64,000 nucleotides of DNA from Ferrimicrobium sp. (GTDB lineage Bacteria; Actinomycetota; Acidimicrobiia; Acidimicrobiales; Acidimicrobiaceae), in the NCBI RefSeq assembly GCF_027364955.1, contig NZ_DAHXOI010000007.1:1-64000 (forward strand), in the 5' to 3' direction. Positions 1 through 64,000 of the stretch are shown piece by piece. Within the stretch, counting starts at the first letter, position 1; every line of letters starts with the position of its first letter. The notes under the pieces were generated by a model. It did no database searches. It saw nothing but the letters and a program-made list of their open reading frames with translations, and was not told the DNA's origin. The position numbers were made by a program, and so were the translations under genes.

Positions 1-33
1 AGGTGCTGAGCTGCGTTTTTCGAAGGGAATGAT

Positions 34-79
34 GTGAAGATCTACACCAAGACAGGGGATAAAGGAACCACTGGATTCT
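34..79 (+). pseudogene. 5' fragment of a PduO-type cob(I)alamin adenosyltransferase gene, cut at the 23S junction
   Basis: A GTG codon at 34 preceded by a purine-rich stretch (AAGGG at 23-27) opens a frame reading [15 protein letters not shown]. This matches the very conserved N-terminus of PduO-type ATP:cob(I)alamin adenosyltransferases, whose K-T-G-D-x-G-T-T motif binds ATP. After about 15 codons the match stops, and the sequence continues as 23S rRNA domain V, running into a stop codon at 94. The fragment cannot make a protein. The shared bases around 68-80 (ACCACTGGATTCT-like in both parents) are where the two sequences could have been joined. An assembly chimera at a repeat edge is as likely as a real rearrangement. 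Confidence 0.6.
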
Positions 80-796
<717 letters not shown>

Positions 797-907
797 GATA
801 CCCGTGCTCGCTCTTTCCTTCTCAAAGAAGTGATGATAGCTACGCAGACAGATGGTTGCCCACAGCGACGTTGCTAGTTGCGTAGCATTGATCTAGTTTG
901 ACAATTT
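797..907 (+). other. 23S-5S internal transcribed spacer
   Basis: About 110 bases lie between the two rRNAs. They hold no tRNA and no reading frame, as is usual for this spacer. Confidence 0.7.
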
Positions 908-1028
908 CGAGCGGTGGCAATAGCGGTGGGGAGACACCCGTTCCCATTCCGAACACGACCAGTTAAGCCCGCCCGCGCCGATGGTACTTGGGGGGAGGCC
1001 CCCTGGGAGAGTAGGGCACTGCCGCTCG
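908..1028 (+). rRNA. rrf: 5S ribosomal RNA
   Basis: About 121 nt with the helix I pairing CGAGCGG (908-914) to CCGCTCG (1022-1028). The conserved loop GGGGAGACACCCGTTCCCATTCCGAAC and the loop E/helix IV region with GATGGTACTTGGGG are present. It lies directly downstream of the 23S gene, which gives the normal 23S-5S order. Confidence 0.95.
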
Positions 1029-1032
1029 TTTC

Positions 1033-1070
1033 AACAACCCCCCTCCTTGCGAGGGGGGTTGTTCTGTTTT
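1033..1070 (+). terminator. Intrinsic terminator of the rRNA operon
   Basis: A perfect 13-bp stem, AACAACCCCCCTC (1033-1045) pairing with GAGGGGGGTTGTT (1051-1063), closes a 5-base loop. It is followed by a T-rich tract (CTGTTTTG). It sits 5 bases after the 5S gene, so it should end rRNA transcription. Confidence 0.93.
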
Positions 1071-1176
1071 GTCCCCTGCCAAGGCTTGGACCCTCCGGGG
1101 TTGGCCCCCTTGCTGGGGAGTCGCCCTGTTGCCTTGGGGTTAGCTGAGGAAATTCGGGGGAAATCTGCGGAATCGG

Positions 1177-1205
1177 TTGCTAGGAACGATGGAAAGTAAT
1201 AAAGT
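1177..1205 (+). promoter_or_regulatory. Candidate sigma70 promoter for the binding-protein gene at 1338
   Basis: TTGCTA (1177-1182) and TAAAGT (1200-1205) are separated by exactly 17 bases. They match the -35 and -10 consensus at four positions each. The gene start lies ~130 bases further on. Sequence match only. Confidence 0.35.
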
Positions 1206-1337
1206 AGTACAAATTCGGTGATACAACAGAAGATTGTATTGCTGGGGGAGATCGTTCGGGGGACCTGGTGGTCCCGCTGTAACACGGTCTTGGTAATCTG
1301 CCCTAGAGGTAGCGGATTTCGGGGAGGGTTTCGAGAG

Positions 1338-3155
1338 ATGTCGGGTATGAAAAGTTGGATGAAGCTTGGCTTGTTGGCTGGTGGCATGTCATTGGTGGCA
1401 GCTGCCTGCGGTAGCACGAGCTCTGGCGCCGCGGCCTCTGGTTCGTCGGCGTCCCAGGTTGCGGCCAATTATGCGAGTTATGCGTTGCACACCGGTGATA
1501 CGTATTCTTGGGTCTTGCCGATCCCGAATGAAGCCAACTACGAACCTTGGGATCAGAACGCTGAGTATGGTATGTACCGGCCCCTATACGTGGCGGGCAA
1601 TGGTGCGTCGCCAGTGATCAACTACGCCGATAGTATTGGGCAACAGCCGGTGTATTCCAATGGTGATAAGACGGTTACGGTCACACTCAACGCGTGGAAG
1701 TGGTCCGATGGGAGTGCGGTCACGGCGAGGGACGTCCAATTCTTCTATAATTTGTATGTTGCGAATAAATCTCAGATTGCTACCTACGTACCAGGTAACT
1801 TCCCCGATAATGTTGCGAGTTTTCATGTGGATTCGCCGACACAGTTCACCTTGACCCTCAAGAGTGCGGTCAACCCGTTGTGGTTTACGGATAACGAGTT
1901 GACCGATGTTGTCCCGCTCCCGCAGCAGGTGTGGGATCGCGAGTCTGCGGGAGGGAAGGTGGGCAACTATGACCTTACCCCTGCGGGGGCGAAAGCTGTT
2001 TTCAAGTTCCTCTACGCGCAGTCGTCGAAGCTCTCCACCTATGCCACCAATCCCTTGTGGCAGGTGGTCGATGGTCCATGGAAGTTGCAATCCTATGATC
2101 CGACGACGGCGCGTACCGTCTTCGAGCGCAACAATGCCTTCACCGGTCCTGATAAGCCGAAACTGTCTGGTTACGTGTTAGAGAGTTTCTCTTCACAGAC
2201 CGCCGAGGTCGATGCCTTGCGTAATGGCAGCCTTGACTATGGGTACCTGCCGCTGAGTGATGTCAAGTTGTCCTCGACGTTCAAGGCGGATGGGTATACG
2301 ATTGCGCCGTGGGCAACGGACTATGTCCAGTGGGCAGAGTTGGGTTATACAAGTAAGACCTGGGGCCCGTTAGTCAAGCAGCTCTACATTCGACAGGCAC
2401 TCCAGCATGTGATCAATGAGCCCCTCTACCTGAGCGCGACACTCCACGGTGATGGGCAGTTGACCTATGGTCCGGTCCCGAATCTGCCAGGATCACCCTA
2501 CGTGTCGCCGCAAGAGAAGACGGATCCAGATCCTTACTCGGTGAGCGCGGCGAAGGCGTTGTTGACCGCACACGGTTGGACCACTGGCTCCAATGGCGTG
2601 ATGGTGTGTTCAGACCCTGGCACCGGTGCGACGCAATGTGGAGCAGGTATTGCCAAGAGCGAGCCACTGAGTTTGAAGTTTATGTATCAGACTGGTACAC
2701 CGACCCTTCAAGCCCAGGTAGAGGCCTTCGCTACGGCGGCAAAGTCGGCCGGGATGGACTTGGTTTTGGATCCGCAGTCGCAGTCGACCATGTTTTCTAT
2801 CGGCGGAGTTTGCCCGTCTTCTGGTCCGTGCAACTGGGGTATCATCCTCTATCGGACTTTCCTATGGAACTACGGCCAAGGCGATGTATTGCCAACCGGT
2901 GGGCAGATGTTCGGTGCTGGCAATTACTGGGGTGGAGGGTATAGTTCTTCGACGGCGCAGACCCTCATCAACGACACCCATACGCAGGCCGGTCTCCAAC
3001 CGCTGTTTAACTACGAGAACTATATCTCGACACATGTCGCAGCGCTCTGGTTCCCGACCTGGGACTGGCAAGTGTCGGTTGTTTCGAATCACCTCCATGG
3101 ATGGGATCCACAGCAGGTCTTTGGCGATCCGGTTCCTTCGCGGTGGTATTTCTAA
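1338..3155 (+). CDS. Extracellular solute-binding lipoprotein, family 5 (peptide/nickel ABC transport)
   Basis: A 605-aa SBP_bac_5 (DppA/OppA class) lipoprotein expected to capture peptides or similar solutes outside the membrane and hand them to an ABC permease. The N-terminus is a lipoprotein signal: KSWMK, a hydrophobic stretch, then the lipobox VAAAC-G, with a Ser/Ala/Gly-rich linker after the Cys. The family pattern WKWSDGSAVTARDVQFFYN follows at about residues 116-134. I chose ATG 1338 because GGGGAGGG lies 9 bases before it; ATG 1347 is possible, and an upstream extension from 1218 would mask the signal peptide. No permease or ATPase gene is adjacent; the nearest are the divergent set at 6.4-12.7 kb, which has no binding protein of its own and may be served by this one. 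The substrate is unknown. Confidence 0.9.
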   Translation: MSGMKSWMKLGLLAGGMSLVAAACGSTSSGAAASGSSASQVAANYASYALHTGDTYSWVLPIPNEANYEPWDQNAEYGMYRPLYVAGNGASPVINYADSIGQQPVYSNGDKTVTVTLNAWKWSDGSAVTARDVQFFYNLYVANKSQIATYVPGNFPDNVASFHVDSPTQFTLTLKSAVNPLWFTDNELTDVVPLPQQVWDRESAGGKVGNYDLTPAGAKAVFKFLYAQSSKLSTYATNPLWQVVDGPWKLQSYDPTTARTVFERNNAFTGPDKPKLSGYVLESFSSQTAEVDALRNGSLDYGYLPLSDVKLSSTFKADGYTIAPWATDYVQWAELGYTSKTWGPLVKQLYIRQALQHVINEPLYLSATLHGDGQLTYGPVPNLPGSPYVSPQEKTDPDPYSVSAAKALLTAHGWTTGSNGVMVCSDPGTGATQCGAGIAKSEPLSLKFMYQTGTPTLQAQVEAFATAAKSAGMDLVLDPQSQSTMFSIGGVCPSSGPCNWGIILYRTFLWNYGQGDVLPTGGQMFGAGNYWGGGYSSSTAQTLINDTHTQAGLQPLFNYENYISTHVAALWFPTWDWQVSVVSNHLHGWDPQQVFGDPVPSRWYF

Positions 3156-3364
3156 GGTCGGGAGTCTTCGTTTGCGCAAGTGACGGTAAAGAGGTGCTCG
3201 AGCTTGGGGGTACGCGCTCGACGTGGAGGTGGGCAGTTCTAACCCAGCCGTGAGGAGTACGGCGCTTACGCGAGTTGTGGGAGATGGACACCCAGGGTGT
3301 GCGGTGCGGCAGTGACGGCGATGTTCGGGCTGCTTCCCCTGGGCTCGGATGGATCGGTCGGCTG

Positions 3365-4464
3365 ATGCTGGAGGAGGCTATCGTGCCCACCCAAACCTAG
3401 GCTCGTGGTACTTGGCGCGGGGTTACGCGTGCTCTATCGGCTGCACGATAAGTTTCAGATCCTACTGGTTGGACCACGTACCGATAGTTTGGCCAAACAA
3501 ACCCTTCCCGAGGTGGCGTTGAGTGGCAAGCCGGTCGCGCACGCGCGGTTACCCCTCGCGCCCATTGCCAGACGGACGCAGGCACAGTGGATCCAGGCTA
3601 GCGCAACGAGTATCGATCCAGAGGCTCAGCTGGCCCAATTGGACAGTCATGGGACGATCAGCTATGACTTCTTGGTGATCGCAGTTGGCGCTGTCAAAGA
3701 CTACTCGGCGATTGAGGGTTTAGAGGAGTTTGGTTACTCGGTCTGTGATGACGATCACGCACCGCGACTATGGGATGCGCTCTCCGCCTTCAAGGGTGGT
3801 CCGATTGTTGTGGGGGCAGCGTTGAGCACTTGGGGAACCAAGGTGGCGGTACCTGACCTGAAGACACCGTGCGAAGGTCCAATTGGTGAGGTGATCTTCA
3901 TGGCCGGCTATGAGCTGCGATCGCGAAAGATCGCACATACGATCTCGGCTTTCACCCCTGGTGATGTCTTCTTCGACGACGTTGGTGAGAACGTTCATGC
4001 AAGCATCGGTCCTTTGCTTGGGGCAGCGGGGGTTGAGGTCTTGACGGCCAAAAATGTCAGCCGAGTTGCCAAGGGATCGGTAACGTTTACGGATGGCACG
4101 GAGTTGGAGTCCGAGTTAACCGTGGTGATCCCCCCTGTACCGGGGCCCACGGGTCATCATCGACTCAGGGCTGGGGGATGAGGTTTGGTTTGCTCCCGTC
4201 AATGAGCAGATGCAGATCTCTGACTACCCAAACGTCGTTGTGGCTGGCGATGTGAGTGCGCTCTCCATGCCCAAACTGGGGTATATCGCCGTATACCAGG
4301 CGGATATCGCCGTCGCAGGATTAGAGAGCATGAGGGGTGATTCGGTGGCGATACCGCCGTATCGACCAGAGGTTTTTTGTATCATGAATCGCGGTGGAAG
4401 CGATGCGACCGTGATTCTCTCTGATACGATCCATGGCGGAGGGCGCGATATCGCCAAAAGTTGA
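3365..4464 (+). pseudogene. Decayed FAD-dependent sulfide:quinone oxidoreductase-like gene
   Basis: The remains of a pyridine-nucleotide-disulfide/SQR-type flavoprotein (family length ~380-400 aa). ATG 3365 opens MLEEAIVPT and then meets TAG at 3398. The dinucleotide-binding strand LVVLGAG is in the next frame. The Gly-rich loop is short: GAGLRVLYRL instead of the usual GxGxxG, as if two or three codons are gone. The frame from 3405 runs to a stop at 4181, but homology shifts frame near 4140 and continues as VIIDSGLGDEV..VAGDVSALSMPK to 4464. That last part is the FAD-binding AGD motif. A Cys in TPCEGPIGEVIFMAGYELR matches the SQR Cys-x-G-P motif. Three independent lesions argue for a pseudogene rather than one sequencing error. 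Confidence 0.75.
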
Positions 4465-4862
4465 CCCCTGGCACACTTCATGAAGTGGAGTTTCGATGCT
4501 TGGGGTTATCACACGCATGGTCATCTTCCACCCGACCTGCTGCAAGAGGCGTTGGAGACGTTCCTTTCATAGATGCCCCCGCGAACCGCTTGAACCAGGT
4601 GTCGTGGTCGGTCTCAAACGGCGGGGTATGATCCGCTAAGGTCCAGGGATCGAAGTACACCTATCTCGAGTTCAACCTTTGCTGTGCGGCGAGGTAGCAG
4701 AGGTAGGAGTCACCGTGACGGTAGGGAAGCCACCTCGAGTCAGCGATTGCGCATCGACCATGCCGCACGAGAGTAGTCACAGTGGGGCGATCGTGCCTTC
4801 TCGTTTGCGGCTGTGGAAAGGCCCTATCGAAGCGTGTGGGGTGGAAGAATTTGTTGATGTGG
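4465..4862. other. Gene-free interval with a 14-bp palindrome
   Basis: This lies between the 3' ends of the flavoprotein relic and the MFS gene. CACTTCATGAAGTG (4474-4487) is a perfect palindrome just after the relic's stop codon. It lacks a T-tract, so it is not a convincing terminator. No coding sequence is supported. Confidence 0.5.
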
Positions 4863-6107
4863 CTAGTCAGCGGGGGTTTGCAGGGGCTCCTTGGTCCCTT
4901 TGAGGCGGAAGAAGAGAATGGCGGCAACCAACAGAGAGAGCGCCCCAGCGATAAAGGCCCAACGTGGAGAGAAGTCTTGAGAGAGAAAACCTACCGTGGG
5001 CGCTCCAATCGGCGTGCTGCCGAGAAAGCCCAACGTGTAGAGGGCCATCACGCGTCCTCGCATCTCGAAGCGAGAGTTCATCTGGAGGGTGGCATTGGTG
5101 AGCGCGTTGAAACCGATGGAGAGGGCGCCCAAGCCCATGAGGGCAAGGCCAGCCAGCCAGATGCTCGGAGCTAGCGCCACAAGTACCATGAGCAGAGCGA
5201 ATCCCACTGAGATCACGGTCATGAGACGTGGGCCAGCTGGACGCCGGAGTGAGGCGGCAACAATACTACCAAAGATTGCTCCAACCCCAAAGAGCGACAT
5301 GAAGTCGCCGAGCAGTTGGGCATGTCCGTGGAAGGTCGTCTCAGCTAGCAATGGGATGGTTACCGGAAAGTTATAGGCGAAGATGCCGGCGATCATGATC
5401 GCTACCAAGGTGCTGAGAAGGATCGGACGATTGCGCACGTAGCGCAAGCCAGCACGGATCTGACCCGGTTCACGCAGTACGGTTCCCTGCACGAAGAATT
5501 CACCCGGTTTCATCAGGACAAGCGCGAGCAGGATCGCCAGGAAGGAAATCGCGTTTAAGAGAAAGCCCCAGCTGAGGCCCAGGCTCGCGATCGCTATGCC
5601 GACCACGGCTGGCCCGATGGCGCGTGCAAGATTAAAACTGGCAGCGTTGAGCGTGACCGCATTCTGCAGGTTGTCGTGCCCCACCAGCTCCTGGACAAAG
5701 CTTTGCCGGGCTGGGGTATCGATGGCGTTGATGAGCCCCAAGATGAGAGAGAAGATAAAGACGAGAAGGATGTTGATCTGGTGTTGTGCGACGAGATAGA
5801 AGAGAATGAAGGCCACTAGCATGAATAGCGTTTGGGTGACCATGATGAGGTGTTGACGGTTGCGCCGGTCAACGATGATGCCGGCTTGAGCACCGAAGAG
5901 CAGGATGGGGAGGAATTGCGCGGCTGTCACCAGTCCGAGCAGCGACCCGCTCTTGCTCAAGGTGAGCACGAGGTAGGCGATGGAAATCGACTGCATCCAA
6001 CTGCCGGTGTTGGAGATGAACTGACCGATGGTGAAGAGCCGAAAATTCCGTACTCCGAGAGAGTGAAAAGTATCTCGCCGCCACCGTGCCAGTGCGTTGA
6101 ACTTCAT
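4863..6107 (-). CDS. MFS exporter (MFS_3/EntS-like)
   Basis: A 414-aa major facilitator protein with a pattern of about 12 hydrophobic segments. It carries the MFS loop motif GIIVDRRNRQHLI between TM2 and TM3 and the MFS_3-type stretch INAIDTPARQSFVQELVGHDNLQNAVTL. Members of this subfamily (EntS and relatives) export siderophores or drugs by proton antiport; the substrate here cannot be read from sequence. The ATG at 6107 has no strong ribosome-binding site. An inverted repeat lies 39 bases upstream and could control it. It is monocistronic, transcribed toward the flavoprotein relic. Confidence 0.88.
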   Translation of the reverse strand: MKFNALARWRRDTFHSLGVRNFRLFTIGQFISNTGSWMQSISIAYLVLTLSKSGSLLGLVTAAQFLPILLFGAQAGIIVDRRNRQHLIMVTQTLFMLVAFILFYLVAQHQINILLVFIFSLILGLINAIDTPARQSFVQELVGHDNLQNAVTLNAASFNLARAIGPAVVGIAIASLGLSWGFLLNAISFLAILLALVLMKPGEFFVQGTVLREPGQIRAGLRYVRNRPILLSTLVAIMIAGIFAYNFPVTIPLLAETTFHGHAQLLGDFMSLFGVGAIFGSIVAASLRRPAGPRLMTVISVGFALLMVLVALAPSIWLAGLALMGLGALSIGFNALTNATLQMNSRFEMRGRVMALYTLGFLGSTPIGAPTVGFLSQDFSPRWAFIAGALSLLVAAILFFRLKGTKEPLQTPAD

Positions 6108-6145
6108 GACAGGTAGCTCGTTTTCGGTCCAATCTTCTGCTTCAG

Positions 6146-6160
6146 ATACTTCTTAAGTAT
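6146..6160 (-). promoter_or_regulatory. Inverted repeat overlapping a TATACT -10-like box upstream of the MFS gene
   Basis: ATACTT-CTT-AAGTAT is a perfect 6-3-6 inverted repeat. On the minus strand it overlaps TATACT, a good -10 match, ~40 bases before the ATG at 6107. A repressor binding here would block initiation. No clear -35 was seen. Confidence 0.35.
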
Positions 6161-6394
6161 ACCAGTGAGTTGGAGTAGGGGATGGTTCGGGCCCACGCGT
6201 TTCGGGTGTGGACACGAGCACTCTGACGTATGGCCTGACGCATGGCCTTGGTTGGCGTGGCGATTGGGGGAATGTTCGGGGCCGGAGATGGGTGGAACCT
6301 TCCGCGGAAGAGGTTGGTACGGGCTCGCACAGGGCGCACCTCGCAAGGTCGTCCACGCAAGATCGTATCAGTTGGCCTTGGTTGCCACTCGCAC

Positions 6395-7336
6395 TTACTG
6401 CACTCTGACCCGTGGATCGACGACACCGTAAAGAATGTCGACGATGAGGTTGCCCAAGACCGTCATCACGGCGATGACGAGTACGATCCCCAGGAGCACT
6501 GGGAAGTCGCGAGTCTGGGCTGAATTCCAAAACAGAAGACCGGCGCCGGGGTAGTTGAAGAGTGCCTCCACGATGAGAGATCCAGAGATGGTGTAGGGCA
6601 ATGAGAGGCCGAGGAGGGTCAACGTTGAGTTTAAGGAGTTGCGTAAGACATGCCGGAGGAGGATCGTCCGATTGCGCGCACCCTTTGACCTGGCCGTTCT
6701 GACGTAATCTTCCAGCAAGTTGTCGATGACCGAAGAGCGCATGTATCGGCTGAAATAACTCACGTTGGCCAAACAGAGGGTGATGATTGGGAGGGCGAGA
6801 TCGGTGGCGTCGATGGTGAGGCTTCCCCCAAAATTCGAGGCGGTGGACGGGAAGACCGGTAGCCAGATATTGAGGATGACGATGAGTACCACGCCTAGGA
6901 GGAAAGTGGGCATCGAGTACATGATGAGCATGGTACCGCTTAAGGCATGATCGTCGGCGCGATTGCGCCGGTAGCCTTGCCAAAGTCCCATGGGTATCGC
7001 GATGGCGACCGCGAAGAGGAGCGATATCGCCACGAGGAAAAAGGTGCGGGGAACGTACATAGCGAGCAAGGTAGAGACGTTTTCACTGAGCTTATAGGAG
7101 TAGCCAAAGTTCCCCCGGAGCGCATTCCAAGCCCAGGTAAGGTACTGGACCGGAAGCGGTCGTAGGAGCCCTTCTTGCACTTCGAGTGCATGGACCTGGA
7201 TAGGGCTGGCCTTCTGGCCGAGTTGGGCCCGTACGAGGCCTCCGGGCAGCAGATGCAAAATGATGAAGACGATAATGGAGACTGCGATGATGGTGATGAT
7301 GGCCTGGCCGCAGCGTCGGAGGACGTATCGGATCAT
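6395..7336 (-). CDS. ABC transporter permease, DppB/OppB type
   Basis: A 313-aa inner-membrane permease of the dipeptide/oligopeptide ABC class, one of the two subunits forming the channel. MIRYVLRRCGQAIITIIAVSIIVFIILHLLPGG is the typical first helix, leading into the family P-G-x mark. The EAA-like loop YVRTARSKGARNRTILLRHVLRN contacts the ATPase, and the end is DILYGVVDPRVRVQ. ATG 7336 is chosen because GGGAGGAG precedes it by ~6 bases; a longer frame starts at 7366. It follows the DppC-type gene by ~100 bases in the same direction, which is opposite to the usual B-then-C order. ATPase domains are encoded divergently at 10614-12662. Confidence 0.92.
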   Translation of the reverse strand: MIRYVLRRCGQAIITIIAVSIIVFIILHLLPGGLVRAQLGQKASPIQVHALEVQEGLLRPLPVQYLTWAWNALRGNFGYSYKLSENVSTLLAMYVPRTFFLVAISLLFAVAIAIPMGLWQGYRRNRADDHALSGTMLIMYSMPTFLLGVVLIVILNIWLPVFPSTASNFGGSLTIDATDLALPIITLCLANVSYFSRYMRSSVIDNLLEDYVRTARSKGARNRTILLRHVLRNSLNSTLTLLGLSLPYTISGSLIVEALFNYPGAGLLFWNSAQTRDFPVLLGIVLVIAVMTVLGNLIVDILYGVVDPRVRVQ

Positions 7337-7436
7337 GCGCACTCCTCCCGTCGTTTCATTGAACACCCGCTGGTTTGCTCAGCTGTCAGTGTTGGTCGTC
7401 TTGTTGGTGAGGAGTGAGGAGGTAGCATCGGGGTCC

Positions 7437-8339
7437 TTAGCGCTGTGCCAGTCGTGATTCCACGACATCTCGTAACGCGTCTCCAAGAACATTTACGGCC
7501 AGAACCGTCAAGACGATGAGGACCGCCGCGGGCCAGAGCTGCCACCAATAGCCATCAAAAATGTTGTTTACGCCACCGGCGAGGATCTCTCCCCAGTTCG
7601 TAGCGGGTGGTGGGATGCTGAGGCCGAGATAGCCCAGCGCGGCGAAAGTGAGAATGGCATCAGCCACCTTCAGCGTTCCGTTGACCACAAGCACGCCGAG
7701 AACATTTGGCATGATATGGCGTGCGATGAGCCGCCATCGGGGTGCTCCGAAACCTGCTGCCGCCACCACGTAGTCGCGTGTTTTGAGGCTCAACGTCTCT
7801 CCGCGTACGAGTCGGGCGGTCGAGAGCCAGCTCACTCCCGAGATGACCAGAATGATCAACCACAGCGTTGGTCGAACAATGGAGGCGAGCAGGATCACAA
7901 AGAAGAGGAAGGGGATTGATAGCAGAGCGTCGACGATCCGCATCATCACTGAGTCGACCATGCCGCCAACAAAACCACTGATGGTCCCCCATACGAGGCC
8001 AAAGGCAGAGGCAAGGAGTCCAACGGCAAGTCCTAGCTCGATGGTGCTCTGTCCACCGAGCATCAGTCTTCCGAGTTCGTCTCGACCTGCGGGACTCGTT
8101 CCAAGGATGTGTGCAGCTGAAGGCGGTTGATTTTCGAGCAGCAGCTGAGCGGAAACCTGATTTGTATGGTACACAACTGGGCCGACAAAGCAGAACAAGA
8201 TGATGAGTAGTAAGATGACGAGACTCCCAACCGCAAGCTTGTTCGCCATGAAGGTGGTAACGGCCGCACGCAGTGCGCCCACCCGCTGGTCGACATCAGC
8301 AGGGTTTGCACCTGGCTCCGTGGTCGTGATAGCCGTCAT
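7437..8339 (-). CDS. ABC transporter permease, DppC/OppC type
   Basis: A 300-aa partner permease. It has the N-terminal TM followed by the OppC_N-like segment, then the BPD_transp_1 domain with the EAA loop YVVAAAGFGAPRWRLIARHIMPN and the family signature FAALGYLGLSIPPPATNWGEILAGG. AAGGAGGGG lies just before ATG 8339, a strong ribosome-binding site. It is the first gene of the leftward pair dppC-dppB. The peptide class of ABC importers also carries opines, nickel, oligosaccharides and polyamine-like amines, so the family does not fix the substrate. The flavin amine/amino-acid oxidase on the divergent strand points to a nitrogenous one. Confidence 0.92.
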   Translation of the reverse strand: MTAITTTEPGANPADVDQRVGALRAAVTTFMANKLAVGSLVILLLIILFCFVGPVVYHTNQVSAQLLLENQPPSAAHILGTSPAGRDELGRLMLGGQSTIELGLAVGLLASAFGLVWGTISGFVGGMVDSVMMRIVDALLSIPFLFFVILLASIVRPTLWLIILVISGVSWLSTARLVRGETLSLKTRDYVVAAAGFGAPRWRLIARHIMPNVLGVLVVNGTLKVADAILTFAALGYLGLSIPPPATNWGEILAGGVNNIFDGYWWQLWPAAVLIVLTVLAVNVLGDALRDVVESRLAQR

Positions 8340-9193
8340 TGCCCCTCCTTCAACCCGGCCCTGACGGCCTCGGCATTTGGTGGCAACGGTGCGCCACGGC
8401 CGTGCTTGCCGTCGAGTTGTTAGTTATGATACAGCACGTTGTTCACAGAGAGGGCAGCGGAGTGCACATTTTTACCCAGCCTTTATATCGGACGCGTTCT
8501 AGGGCGAACACGAGGGACCCGTATGCCGTTTGTTGGCCCATCCAACCGGTGGGCATTTCCTCGTGCGGTGGCGTTGTTGTGCGGAATTAGTTGCACAAAT
8601 GGATCTACAGTAATAATGTATTCGTTTAGGTAGCAAACAACGCAAGATTGCGAAGTCGGTTATCTGAGCGTTACTGTAGGGGAATGGTTGATGCTATGCG
8701 GGCGCGATGGAGGCCGCTCGTGGATGTGACGCTCTCGCTTTGATGGCATTGCTGGGGATGGGCTACAGAATAACCCGACATAACGTGTGGATAAGTCAGT
8801 AGGGCTCGTTGAACGGTAGGACAGAGGTTGGCGCTAGCTTGACGGTATTGTTGTCGTTATAAGTTGATCCCAGGTGGCTGCTGTGCCACGAGCATTTGAT
8901 GAGGACGGTAGGGGTCAATGCATGAGATTGGGTGACGCAGAGAGAACAGGTTCCGTGACGGAGCTGTGGTGCCATCGAGAGGGAGCAGAGGAGCGAAAAG
9001 ATGGACGCAGAGCATTTGTATGGTACTTTGAGGAGGTGGGCAAGGTTGCAGGCCTCCATGTTGCACGTTGGAGTGGTAATGGATGTACGTGAGATTCGCA
9101 TCCCAGCTGCTCTGGCGGTTGGTTCACACGGAGTACAGGTCAACGGGGCACATGTGGGTCCAGTAGTGGATGTGTGGGGGAGGAGAGTGATCG
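8340..9193. other. 854-bp divergent intergenic region
   Basis: This separates the leftward permease genes from the rightward oxidase-ATPase genes and must hold both promoters. Open frames here have no recognisable protein features. I could not fix a convincing -35/-10 pair; TTGACG (8839) and TATAAG (8858) are only 13 bases apart. Confidence 0.5.
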
Positions 9194-10603
9194 ATGGACA
9201 GTGAACGGGAGGCCATTCGGGCACTGACCGGTGCGCACGATGGGGTGTACTGGCTTGAGTCAGAGGAGGCACCTAGCTTTGGTTCACCCCTTGGACACCA
9301 TGAAGATGTCGATCTCGTCATCGTGGGGGCTGGTTTTCTTGGACTTTGGAGTGCGATCCTTGCCAAGGAGCGCTTTCCAGAATGGAAGGTGGTCGTCGTT
9401 GAAGGTGGCCGTGTGGGTTTCGGTGCCAGCGGTCGCAATGGGGGTTTTATCGATGCGAGTCTCACTCATGGTCTTGAAAATGGCTTAGGACGATGGCCGG
9501 ATGAGATGGTCGAGCTGGAACGTCTCGGTGGGGAAAATCTGGATGCCATCGCTGACTTTGTCGCGCGGCATCACATCGACTGTGACCTCACCTTGGCTGG
9601 AAGTATTGATGTCGCCACTGAGGCTTGGCAGCTCGATGGGTTAGAGGAGTACGCGCAGAAGGCTCGCACCTTTGGCCATGAAACAGAGGTACTGGATCGC
9701 CAAGCGGTGCAGGAGCTGGTGCACTCGCCACGGTATGAGGGCGGGTTATTGACCAGGAATCGCACCGCCTTGGTCAATCCAGCAAAGTTGGCCTGGGGAC
9801 TCGCCGAGGTCGCATCGTCCCTTGGCGTACGTATCCATGAAGGGACTTCTGTCACCGGGGTGAGTTCGGCAGCTGGAATGGTCGATGTGACCACCGCGCA
9901 GAGTGGGTCGCTGCGTTCTGCGAAGGTGATCCTTGCGACGAATGCCTTCCCCTCATTGCTGCCGGGTGTAAGAAATTTTGTCATTCCTGTCTACGACTAT
10001 GTCCTCATGACGGAACCTTTGACGTCCGCGCAGTTAGATTCAGTGGGTTGGCATGGACGCCAAGGTCTTTCGGATCTTGGTAATCTCTTTCATTACTATC
10101 GTCTGACCAACGACAACCGTATTCTGTGGGGCGGTTATGATGCGATCTATCACTATGGATCCAGAATGAGTAGCGCATACCGGCTCCGTACCCGCACGCA
10201 CCTGCTGCTCGCTCGTCATTTCTTTGAGACGTTTCCAATGCTAGAGGGGGTACGATTCACTCACGCATGGGGTGGTGCCATCGATACTTCCACCCGATTT
10301 TCGATGTTCTTTGGTTCTCGCCACCAAGGCAAAATTCAGTATGCTCTCGGCTTCACCGGATTAGGGGTAGGCGCTACCCGCTTTGCAGCCCAGGTACTGT
10401 GTGCACGACTGGAGCCAAAGGAGTCGGCATTTGATCATCTCGGTTTGGTGCGGACGAAGCCAGTACCGTTTCCACCGGAACCATTGCGTTCCGTCGTGGT
10501 GGCGATGACGAGGCGATCGTTGATGCAGGCTGATGCCAATGGTGGACGTCGTAATTTCTGGCTCCGTACGCTCGATCGTTTCGGTGTCGGGTTTGATTCA
10601 TGA
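9194..10603 (+). CDS. FAD-dependent oxidoreductase of the DAO family (DadA/PuuB-like amine or amino-acid oxidase)
   Basis: A 469-aa flavoprotein. The FAD-binding Rossmann motif VDLVIVGAGFLGLWSA sits at residues 39-54. VVVVEGGRVGFGASGRNGGF follows at ~66-85, the second DAO mark. Family members oxidise amines or N-substituted amino acids (glycine, sarcosine, gamma-glutamylputrescine), giving an imine and H2O2. ATG 9194 has GGGGAGGAGA ~7 bases upstream. The stop codon is only 10 bases from the start of the fused ABC ATPase, so the two are co-transcribed. This suggests that the imported molecule is the oxidase's substrate, which is inference. No signal peptide is seen; it acts in the cytoplasm. 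Confidence 0.88.
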   Translation: MDSEREAIRALTGAHDGVYWLESEEAPSFGSPLGHHEDVDLVIVGAGFLGLWSAILAKERFPEWKVVVVEGGRVGFGASGRNGGFIDASLTHGLENGLGRWPDEMVELERLGGENLDAIADFVARHHIDCDLTLAGSIDVATEAWQLDGLEEYAQKARTFGHETEVLDRQAVQELVHSPRYEGGLLTRNRTALVNPAKLAWGLAEVASSLGVRIHEGTSVTGVSSAAGMVDVTTAQSGSLRSAKVILATNAFPSLLPGVRNFVIPVYDYVLMTEPLTSAQLDSVGWHGRQGLSDLGNLFHYYRLTNDNRILWGGYDAIYHYGSRMSSAYRLRTRTHLLLARHFFETFPMLEGVRFTHAWGGAIDTSTRFSMFFGSRHQGKIQYALGFTGLGVGATRFAAQVLCARLEPKESAFDHLGLVRTKPVPFPPEPLRSVVVAMTRRSLMQADANGGRRNFWLRTLDRFGVGFDS

Positions 10604-10613
10604 GGGGGCAATG

Positions 10614-12662
10614 ATGGCGGAGTTACTGGAGATCAAAGAACTGGCGACAGAGATTCGACAGCGTCGCAACACGATTCGCGCAGTCGATGGGGTGACGCTC
10701 TCAGTCAAGCGAGGTGAGACCCTTGGTGTGGTAGGCGAGTCGGGTTGCGGCAAGACGATGACGGCGCTCTCCATTGTCCGGCTTCTTCCAGCTGGAGGAG
10801 TGATCGCCGGAGGAAGTATCAAGCTTGATGGGGAGGAACTTGTTGGTGCCTCCGAAGCTCGGATGCGTGCGGTGCGTGGTAGCAAGATCGGGGTAGTCTT
10901 CCAGGACCCTATGACCAGCCTGAATCCGTCAAAAACCATTGGCTGGCAGATCGCTGAGTCGCTCGTCATCCACAAGGCAGCGAACAAGGCCGCAGCGCGC
11001 AAGCGAGCACTCGAAGTCCTTGACTTGGTGAAGATTCCAGCCGCCGCGGAACGGCTGAATGACTTCCCCCATCAACTGTCGGGTGGCATGCGACAGCGCG
11101 TCATGATTGCCATCGCATTAGCTAACTCCCCTGAGTTGTTGATCGCTGATGAACCAACGACGGCTCTTGACGTCACGATTCAGGCGCAGATCCTTGGTCT
11201 CCTTGATGAGCTGAAGGCAACCCTGAACATGGGTCTCATTCTGGTAACGCATGATTTGGGAGTCGTTGCCGGCCGTGCTGATCGAGTGATGGTGATGTAT
11301 GCTGGTCGAGTCGTTGAGAGTACTGGTACTTCGCAGCTTTTTGAACAGATGCGCCACCCCTATACCTATTCGCTTTTCTCCTCCATTCCCCGGATTGGGG
11401 ATGATCGTGAACGCGTCCTCGCGACCATTCCTGGCCTGCCACCGGATCTCGCCCACCCACCGAAGGGATGCCGCTTTGCCGAGCGTTGCCGCTTTGCTCA
11501 GGAGCGTTGCCGCGCAGAGGATCCGGTGTTAGAGGGTGATCAACATCGGTTCGCGTGTTGGTTTCCGGTCGATCATGAAGTGCGCTCGGCGGTACTCGGT
11601 GTTCAAGAGCGACATGCTCCTCGATCGTTACCCCATGAGCCTCTCCTCGAACTGAAAGGATTGGTGAAAGAGTACGATATCTTTGCAGGAGCATTGCGGC
11701 GCAAAGTGGGCAGTATCCATGCGGTCTCCGGTATCGATCTGACACTCTATGAGGGGGAGACCGTCGGCATCGTAGGTGAGTCGGGTTGTGGAAAGTCCAC
11801 GCTCGGGCGGATGATGGTTGGTCTAGAGCGCCCCACTTCTGGTCAAATACTCTATCGTGGCGAGGACATCGGCTCGCGATCGTTGAGCGAGATGCGAAAG
11901 TTGCGTCGCAATTTCCAACTCATGTTCCAAGACCCTTATGCCTCCCTGGATCCTCGAATGAGGATTGGCCCGGCGTTGCTCGAGCCTGTAAAGGTGCAAC
12001 ATATTGGAGATGGAGCGCTACAGGAAGCACGAATGTATACCTTGTTAGACGAGGTAGGGCTGCGACGCAACGCCGTTGAACGGTATCCACACGAGTTCTC
12101 CGGTGGTCAGCGTCAGCGAGTGGGTTTTGCGCGAGCGTTGATGCTCGAGCCTGGATTGGTCGTCGCCGATGAGCCGGTCTCGGCACTCGATGTTTCGATC
12201 CGGAGCCAGGTGCTGAATATGATGCGGCGTCTACAGGCGCGGTATGGACTGACCTATGCACTGATATCCCACGACCTCTCGGTGGTCAGTTACTTGGCGG
12301 ATCGGATTGGCGTGATGTACCTTGGAGAGGTCGTTGAACTCGGCGCTGCATCGGATATCTTTGCGAGTCCGGCACACCCCTACACACGCGGGCTCCTGCG
12401 GTCGGTTCCTATTCCCGACCCAGGGATTGAGCGAGAAAAAGCGAGAGTGGGCCAGATTGTGGGTGAGCTGCCTTCACCGCTCTCTCCACCCAGTGGCTGT
12501 CGTTTCCATCCGCGATGTCCATATGCGACGAAAGAGTGTTCCACCGACCATCCAACGTTGCGCGTTATAGCTTCAGGCCACACCGTCGCCTGCCACCACG
12601 CAGAACGGGTTTTGGAGGATGCTTGGGAGCTCGAAGAGCTTGTCAATGCGGTGGATCGCTAA
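10614..12662 (+). CDS. Fused peptide-type ABC transporter ATPase (DppD-DppF fusion)
   Basis: A 682-aa protein with two complete nucleotide-binding domains. Domain 1 has Walker A GESGCGKT (41-48), signature LSGGMRQR and Walker [13 protein letters not shown]. Domain 2, from about residue 343, has GESGCGKS (~387-394), FSGGQRQR and [12 protein letters not shown]. Each ends with an oligo_HPY segment with clustered Cys ([15 protein letters not shown] and [15 protein letters not shown]), typical of DppD/DppF and GsiA. One chain therefore supplies both ATP sites to the permease pair encoded on the other strand (6395-8339). ATG 10614 is 5 bases after GGGGG; ATG 10611 is too close. Separate dppD and dppF genes are more usual; the fusion matches the GsiA/YejF architecture. 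Confidence 0.93.
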
Positions 12663-12773
12663 CACCATTCTCTGGCGACCGAGCCGACTCGCTATGCTCG
12701 AGGCGCTCCTCGCCAACGAGATCCACGTTGCCCATTTGGTGAGCAACGTGGTTGAGCAACAGAGTTACATCAG

Positions 12774-13005
12774 CTGATGATCTTCGGCCAAAGAGCTCGG
12801 CCAACTGCGGTGATAACGGTCAACGCAGCCAGCTTCTCGATACGCTTGCGGTCCGGAATGCACCATTTCGGTCTTGCGGATAGACCGTATCGGTCTTGCG
12901 GTACTGCCGGTCTCACACCACCGCTGGAATCCGAGGTGAATCAATGAGACGTGTTTGCCACGGATATCGACCGCCACGAAGACGTACGACCAGTGCCGTT
13001 GGCGT
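12774..13005 (-). pseudogene. Possible gene remnant with natural-looking coding fragments
   Basis: On the minus strand two fragments in different frames read like protein: YVFVAVDIRGKHVSLIHLGF (about 13005-12925) and, after a frame change, RKRIEKLAALTVITAVGRAL followed by WPKIIS and a stop (ending ~12774). Between them CGGTCTTGCGG occurs twice on the plus strand, 24 bases apart, which could mark an insertion. I cannot name the family; a decayed mobile-element gene is one option. Weak evidence, and it may be chance. Confidence 0.2.
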
Positions 13006-13009
13006 GGAA

Positions 13010-13378
13010 TTAGACCAGCTTCAGGTAGGCCTTGCCGTCACGCTGAGCCCGAATGAGCTCTCCTATGGCACTTGGCACAATGGTCACAAACGGGAAAAGT
13101 TCATCTTCGCGTATCGACCGTTGGCGTAGAGAGTTGTTGCAGGCAACAAACGAAATACCCCGGGCTGCGAGGTTGTTCAGCTCGATCGAGAGATGGGTGG
13201 TGTCGCGTCGAATAAGGTCGGTTCCCCTACCAGAGCAGACCACCTCTACCGAGGCAGAATCGTCCTCAGCCAGGAGGTTTTCTATCTGATGGAGTACCTG
13301 TTGCCAGCCTTCCTGATCTGGGGTGTCGAGCTGGATTACTACTTCGAGTTTGGTGTCGTTTGACTGATTTATGTTCAT
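13010..13378 (-). CDS. DsrE/DsrF-like family protein
   Basis: A 122-aa soluble protein. The N-terminal half (LEVVIQLDTPDQEGWQQVLHQIENLLAE) and SVEVVCSGRGTDLIRR match the DsrE/DUF1791 alpha/beta fold. ARGISFVACNNSLRQRSI carries the single Cys at the position where DsrE-type sulfur carriers have theirs. The usual partners (DsrF, DsrH, TusA) are absent, so a sulfur-transfer role is only a possibility. The ribosome-binding site is weak (AGGA). It stands 46 bases from the ABC-F gene and runs in the same direction, so it may be transcribed with it. Confidence 0.7.
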   Translation of the reverse strand: MNINQSNDTKLEVVIQLDTPDQEGWQQVLHQIENLLAEDDSASVEVVCSGRGTDLIRRDTTHLSIELNNLAARGISFVACNNSLRQRSIREDELFPFVTIVPSAIGELIRAQRDGKAYLKLV

Positions 13379-13424
13379 ACGGACGATCCTACTGGCTGAA
13401 CCTTGGAAGACTTTGAGAGCCTGA

Positions 13425-15038
13425 TTAAGCCAACGTCACAAGTTCCAAAAGCTCTTCGTTCCAGTAATCCTCAACACCGTCTGGTAACATCAGGACGCGC
13501 TCGGGCTGGAGTGCCTCAACGGCGCCTGGGTCGTGGGTCACCAGTATGATAGCGCCCGTGTAGCTACGGAGTGCTGCAAGAACGCGATCGCGGCTGGCCG
13601 GGTCAAGGTTGTTGGTCGGTTCATCGAGCAGGAGTAGGTTGGCACGTTGCGAAACGAGTGTGGCAAGGGCAAGGCGAGTCTTCTCGCCACCCGATAAGGT
13701 CCCGCTCGGTTGGTTGAACATCTCTGATGTAAACATGAATGAGCCGAGGATCTGCCGTAAGTCAGTGTCGGTCACATCAGCTGGTGCGCTCTTGCGGAGG
13801 TTTTCAAGTGGGGTAAGGTTGGGGTTGAGCATCTCATGCTCTTGGGCATAGTAGCCGATGACGAGACCTTTTCCGGGATGGATGTCACCAGCATCGGGAG
13901 TCTCCACGTTTGCCAGCAACCTGAGGAGTGTTGTCTTGCCTGCTCCATTAAGACCGAGAATAACGACCCGGGACTGCCGATCGATGGCAAGGTCGATGCC
14001 GCTAATGACCTCCAATGAGCCATAGGACTTGGCAAGTCCATTGGCTTGAATTGGAGTCTTGGTGCAGGGCAGGGGTTGGGGGAAGCGGATATTGGCGACC
14101 TTGTCGGATACGCGAACATCGTCGACGTTATCGAGTATGCGTGTTGCCCGTCGGTCAAGAACTTTGGCTTTGCGCGCACGTTTTGCTGTGGAGCCACGCA
14201 TCTTATCGGCCTGACGTTTGAGTTGGGTCGCCTTGGTCGTCTCCACCTCGTAGAGGTGCCGTCGGCGGGCCTCGTCCTCGGCGCGGGCGACGAGATAGGC
14301 ACGATAGTGGAGGGTATATAGATCAAGCGTCGAGCGCTGTGGATCAAGGAAGGCAACTCGATTGACGACGGATTCGAGTAACCTCGCGTCGTGGGAGATG
14401 ACGATCAGCCCGCCACTGAAGTTCTTCAAAAAGTCCGTCAACCAGTTGATGGAGTCAGCATCCAGGTGATTGGTAGGCTCGTCCAGCAACAAGAGGTCTG
14501 CTTCGGAGAAGAGGATACGTGCCAATTCTATCCGTCGTCGTTGTCCACCGCTGAGTACCCCAATCGGCTGGGATAGAACGTGGGCTTCGATGCCGAGGGA
14601 GTTCGCGAGCACGGTGGCATCGGATTCAGCACGGTAGCCGTCTCGACTGGCAAAGAGCGTTTCCACATAACCATACTCCTTGGTAGCACTTTCTTGGACG
14701 GAGGCATCTGTCTCCGTCATAAGCTGTTGGAGCTCGGTAAGTCTGGCAAAAAGATCATCAAGTTGACGTCCCGACAGAATCCGCGAGAGTGCGGTGAGCT
14801 GTGGATCGGCGGCGAGGGGGTCTTGTGGTAAATACCCGACGCTACCCGCTCGCTCAAGGATCCCTTTGGCTTCGAGTTCGCCGGCGAGAATCTTCATCAA
14901 GGTGGTCTTGCCAGCACCGTTGCGACCGACGAGACCGACTCGATCTCCCTTGTCAACCAGCAAGTTGAGATCATCAAAGAGGACTCGGGCACCGTATTCG
15001 AACTGTAGTGACTTGGCATGAACAAGCATGGGGCTCAT
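13425..15038 (-). CDS. ABC-F family ATPase (translation factor/ribosome protection type)
   Basis: 537 aa with two ABC domains and no membrane segments, the ABC-F layout. Domain 1: GRNGAGKTT, LSGGQRRRIELAR and LLLLDEPTNHLD. Domain 2: GLNGAGKTT, LSGGEKTRLALA and LLLLDEPTNNLD. Between them is the charged helical linker (EDEARRRHLYEVETTKATQLKRQADKM...), which in this family reaches into the ribosome E site. Relatives include EttA, Uup and antibiotic-protection factors; the sequence does not tell which. ATG 15038 or ATG 15029 could be the start. It acts in the cytoplasm. Confidence 0.92.
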   Translation of the reverse strand: MSPMLVHAKSLQFEYGARVLFDDLNLLVDKGDRVGLVGRNGAGKTTLMKILAGELEAKGILERAGSVGYLPQDPLAADPQLTALSRILSGRQLDDLFARLTELQQLMTETDASVQESATKEYGYVETLFASRDGYRAESDATVLANSLGIEAHVLSQPIGVLSGGQRRRIELARILFSEADLLLLDEPTNHLDADSINWLTDFLKNFSGGLIVISHDARLLESVVNRVAFLDPQRSTLDLYTLHYRAYLVARAEDEARRRHLYEVETTKATQLKRQADKMRGSTAKRARKAKVLDRRATRILDNVDDVRVSDKVANIRFPQPLPCTKTPIQANGLAKSYGSLEVISGIDLAIDRQSRVVILGLNGAGKTTLLRLLANVETPDAGDIHPGKGLVIGYYAQEHEMLNPNLTPLENLRKSAPADVTDTDLRQILGSFMFTSEMFNQPSGTLSGGEKTRLALATLVSQRANLLLLDEPTNNLDPASRDRVLAALRSYTGAIILVTHDPGAVEALQPERVLMLPDGVEDYWNEELLELVTLA

Positions 15039-15260
15039 TTCCGAGAGATGGTGACCTCGCTAGAGTCTACTAGGGATGCCTGATAGAGGCTTCTTCCTTC
15101 TGACGTCATGGAATAGTGGAAGGGGAGAAGTGTGGTGCTGACGGTGCCTGTTCAGGCTCGGGGAAGATAGAAACATCAGCAACCTGGGTCGGTACCGGTT
15201 AGGATGATTTGGCGCAAAATTTTCCTCTTTATTCTTCCCACATCATCGGAGTACAATAAT

Positions 15261-16361
15261 ATGTCAGATAGATCAGACGGCCCTCAGCAGTTTGGCGAGT
15301 CGGGTTCGTCGGATCGACCCGATCGCCCCCGCAGCCAAGACGGTGATCGTCCACGATACTCCCGACCACGAGATACCGATCGTGACCGCGGAGGTTTCCG
15401 TTCTGGTCCACGACCTGATCGCCAGGATCGACCCGATCGTGACCGCGGAGGTTTCCGTTCTGGTCCACGACCTGATCGCCAGGATCGACCCGATCGCGAC
15501 CGCAGCCAAGACGGTGATCGTCCACGATACTCCCGACCACGAGATACCGATCGTGACCGCGGAGTCGACGAACGAGTAGAGCCTGGTGTTGATTGGGTGG
15601 AAGCCGAGGCGGCGGCGTCTGCATCTGCGCCAAGTGAGCCACCAAACCTTCCATCGCTTCGTTTTCATGCATCGCGCTGGTTGCAGAAGGAGTCAGGCGA
15701 TGCACCCTCGAGGGCTCGAATCCGAGATGCGAGTCAAGAGAGTTCCAAGGTGCGTTCCCAGCGTCCATCAATGCGAGGCAAGAGTCGCTCAGCTATGCAA
15801 CAGTTGCTTGCGCGAGCCACAGAAGCCTATGAGCGTGACCGCTTCGAGGAGACGCTGCGCATTACGCGCCGAATCGATTCGATGGACCCGGATGAACCGG
15901 AAGTGTTGGAGCTCATGGGTCTGAGCCTCTATCGCCTCGCCCGCTATGATGCAGCGCTTCGTGTGTTGCGTAAGGTTCATAAGGCGACAGACAATTTCGA
16001 TCAACTGCCTGTGCTGATGGACTGCGCACGGGCCCTTGGTCGGACGGGCGAGTTGGAGCGATGGTGGTTGCGTCTGCGTGAAGCGTCTCCAGCCAAGGAG
16101 GTTGTTGTTGAGGGACGAATTGTCTATGCCGGTGCCTTGGCGGACCAGGGCAAGCTTGCTGAGGCTATCGCCTTGATGGAACAAGGTCTAGCTAAAGAGC
16201 GCCGCGGGACCGCATTGACAAGTATTCGGCAACGATATCTCCTGGCCCAACTCTTTGAGCGTGCTGGCGATGCCTCTGGAGCTCGGGAGATTTACCTACA
16301 GTTGTTTAAGGAAGACAAGAACCTCTACGACGTTGCCGAACGTCTTGCCGTCTTGAGTTAG
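15261..16361 (+). CDS. TPR protein with an Arg/Asp/Pro-rich repeat N-terminus
   Basis: 366 aa. The first ~110 residues are low-complexity and highly charged, made of two kinds of repeat: RPRYSRPRDTDRDRG twice, flanking GFRSGPRPDRQDRPDRDRG twice. The rest, from about residue 175, is helical TPR sequence (LARATEAYERDRFEETLRI, LMGLSLYRLARYDAALRVL, and so on). ATG 15261 follows GGAG by 9 bases. A TPR protein close to a HAD-IIA phosphatase recalls the Rv1691-Rv1692 arrangement in mycobacteria. The charged disordered part may bind nucleic acid or drive condensation; that is inference. The function is unknown. Confidence 0.8.
   Translation: MSDRSDGPQQFGESGSSDRPDRPRSQDGDRPRYSRPRDTDRDRGGFRSGPRPDRQDRPDRDRGGFRSGPRPDRQDRPDRDRSQDGDRPRYSRPRDTDRDRGVDERVEPGVDWVEAEAAASASAPSEPPNLPSLRFHASRWLQKESGDAPSRARIRDASQESSKVRSQRPSMRGKSRSAMQQLLARATEAYERDRFEETLRITRRIDSMDPDEPEVLELMGLSLYRLARYDAALRVLRKVHKATDNFDQLPVLMDCARALGRTGELERWWLRLREASPAKEVVVEGRIVYAGALADQGKLAEAIALMEQGLAKERRGTALTSIRQRYLLAQLFERAGDASGAREIYLQLFKEDKNLYDVAERLAVLS
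15331..15564 (+). repeat. In-frame repeats in the TPR gene: 63-bp direct repeat flanking a 57-bp tandem repeat
   Basis: A 63-base segment at 15331-15393 recurs identically at 15502-15564. Between them a 57-base unit beginning CGTGACCGCGG is present in tandem at 15381-15437 and 15438-15494. All units are multiples of three, so the frame is kept. This is a good substrate for slippage or recombination, so repeat number probably varies between strains. Confidence 0.93.
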
Positions 16362-16523
16362 TGTCAGGTAAGGTTATGGTAGCGGTCTCGCCCCGACCGA
16401 TAGCGCTCATGGCTTGTGGTGATTGGCACTTCTGTGAGAGCAAGAGGGTGAGCCGCCGTTAGGCCTGATGGAACTGATGTTCCCGTGCTTGTGAATGGAT
16501 TACGGCGCCTTCATGTCATGGCT

Positions 16524-17411
16524 TTATTGCCAAGCCCCAGCCAGGATCGCTGTCGAAGGCTCTAGTGCAACATTGGCAGGAAAGCAGAGCGCCGGGTCCC
16601 TGGAGGCAGCGATTTCGCGCAGAGCGGCGAAGTTGGGAAACCATGTGATCTTTCCCTCCGTTTGAGTCCACGACATCGAGGGGTGCGCTAAAACCGGCTT
16701 GTCCATGTCCCGGGGAGACCGGTTTGTCATGCCAAATGTGATCTCTTGTTCTTGGGTGTGGTAGCAGGCAACCCTGTCAGTGATCGCTTGTGCATCCTGA
16801 CTTGTCGATAGCGAAAGAAGCCAGGTTTTGACTCTTGCGGTCGCATCTTGACTTGGTTCAACTGTCACTGCTGGGCGCAGGAATGTGGCGGCGACCTCAA
16901 GCGATGTGATGAAAACGGGGGCGATATCGACCGGTGTCCCCCCGGGTCGCTCGAGTATTGTGAGTGCTGGTTGGTCAATGATGATATCAGCGATCACTCT
17001 GTCAAGGGCCGGCCCGTCGTAGTGTTCCAGACGGTGAACGATGCCGTTGTTGTCGGCTACATTGCCAAGGTAGCTACCTTGGCTGACCAGGATCGCGTCG
17101 AGGTCTTGCGTATCAATCGCGATCCATAATGGTGGGTTTGTTCCGAGTCGCGGCAAGCCGACGACGAGACCTCGAATACGCAGCCGTTCCTCCATCCTTG
17201 TGGTGGCAATGGTGTAGCGATAGTACGAGGGCGCATCTTCGTGAATCAGGTTTGGCGATGGCCAAGCACTTGGCATCTCATCGTCGAACCCTTCCGCACC
17301 TGCGGCTTCGGCGTCTAGGTGGATGAGCGAGATTGGCCCCACCCTAGATATGTTCGTTGGGCGTAGCATGGTGGCCGGGTAGCCTGGAGCGGTGGTGTTG
17401 AGATTTCTCAT
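16524..17411 (-). CDS. Protein of unknown function
   Basis: A ~295-aa frame with balanced composition and no signal peptide or membrane segment. It includes IRGLVVGLPRLGTNPPLWIA, VSQGSYLGNVADNNGIVHRL, SMSWTQTEGKITWFPNFAAL and a C-terminal PSTAILAGAW. I do not recognise the family. It is transcribed divergently from the HAD phosphatase gene. Without an upstream ribosome-binding site the start is uncertain: ATG 17411 leaves a 37-base gap to that gene, while an extension to 17525 would overlap it. Codon use looks like that of neighbouring genes, so I regard it as real. It ends ~160 bases from the TPR gene, in convergent orientation. Confidence 0.6.
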   Translation of the reverse strand: MRNLNTTAPGYPATMLRPTNISRVGPISLIHLDAEAAGAEGFDDEMPSAWPSPNLIHEDAPSYYRYTIATTRMEERLRIRGLVVGLPRLGTNPPLWIAIDTQDLDAILVSQGSYLGNVADNNGIVHRLEHYDGPALDRVIADIIIDQPALTILERPGGTPVDIAPVFITSLEVAATFLRPAVTVEPSQDATARVKTWLLSLSTSQDAQAITDRVACYHTQEQEITFGMTNRSPRDMDKPVLAHPSMSWTQTEGKITWFPNFAALREIAASRDPALCFPANVALEPSTAILAGAWQ

Positions 17412-17448
17412 TTGAGACGTAAGGTTAGTGCGAAGGACGGAGTGAAGT

Positions 17449-18207
17449 ATGCAGTGGTTGCTCGATCTAGACGGGGTGGTGTGGACACTCGATACCCCGA
17501 TTGGAGGTTCAGTTGAGGCGATCACGCGGCTGCAAGAACTTGGTCACCAAGTTCGCTTTGTGACGAATAATTCCTCCCTCTCACGAACCCAGTACATCGA
17601 CAAATTAGCGCGGTTCGGTGTGGTGGCCAACCATGAGCAAATTCTCACTTCGGCGATGGCGGCTGCGACGTTGGTGAAGGAAGGGGAGCGCGTGCTCGCG
17701 ATCGGCGAGCGAGGATTGATTGAGGAGCTTGAGAACGTTGGAGCCGATCTTGTTGTGCCAAAGCGACTGGAGGATGCCGAAGGGCTTGACACAGTAGTCT
17801 TGGGTTGGTACCGTCAATTTGGTTATGCCGATATGTCAAATGCTTGTGTGGCGATCCGCTCAGGTGCCCGATTCCTTGCGACGAATGCCGATCCGTCGTA
17901 CCCGCTTGAGCGGCTTGTTGTTCCCGGAACGGGAGCGCTGGTCGCTGCGGTAGTAACCGCCACGGGTGCCCAACCAATTTTCGCTGGTAAACCTGAGGAT
18001 CCTATGGTGCAGTTGGTCCGACCGTTATTGACGGATGAGACCATTATGGTTGGGGATCGCTTAAGTACTGATGGTCGTTTCGCAGCGCGCCTCGGTGTTG
18101 AGTTTGGGCTGGTGCATTCTGGGGTGCGCGAAGAGCATGATCCCGATATCCCGGTGAGTCTGCAGGCTGGCAGCTTGGCGGCAATAGTAGCGATGAAGGT
18201 GGGTTGA
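17449..18207 (+). CDS. HAD-superfamily IIA phosphatase (NagD/phosphoglycolate-phosphatase-like)
   Basis: 252 aa with all HAD-IIA marks: motif I DLDGVVW (nucleophile Asp6, acid/base Asp8), motif II VTNNSS, the IIA cap region in the middle, motif III Lys in FAGKPEDPM and motif IV GDRLSTD. Such enzymes hydrolyse small sugar or polyol phosphates; the mycobacterial relative Rv1692 is a glycerol-3-phosphate phosphatase. The exact substrate is not evident. ATG 17449 follows GGAGTGAAG. The stop codon is separated by one base from the ATG of the next gene, so the two are translationally linked. Confidence 0.9.
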   Translation: MQWLLDLDGVVWTLDTPIGGSVEAITRLQELGHQVRFVTNNSSLSRTQYIDKLARFGVVANHEQILTSAMAAATLVKEGERVLAIGERGLIEELENVGADLVVPKRLEDAEGLDTVVLGWYRQFGYADMSNACVAIRSGARFLATNADPSYPLERLVVPGTGALVAAVVTATGAQPIFAGKPEDPMVQLVRPLLTDETIMVGDRLSTDGRFAARLGVEFGLVHSGVREEHDPDIPVSLQAGSLAAIVAMKVG

Positions 18208-18208
18208 T

Positions 18209-19216
18209 ATGGCGCGGGTTTTGGTATTGGCTCGACGACCGGTTGGCGTCCCGACGTTGGATGACTTCGATGAAGTGGTTCAGGAAGAGCGTCTTCTTGG
18301 TGCCAACGATGTGCGTATCGAACCGGTGGTGTTCTCTGTCGACCCGTATCTTCGAGGTCGCATGTCGGACGCTCGTTCCTACGTTGCCCCCTTCGAACTG
18401 GGAGGCGCGATCAGTTCAGCTGCGATTGGTAGAGTCGTCGAGTCCAATGTCGAGGGTTGTCACGTGGGTGAACTGGTCCGGGGAGAGTTTCCCTGGGCCA
18501 CTTCCGTTGTCGCCGATGCGGCAACGTTATGGAAGCTTCCGGCGGAAGGAGGCGTCGCACCCTCGGCATATCTTGGTGCTCTTGGCATGACTGGGTTGAC
18601 GGCCTATGTGGGTTTGGTCGTATTGGGCAAGGTAACTGCTGAGGATGAAGTGTTGGTGACGGGCGCCGCAGGAGCGGTCGGTTCGGTCGTTGGCCAACTC
18701 GCAAAGCTACATGGTGCTCGTGTCGTCGGTTCCGCTGGCGGAACGACGAAGGTGGAAGAGCTTGCCAAGCTTGGTTTTAGTGCCGGAATTGATTATCGTG
18801 CCAGCGAGGACTTTGGCCAAATGTTGCGTGCTGCATTGCCTGATGGCATCAGCTTGTTCTTTGACAACGTGGGTGGCTCCCAGTTTGAAGCGGGACTATT
18901 CCGTATGAAAGACTTTGGACGTATTCTGCTGTGTGGGGCGATATCCCAGTACAATGACACCGAGCCGCCCCCTGGCCCGCGAGGTTTCGAGGGGCTGGTG
19001 GTGCGTCGACGCCTGCAAGTGCAAGGTTTTATTGTTTCAGATCATTTGAAACTTTATCGCGAGTACCTGTCTCTGGCTACCCAGTGGGTGCGCTCGGGGC
19101 AGTTGCAGTCTCTTGAAACGGTCGTTGATGGCTTTGAAAGTCTTCCTAATGCCTTCCTGTCCTTGTTCGCTGGAGCGAATGTCGGCAAAATGCTCGTGCG
19201 GGTCTCTACCGAGTAA
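18209..19216 (+). CDS. NADP-dependent MDR-superfamily oxidoreductase (CurA/PTGR-like)
   Basis: 335 aa. The first stretch matches the zinc-free medium-chain reductase family that includes curcumin reductase CurA and prostaglandin reductase: VEPVVFSVDPYLRGRMSD-like at ~40-52, GMTGLTAYVGL, the nucleotide-binding loop VTGAAGAVGSVVGQLAKLHG, and FDNVGGSQFEAGL. These enzymes reduce the C=C bond of alpha,beta-unsaturated ketones or aldehydes with NADPH. No zinc ligands are present. It starts one base after the phosphatase stop. A link between the two activities is not obvious; they may just share a transcript. Confidence 0.88.
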   Translation: MARVLVLARRPVGVPTLDDFDEVVQEERLLGANDVRIEPVVFSVDPYLRGRMSDARSYVAPFELGGAISSAAIGRVVESNVEGCHVGELVRGEFPWATSVVADAATLWKLPAEGGVAPSAYLGALGMTGLTAYVGLVVLGKVTAEDEVLVTGAAGAVGSVVGQLAKLHGARVVGSAGGTTKVEELAKLGFSAGIDYRASEDFGQMLRAALPDGISLFFDNVGGSQFEAGLFRMKDFGRILLCGAISQYNDTEPPPGPRGFEGLVVRRRLQVQGFIVSDHLKLYREYLSLATQWVRSGQLQSLETVVDGFESLPNAFLSLFAGANVGKMLVRVSTE

Positions 19217-19355
19217 CCGCTCGCGTACCCATGCTTGCTTAGCAAGATTGAGAACCGCTACGCGGACAACGTCGGGGTAGTCGGTCGTGCATGGTTTCTT
19301 CCGCCACGGTTGCCTGCGGTGTATTCTGAAGATTTGAGAAGCTCCCGTAACGAAA

Positions 19356-19397
19356 TGTTCGCAAACTGTTCACATGGCTATTGCACCTTGATATAGT
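19356..19397 (+). promoter_or_regulatory. Strong promoter candidate with TGTTCRCA direct repeats, upstream of the lacI-type gene
   Basis: TTCACA (19369-19374) and TATAGT (19392-19397) are 17 bases apart and match consensus at five of six positions each. TGTTCGCA (19356) and TGTTCACA (19367) form a direct repeat 11 bases apart, one helical turn, the second covering the -35 box. GTTCGCAAAC within it is a near-palindrome, so this may be the LacI-type operator. Confidence 0.6.
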
Positions 19398-19445
19398 TAA
19401 GCGGTACACAAGATAGTGTGTTGCGAGACAAGGGGGGTGTCGAAG

Positions 19446-20495
19446 TTGGGTGATCGTCCAACGATCTATGCGGTTGCTGCGCGCTGTGGTGTCTCTACAA
19501 CGACCGTGTCTCGCGTCATGCAGGATGAGACTTTTGGCTCCGAACGTACTCGTCAGCGCGTTCTTGCTACCGCATTGGAGCTAGGTTGGGTGCCAAACGG
19601 CGCCGCACGAGGCCTGGCATCTCGTAGGGCGGGCATTGTCGGGCTCCTGTTCCCCGATCTCGGAGAACCCGATGTGGGCCAGGAGGAATCACCTCTTTAT
19701 GTCGATCAGGTCATCCGTGGAGCAGAGCGTGTAGCTACGCATGCTGGTCAGGCTGTCCTGATTGCCGCACTGAAAGCATCTGGCGGGAAGAATCTTGCGT
19801 ATTCTGTTGCGAGTAAGGTCGATGGCCTTGTTATCATGTCACGAAGCCTTGCTGATAAGGATGTTGCGGCGATTGCAAGAATGGTGCCGGTTGTATTGCT
19901 GGCGCATCGACCTGGACGACGTTCGCTGGATCATGTTGCAGTAGACAACCGTACTGGTGCGCGCGACATCACAACTCACCTGCTTGCGGTGCACGGATAT
20001 GAAAGTGTCGTCTTTGTTGGGGGCCCCGAGGGTTCGCCGGACTCCAGTGAGCGGTTCGCGGGGTTTTGTGAAGCGCTTGCGCAAGCTGGACGAACTTTAC
20101 CTCTTCATCCTGCTGCCGAGGGTGGATTTACTGAGCTTGGGGGACGAACGGCCATGGAGCGACTACTTGCTGGTGGTCGGCCGCCCAGAGCGATTGTTTT
20201 TGGAAATGATGAGATGGCAATTGGGGCCATGAGTGTCTTGCGATCGGCGGGTATGAACGTGCCTGGTGATATAGCGATTACAGGGTTCGATAATATCTCC
20301 GTTTCACGACATGTCACTCCGCCGTTGACCACCGTGCGACAGCCGATGCGTGAGTTGGGTGAGGCAGCGATCGAGCTGTTGCTCGCTCGAATACGCCAGC
20401 CGGACGCGACCAGGAAGACACTCTATCTCTCCACTGAGTTGATATTGCGTGAGAGCTGCGGCTGTGCAAGCGGCTTGTCGTTGATTAGTGAATGA
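19446..20495 (+). CDS. LacI-family transcriptional regulator
   Basis: About 349 aa. The N-terminal LacI helix-turn-helix reads PTIYAVAARCGVSTTTVSRVM, with the hinge helix region ending PNGAARGLASRR. The periplasmic-binding-like effector domain follows, including FGNDEMAIGAMSVLRSAGM, the phrase DIAITGFDNISVSRHVTPPLTTVRQP and a final ILRESCGC. I prefer TTG 19446 (AGGGGGG 9 bases before); GTG 19437 is the main alternative. It heads a set of co-directional genes for glycoside uptake and cleavage, separated from the GH39 gene by 13 bases. It should be a sugar-responsive repressor of that set, and probably of itself through the repeats in its promoter. Confidence 0.92.
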   Translation: MGDRPTIYAVAARCGVSTTTVSRVMQDETFGSERTRQRVLATALELGWVPNGAARGLASRRAGIVGLLFPDLGEPDVGQEESPLYVDQVIRGAERVATHAGQAVLIAALKASGGKNLAYSVASKVDGLVIMSRSLADKDVAAIARMVPVVLLAHRPGRRSLDHVAVDNRTGARDITTHLLAVHGYESVVFVGGPEGSPDSSERFAGFCEALAQAGRTLPLHPAAEGGFTELGGRTAMERLLAGGRPPRAIVFGNDEMAIGAMSVLRSAGMNVPGDIAITGFDNISVSRHVTPPLTTVRQPMRELGEAAIELLLARIRQPDATRKTLYLSTELILRESCGCASGLSLISE

Positions 20496-20508
20496 GAGGA
20501 AATTCGAG

Positions 20509-22335
20509 ATGACCGATAGCATCGATGCCCGTACGGATTGGGAAGAGCGCATCTATGATCGTTCGGATTCCCAGCGGGCGGACTCCTACCTACCACCGCC
20601 GATGGGAGTGGTAGCGACCTCCGACGTTGGTTGCATTGGGCTGACCTGGGACAAGGTGGAAGGAGCTGTCGGGTATCTGATTGAGTGTACCGGAAAGGAC
20701 GGGCAAGCATCTCTGTTGCGGCATGGCGGTAGCGATGTGGCAGCCGTCGCGGGGCCATCTTTTGTGGTGACGGGACTCGATGATGGGATCGATTATCTGT
20801 TCAGGATTGCCGCCGTGAGCACTGCGGAAGCGCGGTCAGGCAATTGGTCCCGAGGGGTAACTGCCGCCACGCTTCCAGGTGCTGCGGTACCGGTTCAGGT
20901 TACGGTCGGCGCCTCAACGGTGGTAGGTCCGCTCCATCCGGTGTGGAACATGGTCGGTTCCGAAAGGCTATCGCAACTGCTGATGGGTCAAGACGCCTAC
21001 GGGAATGACATCGGGCGTGAGTTTCACGAGGCATTGCGGATCGCCCATGACGAATTGGGAGTGCGATGGGTGAGGGCTCATGCAATCTTTCATGATGATT
21101 TACGGGTAGTTCGACGTGGAGCCACTGGGACGCTTGACTTTGATTTTGGGGTTATCGATACTCTTTACGATCAAATCCTTGAGATTGGGCTACGACCAGT
21201 AGTCGAACTCTCCTTTATGCCAGAGGCATTGGCAAGTGATCCGTCGAAAACGGTCTTTACCTACCGCGGCATCGTGTCGCCGCCGACTGACTGGTCCGAG
21301 TGGAGATTGCTGGTGAGGTCGTTCGCAGCGCATCTGGTAGAACGTTACGGTCTTGAAGAGGTTGCACAGTGGCCGTTTGAAGTGTGGAATGAGCCCAACC
21401 TGGAGGTCTTCTGGTCTGGAACTCGAGAGGATTACTTCCGGCTCTATGACGAGGCGGCATTCGCACTCAAGGAAGTCGATCCAAGTCTGCAGGTCGGTGG
21501 ACCTTCGAGTGCAGCAAGCGAATGGGTTGAAGCGTTGGCGCGACATACTCGTGAGGTGGATGGACCTCTGGATTTTGTGAGTACGCATACCTACGGTAAT
21601 CTTCCATTAGATTTTCGCCCAGTTCTCGACAACGTTGGTTATCAAGACCTCCCTATCTATTGGACGGAATGGGGGGTTGGGAGCACTCATTTCGGCCCGG
21701 TACATGATGCGGTGGCAGGTGCACCCTTTATCCTTGCTGGCTATCGAGCGGCGGCGGGCCGACTTGACGCCTTGGCCTACTGGGTGGTGAGTGATCACTT
21801 TGAAGAGTTGGGTCGACCGCCGAGGCTCTTCCATGATGGCTTTGGCTTATTGAGCGTTGGTAACCTACGTAAACCTCGGTACTGGGCTGTCTATTTGGCA
21901 GCGAATCAAGGACCGGAAGAGATAGAGAGCAGAATATCTGCCGCACGGGTGACGGTTGATGTACAGGCCTCGCGTCATACAGATGGGACAATTGACATTC
22001 TCTTGTGGAATGGAACCATCAATACTGAGGTAATGCGTGGCGATCCACGACTGGATCGGGAAGTGGATTTGATTGTCGATCAGCTCTCTGCCTCCCGGTA
22101 CATCATCGCAATTGCTAGGGTCGACGAGCTTCACTCCAACATCGTGGCGCACCTGTCGGACGACATCGACTGGCCTGATGGACTCCAGTGGGATGAGCTA
22201 CGCCGGTGTGACCAGCTTGATAACGAAGATCCGCAGATGATCGCTGTGGTCGAGGGGCGGGCCAACCTGCATCTAACGCTGCCGCATCCGGGAGTCGCTC
22301 GGCTGCGCCTTCGACCGATTGAGGAGGCGTTGTGA
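20509..22335 (+). CDS. Glycoside hydrolase family 39-like enzyme with N-terminal FN3-type domain
   Basis: 608 aa. Residues ~30-125 resemble a fibronectin type III module (PPMGVVATSDVGCIGLTWDKVEGAVGYLIEC). A GH39 catalytic barrel follows: acid/base Glu295 in VWNEPNLEVFW, nucleophile Glu387 in IYWTEWGVGS, with VRWVRAHAIFHDDL and FVSTHTYGN around them. GH39 includes beta-xylosidases and alpha-L-iduronidases; these are retaining enzymes. There is no signal peptide, so it should cleave oligosaccharides after import by the adjacent ABC system. ATG 20509 has GAGAGGA 8 bases upstream. The neighbours (LacI regulator, binding protein, permeases, ATPases) make an uptake-and-cleavage operon. The precise sugar is unknown. 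Confidence 0.88.
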   Translation: MTDSIDARTDWEERIYDRSDSQRADSYLPPPMGVVATSDVGCIGLTWDKVEGAVGYLIECTGKDGQASLLRHGGSDVAAVAGPSFVVTGLDDGIDYLFRIAAVSTAEARSGNWSRGVTAATLPGAAVPVQVTVGASTVVGPLHPVWNMVGSERLSQLLMGQDAYGNDIGREFHEALRIAHDELGVRWVRAHAIFHDDLRVVRRGATGTLDFDFGVIDTLYDQILEIGLRPVVELSFMPEALASDPSKTVFTYRGIVSPPTDWSEWRLLVRSFAAHLVERYGLEEVAQWPFEVWNEPNLEVFWSGTREDYFRLYDEAAFALKEVDPSLQVGGPSSAASEWVEALARHTREVDGPLDFVSTHTYGNLPLDFRPVLDNVGYQDLPIYWTEWGVGSTHFGPVHDAVAGAPFILAGYRAAAGRLDALAYWVVSDHFEELGRPPRLFHDGFGLLSVGNLRKPRYWAVYLAANQGPEEIESRISAARVTVDVQASRHTDGTIDILLWNGTINTEVMRGDPRLDREVDLIVDQLSASRYIIAIARVDELHSNIVAHLSDDIDWPDGLQWDELRRCDQLDNEDPQMIAVVEGRANLHLTLPHPGVARLRLRPIEEAL

Positions 22336-22627
22336 GGCTTATGTCATTGACGATGGATCGCGCGCATGGCGCAATGTCGTGAGCGGACTGGTACGGCGTG
22401 CTGCAAGTAGCGAGTTCCGATTGAGTGTGTTGCGAGGAGAAGGGGGTCAACAAGGGAGTGGTAATTGGGGAGCAAGGAAGCTAGCGATGTTCTGCGTTGA
22501 GGCAGATACACGTAAGGCGAGTTGTGGACGACAAGCCGGACAATGTGCCGGCAGGTTTTCGGTTGGTGGTGCCCAGAAGCGATCGGGTTCGTAGATGGGC
22601 GATTGCAATATGTTGGGAGAAGAAATT
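22336..22627. other. Leader region before the operon's binding-protein gene
   Basis: This 292-bp gap inside the operon has no supported gene. It could hold a separate promoter or an mRNA-processing site, allowing higher expression of the binding protein, but I see no clear element. Confidence 0.4.
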
Positions 22628-24349
22628 ATGAATGGGAAGATGAATATGTATCGAAAGAGTTGGTCGAAGAGCGGTCACCAAGGTTCGCGGCTAGCGTTGA
22701 TGACCAAATTAGGAGTAATGACCGGAGTTCTGTCACTGACGCTTGCCGCTTGTGGTGCTTCGAATTCATCGAGTGCCAGTTCGGCCACGACATCCCCTGC
22801 GGGTTCGACGACCAGCCAACTCACAATTGAGGGGACCACTGCACCAGTTACTGTGAACAATTTGAATCCATATAACGGCAATTTTGGTGTTGACTTGATG
22901 TACAACTCCCTGATGTTGGTAGACCCTATCAATGGTACGTTGTCTCCAGAGTTGGCGACATCCTTCAAGGCGGTGAATGCCACGACCTTGGAGTTCACGT
23001 TGCGCAAGGGTGTGAAGTGGAGCAATGGCACGAATTTCACTCCTGCAGACGTGGTTTTCACCTTTGATATGTTAAAGAAGTATCCAGCACTCGACGGTGG
23101 GGGCGTCTGGGATCAGCTATCCTCGGTCACCGCTTCGGGCGACACGATTATCTTTAAACTCAGTGTTCCCGATGTGCCATTGAATCTCTCGTTAGCATCG
23201 GTACCGATCGTCTCACAAGCCGTGTGGTCAAAGGTCGCCAATCCCGTCACCTATACAGCTACCTCACCGGTGGTCACTGGTCCGTATACCTTCGATAGTT
23301 ATGCACCAACAAAGTCGGTCTTCAAGAAGAATCCCCTCTCCTTCGAGGCAAGCGACGTGAAGCCGGAGACTGTAGCGTTCCTCGTTGGTTCCTCTAGCCA
23401 ATCTACGAACGAGCTGTTGGTTGCCAATGATACGTATGACTTCTCGTATAACTATTTCCCTGACGTACAGACGACGTATGTGGCACGGAATCCGAAATAC
23501 AACAAGTATTGGTTCCCTGCCGGAGGTGTGGTGGCACTGTTCATGAACCTCACCGAGGCGCCGTTTAACAACCCTGATTTTCGTCGTGGCATCTCCTACG
23601 CTATCAACCGGCAAGCGGTAGAGAACAAAGCGGTCTTTGGTGTGGAGGCGGTCGCTCCGCAAACGGGTCTGATTCTCCCTGGCGAGCAAGCCTGGACGGA
23701 TCCATCCATTCCTAACAATGGACTTATTACGCAAAACGATGCCACCGCGTTGAAGTACTTCAAGTTGGCCGGCTACACCGAGAAGGGTGGGAAGTTGGTC
23801 AATGGATCTGGCCAACAAGTGAGTTTCTCGATTATGGAGCCCAATAACTACAGTGACTGGGTGGGAGCTGCTCAACAGATAGCCACCGATTTAGGGAAGG
23901 TAGGCATGAATGTCACGCTGAACGAACCGACATCAGCTGTCTATACGACTGATACGGAGGCGGGTGAATTCCAGGCTGCGATGGGAAGTTTTGGTGGCAG
24001 CGGTAGCGCGTATAGCACGTTCAACCCCATTCTGAATAGCTCCTTTGCTGCGCCTATCAAATCAGCTGCAGTGAGTAACTGGGAGCGCTTTAAGAGTACC
24101 CAGGTGGATTCCGAGTTAGCGAGTCTTGCGGCAGCGACCAGCACCCCTGCAATGATCAAGGCAACATATCCATTGCAACGGCTGATGTACACGCAGGCAC
24201 CGATTGTTGATCTCTATTACGGGGGCATGTGGGGTATGTTCACCACCAAGCATTGGGTTGGTTGGCCATCGGCGAGCAATCCCTACACGTTGCCTGCCAC
24301 ATGGGATGATGATCTGCTCGCTATTCTGATGCACGTGCGTCCCTCGTAA
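22628..24349 (+). CDS. Extracellular solute-binding lipoprotein, family 5 (probable oligosaccharide binding)
   Basis: 573 aa. Lipoprotein signal: basic N-terminus, VMTGVLSLTLAAC-G lipobox, Ser/Thr/Ala linker. The family 5 pattern TLRKGVKWSNGTNFTPADVVFTFDM lies at ~117-141 and DFRRGISYAINRQAV marks the second lobe. ATG 22628 follows GGGAGAAG by 5-6 bases; the frame continues upstream without a better start. Family 5 proteins bind peptides, but related ones (CbtA, XloE) bind cello- or xylo-oligosaccharides, and this gene lies between a GH39 glycosidase and its permeases. A sugar ligand is therefore the likelier reading. Confidence 0.9.
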   Translation: MNGKMNMYRKSWSKSGHQGSRLALMTKLGVMTGVLSLTLAACGASNSSSASSATTSPAGSTTSQLTIEGTTAPVTVNNLNPYNGNFGVDLMYNSLMLVDPINGTLSPELATSFKAVNATTLEFTLRKGVKWSNGTNFTPADVVFTFDMLKKYPALDGGGVWDQLSSVTASGDTIIFKLSVPDVPLNLSLASVPIVSQAVWSKVANPVTYTATSPVVTGPYTFDSYAPTKSVFKKNPLSFEASDVKPETVAFLVGSSSQSTNELLVANDTYDFSYNYFPDVQTTYVARNPKYNKYWFPAGGVVALFMNLTEAPFNNPDFRRGISYAINRQAVENKAVFGVEAVAPQTGLILPGEQAWTDPSIPNNGLITQNDATALKYFKLAGYTEKGGKLVNGSGQQVSFSIMEPNNYSDWVGAAQQIATDLGKVGMNVTLNEPTSAVYTTDTEAGEFQAAMGSFGGSGSAYSTFNPILNSSFAAPIKSAAVSNWERFKSTQVDSELASLAAATSTPAMIKATYPLQRLMYTQAPIVDLYYGGMWGMFTTKHWVGWPSASNPYTLPATWDDDLLAILMHVRPS

Positions 24350-24394
24350 GTAGTTTCTTAGCGCGTTGGTGAGCCAGCAGAAAGGAGGATTGCG

Positions 24395-25381
24395 ATGCGG
24401 TATTTCGCCCGTAAGGGAGTGATGTTTTTGCTCACGCTTTGGGCTGCGGTCACGTTGAATTTTGTCATTCCTCGATTGATGCCTGGTTCACCGGTGCAGG
24501 CGACACTGGCCCGTTTGGCGGCGGGTGGTCAGACGGTCACCGAAGCCACCAAACGGGCCATCGAGATCCAGTTGGGGTTACCACATTCCAGCCTATGGGT
24601 CCAGTATCGCGATTATCTAGTCAACATCTCACGGCTGCGATTCGGGATGACCTACTCGATCACTGACGAGTCGGTGGCTCACGCTATTTTGTCAGCGGCT
24701 CCGTGGACGTTGGTGTTGGTTGGCACGAGCACAGTGATCGCGTTTGTTACCGGGACCTTGCTCGGTGTCTATGCAGGTTGGCGACGGCAGTCGCGCGTCG
24801 ACAGCGTAGTCACCGTAGGCTCCACCTTTTTTTCGGCTTTCCCGCCGTTCTTTCTCGGTCTCCTATTGCTTTACTTCCTGGGCTTCAAGTACCATCTCTT
24901 TCCTTTGACTGGGGGGTATACACCTGGTGCAGTTCCGCAGTTGACCTTCTCTTTCTTGGGAGATGCGGTTTACCACAGTATTCTTCCGGCGGCCACGTTG
25001 GTGGTCACATCTCTGGCGGGGTGGGTGCTGGGGATGCGTAATAACATGATCAACACACTTGGTGAGGATTATGTACTTTTCGCTGAGGCGAATGGGCTGC
25101 GTGACAGGACGATTGCCTTGCTGTACGTCGCTCGTAATGCGCTGCTTCCCAATGTCACGGGTTTCGGCTTAGCGTTGGGGGCGGTGATTGGGGGATCAGT
25201 GTTGGTCGAGAGTATTTTTGGGTATCCGGGGATTGGGAGCCTTCTGCTCCTCGCGGTTGACAACCGTGATTATCCTCTCATGCAGGCTATCTTCCTCCTC
25301 ATCACCGTGAGCATGTTGGTCACGATTTTCCTGGTGGACCTACTCTATGGGTGGCTTGACCCTCGGGTGCGTGAGGTATGA
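24395..25381 (+). CDS. ABC transporter permease, DppB type (sugar operon)
   Basis: 328 aa with six hydrophobic segments. The N-terminal helix runs into NFVIPRLMPGSPVQA, the family signature. The ATPase-contact loop is LGEDYVLFAEANGLRDRTIALLYVARNALLPN. The end is DLLYGWLDPRVREV. A consensus ribosome-binding site (AAAGGAGGA) lies 5 bases before ATG 24395. It is located 45 bases after the binding-protein gene. Confidence 0.93.
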   Translation: MRYFARKGVMFLLTLWAAVTLNFVIPRLMPGSPVQATLARLAAGGQTVTEATKRAIEIQLGLPHSSLWVQYRDYLVNISRLRFGMTYSITDESVAHAILSAAPWTLVLVGTSTVIAFVTGTLLGVYAGWRRQSRVDSVVTVGSTFFSAFPPFFLGLLLLYFLGFKYHLFPLTGGYTPGAVPQLTFSFLGDAVYHSILPAATLVVTSLAGWVLGMRNNMINTLGEDYVLFAEANGLRDRTIALLYVARNALLPNVTGFGLALGAVIGGSVLVESIFGYPGIGSLLLLAVDNRDYPLMQAIFLLITVSMLVTIFLVDLLYGWLDPRVREV

Positions 25382-25430
25382 GGTGCACCGTGAAGCAACC
25401 GGTGCGATGGACGGTCGAAGGGAGCGCTTC

Positions 25431-26369
25431 ATGGCGATAGTTCCTCCAGCTACTCCGATGCAGAACGACGTCGATGAGAGCTCTACAATCGGGGGGCGGT
25501 TCCGTGAAACTCCGAGGCGATTGCGGTTCGTCACACGGGCGCTTGTCACACTCTGGTCGAACCGTAAGGCTCGAGTGGGCTTGATCATTCTTGGTTTCTT
25601 CATTGTTGTGGCGATCCTCGCTCCGTGGCTGGCTCCGCATTCACCGACGGCTACGAACTTTCGACCCTATCAAAACCCGAACGCGGTGAATTGGTTGGGT
25701 ACTACTGGCAACGGCCAAGATGTGCTCTCACAGATGATCTATGGCACTCGGGTCTCGTTACTGGTGGGGTTGGGGGCGGGTCTTCTTGCCACGTTCTTGG
25801 CGCTGTTGGTTGGATTGATTGCTGGCTTCCGACCTGGTGTTGTCGATGAAGTCTTGAGTTTTACCACGAATTTAGCCCTTGTGCTACCCGGGTTGCCGCT
25901 CATGATCGTGATCGCTGCCTACCTGCGAAGTAACTCCACGTGGATGATTCTGCTAGTCATTGGGTTTACTGGATGGGCGACTGGCGCGCGCGTGATGCGT
26001 AGCCAGACAGCGACTCTGCGCACGCGTGATTTTGTAACTGCTGCGGTGTTCTCAGGTGAGCGACTTTTTCGGATTGCCTTTCGTGAGATTCTACCTAATA
26101 TGATCTCCCTGGCAGCCGCGAGTTTTTTTGGGGCTGCTACCGCTGCGGTCATTGCGGCGGCAAGTCTCGAGTTCCTTGGCCTCGGAAATCCCAATACCGT
26201 GAGTTGGGGTTCCATTCTGTATTGGGCTGAGAACGATAACGCGCTGCTCACGGGTCAATGGGTGCTTGTCTTTGTACCCGGGCTTGCGATCGTCTTGTTG
26301 GCACTTTCCTTCATTCTTATCAATTTCGGCATTGATGCCCTATCGAATCCACGATTGCGTGAGCGTTAA
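25431..26369 (+). CDS. ABC transporter permease, DppC type (sugar operon)
   Basis: 312 aa. An OppC_N-like first helix (KARVGLIILGFFIVVAILAPWLAPHSP) is followed by the permease domain with TRDFVTAAVFSGERLFRIAFREILPN as the EAA loop and FLGLGNPNTVSWGSILYWAEND as the family mark. ATG 25431 with AAGGGAG ~7 bases upstream is preferred; a longer frame from 25347 would overlap dppB. The stop codon TAA directly abuts the ATG of the next gene, so translation is coupled. Confidence 0.92.
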   Translation: MAIVPPATPMQNDVDESSTIGGRFRETPRRLRFVTRALVTLWSNRKARVGLIILGFFIVVAILAPWLAPHSPTATNFRPYQNPNAVNWLGTTGNGQDVLSQMIYGTRVSLLVGLGAGLLATFLALLVGLIAGFRPGVVDEVLSFTTNLALVLPGLPLMIVIAAYLRSNSTWMILLVIGFTGWATGARVMRSQTATLRTRDFVTAAVFSGERLFRIAFREILPNMISLAAASFFGAATAAVIAAASLEFLGLGNPNTVSWGSILYWAENDNALLTGQWVLVFVPGLAIVLLALSFILINFGIDALSNPRLRER

Positions 26370-27377
26370 ATGGTACTTCTTGAAGCCAAGGGTGTGAACG
26401 TCGTCTATCAACCAGGGCGCGGCGAACGTATTTGGGCAGTTCGCGACGTGGATATCTCCTTGAATGAAGGTGAGTTTGTCGGCGTGGTGGGGGAGTCCGG
26501 ATGTGGAAAGTCTACGTTAGGTTTCGCTCTTACACAGATGCTACAGCCACCGGCGTTCCTCGAGAGTGGCGTGATCGAGTTTCGTGGAGTCGATATCGCA
26601 GGGTTGAGCGGTGAAGAGCTGCGACAGCAGCGCCGCAGGGGATTTGCTGTTGTCCTTCAGAGCGGCATGAATGCGCTCAATCCGGTCCGGACCATTCAGC
26701 ATCAGATTGGTGACGTGCTACGAGCGCACAAAAAGGAAGGAGAGAACTGGTCCAAGGGTGCAGTTCACGAAAGAGGGGCGGAGTTGCTCAAGATGGTGGG
26801 ACTCGATGCGGGGTCGCTCAGTCGCTTTCCTCATGAGCTCTCTGGTGGCATGCGGCAACGGGCAGCGATCGCCTTGGCGTTGGCACTCGAACCCGAGCTC
26901 ATCGTTTTTGATGAGCCAACGACGGCACTCGACGTGATTGTTCAAGCTGCACTGATGGAGACCATCAAAGAGCTGCAGCGCAGTCGAGGATTCACAGCAC
27001 TCTTAATCAGTCATGATATGTCGGTGGTTCTTGATGCAACCGACCGAGTCATCGTAATGTACGCGGGGAGGATAGTCGAAGATCAAGCATCGGAGCAGAT
27101 GCTTCGCACTGGTTTGCACCATCCTTATACCGAAGCCCTGTTTCACTGTTACGCCGATCCTCGGGCCGACGAGGTTGTCTTGCAGGATATTCCCGGTTCC
27201 CCCCCAGATCTTTCAATGCCTGACCTGGCGTGCGCCTTTGCTCCACGATGCACGATAGCCGTGGATGGCTGTTGGCGTGAACGTCCATTGCTAGCCGAGG
27301 TTGGGGGTGGTGGAAGGATCGCCTGTCTTCGAAGGAGGTTTGCCACCGAAGAGAAGGGAGGAGGGCTGCATATATGA
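26370..27377 (+). CDS. ABC transporter ATPase, DppD type (sugar operon)
   Basis: 335 aa: Walker [10 protein letters not shown], signature LSGGMRQR, Walker [14 protein letters not shown]-loop LLISHDMSVV, and the oligo_HPY C-terminus with CAFAPRCTIAVDGC. It hydrolyses ATP for import through the permease pair just upstream. It starts at the base after the DppC stop and overlaps the next gene by four bases (ATGA). Confidence 0.94.
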   Translation: MVLLEAKGVNVVYQPGRGERIWAVRDVDISLNEGEFVGVVGESGCGKSTLGFALTQMLQPPAFLESGVIEFRGVDIAGLSGEELRQQRRRGFAVVLQSGMNALNPVRTIQHQIGDVLRAHKKEGENWSKGAVHERGAELLKMVGLDAGSLSRFPHELSGGMRQRAAIALALALEPELIVFDEPTTALDVIVQAALMETIKELQRSRGFTALLISHDMSVVLDATDRVIVMYAGRIVEDQASEQMLRTGLHHPYTEALFHCYADPRADEVVLQDIPGSPPDLSMPDLACAFAPRCTIAVDGCWRERPLLAEVGGGGRIACLRRRFATEEKGGGLHI

Positions 27378-28225
27378 TGCGAGATCAGGAGTTGTCGAAG
27401 CAGTTATCAGGGTTTGCTGATGGAGTTCCGTCACTCACTGTCGAGCACCTGTCAAAGGGTTATCGCCAGCGACGTGGCAAGGGAGTTGTCCTCGCCGTTG
27501 ATGATGTCTCCTTTGTGATCCCATCTGGCGCGGCCGTCGGCTTAGTTGGGGCGAGTGGGAGCGGAAAGTCGACGATAGCGAAGTTGATTACTGGAACTGA
27601 GCGGCCGGACGCTGGTGATATTCGGTTTGGTCCCTTTTCCATGGCACACTTGCCGCGTCGGTCTCTACGAGAGCTGTACCGAAGGGTTCAGATGGTGTTC
27701 CAGGATCCATATGGAGCGCTCAACCCCGTACATACTGTTGGGTATGCAGTATCGAGACCATGTGTCAATTATCTCAACATGTCTACGGCAGAGGCGGGGA
27801 ATCGCACCGAGGAGTTGTTGGAGCGGGTCGGATTGGCCCCGTCGAAGCAATTTGTGGAGAAGCTACCGCATCAGCTCTCTGGGGGTCAGCGCCAGCGCGT
27901 GGTCATTGCCCGAGCGCTTGCTTGCGAGCCACAACTGCTCGTCGCTGACGAGCCTGTATCGATGCTCGATGTATCGCTCCGTGCGGGCATTCTCAAGTTG
28001 TTAGCCGATCTGCAGCGCGACCGGGGGTTGAGCTTGCTCTACATCACTCATGATCTGTTGAGTGCCAGGGTCCTGACCGATCACATCCTGGTGTTAAACA
28101 AGGGCAGAATTGTCGAGGAAGGGGTGACCAAAGAGGTGCTGCAACATCCCAAAGATCCCTACACCAAGGAGCTGCTGGATGCCCTTGCGACACCGGAGGC
28201 GATTATTCACCCTGGCACCGCGTAG
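27374..28225 (+). CDS. ABC transporter ATPase, DppF type (sugar operon)
   Basis: 283 aa: Walker A GASGSGKST, signature LSGGQRQR, Walker B LLVADEPVSMLD, H-loop LLYITHDLLSA. It is shorter than typical DppF because it lacks most of the Cys-rich oligo_HPY tail and ends LLDALATPEAIIHPGTA. The start overlaps the previous stop by four bases. It is the last gene of the operon beginning with the LacI-type regulator. No strong terminator follows; CTCGA-N7-TCGAG at ~28233-28249 is a weak hairpin without a T-tract. Confidence 0.93.
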   Translation: MMRDQELSKQLSGFADGVPSLTVEHLSKGYRQRRGKGVVLAVDDVSFVIPSGAAVGLVGASGSGKSTIAKLITGTERPDAGDIRFGPFSMAHLPRRSLRELYRRVQMVFQDPYGALNPVHTVGYAVSRPCVNYLNMSTAEAGNRTEELLERVGLAPSKQFVEKLPHQLSGGQRQRVVIARALACEPQLLVADEPVSMLDVSLRAGILKLLADLQRDRGLSLLYITHDLLSARVLTDHILVLNKGRIVEEGVTKEVLQHPKDPYTKELLDALATPEAIIHPGTA

Positions 28226-28807
28226 TGCAGTGGCTCGATGCGCGGTCGAGACTGGACCAACAGCGGGGATATGTGCACCACCGCGCAGAGCTGAGCGGAG
28301 TCCTCTGTTGCGCAAACTCTTGTCGGTCTCATCTCGGGTCTTCTCGCTGACACAACCTCGTGGATGCGCAAGAGTCGATAAAGCTGGAATAGTGGGGCCC
28401 CGGTGATCGACCGCTCACGTGGAAAGAATGACAACTCACTGCGACTAGCGAAACAGTCTGCTGGGACAGTGGGAGGCATCAGCGTGGTGCATCACACCAG
28501 CCGCCACAGACGGACTGGCGCCCAACACCGGGCAAGCCATCGCATGACCAACCCGAGGCGCTGCTTGGAGTTGGAAGTCCACAATTGGCCAAGTGGAGAA
28601 GGAGCCGAAGGGTCCAACTGCCCCTTTGCTGAGGAACACCGTGACCGAGTCCGTGATCAAGGCGCAAGTCGGAGGACTGGATGACCCTGCAAGGGTCGTT
28701 ACCGGGTGATGAATTGATCACTATCACCGTACGCTCAGCGGTGAAGCTACCGCTCTGCGCACGACCCCTCCTTGCACAGGAGATCGATCCGGACTTGCAC
28801 GCGTTCA
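28226..28807. other. 582-bp gene-free interval
   Basis: This lies between the 3' ends of the sugar operon and the convergent tricorn protease gene. The frames in it show no domain features and look like chance. No terminator with a T-tract was found on either strand. Confidence 0.5.
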
Positions 28808-31800
28808 TCAGTCCGGGTGCGGCCGCTGAAGGGGTGGTCGCTGCGAGAGATCGGGGCGCGGCCGAACAGTACGTTGCAGGGCTTCCCGAGCAAGCGTCAC
28901 GGCTTGCTCCAGCTGGGGATCGTGCCCTTGCCCGTAGTCTTCGGGTGTGATCGGTACCTCGTAGTCGGGGCTCACGCCATGGTTCTCAACCCCAAATCCG
29001 ACATCATCAAACCAGAACGCGGTCTCGGGTTGTGTGGTGACGGTTCCGTCTACCAGTTGAATCGACGGCGAAATGCCGACCACACCGCCCCAGGTTCTGG
29101 TCCCAACGACAGGACCAAGGGCGAGCTGTTGAAATGCATGAGCAAAAATATCGCCATCAGAGCCAGCCCACTCGTCAGCGATTGCTACTAGTGGTCCTGT
29201 TGGAGAGGACTCCGGATACCCCTCCGGTGCCCCCCAGCGAGAAATGGCCTCCCCAAGGCGCCGCATCGCCAAGCGTGGAATGAGCAGACCGGATACGTGT
29301 CCACCACCATTGTGACGAATATCGATGACCAGCGCGTCTCGCTCTGCTTCGCGTCCGTAGGCTCGGAAGAACTCTGAAAAACCAGGTGCGCCCATATCGG
29401 GAACGTGCACATAACCAACACGGCCACCGCTCGATTCATGTACGTACGCGCGATTTCGGCTGACCCACTCTCGATAGCGTGCCCGTCGCTCATCGGCGAG
29501 TGGTCGAACCACCACTCGGCGCAGTTCGCCTCCTAGACCGAGGATGGTAAGTTCGGTGTCGATACCTGCGCGGTTTACCAGGCGTTGAGCAGGCGAAACT
29601 TCTGGACCAACCGCCAGTCCGGCTATCTCGACGATCCCTTCTCCCTCGGCAACTCCCACCCCAACCGCCGCAAGCGGACTGCCATCCTCAGGACTCCACA
29701 CGTCCCCCTTGACCACATGGCGAACGCGCCATACCTTCTCCTCGTCAAGGGCAAGATCTGCACCAAGACGACCAGTGGTCCACATTGGCGGCCTGCGATG
29801 GTCACCACCGATCTCATACGCGTGGCTCGTACCAAGTTCGCCTTGGAGTTCCCAAAGCAAATCCGATAGGTCAGCCCTACTCGCTATCCTGGCCACAAGC
29901 GGTAGGTAGCGGTCGAGGACCGCCTGCCAGTCGACCCCTGAAAGATCTTCGACCCAAAAATGTTCCCGTTGGAGTCGCCACGCCTCTTGGATCATTTGGC
30001 GCCACTCAGAGGGGGGATCCACTTCGACCCGAACTCTCTTGAGGTCGATCCAGCCGGATGCTCGGCCCGGCTCATCGCCTCCACCTTCCGAGGGCTTGGC
30101 ACCAGCGGTCATCGCGCGCAGTCGTGTGCCAAACTTCGCGACCAGCGTGCTGTGATCTGCCGACACCACGAACGACTTCACACCTTTGGCCAGCACTTCG
30201 TGCATACCGGTCGCAAGATCAAATGCCTCTAGGGTGCCCTCGGAGACATCAGACAGAAGGTTGACGCTGCGGGCGCCACGGACGGGGCGATTGTGGAGCA
30301 ACAGCTTCGTTCCGACTGCAGCTAGCGCATCATAGCGTCCCTCTGGCACCCCGATGGCAAGAATTCGATCGGTGAGTCCCTCGGCATCGAGTTCCACCGA
30401 TGACTGCCCCGGATCGGGCGCAGTGTCGTCGGAACTAGCCGAACTTCGCTCGACAGGCTTGGCTTCCCCCATGCCTCGTGGTTCTGGATGTAACGGTGAC
30501 GGAGTGCTAGCGGCAAGCGTCAGAAGATACGGCCGTACCGCGAGTGGAAAGCCATAATCAAAAACAGCCATGTCGGGAACAGGGTCAAAGCTTCGACGGG
30601 AAAGAAAGGCGAGCCATTTACCCGAGGGATCAAAGACCGGTTGATTGTCGGCAAATTCGCCCGTCGTCGCTGCGATCGGGGGCCCACCCGTTACTCTGGC
30701 AAGGCGGATTTGGGTGGTATGGGTTCCTATCGGTACCACATAGGCGACCAATGAGGAGTCTGTAGACCAGGTGACGTCGCGAATCCACCCATCGGTTGCT
30801 TCGTCAGCCAAACGCGACTCACCTGAGGCCACTTCAATCAGGAGGAGCCGACGATCAAGGGTAGCGACGGCAACGAGGCGCCCGTCTGGGGACGCTGCAA
30901 GATCGATCAGGGCAGACATCTCCGAATTCGCCAAGGGACGGGCGGCACTGCCATCGGTCGGCAGGATAACGAGAGCATCTTCACCTCCCTCATCACTGAG
31001 TGCGACAAGGCCCGATCCATCCCCAAGCCAGTTGACCAGGCGGTAGCGGACCCCTTGGGGAGTGCCATGCTGGCGAGCCGCCCCGTCGAAGAGTGGGAGC
31101 GTAAACGGCTTGCCCCGGACAACGGCACCAAGCGTGTGCCCCGCAGGGTGAAGCGCATATTCACCAAGGTTATGTATCGGGTTGACAAAGCGAGTCTGAC
31201 GTTGTGCCCGAGCTCCGGGCAGCCTGACTGGGATGGGTTCGGGCGCCCCACTCTCGGGTGTAAACACATAGAGTTCCCCGCCGGCAGCGTAGACGACGAC
31301 ACGACCATCGCTTTTTGCATTCCGCGCGTAGAAGTCATCATGGGTGCTATGACGGATGAGGTCTTCTCCGTTCGGATCAACCGAATAGAGGTTGCCTACC
31401 CCCTCATGGTCAGAGAGAAAGTAAACGCGATCACCGAGCCACATTGGACAGGCCAGATTACCACCAAGTTGCGTCAGAATTTGGACAAACCGAGGGGTTC
31501 CGCTGTTCGGATTGGCACCGTCGCTCGCCGGAGGTCGTACCCAAAGTTGGCCTGCGGTGCCACCACGATAACGTTTCCACCATGCCGGCTCTCCGGCGTA
31601 TCTACCGAGTACTACTCCACCAGTGCTCTTTGTGCCGGGAGACGCGAATGCAAGACCACTGACTGGCCCAAAGGCAAGCCGCTCGGGCTCCTTGTTGCCC
31701 GGCTTCTCTACGTCAATCGCGTACGCCCAGGTGTGATCGCCCCCATGCCGACCCCGCGGGCGATAGAACGGCTCACCGGCGGCGCTTGAGAAGATGAGAC

Positions 31801-32125
31801 GTCCCTCGGCATCGAACCCGAGTAGTGACTCGACCCCCAATGAGGTAAGACGCTCAGCTGGACCGCCACTCGTAGGGAGATACCAAGCCTCTGGCTCCCC
31901 AGTGTCGCGACCGATATAGGCGAGCCAGCTCCCATCGGGTGCAAGCAGTGGATCACTTGGCTCTCCAGCACTCTGACTGCGGCGCTCGGCGACCCCACCG
32001 GCGAGGTCGGCGATCCAGATGTCATCCTCGGCGACAAAGGCGATCAGATCACCAGCAACCGTGGGTTGACGAAGGTAGGCGCGCTGGTCCTTGGAATCAC
32101 CAGCTTGATGACGAGAGTTTGACAT
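28808..32125 (-). CDS. Tricorn-type protease (S41 family)
   Basis: 1105 aa, the length of full tricorn protease. The N-terminal half is made of beta-propeller repeats (IWIADLAGG.., LLAPDGSWLAYIGRDTGEPEAWYLP, and so on). The C-terminal half holds a C1 helical domain with the catalytic His768 in GTSHAYE, a PDZ-like insert, and the S41 core with GYVHVPDMGAPGF, DIRHNGGG and the nucleophile Ser989 in DEWAGSDGD. The His-Ser spacing of 221 is close to that of Thermoplasma tricorn (746 and 965). It is a cytosolic enzyme that cuts proteasome or other protease products to short peptides. No signal peptide. A disordered insert (SSASSDDTAPDPGQSS) lies around residues 560-580. Confidence 0.93.
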   Translation of the reverse strand: MSNSRHQAGDSKDQRAYLRQPTVAGDLIAFVAEDDIWIADLAGGVAERRSQSAGEPSDPLLAPDGSWLAYIGRDTGEPEAWYLPTSGGPAERLTSLGVESLLGFDAEGRLIFSSAAGEPFYRPRGRHGGDHTWAYAIDVEKPGNKEPERLAFGPVSGLAFASPGTKSTGGVVLGRYAGEPAWWKRYRGGTAGQLWVRPPASDGANPNSGTPRFVQILTQLGGNLACPMWLGDRVYFLSDHEGVGNLYSVDPNGEDLIRHSTHDDFYARNAKSDGRVVVYAAGGELYVFTPESGAPEPIPVRLPGARAQRQTRFVNPIHNLGEYALHPAGHTLGAVVRGKPFTLPLFDGAARQHGTPQGVRYRLVNWLGDGSGLVALSDEGGEDALVILPTDGSAARPLANSEMSALIDLAASPDGRLVAVATLDRRLLLIEVASGESRLADEATDGWIRDVTWSTDSSLVAYVVPIGTHTTQIRLARVTGGPPIAATTGEFADNQPVFDPSGKWLAFLSRRSFDPVPDMAVFDYGFPLAVRPYLLTLAASTPSPLHPEPRGMGEAKPVERSSASSDDTAPDPGQSSVELDAEGLTDRILAIGVPEGRYDALAAVGTKLLLHNRPVRGARSVNLLSDVSEGTLEAFDLATGMHEVLAKGVKSFVVSADHSTLVAKFGTRLRAMTAGAKPSEGGGDEPGRASGWIDLKRVRVEVDPPSEWRQMIQEAWRLQREHFWVEDLSGVDWQAVLDRYLPLVARIASRADLSDLLWELQGELGTSHAYEIGGDHRRPPMWTTGRLGADLALDEEKVWRVRHVVKGDVWSPEDGSPLAAVGVGVAEGEGIVEIAGLAVGPEVSPAQRLVNRAGIDTELTILGLGGELRRVVVRPLADERRARYREWVSRNRAYVHESSGGRVGYVHVPDMGAPGFSEFFRAYGREAERDALVIDIRHNGGGHVSGLLIPRLAMRRLGEAISRWGAPEGYPESSPTGPLVAIADEWAGSDGDIFAHAFQQLALGPVVGTRTWGGVVGISPSIQLVDGTVTTQPETAFWFDDVGFGVENHGVSPDYEVPITPEDYGQGHDPQLEQAVTLAREALQRTVRPRPDLSQRPPLQRPHPD

Positions 32126-32494
32126 AATTGTAGCCTATACCTCTTGTGCGACCTCTGCAGACGACGCCGGATGAGAATCAGGTTGTGTTGGTTCGCACGT
32201 TGCATGGCGCGACGTGGCATGAGCGTCAGTGGATCCTCAAAAGTAAGTCGTAATTTGGGGTTGGAGTCGACCAGGAATCGGTAAACTGTTAGTCGCCCTG
32301 GGTAGGCCACTACAATGTGGGCACTACGCTGGGTCTCCTCGGCAAGGGGTCACGAATCCCTAAGGACTCAAAGATCTAGCGTTGATCGGGATCGGGGGTC
32401 TGGAAGCCCCCTCGTACCCCGTCCACTGCGTCTATTACATCAAGCCCTACGCTCCAGTTGCCTGGCTCCTGCTTAGTAGGGTGGAGTCCTCGCC
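32126..32494. other. 369-bp intergenic region, promoter side of the protease gene
   Basis: TACAAT stands just before the ATG of the protease on the minus strand; a transcript from it would be nearly leaderless. No -35 match was found. No gene is supported. Confidence 0.4.
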
Positions 32495-33247
32495 TCACCC
32501 ACCAGATCGGATCTGTACCTCCAGGGCCACTGCGGCGTTAACAAGCTCAGCGTTGCTCTTGGCCGTCGTCTCGTCCGGCAGTAGAGTTGAGTCCTCAAAG
32601 CCGACACGAGTGTCGTGACCACGACTGAAGGCATCGCGAACGAGTGGCCATGTCCAGTCGTTCATTCCGTGGGTTAACCGTGGGCAGGTGGAAGCGGCAT
32701 CATCGAGTAACTGATTGACCTCACGTGCCAGATCGGTCGGTTCGCCCATGTGGAAGTACGGCTCACCTGGATCCAGTTCGATGCTTATTCGTTGGACTTG
32801 TACAAGAAGACCGGATCGAACGAGACGGTCTATCTCAATCGGTGCCCACAGACCAACGTCGATGCCTATGCCCACGTCGATCATGGCCCCCATCACATCC
32901 TCGAAACCCTCCTCTGAGAGGTTCACCGTCGCGCAGTCAACACCTTCCCACTCACGGATCATCGAGATGCGCGATGCGAGGTCGGGTACGATCCATGCGC
33001 CAGTGGTGAGGCTGATCTCGACCGGCACGCCCAGATCAACAGCGACGCCACGAACGCGTTTGCAGGTGTCATTGACAACGGATGGGTCAAGGGTCTCTTT
33101 GCCAAACTGGTTGCGGGGATGCAGGTGAACTCCGGTCGCGCCCGCGCAGAAACACGCCCGCAAGTCCGCGACCACCTCATCAAGCGTGACCGGCATATTC
33201 GGGTGAACGTCCTTACCCCACGGGCCATTCGGTGTCACCTGTAGCAT
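32495..33247 (-). CDS. BKACE-family enzyme (beta-keto acid cleavage, DUF849)
   Basis: 250 aa from ATG 33247. It has the (beta/alpha)8 BKACE pattern: MLQVTPNGPWGKDVHPNMPVT, the zinc-binding His41-x-His43 in GVHLHPRN, and RVGFEDSTLLPDETTAKSNAELV near the end, all family marks. BKACE enzymes condense a beta-keto acid with acetyl-CoA, giving acetoacetate plus a new CoA thioester; the substrate differs between subfamilies and cannot be told here. The frame can be extended to a TTG at 33325, adding 26 residues, but there is no ribosome-binding site; the shorter start fits the family better. It stands alone. Confidence 0.85.
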   Translation of the reverse strand: MLQVTPNGPWGKDVHPNMPVTLDEVVADLRACFCAGATGVHLHPRNQFGKETLDPSVVNDTCKRVRGVAVDLGVPVEISLTTGAWIVPDLASRISMIREWEGVDCATVNLSEEGFEDVMGAMIDVGIGIDVGLWAPIEIDRLVRSGLLVQVQRISIELDPGEPYFHMGEPTDLAREVNQLLDDAASTCPRLTHGMNDWTWPLVRDAFSRGHDTRVGFEDSTLLPDETTAKSNAELVNAAVALEVQIRSGG

Positions 33248-33481
33248 CAAGATGATGCTATCAGGGCCATGGATCCAGGGCCCCGTATTCTGGGTGATTG
33301 TGAATTGGTCAACAGCAAACCTCAAGGGCTCTGATGGCTAGGGGCTTGGAGAGATTGTGCTCGCTTGGACGCCTTTGATAAACCTGCTCGATCAAGGGGC
33401 TCGTTACGGTAAGTGTGATGAGTCCAAGTGATGCTGTCCATGTGGGGTGATTAGATTCGTCGTAAGGGTGAGTCCGAGACT

Positions 33482-33533
33482 CTGGACCATCTAGCTGGAC
33501 CGTCTAGCTGGACCATCTAGCTGGACCGTCTAG
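33482..33533 (+). repeat. Four tandem copies of a 13-bp repeat, CTGGACCRTCTAG
   Basis: The copies begin at 33482, 33495, 33508 and 33521. R alternates A, G, A, G, so the array is also two copies of a 26-bp unit. Each copy has TCTAG at its junction. It lies 93 bases upstream of the VOC gene. It may be a cluster of regulator sites or simple slippage; the sequence does not decide. Confidence 0.9.
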
Positions 33534-33625
33534 AGAGTGCGTAGGCATCTGAGTTTCTTTGTGTACTGGCAGCAGCGAGGGTCCCCTCGGACCCATTGCT
33601 AAATACGACTCCTAAGGGAGGCACC

Positions 33626-34396
33626 ATGACAATTCGATCCGCTGCTCCACTCGGGGCCCCTTGCTGGGTTGATCTTTGGACATCAGATGTTGAGGGAAGC
33701 CGTATCTTCTACACCGAGCTCTTTGGTTGGCGCGCTGATGAGCCAAGCCCCGACTTCCACGGTTATTTCATGTTCACTCGTAAGGGCGTGGCTATCGCAG
33801 GAGGGATGGGTGATATGGGCGAGGCTCGTGCTAACAACACTTGGAAGCCCTTCTTTGCAACTGAGAACATCGAGCGCACTCTCGAGCTCGTCTCTGCCCT
33901 CGGTGGCACGGTTCATCTCCCAGCTATCCCCGTTGACGATCTCGGTATCCAAGCAGTAGTCACCGACCCTGCCGGCGCGGTGACTGGGATCTGGCAAGCA
34001 GGTAGTTTCGCTGGCTTTACCACATTGCATGAACACGGCACACCAAGCTTCATCGCCATCGATGTCCACGACTATCACCAAGAGGTCGCATTCTATCGCC
34101 AGGTATTCGGATGGGATCCACTTGAGGAAGAGGTCGAAGGTTATCACTACGCCGGTTACATGGATCCTGAGAACAAACGACCGATCGCCGGTATCGGTGA
34201 TGAGGTGGAGTCTCTTGCTAACGGCGAGTCGCCGCGGTGGTCGGTGTTTTGGCAGTGTGTGGATGTTGATGCATCTGTTGCCAAAGTTCGCGAGCTAGGG
34301 GGAACGGTGCTTACTGGGGCCACCGACCAGGGTCTTGGGCGTGTAGCTCGAGTGGCCGATCCTTTTGGCGCACGCTTTGGGCTCTTCCAACCGTAG
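33626..34396 (+). CDS. Double-domain VOC (glyoxalase/bleomycin-resistance) family protein
   Basis: 256 aa with two VOC modules in tandem: PCWVDLWTSDVEGSRIFYTELFGW at 11-34 and PSFIAIDVHDYHQEVAFYRQVFGW at ~133-156. Each continues to a TDPAGA/ADPFGA strand near its end. Two-module proteins of this kind are common in actinobacteria, are often called hydroxylase or glyoxalase, and lack assigned reactions. The metal-binding residues cannot be assigned safely. ATG 33626 has AAGGGAGG 5 bases before it. It stands alone, with the 13-bp repeat array in its upstream region. Confidence 0.9.
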   Translation: MTIRSAAPLGAPCWVDLWTSDVEGSRIFYTELFGWRADEPSPDFHGYFMFTRKGVAIAGGMGDMGEARANNTWKPFFATENIERTLELVSALGGTVHLPAIPVDDLGIQAVVTDPAGAVTGIWQAGSFAGFTTLHEHGTPSFIAIDVHDYHQEVAFYRQVFGWDPLEEEVEGYHYAGYMDPENKRPIAGIGDEVESLANGESPRWSVFWQCVDVDASVAKVRELGGTVLTGATDQGLGRVARVADPFGARFGLFQP

Positions 34397-34746
34397 CGTT
34401 GGGAGCAGCGAACGGGCCAGCCCAGCAACGGTTACCACGAAGCCTTGAAGTCCCAGGGACCAAGCACTTGTGTCGAACCCAGCTACGGCATCTAAGCCGC
34501 ACACGCCGCCGCGGGAGTGGCATAGTCGAGCGCAGTGGCATAGTCGAGCGCGATGGCGCCATCTCTGGCACGAGCCTTCCTTCGTCGCTCACCCTGATCA
34601 AGGAAGGATCGGCCGCGACACTGCCCCAGGACAACCCACCGTTTACAACGCCAGCCCTATGGCCTTGTTGAGTATCTCGTGGATGGTCGATCGAAGTTCC
34701 GATTCTTCTTGCCGAGGACAACATTGAATGCGACAGACTCTGGAGG
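34397..34746. other. 350-bp gene-free interval
   Basis: This is the region between the two convergent VOC genes. It contains an 18-bp tandem duplication (listed separately) and nothing else I can support. Confidence 0.5.
34516..34551 (+). repeat. Perfect tandem duplication of 18 bp, AGTGGCATAGTCGAGCGC
   Basis: Copies at 34516-34533 and 34534-34551 are identical. They lie between convergent genes in a non-coding stretch, so this looks like a recent slippage event. Confidence 0.9.
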
Positions 34747-35136
34747 CTACGCTTTGGCCCCAAGAAACTCTTGAGCAGTCTTTCCTAGCAGACAGAACTC
34801 ATTACCTTCCGGGTCCGCCAAGACAATCCAGCTCACATCTGGACCCTGACCGATGTCAACGCGCCGAGCACCAAGGCCCTCCAAGCGTGCCAGCTCCTCT
34901 TTGGTCGTTGTTCCATCTGCGCGCAGGTCAAGATGAAGTCGGTTCTTCCTCGACTTTAGATCAGGCACCTTCAAAAAGTCAATCACCGGCAACGAGTGAT
35001 CCGGTGAACCGATGCTCACATAATCGAACACCTCATCGTCTTCGATAACGTCCCATCCGAGCACTTGACACCAAAACTCCGCGAGGGCGTGTGGATTGTT
35101 CGCCCCGACTGCGATATTGAATAGGCGACTTGCCAT
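34747..35136 (-). CDS. VOC-family protein, glyoxalase-like (single domain)
   Basis: 129 aa, one glyoxalase_6-type domain. LFNIAVGANNPHALAEFWCQVLGWDV opens it, NRLHLDLRADG gives the metal-site strand His, and SWIVLADPEGNEFCLL closes it. The enzyme activity is unknown. It is convergent with the larger VOC gene but not closely similar to either of its modules. Confidence 0.88.
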   Translation of the reverse strand: MASRLFNIAVGANNPHALAEFWCQVLGWDVIEDDEVFDYVSIGSPDHSLPVIDFLKVPDLKSRKNRLHLDLRADGTTTKEELARLEGLGARRVDIGQGPDVSWIVLADPEGNEFCLLGKTAQEFLGAKA

Positions 35137-35351
35137 TGCGCCAGCTTATCAAGCTTAACCAATGCCATACCCCACACGGAAGGTCTCAACAGGGAAGGCA
35201 AACGCGAACGCCTCCGCACGACCACCCCTTCTGACCTCTACCCCGACAGAGCAATCGTGATAAATCCTAGTAACGGGGTCCAATTGCGTTGCTAGGATTC
35301 GTCGTATAGATGGCTGCCGAGATTCGGCGACATCTAGGTAGAGGAGCGCTT

Positions 35352-35627
35352 ATGCATCCAAGTTTGTTTGAGTACTGGTGGCGAGATGAGTCCGCCCTGA
35401 CCCTTCAACATACTGAAGCCACCGCGGTGGCCAAGCAAGACCATCATGGGCTGATAGGCTCTGGCGCGCATTGGGCACCCGGGCTGTCAGCGAGACTACA
35501 GGATAGGTGGCATCAGGCACAGCACATACTGGGGGTCGTGCCAGAGTCGGGCGTGTCAGAATCGACTGTGCGAGAGCCAGTCGTGACTCGTGACTTTGAG
35601 GTTCTACGTGAAGGGAGACTCGTATGA
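35352..35627 (+). CDS. Small protein of unknown function, coupled to the YciI remnant
   Basis: 91 aa from ATG 35352, which follows GAGGAG by ~5 bases. The sequence (MHPSLFEYWWRDESALTLQH...) has no signal peptide or membrane segment and matches nothing I know. Its stop overlaps the ATG of the YciI-like gene by four bases (ATGA), which supports real translation. Because the partner is truncated, this small gene may itself be a remnant. Confidence 0.4.
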   Translation: MHPSLFEYWWRDESALTLQHTEATAVAKQDHHGLIGSGAHWAPGLSARLQDRWHQAQHILGVVPESGVSESTVREPVVTRDFEVLREGRLV

Positions 35628-35884
35628 ACTATCTTGCGTTCATCTGCCCCGACGACACCTCGGCACCAGATGAGGAGATGATCTTTGCATCCGAAGCTCC
35701 TCGTTGGGTCGAAGAGATGGAGAGGCGAGGGGTGCGCCTGCTAGGCCGAGAGCTAGAGGCTCCAAGTTCGGCCTCCACGGTACGTGTCCGTAACGGCGAG
35801 ACGTTGGTGACCGATGGTCCTTTCGTCGAGACCCGGGGCTACGAATCCAGAGGTTCGGGGGCTCTTGGAAGACTCCAAACCTGA
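35624..35884 (+). pseudogene. C-terminally truncated YciI-family (YCII/DGPF) gene
   Basis: The first ~72 residues match YciI-related DGPF proteins: MNYLAFICPDDTS, the middle helix, then VRVRNGETLVTDGPFVETR. After ETR (about 35838) homology stops. The frame runs through the 3' end of the MFS gene on the other strand and ends at 35884. Family members need ~40 more residues after DGPF. The break coincides with the end of the MFS gene (35839), so a deletion or insertion joined the two. Confidence 0.7.
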
Positions 35885-37071
35885 GGCACTGCAAGCACCA
35901 GCAGCGTTGATACCACAATGTAGCTAGCACCGATTTCGAGGACACCTCCCTGCCCGACCAGATGTGAGAAGGGGACTGCAATCGCATAGCCCAGTGGGAG
36001 TAGCGCGGAACTAGCCAGCCAGTCAAAGCTGGTGACTTTCGACATGACCTCGGGTGGAACGTGGTTCTGCATGAGCGTACCCCACAGTGAGGAGAAGTAC
36101 TCAAGACCCATCCCGGACAGTGCCCCGGCGACGAGAACGTAGCCGATCGACAGATGAAAGGCAAGGGCGAGGAGAATTGAGACCGTTGAGAACAGTGCCA
36201 GCAAACCAAGCCGCAGGGGCCGGCGACTTCTGCTCCGAAAGGCCCATAGGCCCCCAGCGACACCACCGACAGCGACGCTTCCCCAGATCAAGCCCCAGCC
36301 ACCGGGACCGTGATAGTAGCGGATGGCCAGTACCGGTCCCAAGACCACCAACGGCGCATAGGCAACGACGTGCCATAGCGCGAACTGGAGATCGACCGTC
36401 CAAATCCAAGTCCGGTGCCAGAACGCACCCCAGCCTTCGACGATATCTTGGCGAAACGTCGAAACGCTTCGTTCCTGATGCGTCAGATCGGGAGGAAGAC
36501 CTGCAAAGATGACGACCGTGCCGAGTGGCAAAAGACCTGAGAGCAAGAGTGCCCAACCGGGAAAGACCAGTGCTGCAAGAAAGCCGGCGATCGCGGGTCC
36601 TAGAATGTTGCCGGTGTTCCAATAGATGCTTCGAAGTGCATTGGCCTGTTGTCGATACTCCATTGGGATGACAGCCTGGAACCATCCCTCAAAGGCCGGA
36701 AAGAACAGTGAGTATGCAAACCCTACGATGAGCTGGGCTACCAGGTAAATCCAAAGTTCTTGCAATGCCAAGAGGCCAGCAAGCGCCATTACGACCCGCA
36801 TCAGCCCAATGATCATGTCCGAGCCCATTACTAAGGGCTTACGCGCAACGCGATCGCCGATCACCCCAGCAAAGAAGAGCACCGCGACTGTGGCTATCGC
36901 CTGAGCCCCTAGTACATATCCGTAATCACTGGCCGAGTGAAAACGGTCCAGAATCGTGAAGCTCAACGCCACTGGCAACATGCCGGAACCGAATGAGGCC
37001 AGCGAGCGGGCAATGACAAGTCTTCGCACCACGCGATTGCCCCAGACTTCGCGCGCCGACGCCACCTTCAC
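35839..37071 (-). CDS. MFS transporter
   Basis: 410 aa with ~12 hydrophobic segments, MFS_3-like. GVIGDRVARKPLVMGSDMIIG is the TM2-TM3 loop motif. FFPAFEGWFQAVIPMEYRQQANALRSIYWNTGNILGPAIAG resembles exporters of macrolide or drug type (MefA class), although the substrate is not known. It starts at GTG 37071. The 3' end lies exactly where the YciI gene is broken. No partner gene is adjacent. Confidence 0.88.
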   Translation of the reverse strand: MKVASAREVWGNRVVRRLVIARSLASFGSGMLPVALSFTILDRFHSASDYGYVLGAQAIATVAVLFFAGVIGDRVARKPLVMGSDMIIGLMRVVMALAGLLALQELWIYLVAQLIVGFAYSLFFPAFEGWFQAVIPMEYRQQANALRSIYWNTGNILGPAIAGFLAALVFPGWALLLSGLLPLGTVVIFAGLPPDLTHQERSVSTFRQDIVEGWGAFWHRTWIWTVDLQFALWHVVAYAPLVVLGPVLAIRYYHGPGGWGLIWGSVAVGGVAGGLWAFRSRSRRPLRLGLLALFSTVSILLALAFHLSIGYVLVAGALSGMGLEYFSSLWGTLMQNHVPPEVMSKVTSFDWLASSALLPLGYAIAVPFSHLVGQGGVLEIGASYIVVSTLLVLAVPQVWSLPRAPEPLDS

Positions 37072-37962
37072 CCCTCATGAATTGTTCAGGAATCCTCAAT
37101 CTCCAGGCTAGCCCTCAAGCCTGACGGTCACGTGCAGCCGAAGCTGTGAAAGGGTGTAGACCAGGGACGAAATGACGAATGAGTGGTATCCATCGCGGTA
37201 CCTCGCGCCCCTCACCAGAATTGTTTGACATAAGGGAAGTTGACTCCTTTCCGTCCGGTTGGCCTTGTCGGTATCTACTCTGGGACGCTAGTGATGCATG
37301 CGCAACTTGGTCAACGGGGGAGTCGCGTGGAGTTCGGCAATACTACCGGACGCCCGATTCGTTAGCATATCGCGCTCACCATGAGAGGTGCGAAGCGGTA
37401 GGCAGCCCTTATCCATGCGCCAACGCTCTCCTTGCCCAGCTGCGTTGCGCTTACCAATGCCATACCGGTTTGGTGTCCGCCACTATGCAATTGTTTGTCC
37501 GCCACTGCATGGTTGCGCGTGTTTGTCAAGAGCTACAACCCTATCGTTGCCGAGGCTGATGGTGTGGATCAACTCTGTCGTCTATCAACCATTCACACTC
37601 TTAAGCGAGCATGTTGTGAAACTGCCTCTTATAATTCCGATAGATGGTCGGATTGCCTTGCTCTAAGGCGGTGCCACTCATGTTCGGCTTGGCGCTGTGC
37701 CGCTGGACGCATGCAGTGACCCGGTTGGCAGCCAGCCTTCATTGAGTAACGCCAGAAGCTTCCTGTTTCATGGTCGCAGCCATTGGCGTGGCGCGTCGCT
37801 CGTGAAAAACACTTCGGGACTTATCGTTTTCGTGAGACTCTCTCTCGAATGGTTCTTGTCGTTTGTGGTCACAGGACGTCGCAGGGGGCGAACTGACGAC
37901 AGGGTTCAGTCATGACACACGTTCCAAACTCGCCAGATTCTTGTCCCTTGTCCCTGCCAGAG
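37072..37962. other. 891-bp gene-free interval
   Basis: No frame here has recognisable protein features on either strand. The near-repeat TGTCCGCCACTATGCAATTG / TGTCCGCCACTGCATGGTTG (about 37470-37515) is the only structure I noticed. It may be a decayed region. Confidence 0.45.
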
Positions 37963-39438
37963 CTACTCCGGCGGTGCTTGAGGAGGTGGTGAAGATGGTG
38001 GTGGGTCAGGGGGTTGTGGAGACAGCCTCGCTGAGTAGATGGAGCGTAAGTCGAAGCGCCGCGAGATGAGGGTTGCTCCAACGGCGGCAATGAGGATCGG
38101 TGCAGTGATAGCGATCGTACGCGTGAGCTCGATAGTCATCGCGATACCAGTGAGGGGTGCTTCTATGGCGCCAGCCAATAGTGCCGCTGCTCCGATCACG
38201 GCGAAGGCCGCGACCGATGGTCCTGGCCACATGAGCAACCAAAGGTGGCCAATAAGTGCGCCGAAAATTGCGCCGAAGCTCATGGTCGGGGTAAAGAGGC
38301 CACCGGACGCTCCGCTGCGCAGACAGGCAGCGGTGGCTACCGGCTTGAGTGCCGCAAGTGCGAGAAGAACCAACAGACCAGCACTGGCCGAGCCGGTGAA
38401 GGCATATTGCGCGAGATCGACACCGTTACCCAGCAGAAGTGGGTACGAGATCGCGACGAAACCTAATGCGGTGAAGACGAGAACTGGTTGGATGAAGAGA
38501 AGTCGCCCCTTGGGCCGGTGATCACTCGCCCAAGTGATGATCTTGACATAACCAGCAGACGCAAGACCCATGACGGGCCCAATGACGATAGCGAAGACGA
38601 TCAGTGAGGTGGTGGGGTTCGCCAGTTTGGGCACAAAGTACACAGTGTGAGCGGGGAGAGTAATCCACGATACAACTACCGCAATTCCCGATGTCAATAA
38701 GGCGGGAAGCACAAGCGGCAGCGACATCGTGCCGAGGTAGATCTCAAGAGCAAAGAGTGCTCCGGCGAGAGGGACATTGTAGACCGCGCCGAGCCCGGCA
38801 CCTGCTCCACAGGCAATCAGGAGCGATCGTTGTTCTGGGGGGAGTGAGAACCTTCGTGCCAGAAAGCTACCGGTGGCAGCGCCCGTGCGTTGGGGTGCCG
38901 CTTCGCGCCCTATGGACCCTCCCATCGCAACGGTGATCTCCGAGAGCACCCCCGTAGCGAGCGTTCGAATGAGCGACAGGTTTCCTGTTCGTGACCATAC
39001 GACCTCGGTTGGTTCGCCTCCGGTGCTGCCGGTAAAGCGGCGTAGTGCCCACAGCCCGAGACCGGTGACCATACCACCGATGGCGAGTACAACGACGAGT
39101 CGTAAGGCGCTGTGGGCTGCGACGGCGTTTGAGAACTCGCCCGAGTGGTAATCAAAAGCGATGTGTTGCACGGTTCGGAGGACTCCCATCATCACCATCG
39201 CTCCGATACCTGCCCCGACGCCGGTGAGCAGTACCAACACCCAGAAGCGCGGTGGAAGGTCCGCAAGGCGGGGTGGGACATTCGCCTGTTCGGCGCCTCG
39301 TGAATCCGAGTTGTGACTTGTCTGGTTCAGTCGACCAAAGAAGCGGTGAATCAGTCGTTGGAGACGACGGAGTAGCGGATCATTCAACGTGCAAACGACC
39401 TTTGATCCGTAGCGCGCCATAGGCGGATATGTTGACAT
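37963..39438 (-). CDS. ClC-family chloride channel or Cl-/H+ antiporter
   Basis: 491 aa with the ClC fold. GSTGGEP (137-143) stands where many ClCs have the GSGIP filter. GGSIGREAAPQ contains the gating Glu179 in GREA, with AA-P in place of the usual G-P. GAGAGLGAVYNVPLAGALFALEIY and SGGLFTPTMSFGA are the next conserved blocks. The C-terminus is a Pro-rich tail and there are no CBS domains. Prokaryotic ClCs help in acid resistance and anion balance. Because the filter deviates, ion selectivity could differ. The start could be ATG 39438 or ATG 39417. Confidence 0.9.
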   Translation of the reverse strand: MSTYPPMARYGSKVVCTLNDPLLRRLQRLIHRFFGRLNQTSHNSDSRGAEQANVPPRLADLPPRFWVLVLLTGVGAGIGAMVMMGVLRTVQHIAFDYHSGEFSNAVAAHSALRLVVVLAIGGMVTGLGLWALRRFTGSTGGEPTEVVWSRTGNLSLIRTLATGVLSEITVAMGGSIGREAAPQRTGAATGSFLARRFSLPPEQRSLLIACGAGAGLGAVYNVPLAGALFALEIYLGTMSLPLVLPALLTSGIAVVVSWITLPAHTVYFVPKLANPTTSLIVFAIVIGPVMGLASAGYVKIITWASDHRPKGRLLFIQPVLVFTALGFVAISYPLLLGNGVDLAQYAFTGSASAGLLVLLALAALKPVATAACLRSGASGGLFTPTMSFGAIFGALIGHLWLLMWPGPSVAAFAVIGAAALLAGAIEAPLTGIAMTIELTRTIAITAPILIAAVGATLISRRFDLRSIYSARLSPQPPDPPPSSPPPQAPPE

Positions 39439-40095
39439 CTCATCAGAGGCGGCGAGATGCTGTAGCTCTCTCCGAGGGCGGTCAACGCCCTCCTACTGGA
39501 CCGATGCAACCCGGTGAACTTCTTTACGCGGACTTGATGAGTCATGGTTGAGATAGCTCCGTTCCACGTTGATGATTGGTGAGTCTATCTGGTACACGTG
39601 GGAACGATAGGGGTCCGATAGTGTCATCCAAGCGTTCGCATCACTCTAACTATGGGTATCCATGAAGATAGAGTTTCCTGACGTTGATGGGTAAGGTGCG
39701 CAAGGATAGAGCCGGGGGCTCTTCCTACCTGGGGAATGCGCAATAGTTCGCTGATGGGCCTCTTTGGTGGCGACTAGCTTTCGATGTCAAGGTGATCGTT
39801 CTTGGGAAACGCTGATGGAGCAGAACGCGTGATGAGTGATTACTGAAGATGTCGTTGCGCTCTCTTTGGTCACTCGGACATCAGGGTGTGACACGGGTGC
39901 CGAGCATGTCGATGCGGAGGAGCTGCGCCGATTGGAGATGAAGGGTGGGGCGCAGGCTCACTACCCCGTGGCCCTTGCTAGACAAGAGCGCTGTCGATAA
40001 CGTCCGCCATGGTCTCACGACTGACATATTGAACGCCAACGAGCGGAGTTTATCGTGGTGGTGAGAATACTGGTGATCCAAAGACGCCTGTCGCA
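39439..40095. other. 657-bp gene-free interval with a hairpin at 39474-39492
   Basis: GAGGGCG-GTCAA-CGCCCTC forms a 7-bp stem 36 bases upstream of the ClC start. It lacks a T-tract. The remainder, up to the end of the ABC-2 gene, has no supported gene. Confidence 0.45.
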
Positions 40096-41766
40096 CTAGA
40101 TCGGCACAACGAGCGGATCAGCGGTACGAAGCTGGTGAAGATAGGCCTCAGCACCTGCAAGAAAGATCCAGTTCAACGCTCCTGCCGCGAGTATAAAGGT
40201 CAGGATCAGGATAAAGATGAGACCAAATGATTGCAGCTGGGTGGCCATTCCGCCGATGATGAAGGTAGCAAAGCTGGCGGCAAATGTTGCAGTCGATCCT
40301 CCAGTGGAGAGCCGTTGTCCCCATGTCTGGGGTGCACTCCTTGGAAAGTATGCCAATGCCATCAGTACAACGGTGGCGTCTGCTAGCCCAAGGAAGGCGG
40401 CAATAGCCCCCGACAGCAACGCGCGTGTGGGGTCACCGTGGAGGGTGGCTAAGAATACGGCCACGAAGAGTAGCATGCCGATCGCTACCCACCACAAGGT
40501 GAAAAGATAGGTGAAAGTCGTACGCGTTATCGGTGTCACCAGAAGCGGTCGGAAACGGTCAAATCCCCACAGTGCAACAATGCGTGCGACACCCATTGCC
40601 ATCTGTGCACCAAAGAAGAGAAGTAAGCCCAGGTTTAAGCCACCCCTGCCAAGTCCCAAGAGGATCAACAGCGGCACGACCGTGGAGAAGATGAGCGTAC
40701 CGACCAGGTTCTCGCGGATCAGGAGGCGCAGCAGGATGCGGCTAAGCGTGATCGCCTCTGACCAGGGACCTGGACTTGGCTGGCGGCGGATCATGGAAAG
40801 GCCTGCTGTCCCTTGCCAATCGGAATCCTCGTTCTCCGCTAGTTCCTTGGCTGCTGGTTCTGAGAGTGACGGTGCCGGCAGGTGAGGTGTTAAGATAACA
40901 GCGTTCTGTCGCTTCATAGCACCCTCTTTGCGGGGTTGCGCGACGATCCGCCAACCCCCATAGCCGACCAGACCTGCAACGAGGAGTTCGACGAAGATAC
41001 CAATCGCGAATGGAACTGGTGCTCGTTGTGCCATTCCGGTGAAGATGCCTCCAGGCAATGCCAGTGCTGCCAGGCGGATCGTCGCTCCAGACGTCATGTG
41101 GATGATCGTCCGGCTCAACTGTTGGTGGTCTAAGGTGATTGAGGCAATGACCAGGATAAGAAAAGGGTTCCCCAAGATTGCGATGATCCACTTGTGCACG
41201 GAGGTGGGAAGGAATCGCACCATGCCCCCTCCCGCGATCAGTGTCAATCCAATCGCGATGGCCATTGATTCAATCGCTGCGATGATGCAGAGCAGATATT
41301 CGATGAAGTTGCCATGAATCAAAGAGACGATGAGCAGTTCCATCAGGAACGTTACGACCGCAGCGCTTGCGAACGTAGCGATGTTGCCGGCAACGAAGGA
41401 GGTGAGGATATCCGCGCTCTGTCGGACGGGTAGCAGTCTTGCCACTCGTTGGCTACTCTTGCTTGCGAGCACGATCGAGAGGGTCCCAATGCCACCCAAG
41501 ACTAGAAAGATCGCCAGAAGATTAGCGGCCACAACCAGGAAGGGGATCGTCGCTGTGGCGTTGCCTGGGAAGAACCGATGTTCGGTGCCAGCTATGGCCG
41601 CAAAGATCACGAGGGTAAAGATCAACATGATCCCGGTGCTCAACGTCAACCTTGGCCACACACGCGCGTTTGGTAGGCCCTTATTGGTGACGCGATACCG
41701 AGCCTTGATGCTCGCAACAAGGAGGAGCCAGGTAACGGTCCTTGCTCTAGCTGGTTGAGGTCGCAT
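40096..41766 (-). CDS. ABC-2-like membrane subunit (large, ~12 TM)
   Basis: 556 aa with many hydrophobic segments in two halves separated by a charged loop at about residues 285-340. Start at 41766 overlaps the ATPase gene by 20 bases, which makes it the partner membrane protein. The size resembles two fused ABC-2 permease halves. Such systems export drugs, peptides or other hydrophobic compounds. No family signature reveals the substrate. Confidence 0.82.
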   Translation of the reverse strand: MRPQPARARTVTWLLLVASIKARYRVTNKGLPNARVWPRLTLSTGIMLIFTLVIFAAIAGTEHRFFPGNATATIPFLVVAANLLAIFLVLGGIGTLSIVLASKSSQRVARLLPVRQSADILTSFVAGNIATFASAAVVTFLMELLIVSLIHGNFIEYLLCIIAAIESMAIAIGLTLIAGGGMVRFLPTSVHKWIIAILGNPFLILVIASITLDHQQLSRTIIHMTSGATIRLAALALPGGIFTGMAQRAPVPFAIGIFVELLVAGLVGYGGWRIVAQPRKEGAMKRQNAVILTPHLPAPSLSEPAAKELAENEDSDWQGTAGLSMIRRQPSPGPWSEAITLSRILLRLLIRENLVGTLIFSTVVPLLILLGLGRGGLNLGLLLFFGAQMAMGVARIVALWGFDRFRPLLVTPITRTTFTYLFTLWWVAIGMLLFVAVFLATLHGDPTRALLSGAIAAFLGLADATVVLMALAYFPRSAPQTWGQRLSTGGSTATFAASFATFIIGGMATQLQSFGLIFILILTFILAAGALNWIFLAGAEAYLHQLRTADPLVVPI

Positions 41767-42529
41767 CGGGGTGGTCCTGGTGGTCAGTGAGGGCGAAAAA
41801 GACCTCCTCGAGGTCGGCTCCCTCCTGGAGCACTGCCTTCGATCGGAGTTCGGAAAGTGCGCCGGACGCTAGCACTCGTCCATTGGACAGAATGGTAGCT
41901 CGATGTACCACCGATTCCACCAGTTCAAGCAGGTGGCTCGAGAAGATGATGGTCTTGCCCTGGCTGGCCAATTCGGTGATGAGCTCACGGACGCGACGGA
42001 TCCAACGCGGATCGAGCCCGACGGTGGGTTCATCGAGGAGGAGCACCAAAGGGTCGGGCACCAGGGCGAGGGCGAGGGCGAAACGTTTTTTCATACCGCG
42101 TGAGAATCCGGCCACTCGCTCATCAGCGTGTTCATTTAACCCCACGAGCTTGAGGAGCTCAACGGTTCGCCTAGGTAGTTCCTGCTGATAACCAAAGGCG
42201 TGAGCAAAAAGATCAAGGTGTTCACGGGCGGTCAACTGCGAGAGGAAGATTGGTTCGTCAGCCACGTAGCCGATGAGACTTCTGATGGACGTGGGGTCCG
42301 GCCAGACCGATTTCCCATCGATCAGTACCTGCCCACTCACCGGGGGAACGAGTCCTGCAAGGATGTTGAGAGTGGTCGTCTTGCCTGCACCGTTGGATCC
42401 GAGCAGACCGTGCACCTCACCCGTTGGAATTGAGAGCGAGAGGTCAAAAAGCACCTGTCGTTCCCGAAACGCCTGCACCAAGTCGGTCGCAACAAGAACC
42501 GGACTGGCCGCTGGCAGAGGAGCACTCAT
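41747..42529 (-). CDS. ABC transporter ATPase (ABC-2/CcmA class)
   Basis: 260 aa: Walker A GSNGAGKTT, Q-loop region GYVADEPIFLSQLTAREHL, signature FSRGMKKR, Walker B LVLLLDEPTVGLD and H-loop FSSHLLE. The FSRGMKKR signature with the C-terminal LEEVFFALT mark is common in ABC-2 exporter ATPases. It overlaps its membrane partner by 20 bases. The start at 42529 is uncertain because there is no strong ribosome-binding site. Confidence 0.92.
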   Translation of the reverse strand: MSAPLPAASPVLVATDLVQAFRERQVLFDLSLSIPTGEVHGLLGSNGAGKTTTLNILAGLVPPVSGQVLIDGKSVWPDPTSIRSLIGYVADEPIFLSQLTAREHLDLFAHAFGYQQELPRRTVELLKLVGLNEHADERVAGFSRGMKKRFALALALVPDPLVLLLDEPTVGLDPRWIRRVRELITELASQGKTIIFSSHLLELVESVVHRATILSNGRVLASGALSELRSKAVLQEGADLEEVFFALTDHQDHPDATSTS

Positions 42530-42910
42530 AGGATGTCACTGTAGTAGTTATGGATCATTGTTCGGCACCATTTCCCGGATCAATGCCTGATGGATTTGAG
42601 CCACAACCGTGCTCACCTGGCGAGTTGGGAGGCGGTGCGTCGGGTCTGCCAAAGGGAGGGCTTCTGGTGGCAATCCTCAGTCAGTCACGGTTTGTCCTGT
42701 TGGTGAGTTCTGACATTTGGGTTCAATGCCATGAGGCGGGCGATCTTGGCTACGCGGTGAACAGCGGCGATTCGGCCAGGCGTGGCCAGCTTTGAGGCAG
42801 TGTGTCTCATTGAGGGTCTGTCGCGCCGCACCAGCACCGTGGGCCGCGAAGGCAGTGAGGCTAGCCATGTCTGGGACCCGGTGGTTCTTCGCTGGTGAGT
42901 GTTCGTTGGA
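42530..42910. other. 381-bp gene-free interval
   Basis: Upstream region of the ABC exporter pair. I see no supported gene or clear promoter pair. Confidence 0.4.
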
Positions 42911-43225
42911 CTAGCGCGAGGCAGGTGGATAGGCGGCGGCATCCACCGCTTGGGTACGCCTCTTGTTGGCGGGAAGAATCAGCCACTGCACGCTGGGGTG
43001 GACGGATTGGGGCCATAGATTCACGCTCACGAAGAGGATAACGACAAAGGGAACGAACCCGCCCATCAGGAGACCGAGAAGACCGTGATTGAAGTGCTGT
43101 ACCCAGGCCAGTTTGGTGGTGTGGGCGACGAAACCAATGGATACTCGAATGAGTCCCAGAAGTATACCACTGATGAGGATCTGGAGCCAAGGATCGAAGT
43201 GCCGACGCAGCAACCTCATTGACAT
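42911..43225 (-). CDS. Small membrane protein of unknown function
   Basis: 104 aa with three likely hydrophobic stretches: LQILISGILLGLIRVSIGFVA, a Gly/Leu-rich segment HGLLGLLMGGFVPFVVILFV, then a soluble basic tail (ANKRRTQAVDAAA). Start at 43225 or at ATG 43219. Not recognised. It is monocistronic, divergent to the ArsR-type regulator. Confidence 0.55.
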   Translation of the reverse strand: MSMRLLRRHFDPWLQILISGILLGLIRVSIGFVAHTTKLAWVQHFNHGLLGLLMGGFVPFVVILFVSVNLWPQSVHPSVQWLILPANKRRTQAVDAAAYPPASR

Positions 43226-43496
43226 AGGTTAGCAGACAGGCGATTGATTTGTCAAACGTTCGGAACAGATCGTCAGACAACGCATGAGCTGCTGAGCTCG
43301 ACGTGCTGCATGGGTGCTTTGATGATTGGGGGTACTCATCGTCTGGTGTCGTTTCTCTTTACGCCCCTGTCCGTACCAGCTTGTGGCTAGAACCATGTCA
43401 TGGGCTGGCAGTACATCAACACATCGCAAACAAGGAAGCCTTCGTGTGTGATGAGGGATTTGCGGCAAAGTTTTTTAGTGAAATGCTATACGAGCT

Positions 43497-43524
43497 ATCT
43501 CTCGAGAGAGTATTATCGAGAGAT
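43497..43524 (+). promoter_or_regulatory. Inverted repeat operator covering the start codon of the ArsR-type regulator
   Basis: ATCTCTCGA (43497-43505) and TCGAGAGAT (43516-43524) form a perfect 9-bp inverted repeat. Inside it TCTCTCGAGAGA (43498-43509) is itself a palindrome. The right arm includes the first two bases of the ATG at 43523. A -10-like TATACG lies at ~43488. This is the expected position for autoregulation by the encoded HTH protein. Confidence 0.6.
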
Positions 43525-44158
43525 GGCTCTTGAGAAAACCGCTGTAGATCCCGAAACGAAGAGATTGACCGATGCGCAGGCGATGCGGGCACTGACGCAT
43601 CCGGTCAGGATTGCTCTCCTTGAAGTGCTCGCTGTCCACCAGAGTTTGACGGCAACGCAGGCGGGCGAGTTGATCCGAGAGACCCCTACTACCTGCTCTT
43701 TTCATTTCAGGCAGCTGGCTAAATATGGGTTTGTCGAGGAGGCCACGCCAGGCAAGGGGAAGGGGCGCCAGCGACCATGGAAGCTGGTGCATATGGGTTT
43801 TACGATCCAGGGAGAGGATCTTGATCCCGAGGCTCGCATCGCAGCAGATGTGTTGACTCAAATGTTCTTCCGCAGGGCGCTAGGGCGATTTGAACGCTGG
43901 CAACGTATCCATGGATCCTACCCAGGGGAATGGGACCGAGCGAGTACGGCTGACCAAACTGGCTTGTTCGTGACGGCGACGGAGCTGGCCGAGGTCAATG
44001 CCAAGGTGAGGGAGGTGCTTGCAGCCTACCGGGACCGTCTGGTCGATCCAAGCTTGAGGCCGACCGATGCTCGGCTGATTGAGGTTCTTTACTTGGCCTA
44101 CCCAATGGATCTTGACAGCGCCGTTGTTGCCCAGAACATCGATTCTGAGGAGAAGTGA
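43523..44158 (+). CDS. ArsR-type winged-helix transcriptional regulator
   Basis: 211 aa. The DNA-binding domain is LTDAQAMRALTHPVRIALLEVLAVHQSLTATQAGELI, then TPTTCSFHFRQLAKYGFVEEA, a helix-turn-helix of ArsR/HTH_20 type. A longer C-terminal helical part follows (residues ~95-205), not typical of short ArsR metal sensors and without an obvious metal-binding cluster. ATG 43523 is chosen because it lies under the inverted repeat; an upstream extension to 43400 looks unnatural. The stop (TGATG) overlaps the start of the MFS gene, so it most likely represses that pump and responds to its substrate. Confidence 0.85.
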   Translation: MALEKTAVDPETKRLTDAQAMRALTHPVRIALLEVLAVHQSLTATQAGELIRETPTTCSFHFRQLAKYGFVEEATPGKGKGRQRPWKLVHMGFTIQGEDLDPEARIAADVLTQMFFRRALGRFERWQRIHGSYPGEWDRASTADQTGLFVTATELAEVNAKVREVLAAYRDRLVDPSLRPTDARLIEVLYLAYPMDLDSAVVAQNIDSEEK

Positions 44159-45360
44159 TGCGGTCGCGCAACGCTCTTGCCTACCTGATCGGTACGCTCT
44201 TGTCAGGTTTTGGCGATAAAGTGCTCTTCATCGCAGCCGGGATCTGGGTCCGCGAGCTCACGGGATCCAATGCCGCTGCAGGTCTGACATTCTTCTTCTA
44301 CATTGCACCCACTATGGTCATTGGACCTCTGGCCGGGTTGATCGTCGATCGTCTTCCTCGGCGCAGGGTCTTGATAGCCGCGAACACCTTGAGTGCACTG
44401 TCACTTCTCGGTCTCATCGGCGTGCATAGCGCATCGGGTCTTTGGCGCATCTATCTCGTGATGGTTATCTATGGTGCCTTGGCGACCGTTGGTAGTGCGG
44501 CTGACGTCGGGTTGCGTACCTCGGTCTTTGATCCAGAGCAGTTTGGATCCGTCAATGGTCTCTTGTCGACGGTGTCAGAGGGTCTTCGCCTTGTGGTCCC
44601 GCTCATCGGGGCCGGGTTGTTTGTGCTCGCAGGAGCGATGGCGGTGGTCGGCGTCGACATCGCGACCTACGCACTCGCAATCAGCCTGCTTTTCCTCATC
44701 CGCGTGCAAGAACATCATGAAGCAGCGTCGCCTCAACACTGGCGAGCCCAGGCTTTGGCTGGCGTTCGCCACATCTTTGCTTCGCCGTTTCAGCGTCGGT
44801 TGACCTGGGCGTTAACGGTGTTGCTTGGTACGGTCGGCTTTTTTGAGACGGCCATGTTCGCGGTTGCAACGGATGGTCTTCGGCGATCTGCCGCCTTCGT
44901 GGGGGTGTTCGTCGCCGTTCAAGGGGTTGGGGCAATTCTCGGAGGTGTCGCGTCAGCGTCGCTGATGCGTAGGTTCGGTGAGCTAAAGACCGCAGCACTT
45001 GGCATGGTTGCCATCGCGTTTGGGTCCGCCATTGTGCTGGTCGGTACGCAACCGCACTCGCTCGTCGCCGTGCTCATCGTCTGTGGTGGTATCGTCTTGC
45101 TCGGAGTTGGCATCACGCTGCTCTTGGTTGCTGTGAATACGGCTATCCAACGCAGTACTCCTCGTCGGCTGATGGGACGCGTTGATGCTGCCTTCAATGT
45201 CATCTTCAACGGGGTTCAGAGCATCTCGATAGCGCTCGGCGCTGGCTTGGTGGCGCTGGTGGGGTTCGATATTCCCATCCTCCTCATCGCGTTGAGTGCA
45301 CTGATCGGGACCGCCATGCTGGGGTATCGGACTCCAGCCATGGAGTCGGTGGAGGAGTGA
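44158..45360 (+). CDS. MFS transporter coupled to the ArsR-type regulator
   Basis: 400 aa, 12 hydrophobic segments. GPLAGLIVDRLPRRRVLIAANTLSAL is the TM2-TM3 motif. FGSVNGLLSTVSEGLRLVVPLIGAGLF is a family-typical central portion. ATG 44158 shares one base with the previous stop (TGATG) and has GAGGAG 5 bases upstream, a better start than GTG 44155. The pair regulator-pump suggests inducible export of a toxic compound; the substrate is unknown. Confidence 0.9.
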   Translation: MRSRNALAYLIGTLLSGFGDKVLFIAAGIWVRELTGSNAAAGLTFFFYIAPTMVIGPLAGLIVDRLPRRRVLIAANTLSALSLLGLIGVHSASGLWRIYLVMVIYGALATVGSAADVGLRTSVFDPEQFGSVNGLLSTVSEGLRLVVPLIGAGLFVLAGAMAVVGVDIATYALAISLLFLIRVQEHHEAASPQHWRAQALAGVRHIFASPFQRRLTWALTVLLGTVGFFETAMFAVATDGLRRSAAFVGVFVAVQGVGAILGGVASASLMRRFGELKTAALGMVAIAFGSAIVLVGTQPHSLVAVLIVCGGIVLLGVGITLLLVAVNTAIQRSTPRRLMGRVDAAFNVIFNGVQSISIALGAGLVALVGFDIPILLIALSALIGTAMLGYRTPAMESVEE

Positions 45361-45687
45361 TGAGCGAAGTCGCGTAGCGTCAGTGATACCTCGACCAATG
45401 AGTGAGATCGCCTGCCTGGCGTATGGTCGGCACCCGTCTGTGGGGGTCGTGTCGTGAGCGATGGTGGACACCTGGCACCAACGGCAGGGTCCTGCGTAAC
45501 TGGGCGCTCACGCAAAAGGATTCCAACCCTTGGCCCAAGATGGCGATCAACGGGCTGCCTGTCATCGTGGTGATAGTGGAAGGCCCAATCAGCGATGCTC
45601 TCACGTACCAGAGGAGCTTCACGGTGCGGCGCCTAGCCCAACGGACTTACCGGTTTGGCCCCGTCAGATTGGGTGCTTGCGACCGAG
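45361..45687. other. 327-bp interval between convergent genes
   Basis: I see no gene and no strong terminator in this stretch. Confidence 0.4.
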
Positions 45688-46605
45688 TTAGTGTGAATAC
45701 GAGGCCTCGACGGCGGCGAGAAAGGCCTGCTGGCTGATGATCCCTGAGGTTGGGGCCTTCACGGCTGGGAAGGCCGCTCCGTAGCGAGTCAGATCGACCT
45801 GCATCGAGATGGTGACAGGGATAGCGGCAGCTCCCTTCTGGATGACGGAGATATCGAGATGGACGAGCTCCTGTCGCAGCAGTCCGTTGGTGCCGATCCA
45901 GAACTTGATCATGAGTGGGCTATCGAAATTCAGTGTAGACAGCGCTTTGGCGAGGGCCTGTGCGTGAACGGTCGACTCCAAGGTGTGGAGGAAGTTGGCC
46001 CCGCTGATGTTAGCGGAGTACTCCGTGGTTGCGTGTCCGTTGACGGTGGCCGCTCCGACAGTAGTGATCTGAGTGTTCAGACGTCGCGCGATAGCTGCCA
46101 AAACTGAGGTTGGATTCGTGGATCCTGCCTGGCCAAGTGGATTAGTCAGCGCCGTCGATGGTCCTACGAGTGTCGACTGGATCCAGCGAGCACCGCTGAG
46201 CGTGGTGAGACCGAGCTCATCGCTTGGAATGCCTAAGTAGATGGTGTTGCCAATCACGCGCTCTGTCGTGGAGACGTTCTCGTGACTCGATGGGACAACG
46301 CCGTTGTTGGTGAGCTCGGCGTCGATACTGATGGGATTTGAGCCAGTCTGATAGACATAGCCGCTGGTGCGACTCTGCTGGGAGCCAGCTGTGGTCGTGA
46401 CGTTCTCGACCGTTGAGATTGCGAACGACCGTTCCTTCTGGGTGGTTCGATACGCCGTCAGCAGTGCACTGTGGGCTCCAAGGTGAACGCCTGGTGCTGA
46501 TGAGGAACTCGAGGCGCCACAGGCTGCAAGCAGGATGGCAGAGAGCGAGAGTGGAGCAACGACACGGACTCCATGGCGTATCTTTCGTTTTGTACCAGAT
46601 AACAT
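45688..46605 (-). CDS. LppX/LprG-like lipoprotein
   Basis: 305 aa. The N-terminus has basic residues (GTKRKIRHGVR), a hydrophobic core and the lipobox ILLAAC-G, then a Ser-rich linker. The rest alternates strands in the manner of the LppX/LprAFG fold: TYRTTQKERSFAISTVENV-like start, VIGNTIYLGIPS, ARWIQSTLVG, and LRQELVHLDISV near the end. Relatives in mycobacteria carry lipids across the envelope; a direct equivalence is only inferred. ATG 46605 is 5 bases after GAGGT. It is monocistronic. Confidence 0.75.
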   Translation of the reverse strand: MLSGTKRKIRHGVRVVAPLSLSAILLAACGASSSSSAPGVHLGAHSALLTAYRTTQKERSFAISTVENVTTTAGSQQSRTSGYVYQTGSNPISIDAELTNNGVVPSSHENVSTTERVIGNTIYLGIPSDELGLTTLSGARWIQSTLVGPSTALTNPLGQAGSTNPTSVLAAIARRLNTQITTVGAATVNGHATTEYSANISGANFLHTLESTVHAQALAKALSTLNFDSPLMIKFWIGTNGLLRQELVHLDISVIQKGAAAIPVTISMQVDLTRYGAAFPAVKAPTSGIISQQAFLAAVEASYSH

Positions 46606-47108
46606 AGCGTACCTCACGTCTAGACTACAATTCCTATACTAGCACGAGCGGCGAGTACCCCCAAGCTATGCGTCGCTTGAGCGTGATTGCAAGAAACATT
46701 TTGATTGAGTGTCCGGTGCAATGATGCACTTCAGGAGTGGTCTGGTCCTCTACAAGCATTTGCTTTGCAGCACTCGTGCCTTGCGTTCTCGGGTCAGCGT
46801 GAAATGATCCCAAGCGATACATTCGTCAACTGTGTGGTCAAACCAAAAAGGGGATCTCACAAGGGACAACCCCTGTCGCTGGGGGAGCGAGCCCACCTGG
46901 TCTCGTGGCCGGGACCTTGAATTGGGAATCGACAGAAAACGTGGCAAGCCTGTTGACGGTGCTATGGCGATCCAGTTTTGTGGGCCACGAGGGGATACTG
47001 CATGAAACGTTGCTCTGGTCGACGAGAGCTAACCTAGAGGTTGTGCGAGCGCGCTGGCGAGGATTGAGGGACACCCCGTGGTGATCGTAGCTGTACCTTG
47101 GCGAGACA
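46606..47108. other. 503-bp divergent intergenic region
   Basis: This must hold the promoters of the lipoprotein and the metallopeptidase. On the minus strand TATAGG lies about 30 bases before the lipoprotein start, without a clear -35. No gene is supported. Confidence 0.4.
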
Positions 47109-47837
47109 ATGCCAACTAGGCGGTTCAGTGTCACCGTCGAGGATGTTGAGGCAGAGGTGGTCCTGAAGGCGATCAAACACACACATATTCGTGTCAGCCC
47201 ACCTCACGGGACGGTGCGTGTCTCCGCACCACTCGGCACCACGGTAGGTGAGGTGCGTACTATCCTCTTGTCACGATTGGGTTGGATCCGCACGCACCAG
47301 GCCCGATTCGCAGCGTCGATAACCTTTACGGCTCCCCAGATGGAGACCGGTGAAGTGCATTATTGCTGGGGTCAACCGTATCCACTGCTCGTGCGGGAGG
47401 TCGCAAATCGTGCTGGGGCGGAGTTACGTGCTGGGCAGCTGGTGCTTGCAGTGCCAGCCGGCTCGTCCAAGGATGAGCGGGAGCGGCTGCTTGACCGGTG
47501 GTATCGACGACAACTGCAACGGGCAATACCCTCCGTTCTGGCACGCTGGGAGCCGGTGGTCGGGGTGCAGTCCTCGCAATGGGGAGTGCGCAAGATGCGA
47601 ACGCTTTGGGGATCCTGTAACATCAAAGCCGCACGGGTATGGTTCAATCTCGACCTGGCCAAGAAACACCCGGAGAGTCTTGACTACGTGGTTGTCCATG
47701 AGTTGACCCACCTCCTTGAGCCGAGTCATGGTTCTCGATTTGAGGAGTTGGTGTCGCGCGCAATGCCCGACTGGGAGGGGCGACACGAGCGGATCTCGCA
47801 ATCGATCTTTGATCCCGGCATCTGGGCCCGCCACTGA
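47109..47837 (+). CDS. YgjP-like metallopeptidase domain protein (DUF45/M48-type)
   Basis: 242 aa. The family phrase RKMRTLWGSCNIKAARVWFN stands at 161-180. Zinc-binding HELTH (197-201) is followed by the third ligand His208 in EPSHG. The N-terminal half is a beta-rich domain (HTHIRVSPPHGTVRVSAP). YgjP proteins are often next to type I restriction systems, but here no such genes are present. The proteolytic substrate is unknown. ATG 47109 has only a weak upstream Shine-Dalgarno (GGCGAG). It is monocistronic. Confidence 0.88.
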   Translation: MPTRRFSVTVEDVEAEVVLKAIKHTHIRVSPPHGTVRVSAPLGTTVGEVRTILLSRLGWIRTHQARFAASITFTAPQMETGEVHYCWGQPYPLLVREVANRAGAELRAGQLVLAVPAGSSKDERERLLDRWYRRQLQRAIPSVLARWEPVVGVQSSQWGVRKMRTLWGSCNIKAARVWFNLDLAKKHPESLDYVVVHELTHLLEPSHGSRFEELVSRAMPDWEGRHERISQSIFDPGIWARH

Positions 47838-48297
47838 TGAGGAATCCTCTCGCTAGCAGATGCTTACGTTTGCCCAATGGTATGCGTGGTGAGCCCAATG
47901 CTCCTTTGGTTTCCAAGTGCTCGAGGGTTTGATCGCGGCATTATCCATCGAGCCCAGAAAATTGCGTCCAGACGCAAGGTATGACAACTACTTACGGGAT
48001 GAGACAGTAGCCACAAGGAAGGAACCAGACTCGCTTTGAGTACTTTGAGTACTGTGCATCGCCGCATGATCCGTATCCTGTTTGTCCTTAGCTTTTGATG
48101 GGAGCTAGGGCGGGGTGGAAGGCTTCGTTGACTGAGCCTATTATCTGGTCGCCACATTTGTTCTATTCATCGATGATCCCCATGGACCGCCAACACTGGT
48201 GATTATGTGTGGAGGGTCGCAAGAGCAATACCTCCTGACGCCATTGTCGATCAGCCGCCGAAAGAGAGTGGATGATAGGGAGTCTAGGGTGAACGGC
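47838..48297. other. 460-bp gene-free interval
   Basis: It includes a short tandem repeat of TTTGAGTAC (48035-48052). No gene supported. Confidence 0.4.
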
Positions 48298-49170
48298 ATG
48301 CGGGTAGCGGTGGGCCAAGTCAGTCTGCAGGTGGGGGACCTTGAAGGCAATCGCGCGAGAAGCATCGATGCGGTCTTGGCCGCAGTCGCCGATGGTGCCG
48401 ATCTCGTTGTCCTTCCTGAGTTGAGCGACAGCGGCTACGTTTTTGGATCGTATGAGGAGGCGAGCTCGCTTGGGGCGCCCATCTTGGGTAACCCAACGCT
48501 GCAGCGGTGGGGCGAGTTGGCGAATCAGCACCGCATCACGATCGTTGGCGGCTTCGCGGAACTTGGAGAAGACGGAGCACTCTATAACTCGGCTGCGCTG
48601 ATCGCTCCAGATCAGAATCCTCTTACTTATCGGAAAATCCATCTCTGGGATGGGGAGAAGGAATTCTTTACACCAGGCGATGCTTTGAGCACCGTTACCG
48701 AGGTTAACGGCGTGCGGGTCGGTCTCGCGATCTGTTATGACCTTGAGTTTCCAGAGCTCGTACGGGCGCTTACGCTCATGGGCGTGGAGCTCCTGGTGGT
48801 GCCCACTAACTGGCCACTATCGCCAGTCCCTCAAGCGGAGCGGCCTGTGGAGTTTGTCAAGGCACAAGCCAGTGCGGCGACAAATGGCATCTGGATTGCC
48901 ATAGCGGATCGTTGTGGCAAGGAGCGAGGTGTCGACTGGGTCGGCTACTCCAGCCTCCTTGATCCAAGTGGTTATCCTGCCTTTGCGCCAATTCCCTTCG
49001 GAGTTGCCGGAGTAGCAGTAGGGGAGGTCGATCCTGCACGGGCCCGCAACAAGGTGATCTCATCGAAGAATCACCTCTTGGATGATCGTCGAAGCGATCT
49101 CTATCGGGTGCTCGCTCGGTCGGTGTCGACGGCGCAGGTTTGGGACGATGGTGATCCGCCTCCCTGGTAG
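48298..49170 (+). CDS. Carbon-nitrogen hydrolase (nitrilase superfamily amidase)
   Basis: 290 aa with the catalytic triad of the superfamily: Glu41 in LPELSDSGY, Lys113 in YRKIHLWDGEKEFF and Cys146 in AICYDLEFPE. RKIHLWDGEKEFFTPG and the CYDLEFPE sequence place it among the aliphatic amidase or omega-amidase/N-carbamoyl-amidase-like branches. It hydrolyses C-N bonds in amides or carbamoyl compounds; the substrate cannot be fixed. Start ATG 48298 (TAGGGTG upstream). An extension to 48199 is possible but adds unmatched residues. It stands alone. Confidence 0.88.
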   Translation: MRVAVGQVSLQVGDLEGNRARSIDAVLAAVADGADLVVLPELSDSGYVFGSYEEASSLGAPILGNPTLQRWGELANQHRITIVGGFAELGEDGALYNSAALIAPDQNPLTYRKIHLWDGEKEFFTPGDALSTVTEVNGVRVGLAICYDLEFPELVRALTLMGVELLVVPTNWPLSPVPQAERPVEFVKAQASAATNGIWIAIADRCGKERGVDWVGYSSLLDPSGYPAFAPIPFGVAGVAVGEVDPARARNKVISSKNHLLDDRRSDLYRVLARSVSTAQVWDDGDPPPW

Positions 49171-49720
49171 GAGCTACTGACGAGCTCGAAGCGTCCTTGG
49201 CGAACAATCTCAGATTGTGAGGGCAGCTTGCGTTTCGTTCTCGAATCTTCTCGCGTCGTGGAATGCTGCCGCTCGCGTCCTCGAGACGTCGATCGTGCTG
49301 AGGAGTACCGGGGGTTAGACGACCCGGTTGGCAAGTTCGGAGTGCGGGTGCATCTTGCAAACGAAAAGTGCTCAGCTAACCACGCCGCCAATTCGCTCGC
49401 CAACAATCCCCAACGGATTGGTGAGGCGCCTGCGGTCGTGTTCGCTCATTGCACTCTAGCGACGGTGAGTTGCCAGCTCGTCTTGGAACAGACCAGCGAT
49501 TTCGACCAGTTCAGGCTGAATGGTCGTTCATGGGCTTTGATAGGGCCATGTTCGTTTGGTCCATCGGTGGTGATCGATCGTGGTTACGATCTTTGCGGTG
49601 TTGTGAGAATCTGACGCCCTGAGCACCTTCTCGATGCCCGGCTGGTGTGGTTTGCACGAGGTAGCATGAGGCAAAGATATCGGTCGTCTTAGGGCGTCGA
49701 GGGTATGGGAGGTAGTTGGT
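49171..49720. other. 550-bp gene-free interval
   Basis: Frames of 100-128 codons exist on both strands but overlap each other and lack domain features. I treat them as chance. Confidence 0.4.
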
Positions 49721-50689
49721 TTGGCGGTTGTTGGTGCCACGCTCCTTTTCGTGCTCGCTCTCGCCGCGGCATTGGTAAGCGGCTCGAATGACGGTGCGAC
49801 CCTGGTGGCATTGAACACCAGGACCACGACGATTGCACCACTTCGGGCAGTGGTAGTTCTTTCTCTGTTTGTGGCGCTTACTCCGATGATCGTCGGGACT
49901 GCGGTCGCCTCAACGGTCGCGCATGGTCTGGTCGCCTTTGAAAAGACCGGTGGTGAGTTGGCCTTTCTTGTGGCGATTGTCTGTGCGTTGGGGATTGTCT
50001 ATCTGTTGAGCCATCACGGACTTCCCACGAGCGTTACCCTTGCGATCACGGGTTCCATCGTCGGAGCCGGCCTAGGTTTTGGATTGCCGGTGCACTGGGT
50101 AACGGTGGTGGCGGTCCTCCTGGCTGGCGTCGTTGCTCCGTTAACAGCGGCGGTCGTTGGTTACCTGGTGGCGACCCTCGAGCTGTGGCTGCGACCGCCT
50201 GAACTGTCACCACGCCTTCGAAAGGCAGGCGAGTGGGCCGGGTTTCTTGTGCAGTCGTTTGCCTATGGGTCGAATGATGCCGAGAAGCTTGTGGCGATTG
50301 TGGCGATCGCTTTAGGGCTGGCGGTACACGGCGTGCAGATCTCGATCCCTGGTCAACTAGCGATGGGGCTGCTCTTTGCCCCTGGCATTCTGCTCTCGGT
50401 GCGACAGATGGCGGCCCGGGTGTCCGAACGGATTATGCACGTGCGTTCAGATACCGCTATCGAGGTGACCGTTTGTGCGGCGGGGGTCGTCTTGGTCTCT
50501 TCGTTACTTGGTTATCCGATCTCATCCACCCAGGCGGCCACTGCCGCACTGGTGGGAGTGGGTGCTCGGACTGCTCCGCGGCAACTCCAGTGGGGACAGA
50601 TCGGTAGAATCGGTGTCGCTTGGCTCGTCACACTGCCGTTAGCGGTAGGGGTTGCGGCTGGCGTTGGCCTGATTGTGAGGTTGTTCTAG
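49721..50689 (+). CDS. Inorganic phosphate transporter, PiT family
   Basis: 322 aa, ~10 hydrophobic segments. It has the two PiT half-repeats: SGSNDGATLVAL (20-31) and FAYGSNDAEKLVAI, with the GxND core residues, plus YPISSTQAATAALVGVG, where other members usually carry a P-x-STTH-type motif. It carries phosphate in symport with cations. The start is TTG 49721, with GGGAGGTAG ~6 bases upstream. The stop shares one base with the start of the DUF47 gene. Confidence 0.9.
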   Translation: MAVVGATLLFVLALAAALVSGSNDGATLVALNTRTTTIAPLRAVVVLSLFVALTPMIVGTAVASTVAHGLVAFEKTGGELAFLVAIVCALGIVYLLSHHGLPTSVTLAITGSIVGAGLGFGLPVHWVTVVAVLLAGVVAPLTAAVVGYLVATLELWLRPPELSPRLRKAGEWAGFLVQSFAYGSNDAEKLVAIVAIALGLAVHGVQISIPGQLAMGLLFAPGILLSVRQMAARVSERIMHVRSDTAIEVTVCAAGVVLVSSLLGYPISSTQAATAALVGVGARTAPRQLQWGQIGRIGVAWLVTLPLAVGVAAGVGLIVRLF

Positions 50690-51354
50690 TGGGCCGCAAG
50701 CATTCTGAATCCCCATGGCAGCGATTGGTACATTTCTTTCAGAGCTTTGGGCCGAGGGCCTCGAAGGAGTTGGTAGAGAATCTGGTATCCCACCTCGATG
50801 CCGATGCGCGAGGGGTGGGTCTGGTGATCGCAATGCTCCATGGTGAGCTCGCTCATGATCCCTCGATAGCGAAGATGTCCCAGATCGAACATGATGGGGA
50901 CCAACTGCGCACCGAACTCGTCGATACGCTCGCCAAAACGCTCGTCACGCCGATCGATCGTGAGGATCTCTACCGCTTCTCTCGAGCGATCGATGATCTC
51001 TTGGATGAGTTGCGGGACTTTGTGAGGGAATGGTGGCTACTCCAGGGGGTCGACCCCCAACCCTTGCTTCACGTGTTGGGCGAGCTTGCGCTTGCCATCG
51101 ACAGCGCGAAGGTGGTGGTCGTCACGATTGGCGAGCCCAAAGCTGGGGGAGCTGCGCAACTAGTTGAGGCACTCCGATTGGCGAATCGCGTGCGTTGTAT
51201 TCATGAGGACGAGATTACTGCGCTGTTTCAGGGGGAGGTGACCATGGAACTTCTCCGAGAGCGTGAACTCCTTCACCGGCTCGATTCCATCGGCATGCAT
51301 CTCGTTCAGGGCCTCAACACCATCGCCGACAGCTTTGTCAAGCGAGGGGAGTGA
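50689..51354 (+). CDS. DUF47 (PhoU-like) protein, Pit accessory
   Basis: 221 aa, all-helical. LVSHLDADARGVGLVIAMLHGEL, KMSQIEHDGDQLRTELVDTLAKTLVTPIDREDLYRFSRAIDDLLDELRDF matches DUF47/PhoU_div; the E-x-x-x-D metal-coordinating pattern (EHDGD, DREDL, RAIDD) is visible. DUF47 proteins regulate or assist low-affinity Pit-type transporters, and the 1-base overlap with the PiT gene agrees. It starts at GTG 50689. Confidence 0.92.
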   Translation: MGRKHSESPWQRLVHFFQSFGPRASKELVENLVSHLDADARGVGLVIAMLHGELAHDPSIAKMSQIEHDGDQLRTELVDTLAKTLVTPIDREDLYRFSRAIDDLLDELRDFVREWWLLQGVDPQPLLHVLGELALAIDSAKVVVVTIGEPKAGGAAQLVEALRLANRVRCIHEDEITALFQGEVTMELLRERELLHRLDSIGMHLVQGLNTIADSFVKRGE

Positions 51355-51480
51355 CACTGTTTTCACTTGTGGGGCAGGGGGCTTTCATGTCTGCGGGTCG
51401 TCATAGTGGGTACAGGGATTGATGGTGTGGCATCGTCGTCTCTATCGTGGACGAACTCACGAGAGCATGCTTGCGGACCT

Positions 51481-51777
51481 CTAAGGGATTGGATTGCCCT
51501 TGAGTTCGACTTCGACAAAGACGGCGTCTTTGCCACTTTGGTTGATGACGTTGTGGGCGGTGCCCTTGGTGCCAGCGTAAGGGGTTCCGGCTTCTTGGTG
51601 CATGTCGTGGGTCTCACCGGTGGCATCTAGGACCCGGAAGGTGCCGCCGGTCACTGGAATGACGACATAGTCGAAGGCGTGTACATGGTCCCCCGTCTCC
51701 GCGCCATCGGCAAAACTCCAGGTCGTGGCGCGAGCGTGGGTATCATCAATATGTTGGGTTGCCTTGGCGGTAGTCAT
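51481..51777 (-). CDS. Cupin-domain protein (small)
   Basis: 98 aa. GDHVHAFDYVVIPVTGGTFRVLD is the first cupin motif and AGTKGTAHNVINQSGKDAVFVEVEL the second, with His residues in metal-binding positions. ATG 51777 has GAGGAGA 4-5 bases upstream; a longer frame from 51816 lacks a ribosome-binding site. Single-cupin proteins bind a metal and small molecules or act as enzymes. The function is unknown. It is convergent with the DUF47 gene. Confidence 0.85.
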   Translation of the reverse strand: MTTAKATQHIDDTHARATTWSFADGAETGDHVHAFDYVVIPVTGGTFRVLDATGETHDMHQEAGTPYAGTKGTAHNVINQSGKDAVFVEVELKGNPIP

Positions 51778-52075
51778 CGGGTCTCCTCGTTGTGTAGGTG
51801 AAGATGGTGCATTCACGCGAATATGGCATGCTCGGATACAAGCGACACGGCGCCAGCCCAGCTTCTTGTCGTTGTCTATTGTAGCTGCGGGTCGCGATGG
51901 GACTGGTGGGCGCGAAGGGGATGGTGTGGTCGATCCAGACCCGTTCTCACAGGCATGTCCGGGAAGTCGTTAGAGTGAGCCGGGGTGTTTGTCGCTGCTT
52001 CGCGTTCACGATGCGCTAGACGCGAAAGCAAGGGTGTTCGATTGACGAAAAGGTGTCTGTGAGGGCCGTGCGGCT
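51778..52075. other. 298-bp divergent intergenic region
   Basis: Holds the promoters of the cupin and the following MFS gene; no clear element seen. Confidence 0.4.
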
Positions 52076-53362
52076 GTGACCGAGGGAAACGGTGAAATCG
52101 TCGAGGATCGTCGCGGCTGGCGATTGGTTCTCGTTGGGACTCTTGTCTCGTCCATTGGAAGTGGTCTGACGCTTCCGTTTTTGGTCGTCTATCTTCACAG
52201 TATTCGACATATGAGCTTGCCGTTGGCCGGCCTGGTGGTGGCCGCCTCCGGGATCACCGGGCTCGCAACCGGCGCCATTGGTGGAAGTCTCGGTGACCGG
52301 CTAGGTGTAGGGCGTTTGCTCTCTGGCGGGTTGCTCATCTCCGGGGTGGCGACGGTTGCGCTCGCTGACGCCCGTACTCCCGTCTTTGCAGCGGTGGTTG
52401 TTGCCCTGATTGGAGTGGGAGAGTCGGTCATTTGGCCCACACTCAATGCGTTGGTGGCTAGTCAACTGGCGAGTCCAAACCGACCGCGCGCCTATGCGCT
52501 ACGGTTCGGGGTGCTCAACGGTGGTCTCGGGCTGGGGGCCCTGATCGCTGGTTCGGTCGTTTCACTTCATCGCCCGGTGAGCTTCGAGGTGATCTATGTA
52601 GTTGACGGACTGACCACGATCGCTTTTGCCCTCATTGTCGGGATTGGTTTGCGCCACCGTCCGGGTTTTCGGACTCACCCAGAGGTGAGTGATAAGCGAG
52701 CGATGACGGGAGAAGGCTATCGAGTCGTCCTGCGTGATCGGCGCTTTCTCGCTTGGCTCGTCGCATCAGCGCTCTTCGTTCTTTTTGGCTATGCAATGCT
52801 CGATGGTGGATGGGCAGCCTATGCAACCGTCATCGTCCATGCGAGCCCAAGGATCGTTGGTATAGGTTTTGCCGTCAATACGGGTGTTATTGTGGTGTCG
52901 CAGCTTGGAGTGGCTCATCTCACTCGTCGGTGGCGACGGAGCCGTATGCTCCTCGGGGTAGGTGTGCTCTGGTCGCTTGGCTGGCTCATGGCTGGTCTCG
53001 CCGATATTCATGGTCTCGCGCATCTCGAAGTCGATGTTTTGCTCGCACTCTCTCTTGGGATTTTCGGCCTGGGTGAGACGCTGTTGAGTCCAGTGGCCGG
53101 CGCCTTGCCCAATGATCTCGCTCCCGAACATCTGCGAGCGCGATATAACGCGCTTGGTTCGACGGTATGGTCTCTCGGTACGATTGCGGGACCTCCGATC
53201 GCTGGTTTGTTGCTCGCGAGTTCGTTTCCGCTGTCGTGGATAGGGCTCATCGTTATCGGTTCAGCCGCCGCCGGGTTCGTTGGACTCAACCTTGGGCGAC
53301 TGTTGCCGCCTGCAATCGATCGTCCACTTGCACCTGATCGGGATGGACAGGCTAACAACTGA
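52076..53362 (+). CDS. MFS transporter
   Basis: 428 aa, 12 hydrophobic segments. The TM2-TM3 loop GGSLGDRLGVGRLLSGG and the drug-exporter-like stretch GLGETLLSPVAGALPNDLAPEHLRARYNALG are the main marks. It starts at GTG 52076. It precedes the dehydratase-like gene by ~70 bases; a functional link is uncertain. Confidence 0.88.
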   Translation: MTEGNGEIVEDRRGWRLVLVGTLVSSIGSGLTLPFLVVYLHSIRHMSLPLAGLVVAASGITGLATGAIGGSLGDRLGVGRLLSGGLLISGVATVALADARTPVFAAVVVALIGVGESVIWPTLNALVASQLASPNRPRAYALRFGVLNGGLGLGALIAGSVVSLHRPVSFEVIYVVDGLTTIAFALIVGIGLRHRPGFRTHPEVSDKRAMTGEGYRVVLRDRRFLAWLVASALFVLFGYAMLDGGWAAYATVIVHASPRIVGIGFAVNTGVIVVSQLGVAHLTRRWRRSRMLLGVGVLWSLGWLMAGLADIHGLAHLEVDVLLALSLGIFGLGETLLSPVAGALPNDLAPEHLRARYNALGSTVWSLGTIAGPPIAGLLLASSFPLSWIGLIVIGSAAAGFVGLNLGRLLPPAIDRPLAPDRDGQANN

Positions 53363-53433
53363 GGGGTGTTGGTGAGTGATTGGTGCTCTTGGGCTGGCGG
53401 GCGACCGATGGTGCCGGTAACCTGATAACTATG

Positions 53434-54375
53434 ATGACACCTGATGATGTAGTAGTGGCTCGGCGCCGTATCAGCCCCTGGGTGCGTGAGACCCCGATTA
53501 TCAGGTGGGACGATCACCCAGCCCATCCACTGCTCAAGCTCGAGGCACTGCAGGTGACTGGTTCTTTTAAGGCACGGGGTGCCTTTAATCGCGTGCTCGC
53601 GGCCAGAGAGGCTGGAACGATCGGCGATGCGGGAGTGATTGGAGCATCGGGTGGTAACGCTGGCTTAGCACTGGCCTATGCTGCGCATCGTCTCGGGATC
53701 CCTGCGGAGATCGTCGTGCCAGAGACGTCAAGTCCGGTCAAGTTGGAGCGTCTACGAACCTTGGGCGCGACGGTGGTCGCCCGTGGCCAACGCTACGGCG
53801 ATGCCTATGATTGGGCGTTGGCTCGCCAGCGTGAGAGTGGTGCCCTCTTTGTCCATGCCTATGACCAGGTCGAGGTGGTGGCTGGACAGGGGACCGCGGG
53901 TCTTGAATTTCTTGACCAGGCTGGCTCCCTAGATGTCGTTGTCGTCGCAGCTGGGGGCGGTGGTCTGGTGGCTGGAGTGCGACTGGCGATGCCACACGAG
54001 ACGCGAGTTATTGCGGTTGAGCCGACACTAGCGCCAACGATCCGACAGGCGCTAGCTGCCGGCGGGCCGGTGGATGTCGAGGTCTCTGGGGTGGCGGCTG
54101 ACTCGCTCGGCGCTCGACGCTGTGGGGACCTCGCCTATGAGGTGATCTCATCGATGGGGGTAGAGTCCGTGCTCGTCGAGGAGGAGGAGATGGTGACAGC
54201 CAGGCAGCTCCTTTGGGACGAGTTTCGTTTGGTCGGGGAGTATGGTGGAGTCGCAGCGTTGGCTGCGCTGCTCGCAGACAAAGTCAAGACGAGTGGACAC
54301 GATCACATCGGTATCATCTTTTGCGGTGCGAATTCGGACCCCTCGGACCTCGTGAAACACGACGAGATCGGATAG
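53434..54375 (+). CDS. PLP-dependent threonine/serine dehydratase-like enzyme
   Basis: 313 aa, fold type II. The PLP-binding Lys46 is in VTGSFKARGAFNR. GASGGNAGLALAYAA is the substrate loop and VVAAGGGGLVAGV the phosphate-binding glycine loop. GVAADSLGARRCGDLAYEV and GEYGGVAALAALL are family marks too. There is no C-terminal ACT regulatory domain, so it resembles the short catabolic or racemase-like branch rather than biosynthetic IlvA. It would deaminate Thr or Ser to 2-oxo acids. ATG 53434 or ATG 53431 could be the start; no strong ribosome-binding site. Confidence 0.88.
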   Translation: MTPDDVVVARRRISPWVRETPIIRWDDHPAHPLLKLEALQVTGSFKARGAFNRVLAAREAGTIGDAGVIGASGGNAGLALAYAAHRLGIPAEIVVPETSSPVKLERLRTLGATVVARGQRYGDAYDWALARQRESGALFVHAYDQVEVVAGQGTAGLEFLDQAGSLDVVVVAAGGGGLVAGVRLAMPHETRVIAVEPTLAPTIRQALAAGGPVDVEVSGVAADSLGARRCGDLAYEVISSMGVESVLVEEEEMVTARQLLWDEFRLVGEYGGVAALAALLADKVKTSGHDHIGIIFCGANSDPSDLVKHDEIG

Positions 54376-54450
54376 GGGGACGGGCACGCTGCTCGAGGCT
54401 GTGTGGGTTAATCCAGTGGGGGTTAACCCATTGGGTTCAGCTCGGTGATG

Positions 54451-55362
54451 TCAGCTCAGCGCCGGGAACATCCCGGCTCGCGTCAGGAGACCAGGTACCG
54501 GGTTCGGTAGCTTCTGACTCAGCAGATCAACCACCTCAAAGAGGCGAGCAAAGTCGACACCGAGGTGATAGCCCGAACGTGACAACATATACGCGAGATC
54601 TTCGGTGGGAATGTTGCCGGTCGCATTGGGTGCAAACGGACATCCTCCGATACCTCCGAGGGATGCGTCGAGCACAGTAACGCCCTCTTCGACGGCGGCC
54701 ATGGCGTTGGCGAGTCCAGTGTTGCGGGTGTTGTGAAAGTGGCAGCGGAGTTGGATAGGACGCGATCCGATGATCTCTCGAACGCCCTGCATCCGTTCGT
54801 GTACGTCCCTTGGGACCGCGACACCGATGGTGTCGGCGATGGCAATCTCAAACGGCTCCAGATCGGCGACCTGATCGACGATGGCGTAGAGCTGTTGGGG
54901 GGTTACTTCGCCCTCGTAGGGACAGCCGAAGGCAGCGGAGACGGTGATGGAGGTGCGAAGCCCCACCTCTCTCGCTCGCCGGGTCACGTTGGCCGCCATG
55001 GCGAGGTTCTCCTCAACCGAGGCACCTTGATTCTTCTCCGAGAAGGTCTCGGTCACCACCACCACATAGTTGATCTCCTGTAGCGGGGTTGCGAGCGCAC
55101 GATCGAGGCCCCGTTCATTGAGGACGAGCCCAATGGCTCCGTCAAAGGCCGCAGGGCTGAGCCGTGCCAAGACCGCCTCCGCGTCGGCCATCTGGGGAAC
55201 TCTTGCGGGATTGACAAAGCTGGCAACCTCGATCCTTCGCAGACCGGCACCAAGACACCCCTCGATCAGCGCTATCTTCTCGTCGGTTGAGAAGGGTGTG
55301 GCTTCGTTTTGGAGTCCATCCCGCGGTGACACCTCAACGATCTCGATACTTGGCTGATCCAT
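54451..55362 (-). CDS. HMG-CoA lyase-like enzyme
   Basis: 303 aa TIM-barrel aldolase of the HMGL branch. IVEVSPRDGLQNE (Arg14, Asp15) is the acid/base and metal-binding start. RCHFHNTRNTGLANAMAA supplies the His-x-His ligands. The family signature SLGGIGGCPFAPNATGNIPTEDLAYML gives the catalytic Cys. It cleaves 3-hydroxy-3-methylglutaryl-CoA to acetyl-CoA and acetoacetate, or a related acyl-CoA. ATG 55362 has GAGAGGA at 6 bases; ATG 55368 is too close to it. It is divergent from the GntR gene with ~120 bases between starts, so the regulator probably controls both sides. Confidence 0.9.
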   Translation of the reverse strand: MDQPSIEIVEVSPRDGLQNEATPFSTDEKIALIEGCLGAGLRRIEVASFVNPARVPQMADAEAVLARLSPAAFDGAIGLVLNERGLDRALATPLQEINYVVVVTETFSEKNQGASVEENLAMAANVTRRAREVGLRTSITVSAAFGCPYEGEVTPQQLYAIVDQVADLEPFEIAIADTIGVAVPRDVHERMQGVREIIGSRPIQLRCHFHNTRNTGLANAMAAVEEGVTVLDASLGGIGGCPFAPNATGNIPTEDLAYMLSRSGYHLGVDFARLFEVVDLLSQKLPNPVPGLLTRAGMFPALS

Positions 55363-55453
55363 CGTCATTCCTCTCTCGATCGCTATCCCCTCTTACTCTA
55401 GGCGCTTCAAGGTTTTTTCCTCAATTCCAACCAAGGAGGCGTCGGCTGTGATA

Positions 55454-55463
55454 TTGTATGCAG
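55454..55463 (+). promoter_or_regulatory. Imperfect GntR/FCD operator half-site, TTGTATGCAG
   Basis: It resembles TTGTATACAA, a common operator core for FCD-type GntR regulators. It lies in the divergent promoter region, 64 bases before a second, perfect TGTATACA. Confidence 0.35.
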
Positions 55464-55482
55464 AAATGCGGTTAACAGGCAC

Positions 55483-56127
55483 TTGAGTGGGGATGCTTTG
55501 GGAGAAATCAGCACAGATGTATACAATCAACTGCGACACGCACTGGTGACCGGTGAGCTCGCCGCTGGGGAATCCCTTCGCGAGGAGTTCTTGGCGGAGC
55601 GCTTTGGAGTATCGAGAACACCGGTTCGAGAGGCACTGCGAAGGCTGCAAGTTGAGGGGTACATCGAGATCCTGCCACATCGAGGGGCGAGGGTGCTTGG
55701 GTGGAGAGTGGAGGACATCAATGAGGTCTTTGCGCTCCGCGGTGTACTCGAACCGCACGCGGCACGGCAAGCCGCGCTTCGGCTCTCAGAGAGTGATCTG
55801 GTCGTCGCCCAAAAGCTCGCCGATGCGATGGAACGACTGGCAACGGAGCGTCCAATGGGTTTTGACGATCAGATCGCGAGCCTAAACAATCAGTTCCATG
55901 CCCTGATCGTTGGTGGATCCGGAAACTACCGACTCTCTGAACAGGTGCAGTCGATCATGGAGCTGGCTCGGGTCCGAGCAACGTTTCAACGCTACAGTGC
56001 GCATGAACTCAACCGTTCGATGTCGCATCATCGAGAACTCTTAGAAGCACTGGCTGTCCGTGACCCTGATTGGGCTGAGGCGGTGATGAAGTGCCACATC
56101 TTTGCCGCACGCTCGGTCTACTGCTAG
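55483..56127 (+). CDS. GntR-family (FCD) transcriptional regulator
   Basis: 214 aa. The wHTH is VYNQLRHALVTGELAAGESL, FLAERFGVSRTPVREALRRLQVEGYIE, LPHRGARVLGW. The FCD effector domain follows with VFALRGVLEPHAARQAAL, LNNQFHALIV and SMSHHRELLEAL, whose Asp/His residues bind a metal and a carboxylate effector. The start is uncertain between TTG 55483 and TTG 55498. It sits between the HMG-CoA-lyase gene and the CoA-transferase gene, 12 bases before the latter, and is the likely regulator of the catabolic block, sensing an organic acid. Confidence 0.92.
   Translation: MSGDALGEISTDVYNQLRHALVTGELAAGESLREEFLAERFGVSRTPVREALRRLQVEGYIEILPHRGARVLGWRVEDINEVFALRGVLEPHAARQAALRLSESDLVVAQKLADAMERLATERPMGFDDQIASLNNQFHALIVGGSGNYRLSEQVQSIMELARVRATFQRYSAHELNRSMSHHRELLEALAVRDPDWAEAVMKCHIFAARSVYC
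55518..55525 (+). promoter_or_regulatory. TGTATACA palindrome inside the 5' end of the gntR gene
   Basis: A perfect 8-bp palindrome matching the core of many FCD-type operators, extended to TGTATACAAT on the right. It lies 20-35 bases into the reading frame, so bound regulator could act as a roadblock. Confidence 0.35.
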
Positions 56128-56139
56128 AAAGGAGCCCGA

Positions 56140-57363
56140 ATGGATACCTCCGGCAGCGATGATTCCCAAGAGCGGCTGCCGCTCCAAGATCTTCGAGTCA
56201 TCGAGATGGGACAGCTCTTGGCCGGACCGTTCTGTGGGCAGCTCCTCGCTGACTTTGGAGCCGATGTCATCAAGGTTGAGGATCCCAAGCGCGGCGACCC
56301 GATGCGCCAATGGGGTCGTGAAAAGCCACATGGGTTGTCACTCTGGTGGCCGGTGGTTGCGCGTGGTAAGCGATCGGTGACGATCGATCTGAGAACTGAA
56401 GCTGGCCAAGAACTCGTGCGCTCGTTGGTGGCACAATCCGATATCTTGCTCGAAAACTTTCGCCCTGGCACGCTCGAACGTTGGGGACTCGATTACTCCA
56501 CGCTCGCTGAGATCAACCCAGGCCTGATCTTGGTCCGCGTGACGGGCTATGGCCAGACGGGACCGTATGCGGCCCGGGCAGGATTTGGCTCGATTGGCGA
56601 AGCGATGGGTGGCATCAGATATGTGACCGGTAACCCTGAGGCACCACCTTCGCGAGCTGGTATCTCGATTGGCGATTCGCTCGCTGCCATCTTTGCTGCT
56701 CTTGGTGCGCTGGTCGCGGTCCACAACCGTAGCGTGACCGGCAAAGGACAAGTCGTGGATGCAGCGATCTATGAAGCGGTGCTCTCGATGATGGAGTCGC
56801 TCATTCCTGAGTATACACTCGGCAACTACATTCGTGAGCGCACCGGAGCGATTCTGCCCAACGTGGCGCCCTCCAATATCTATCCAACCAAAGATGGACT
56901 GCTCCTGCTCATCGCCGCCAATCAGGACTCAGTCTTTGGGAGACTTGCCTTGGCCATGGGCCAACCCGAACTCGCGGATGATCCACGCTTTGCGACCCAC
57001 AGCGCGCGAGGTGCAAACCAGGTGGTACTCGACGAACGTATCGCAGCGTGGACGGCCGAGCACGATATCGCTGAACTCGAGGAGCTACTTGAGATCCATG
57101 GGGTGCCAGAGGGCAAGATCTATCGGGCGCCGGAGATGCTCGCTGATCCGCACTTTATGGCGCGCCAGGACATCATCAGCCTGGCACATCCGACGTTCGG
57201 GGAGTTTCAGATGCATAATGTCGCCCCTCGCCTCTCGGCAACGCCAGGGAGGGTGAGGTGGGTCGGCCCTGAGCTCGGTGAGCACACCACCGAGGTTCTC
57301 GCTGGCCTACTCGGTCTCGCCGAAGAGGAGATCGCCTCTCTTCGCCAACGAGGGGTGATCTGA
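56140..57363 (+). CDS. Class III CoA-transferase (CaiB/BaiF family)
   Basis: 407 aa. VIEMGQLLAGPFCGQLLADFGADVIKVEDP, NFRPGTLERWGLDY, GYGQTGPYA and the catalytic Asp179 in ISIGDSLAA are the family marks. It moves CoA from a donor such as succinyl-CoA to a carboxylic acid. ATG 56140 has AAAGGAG 6-7 bases upstream. It follows the gntR gene by 12 bases. With an HMG-CoA-lyase-like gene divergent, the natural reading is activation of a dicarboxylate (for example hydroxymethylglutarate, as in human SUGCT) followed by cleavage; that pairing is inference. Confidence 0.92.
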   Translation: MDTSGSDDSQERLPLQDLRVIEMGQLLAGPFCGQLLADFGADVIKVEDPKRGDPMRQWGREKPHGLSLWWPVVARGKRSVTIDLRTEAGQELVRSLVAQSDILLENFRPGTLERWGLDYSTLAEINPGLILVRVTGYGQTGPYAARAGFGSIGEAMGGIRYVTGNPEAPPSRAGISIGDSLAAIFAALGALVAVHNRSVTGKGQVVDAAIYEAVLSMMESLIPEYTLGNYIRERTGAILPNVAPSNIYPTKDGLLLLIAANQDSVFGRLALAMGQPELADDPRFATHSARGANQVVLDERIAAWTAEHDIAELEELLEIHGVPEGKIYRAPEMLADPHFMARQDIISLAHPTFGEFQMHNVAPRLSATPGRVRWVGPELGEHTTEVLAGLLGLAEEEIASLRQRGVI

Positions 57364-57527
57364 GCGAGTACGGCGATGGTTGATGGGACAAGATGGTCGT
57401 GGTGGGTGTGCGGCGTACGTGACGCCAATAAGAAGAGTGTTGTCAACGAGAGTATCAATAACAGCGACGAGCGTCGCAGTGAGTCGGTGGGTTCGTTGCG
57501 ACAGGCACAGATGAGGAGATTGTACTG

Positions 57528-59588
57528 ATGAGTTATCGATTGGGAGTTGATGTAGGAGGAACCTTCACTGACCTCTTGCTGATTGATGAGGTATCAGGGG
57601 TGACACATCGTGCGAAGGTTCCCTCCACGCCGGAGGATCCCTCGATTGCAGTACTCCGTGGGATCGAGTTGCTAACTGAGCGCGCTGGAGTCGATCCAAG
57701 TGCGGTGAGTCAGGTGATGCACGGAACGACGGTGGCGACGAACGCGGTTCTTGAGGGGAAGGGCGCCAGAGTCGGCCTGGTCGTCACCGAGGGGTATCGC
57801 CAGATCCTCCAGGTGGCTCGGTCCTTTGTACCGGGAGGACTGGCTGGTTGGATCGTATGGCCAAAGCCTGAGCCATTGGCTCGGCTTGAGGACACTATCG
57901 AAGTCAAGGGGAGAATCGATGCACGTGGTCGTGTGATCCGTCCCCTCGATCAGGCGGCGCTTCGACAAGAACTCGAACGACTCGGTGCTCGTGGGATTGA
58001 AGCGCTGACGATCTCGTTGATGAATTCATTCACCAACGACGAACACGAGCTTGCGGTTGCACGCGTAGCCGAAGAGATTTTAGGGGATATCCCCATCTCC
58101 TTGTCGTCGCGTATTCTGCCAGAGATCAAGGAGTATGAACGGACGCTCACCACGGTGGCTAACTCCTACGTGCGACCGCGTGCATCGCAGTATTTGCGCA
58201 ACCTCTCGTCCGAACTGGCGCGACGGACTCCAGGTGCACGTCTGCACATTCTCCGTTCTGATGGGGGTTTAATGGGGATGGAGGTCGCCTCCGCCGCCCC
58301 GGTGAACATGCTGATGAGCGGACCGGCCGGCGGTGTCTCTGGTGCAGTCTGGATCGCCAGTCAGGCGGGCTACGACGATCTGTTGACCTTTGACATGGGA
58401 GGCACGAGTACTGATGTCGCCCTCGTTCAGCAGGCAGTCCCGAAGGTGGGGCGGGAGACATCCGTTGGCGATCTGACGATCCGTGCCTCCTCCATCGACG
58501 TGCGCACAGTCGGGGCTGGTGGAGGATCGATCGCGCACGTGCCAGCCTTGACCAAGGCGCTACGCGTTGGCCCCCAGTCTGCCGGCGCCGACCCAGGGCC
58601 AGCGGCGTATGGCCGCGGTGGGACCGAACCTACGGTCACCGATGCCAATATGGTGCTTGGCTATCTACCCTCAGGGCTCCTGGATGGGGAGATGCAACTC
58701 GACGGCGAGGCTGCGAGACGTGCTATTGAGCCACTTGCCGAAGCGCTGGGTATCGAGGTCAAGCGAGCGGCCGCCGGTGTCATCGACATTGTGAATGAGA
58801 ACATGTTTGGAGCCCTCCGTCTGGTCTCGGTGCAACAGGGATATGATCCACGCGACTTTGCCCTCGTGGCCTTTGGTGGTGCCGGTCCGTTGCATGCCAA
58901 TGCCTTAGGAAGGTTGATGGGTTCGTGGCCGGTGATTGTCCCACCCTCGCCTGGGGTGCTTTGCGCCTTTGGTGATGCCACAACTCGTCTTCGATCAGAG
59001 TCCTCGCATACCTATATCCGTAGGTTCTCCGAGGTCTCGAGTGCAGCGGTGGCCGCCGAGCTTGCGGCACTACGAGCGGAGGCAGCAGCTGAGCTTACGG
59101 GGCAGGGGGTCGCTCTGGCAGAGCAGGAGATCGGTTATTCCGTCGATGTCCGTTACCACGGCCAAGGTTTCGAGGTGACGGTTGATGTCGATGCGTCCAT
59201 GCTCACCGATGAACTGTTGGAGAGTATTCGTGCCCTCTTTGAGGCTGAGCATGAGCGGCTCTTTACCTTCGCGCTCGATCAGGAGTGTGAGCTGGTACAC
59301 CTGCGTGCCATCGCCCAAGGGGCGCGCCCAAGGGTGGCCGCGCTCCAGATCGAAACTGGGGATGAAGATGCCGCCGGCGCAGTGATCGCCACCAAAGAGA
59401 TCTACGTCGAGGGTGAGGAGGTCGTCGCCAAGATCTACGCTCGTGCCCAGCTCAAAGCCAATAACCGGATCGCGGGACCTGCCATCGTCTCCGAGATGGA
59501 CTCTACCACCCTGGTGTTGCCAGGTCACGAGGCGCAAGTCGACGTCTATGGCAACCTCATCATCAACCCCCTCAGCGATACCCAATGA
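57528..59588 (+). CDS. Hydantoinase/oxoprolinase-family protein, HyuA-type (ATP-binding subunit)
   Basis: 686 aa. ASKHA nucleotide-binding marks: GVDVGGTFTDLLLIDE (5-20), MHGTTVATNAVLEGKG, LMSGPAGGVSGA, FDMGGTSTDVALV and AFGGAGPLHA. The family (N-methylhydantoinase, 5-oxoprolinase, acetone carboxylase, caprolactamase subunits) uses ATP to activate an amide or ketone carbonyl. ATG 57528 has GAGGAG 9 bases upstream. It is followed by hyuB after 49 bases, so the two make a heteromeric enzyme. The downstream N-carbamoylsarcosine-amidase-like gene favours a cyclic ureide or amide substrate. Confidence 0.92.
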   Translation: MSYRLGVDVGGTFTDLLLIDEVSGVTHRAKVPSTPEDPSIAVLRGIELLTERAGVDPSAVSQVMHGTTVATNAVLEGKGARVGLVVTEGYRQILQVARSFVPGGLAGWIVWPKPEPLARLEDTIEVKGRIDARGRVIRPLDQAALRQELERLGARGIEALTISLMNSFTNDEHELAVARVAEEILGDIPISLSSRILPEIKEYERTLTTVANSYVRPRASQYLRNLSSELARRTPGARLHILRSDGGLMGMEVASAAPVNMLMSGPAGGVSGAVWIASQAGYDDLLTFDMGGTSTDVALVQQAVPKVGRETSVGDLTIRASSIDVRTVGAGGGSIAHVPALTKALRVGPQSAGADPGPAAYGRGGTEPTVTDANMVLGYLPSGLLDGEMQLDGEAARRAIEPLAEALGIEVKRAAAGVIDIVNENMFGALRLVSVQQGYDPRDFALVAFGGAGPLHANALGRLMGSWPVIVPPSPGVLCAFGDATTRLRSESSHTYIRRFSEVSSAAVAAELAALRAEAAAELTGQGVALAEQEIGYSVDVRYHGQGFEVTVDVDASMLTDELLESIRALFEAEHERLFTFALDQECELVHLRAIAQGARPRVAALQIETGDEDAAGAVIATKEIYVEGEEVVAKIYARAQLKANNRIAGPAIVSEMDSTTLVLPGHEAQVDVYGNLIINPLSDTQ

Positions 59589-59637
59589 TGGGCTTCATGC
59601 TAGCTATTGGTCAGTACATTGAAACGAAGGAGTGGTA

Positions 59638-61497
59638 ATGGCACAGATTATCGAGACATCTAATACCCAGTTTGCGAGTGTCGATGTCGATCTCGTGACA
59701 GTGGATATTATTGAAAATGCGTTGCGAAATGCTCGCTACGAGATGGATGCGGTGCTCTTTCGTACGGCAATGAGTCCGGGCATACGAGAGCAACACGACG
59801 AGTTCCCCCTCATCGCTGATCACAAGGGTCGCATGGTGGTCGGACAGTTTGGCTCTTTCATCGGTGGCTTCTTGGACAACTACCAGGGAACGGTGGAGGA
59901 GGGCGATATCTTCTTGACCTCTGACCCGTATAGCTGTGACGGTGCGATCAGCCATGCCAATGACTGGCTTGTGCTGATGCCGATCTATCTGGAGGGCCGT
60001 ATTGTTGGTTGGTCGGCGATGTTCGGACACATGACCGATGTCGGCGGCAAGGTTCCCGGGTCGTTGCCGACCGACGCCGAGAGCATCTATGAGGAGGGGG
60101 TGGTCATTCCCCCTACCAAGATCTACCGACGCGGAGCACTGAACCAGGAAGCTCTCGATCTTATTCTCAACCAGGTGCGGATGAAACAGTGGAACCGAAG
60201 TGACTTGAACGCAATCGTTGCGGCCTGTCGCACCGCCGGGCGTCGCGTCGTGGAGCTCTGTGGTCGATTCGGTACCGACGTCTACATCGCGACGCTGGAG
60301 TTATTGCTTGAGCGCAACTATCGTGCGATGGAACAGCTGATCCTTCAGACAGTTTCGGAGGAACGACTCTCCTTCACTGACTATATCGATGATGACGGTC
60401 TTGGCAATGGCCCGTATCGGATCCACTGTACGATGTGGCGCGAGGGCAACAAAGTCCATCTCGATTTTGAAGGGACGGATCCACAATCGGTAGGGCCGAT
60501 CAACTTCTTCTTGAACGTCAACATGTTCAAGATGTTCTTTGGGATCTACATGATCATGGTCTTTGACCCCCAGATCCTCTGGAATGACGGTTTCTATCCA
60601 CTTGTTGAGGTCCATATTCCAGAGCGATCCCTGCTTCGACCCGCCTATCCGGCCGCACTCTCGTGTCGAACCCATGCGCTCGGGCGGATTTTCGATATTC
60701 TCGGTGGCCTCCTCGGTCAACGCCAGCCCGAGTTTCTCTGTGCAGCAGGCTTCTCCTCCTCTCCGCATCTCATGTACTCAGGCACGGACTCCTCGGGCGA
60801 GTGGTTCCAGCTCTATCAGATTGGCTTTGGAGGAATTCCGGGTCGGCCATTTGGGGATGGACCCGATGGACATTCGCTGTGGCCATCTTTTACCAATGTC
60901 CCCAATGAGTTTCTCGAGGCGTACTTCCCTCTGGTGATTGAGAAGTATGAGACGGTACCCGACTCGGGTGGACCCGGATTCTTCCGAGGGGGTAACGGGA
61001 TCGATATCGCCTATCGATTCTTGGAGCCGGGCACCATCTCCATTCACGATGACCGCTGGTTGACCTACCCATGGGGCGTCAACGGTGGCCTGCCTGGGGC
61101 GAGAAGTACCAAATATGTAGTTCGCACGAACGGAGCAACCGAGGTGCTTGCATCGAAGTGTGACCATGTCAAAGTCGCAGTAGGCGACATTTTGCACTAT
61201 GTCACTTGGGGAGGCGGTGGCTGGGGTGATCCGCTGGATCGCTCGGCTGAGCTGGTGGCGCTCGAGGTTGAGCGTGGTCTCGTGACGCGAGAGGGTGCGA
61301 AGCGCTACGGGGTTGTTCTCGATGATGACGGTACGGTGCTGGCCTCGGCCACAGAGGCACTCCGAGCCGAGATGCGCGATCATCGGGGTGCGCTCCCCGT
61401 CTTTGACTACGGAGCTCCGATCGCCGATCTCAAGGAGAGGTCGCTCGCTGAGACGGGGATTCCGGCCCCTCGTGATCCCGTCTTTGAGACAAGGTAA
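59638..61497 (+). CDS. Hydantoinase B/oxoprolinase-family protein, HyuB-type
   Basis: 619 aa. DIIENALRNARYEMDAVLFRTAMSPGIREQHDEFPLIAD is the family start. DIFLTSDPYSCDGAISHANDWLVLMPIYLEG gives metal-binding residues Asp and His. DSGGPGFFRGGNGIDIAY and TWGGGGWGDP are the C-terminal marks. It forms the hydrolytic partner of HyuA. ATG 59638 has AAGGAG at 5 bases; GTG 59632 is less likely. The next gene starts three bases after its stop. Confidence 0.93.
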   Translation: MAQIIETSNTQFASVDVDLVTVDIIENALRNARYEMDAVLFRTAMSPGIREQHDEFPLIADHKGRMVVGQFGSFIGGFLDNYQGTVEEGDIFLTSDPYSCDGAISHANDWLVLMPIYLEGRIVGWSAMFGHMTDVGGKVPGSLPTDAESIYEEGVVIPPTKIYRRGALNQEALDLILNQVRMKQWNRSDLNAIVAACRTAGRRVVELCGRFGTDVYIATLELLLERNYRAMEQLILQTVSEERLSFTDYIDDDGLGNGPYRIHCTMWREGNKVHLDFEGTDPQSVGPINFFLNVNMFKMFFGIYMIMVFDPQILWNDGFYPLVEVHIPERSLLRPAYPAALSCRTHALGRIFDILGGLLGQRQPEFLCAAGFSSSPHLMYSGTDSSGEWFQLYQIGFGGIPGRPFGDGPDGHSLWPSFTNVPNEFLEAYFPLVIEKYETVPDSGGPGFFRGGNGIDIAYRFLEPGTISIHDDRWLTYPWGVNGGLPGARSTKYVVRTNGATEVLASKCDHVKVAVGDILHYVTWGGGGWGDPLDRSAELVALEVERGLVTREGAKRYGVVLDDDGTVLASATEALRAEMRDHRGALPVFDYGAPIADLKERSLAETGIPAPRDPVFETR

Positions 61498-61500
61498 GCC

Positions 61501-62157
61501 ATGGGGGACCCCTCCGTGGATGAGGACTACCGGAAGGCGGGATTCTCCGGATCGGTGGGCCTTGGAGAGCGACCAGCGGTGTTGGTCGTCGACCTAGTGC
61601 GGGCGTACCTCGATCCTGGTTCTCCGCTCTTCTCTCCAAGGTACGAGACGGTGCTTGACGCAACCAAGGCGCTGGTCGCCACCGCTCGCGAACGGAGGTA
61701 TCCAGTGGTCTTTACTGGCGTCAGCTACCGTCAAGGGGGCGTAGACGGAGGTTACTTTTGGCAGAAGGTCCCCTCGCTTCAGGTCTTTGAGGAGGGATCT
61801 GAACTCCGTGACTTCGACGAGCGCTTGCAGCCGGAGGCGACCGATCTCATCATCATGAAACAGTACGCCTCTGCCTTCTTTGGCACCTCACTCGCCACCA
61901 CGCTGCACGTCATGGGCGTGGACACCCTTCTCATCGCCGGAGTCTCCACCTCAGGCTGTGTACGTGCAAGTGCACTGGATGCTCTGCAGTCTGGCTTTCG
62001 CCCGACCATCGTGCGTGAGGCGGTTGGCGATCGGACGGAGGAAGTTCACCAGGCCAACCTCTTCGATCTCGAGGCCAAATATGCCGATCTCTGCTCGTTA
62101 CCAGCAGCATGTACGTATCTGGCGCAGGTGACTCCGACACCAGCTGCGGGGCACTAG
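61501..62157 (+). CDS. Isochorismatase-fold amidase, N-carbamoylsarcosine-amidohydrolase-like
   Basis: 218 aa. It matches N-carbamoylsarcosine amidohydrolase and maleamate amidase: triad Asp31 in AVLVVDLVRAY, Lys120 in IIMKQYASAFFGT and Cys153 in VSTSGCVRA, with GFRPTIVREAVGDR following. Such enzymes hydrolyse a carbamoyl or amide group to the acid plus ammonia (and CO2 for carbamoyl groups). In the creatinine pathway this step follows N-methylhydantoinase. It begins three bases after the hyuB stop, so the two belong to one operon. Confidence 0.92.
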   Translation: MGDPSVDEDYRKAGFSGSVGLGERPAVLVVDLVRAYLDPGSPLFSPRYETVLDATKALVATARERRYPVVFTGVSYRQGGVDGGYFWQKVPSLQVFEEGSELRDFDERLQPEATDLIIMKQYASAFFGTSLATTLHVMGVDTLLIAGVSTSGCVRASALDALQSGFRPTIVREAVGDRTEEVHQANLFDLEAKYADLCSLPAACTYLAQVTPTPAAGH

Positions 62158-62222
62158 CTTCGCCCATGTAGTGTGGGGCCAAGTCCTTTGGGAGGACGAT
62201 TCAAGGTGGGGCGAACGCGAGG

Positions 62223-63050
62223 TTACCCGAGGCGCACTCCTGTCGGGGTACCAAAGCGAAGATGGAGCTCATGCTTGATCGCTTTGGGGAAACCAGTGGC
62301 GGTCGCGCGGTGGAGTTCAGCGATCGCGAGTTGCGCCTGGGCGTCTCCGTTGAGGGCGAGATGACAGAGGGCTGGGTCGAGGTTGGCCACCGCAAGAATC
62401 GCTCCCTGGATGGAGAGTAGGCCAGCGAGGGCGAGCAGTACCGGGTTGCCGACATAGAGAGCGCCATGAAAGCGTTGGACCTCATCGAGGAGTCTAGACG
62501 CGTCGCCACTTGAGTCCTTCGAGCCAACTACCGGAAGAGAACAGAGAGTCTCGACGGTAAGACCCGGTGCCGAGGCGGCCGGGAAGTGATAGGCCAGGAT
62601 CGGTGTCGTTGGACAAGCATCGAGGATCGCTTCGTAGTAGGGGCGTGGATCGAGGGATCTGGGAGGGGAGAGCACAAGGAGTGCATCGGCACCGCTGTCG
62701 ACCGCTCGCTTGGAGGTGAGTACCGCGGCCCGCGCTGATGGTTGCCCGGTTCCAGCAAAGATGGGTATGGACGGGGGAAGGGTGGAACGTAGTTCGTGGA
62801 TGAGGCGGGCACGCTCATCATCATCGAGGGCACTAGCCTCACCAGTGGTCCCTGCGACCAAGACGCCGGTTACCCCGAGTTCGACGAGGTGTGCTCCGTG
62901 TTCGGCAGTCGCCTCGACCAGCAGCTCTCCCTCGTCGTCAAAGAGCGTTACGAGTGCCACGCCGATGCCGCCAAAGAGTGGATCTTGGTGGGCCTCATGA
63001 GAATCGGAGCTGGTCGTGCTCCGTGGTGCTGGTTGTTGGTCGGTAGCCAT
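62223..63050 (-). CDS. DapA/NanA-superfamily aldolase (not clearly DapA)
   Basis: 275 aa (beta/alpha)8 lyase. GTTGE (67-71) binds the pyruvate-like carboxylate; Lys178 in VVGSKDSSGD forms the Schiff base; Tyr154 in AYHFPA is the catalytic Tyr. A His stands where DapA usually has Asn (YNxP), and a 25-residue extra N-terminus is predicted, so the substrate may not be aspartate semialdehyde. Family members include KDG aldolase and N-acetylneuraminate lyase. It is convergent to the hydantoinase operon, and its role in it is uncertain. Confidence 0.85.
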   Translation of the reverse strand: MATDQQPAPRSTTSSDSHEAHQDPLFGGIGVALVTLFDDEGELLVEATAEHGAHLVELGVTGVLVAGTTGEASALDDDERARLIHELRSTLPPSIPIFAGTGQPSARAAVLTSKRAVDSGADALLVLSPPRSLDPRPYYEAILDACPTTPILAYHFPAASAPGLTVETLCSLPVVGSKDSSGDASRLLDEVQRFHGALYVGNPVLLALAGLLSIQGAILAVANLDPALCHLALNGDAQAQLAIAELHRATATGFPKAIKHELHLRFGTPTGVRLG

Positions 63051-64000
63051 TGGAGCCTAGTGTAGTGGCGAGCACCTTAGCCAACAGGCGAAGCATCGTG
63101 TTTACTCAGTCGACCGCGGCTAACGCTACGTTTCGTCTTCTCCGACACCCTCTGCCTCGATGTGGGGCAGAACCACATCGAGCTAATTGGTTGTCCACCA
63201 GCTCTTGGTGCTGAGCAGCGGCATAATCGGGGGGGACCAAGAGAAGTCACGCGACAGTTGCATCGATGGGTGCGCTGAACCCAAAAGTGCAGGTGAAGAT
63301 GATACGGCGAGGATGATATGAGGTGCGTGGGCCTTAATCGAGACATCGTCGACATGTTGGGCAGGCTCAGTTCCCAGCCCCATGAGAGGATGGGGACAAG
63401 CACCCCAGGGCAATTCTGGTGTTCAGTAGCCTCATGAGAACCGCCTAGACAGCGAGTAGCAGGCTACGAAAGGCGGGGATAATAACGAAAAAGGCGACCA
63501 CAAGTACGGTAGATTGCGTGTTTGATCGAATTGAATCTGTAGGGCCATGGTTCCGGTCACGAAACCCTCTACACCGGGAAGCTCTCGTAGCACAGGTTCT
63601 GGGGTGGACCCAAAGGGAAGGCGACCGGCGTAACGGAATCATTCGATGCGTGGCTTTCCCAGGTAGTTGAGGCAGTGTGCGTCGGTTCTGAAAACATCGG
63701 TTCTGAACCTCAACTGGAACTCGCAGTCAGAGCGTGGGTTGTGCACTCCGCCTTTGGAGGTGCGATCGACCACCTCAAGGAAGCATGGGTTCAGATGGTT
63801 ATCCCGTTCACCGCTGTTTTGACAGCAGGGCACACCTTTGACCGACTGTCGCATCCCGGCTCTTGTTGGTGTCGCCCTATCAGCACGCGAGTGAGATTGC
63901 TGCCGGTGGTCCGAGATGCAGGTTCTCTCACCGAGTGACTCGCGAGAGCCGAACCTTGAGAAACGTTACGCAAAGGTGATCGGCATGTCTGACTTTAGTG
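63051..64000. other. ~950-bp gene-free right edge
   Basis: No convincing gene. TCGGTTCTGAA occurs twice (63682 and 63697), period 15. A short frame around 63712-63790 (ELAVRAWVVHSAFGGAIDHL) vaguely resembles the C-terminal part of TetR regulators and could be a relic, but this is weak. Confidence 0.4.

Follow-up and report, generated by a model that had tools for sequence, protein, structure and literature searches.

What could an array of near-identical DNA repeats be doing inside an open reading frame, and how do its copies stay both alike and in frame? This question is raised by a gene in the window (the whole stretch of 64,000 nucleotides of Ferrimicrobium DNA analysed here), and the answer developed below is that the array may be regarded as coding sequence: its repeats encode part of the disordered arm at the N-terminus of a TPR protein that is conserved among actinobacteria. 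The best-supported part of this answer is that a predicted disordered, mixed-charge, Arg-rich arm has its length set by in-frame repeats and its composition kept by selection.

The array has the layout A-B-B-A inside a gene of 366 codons (Table 1), with an A unit of 83 bp and a B unit of 57 bp. The two copies of A are spaced by 171 nt and differ at two adjacent mismatches, after which 65 nt are identical, which bears out the identical 63-bp copies described in an earlier note on this DNA. The 57-bp tandem pair which that note had placed between the longer copies is indeed there, as two identical B copies, and its statement that all the copies keep the frame is also correct, the spacings of 57 and 171 being divisible by 3 and the frame being open. 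A chance origin of the repeats can be excluded, since only one of the 159 tiles of 400 nt in the window, the tile at 15201, contains a direct repeat scoring at least 40. The repeat stretch occurs once in the genome at the DNA level, and the search of the genome gave no further convincing arm of the same kind (the next best match has an E value of 0.02). The third match of the arm search, in L202, lies in a neighbourhood with what we take, judging by eye, to be a dGTPase-like gene.

The start of the TPR gene is most likely the ATG at 15261 rather than the in-frame ATG at 15204. The former is preferred because a GGAG lies 9 nt upstream and the leader is conserved in relatives; the latter is disfavoured because it overlaps a conserved, promoter-like TAGGAT. 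The gene was matched in 48 of the 60 genomes searched, a count that includes the genome of the window.

Table 1. Coordinates of the features discussed, as positions in the window.
Feature	Position	Strand	Basis
TPR protein gene with N-terminal repeat arm, 366 aa	15261..16361	+	ORF and translation; Pfam TPR_14
TAGGAT, promoter -10-like	15200..15205	+	Conserved upstream in alignment of six same-genus genomes; putative promoter role
GGAG, Shine-Dalgarno-like	15248..15251	+	Read in sequence; in all six alignment rows
Arg/Asp arm bearing repeats, residues 17-101	15309..15563	+	Sequence and translation
Repeat A copy 1, 83 nt	15311..15393	+	Direct-repeat comparison
Repeat B copy 1, 57 nt	15376..15432	+	Direct-repeat comparison
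Repeat B copy 2, 57 nt, identical to copy 1	15433..15489	+	Direct-repeat comparison
Repeat A copy 2, 81/83 identical to copy 1	15482..15564	+	Direct-repeat comparison
Linker, residues 102-170, predicted disorder to about 161	15564..15770	+	Structure model
TPR solenoid, residues 171-366, 11 helices, pLDDT mostly at least 90	15771..16358	+	Model and Foldseek
HAD-IIA family phosphatase, recurrent downstream neighbour	17449..18207	+	TIGR01460, 131.6 bits (cut-off 100.15)
23S rRNA 3' part, truncated at contig edge	1..799	+	Rfam RF02541
5S rRNA	910..1027	+	Rfam RF00001; TPR gene directly after 5S in many relatives

Divergent from the TPR gene is a gene for an ABC-F ATPase (13425-15038, minus strand), whose best NCBIfam match, a ribosomal protection-like ABC-F family, scores 365 bits and thus falls below its cut-off of 380. 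Between the TPR gene and the HAD gene, the other strand has an open frame of 333 codons (16527-17525, minus strand), for which Pfam and NCBIfam give no match at E 0.001. Elsewhere in the window, at 33482-33533, a 13-bp unit is present in four head-to-tail copies.

The 85 residues of the repeat-bearing arm comprise 27 Arg, 20 Asp, 12 Pro, and 9 Gly, with neither Lys nor Glu and a net charge of +7. In an AlphaFold2 model built with 38 aligned sequences, pLDDT is below 50 over most of residues 10-161, a region where few alignment rows cover the arm and where thin depth alone lowers the score. The predicted disorder thus extends past the repeats to about residue 161. The earlier note had spoken of a charged, probably disordered arm of about 100 residues, and the predicted disorder and the richness in Arg and Asp agree with this; the arm, however, is N-terminal rather than a tail. 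In the same model, pLDDT is at least 90 at 180 residues, nearly all of which belong to the C-terminal solenoid. That this domain is a TPR domain is supported by profile matches above the curated cut-offs (TPR_14, 36 bits, cut-off 23.5; TPR_19, 30.5 bits, cut-off 25), as well as by the solenoid of helical hairpins found in the model and by Foldseek. Searches of the PDB by sequence and by fold returned mostly designed repeat proteins and general TPR proteins. Generic solenoids such as Thermus TTC0263 (2pl2), MamA, and the consensus CTPR proteins resemble the fold of residues 171-366, but these are general TPR proteins from which no function can be transferred to the protein of the window.

The history of the array can be followed within the genus, where each species is represented by one genome and where the TPR gene is present in five of the six other genomes. 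Taking G000 as the genome of the window and G001-G005 as these relatives, the arrays are AB in G004, ABA in G001, A'B'A' in G003, A''B''A'' in G002, and (BA)x3 in G005. Within a genome, the copies are identical over 83/83 positions in G001, 61/61 in G003, 64/64 in G002, and 236/236 in G005, as against 81/83 in the window, and no repeat above the threshold was found in G004. The genomes themselves are far apart: in 14 of the 15 genome pairs, 59-76% of the four-fold sites in the TPR domain are different, the exception being G000 and G004, the closest pair, with 11%. Since the ABA layout is common to three relatives, copies of that age should have diverged, and the fact that they are identical despite the old layout implies that each lineage has either homogenised its copies or lost them and formed them anew. 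In all five of the repeat-bearing genomes of the genus, the repeat shifts are multiples of 3. Judged from these sequences, the repeats undergo concerted evolution, and they do so in frame.

Between G000 and G004, the length difference is exactly 114 nt. Of the possible removals of one 114-nt stretch from G000, the best puts the break within about 18 identical nt, after which 24 differences over 360 nt, linker included, still separate the two. The length variants that the earlier note had envisaged are thus found in part, in that the number of units differs, in frame, between related species, these data being between-species ones. Such a difference in unit count among relatives makes this a candidate coding variable-number repeat. 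Coding minisatellites are variable-number repeats inside genes, and the array in the TPR arm resembles them in its in-frame units, its changes in copy number, and its homogenised copies. Unlike purely tandem coding minisatellites, it is interspersed (ABBA).

How general is this behaviour? A profile of the TPR domain matches 210 of 396 Actinomycetota genomes, although weak matches near the profile threshold may be other TPR proteins. Two sets of loci were compared: 53 loci hand-chosen to span the families of the phylum (52 from the 210 matched genomes plus G048) and 80 loci mostly from metagenome assemblies, many of which are titled Acidimicrobiales or Acidimicrobiaceae; at least one genome (L043, L195) is common to both. 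From the 133 loci, 14 were dropped before counting because their arms contained N or were shorter than 60 residues, which leaves 119 arms, including 26 cut by the end of a contig or locus and with starts that are estimates. DNA repeats are present in 35 of the 119 arms versus 4 of the 118 control stretches. The shift is divisible by 3 in 145 of 149 repeat pairs and, for the best pair, in 35 of the 35 arms. Very short arms also exist, with 28 residues before the domain in L163 and 50 in L159, so that the arm is dispensable in some lineages, a point against the reading preferred below. Among 16 arms from single- or large-contig genomes, 6 have repeats and 10 have none, the identities in these genomes reaching 365/371 in G012, 352/352 in G248, and 343/344 in G376.

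The arms carry at least one RGG motif in 86 of 119 cases (321 motifs observed versus 211 expected). In the 84 repeat-free arms, RGG is hardly enriched (120 versus 98), and the label of an RGG-box protein was dropped because the enrichment hinges on the arms with DNA repeats. RGG/RG-rich, disordered RNA-binding arms are known from the tails of DEAD-box helicases and from FUS-like proteins. The arm of the window is like them in being Arg-rich, disordered, and multivalent, with RGG-like and aromatic-Arg motifs, and unlike them in having Asp nearly matching Arg (20 versus 27) and two RGG motifs only; its RNA binding is putative.

A comparison of G000 with G001 indicates that selection keeps the residues of the first repeats, since residues 17-54 have a dN of 0 with a dS of 0.36; over codons 1-54, the values are 0.017 and 0.29, and over the linker, 0.34 and 2.18. 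For the arm and linker taken jointly, five more distant pairs give dN/dS values of 0.13-0.25 (in the TPR domain, dS is saturated and has no value in six of seven pairs). Composition tells a similar story: the arms read in frame have medians of 13% Asp/Glu and 9.7% hydrophobic residues, whereas reading this DNA in its five alternative frames gives at most 5.7% and at least 14.7%, respectively; in these frames, too, the GC-rich DNA is Arg-rich. The dN/dS values and the in-frame composition together imply that the character of the arm is constrained, though its exact sequence and length change. Synonymous change is itself low in the arm: four-fold sites have changed in 9 of 33 cases there (window 15261-15422) versus 57 of 93 in the rest of the gene, the TPR domain (Fisher p 0.001), and the dS values of arm, TPR domain, and linker between G000 and G004 are 0, 0.13, and 0.37. 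This might be due to constraint on the 5' end of the mRNA, to biased gene conversion, or to interspecies exchange.

The neighbourhood of the gene gives a hint as to function. Among loci that offer at least 2.5 kb of upstream sequence, 28 of 39 in the phylum set and 11 of 22 in the Acidimicrobiia-rich set carry a 5S rRNA gene in the same orientation no more than 2.5 kb before the TPR domain; it is absent from the other 11 in each case. When shorter loci that show 5S are added, the counts become 36 of 53 and 45 of 80, all 81 on the same strand, but these lean upwards, and 28/39 and 11/22 are the fair figures. By our estimate, such a linkage would rarely arise by chance at either tally. The 36 phylum loci with 5S belong, by our own tally, to 23 taxonomic families. 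A Shine-Dalgarno-like start is present in 62 of the 81 linked loci, and the gap from 5S to start has a median of 143 nt (quartiles 87 and 512), the longer gaps being possibly due to wrong starts. The window itself is not directly linked in this way: its 5S gene is on the same strand 14.2 kb upstream, with transporter and other genes in between. In G002, G003, and G004, the distance to an upstream 5S gene of the same strand is 14-16 kb; in G001 and G005, no 5S was found before the contig ends, 14.6 and 11 kb upstream. A simple co-transcription of the TPR gene with the rRNA operon is doubtful, since a hairpin with a U-rich tail, resembling a terminator, follows 5S in 25 of 80 loci versus 0 of 80 controls (the hairpin threshold alone is reached in 80/80 of both sets, so that only the U-rich tail discriminates).

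By hand count, 22 of 30 hand-chosen genomes have the rRNA methylase gene tlyA on the same strand no more than 15 kb downstream, and 8 of 22 likewise hand-chosen genomes have tyrS on the same strand no more than 10 kb upstream (9 with a second TPR match in G254 included); in the genome of the window, both are on other contigs. G254 has two equal-scoring matches to the TPR domain (C1:2618970-2619446 and 960402-960878), one of which is 6 kb downstream of tyrS. No link of rRNA operons to this TPR gene was seen among the literature matches listed.

The order tyrS, TPR, HAD, tlyA was found in genomes of family f62 (G129, G150, and G200), and of this order, the window keeps HAD only, with one opposite-strand frame in between. 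With rRNA genes or none after tyrS, the same f62 order fits the published place of mycobacterial rrnB operons, which the available part of the source puts downstream of tyrS (PMC10218544), and it resembles that of Rv1691, of which MSMEG_3754 is given as the orthologue (PMC7092591). A link between the family of the window and Rv1691/MSMEG_3754 is presumed here on the basis of profile matches and matching gene order rather than of a comparison with the named proteins. In their arms they may differ, since the two f62 arms examined (L184 and L185) are shorter than that of the window and have no DNA repeats. As far as the passages available go, MSMEG_3754 was chosen for validation from among the high-confidence proteins that came with the beta subunit of RNA polymerase upon crosslinking, and no DNA was recovered in the pull-down of FLAG-MSMEG_3754 (PMC7092591); the protein also appears in a ClpC1 interactome (PMC10433963, likewise in part). 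The absence of DNA with this presumed orthologue weakens the idea of the earlier note that the arm may bind DNA. A role related to RNA or the ribosome fits better, given the rRNA neighbours, tlyA, the co-recovery with RNA polymerase, and the lack of recovered DNA, although the neighbourhood could also reflect inherited gene order alone.

Could the copy number of the repeats be an artefact of assembly? Arms may trouble assemblers, as seen from open frames that reach the contig end in 21 of 80 loci with no rRNA upstream and from runs of N in 6 of 80 ORFs, and homogenisation by the assembler could still inflate the identity within draft genomes. The repeats of the window, however, are only 57-83 nt long and are enclosed in a contig of 134 kb, related layouts exist in five other assemblies, and comparable arrays are carried by single-contig genomes (G012, G248), even if 10 of the 16 arms from single- or large-contig genomes have none. 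An artefact is thus very improbable, and so is the collapse of the copies into an assembly error, which the earlier note had named as what could undo its case. The converse argument, that contig breaks are a sign of repeat instability, was dropped in its strong version: a contig end lies within 5 kb upstream in 67 of 80 loci versus 20 of 80 within 5 kb downstream, but 38 of these 67 have rRNA upstream, and in only 21 of the 80 does the open frame reach a contig end with no rRNA there. If the repeats are real, the arm might nevertheless be a nearly neutral spacer of low complexity, produced by slippage in GC-rich DNA, with the frame kept only for the sake of the downstream TPR domain and with no specific ligand. 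The species-specific units, which are lost and gained between relatives, and the extreme range of arm lengths (60 to 671 residues in the 119 arms counted, with shorter ones below that cut-off) would suit such a spacer, which we nonetheless find unlikely in view of the absence of amino acid change in residues 17-54, the low dN over codons 1-54, and a composition that differs from that of the other five frames.

The strongest rival assumes that the arm has a purpose, albeit another one: the TPR protein would serve the neighbouring HAD-IIA phosphatase as a partner or scaffold, the arm would tether or cluster this metabolic pair, and the rRNA linkage would be inherited gene order. In 25 of the 53 phylum loci, the HAD gene follows downstream in the same orientation, and it begins 40-44 nt past the TPR domain in five loci (L144, L145, L146, L184, and L185). 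Moreover, the two genes are fused into a single open frame, on the minus strand, in two loci of family f62 (L144, 2930-4855; L145, 2783-4933), and these fusions support the partnership. In the passages available, Rv1691, Rv1692, and tlyA are listed in one operon (PMC3072309), and Rv1692 of M. tuberculosis is a glycerol-3-phosphate phosphatase (PMC12722247). However, HAD was not found in 28 of the 53 loci (some of which are short, and one query was used), the linkage to 5S (28/39) is at least as frequent, and a small phosphatase has no obvious need of a highly charged, Arg-rich arm. A partnership of this kind consequently seems rather improbable, its place as the foremost alternative notwithstanding.

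The reading preferred here, to which we give about an even chance, is that the protein is an RNA- or ribosome-related TPR adaptor with a tunable arm built by the in-frame gain and loss of repeats, its function being deduced from the evidence above. Units would be added or removed in frame, and the copies kept alike, through unequal recombination or slippage of replication between the short repeats, a mechanism which we infer from a pattern seen between species. According to the comparisons, selection maintains the frame and a character that is rich in Arg, Asp, Gly, and Pro and poor in hydrophobic residues, whereas length and exact sequence drift. The TPR domain, as the conserved part, probably docks a protein partner, to judge from its fold. 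The arm would then most likely offer RNA or ribonucleoprotein a contact surface that is multivalent and tunable, and the protein may act in the handling of rRNA or ribosomes, or near transcribing RNA polymerase, as its neighbourhood and one proteomics result suggest. A more tentative version, which is possible although we would not expect it, is that this is an unrecognised rRNA- or ribosome-handling factor of the Actinomycetota, its gene kept by the rRNA operon and tlyA in much of the phylum, in which recombination could quickly retune the RNA valence of the arm, and perhaps how readily it forms condensates, with the TPR domain left unchanged. If these ideas are true, a phylum of antibiotic producers and mycobacteria would offer a testable candidate for ribosome or RNA handling, and the length of a bacterial disordered arm would be evolving by in-frame recombination, with selection acting on composition more than on sequence.

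Some of the loci show peculiarities in their rRNA genes. In L055, a match to a group I intron (RF00028, positions 1-333) lies beside the 3' part of a 23S rRNA gene upstream of the TPR gene, and in L067 (302-4077) and L051 (92-3899), the 23S rRNA matches are about 3.8 kb long, compared with 2.9 kb for the model, which suggests large insertions or introns in the 23S rRNA genes of some Acidimicrobiia.
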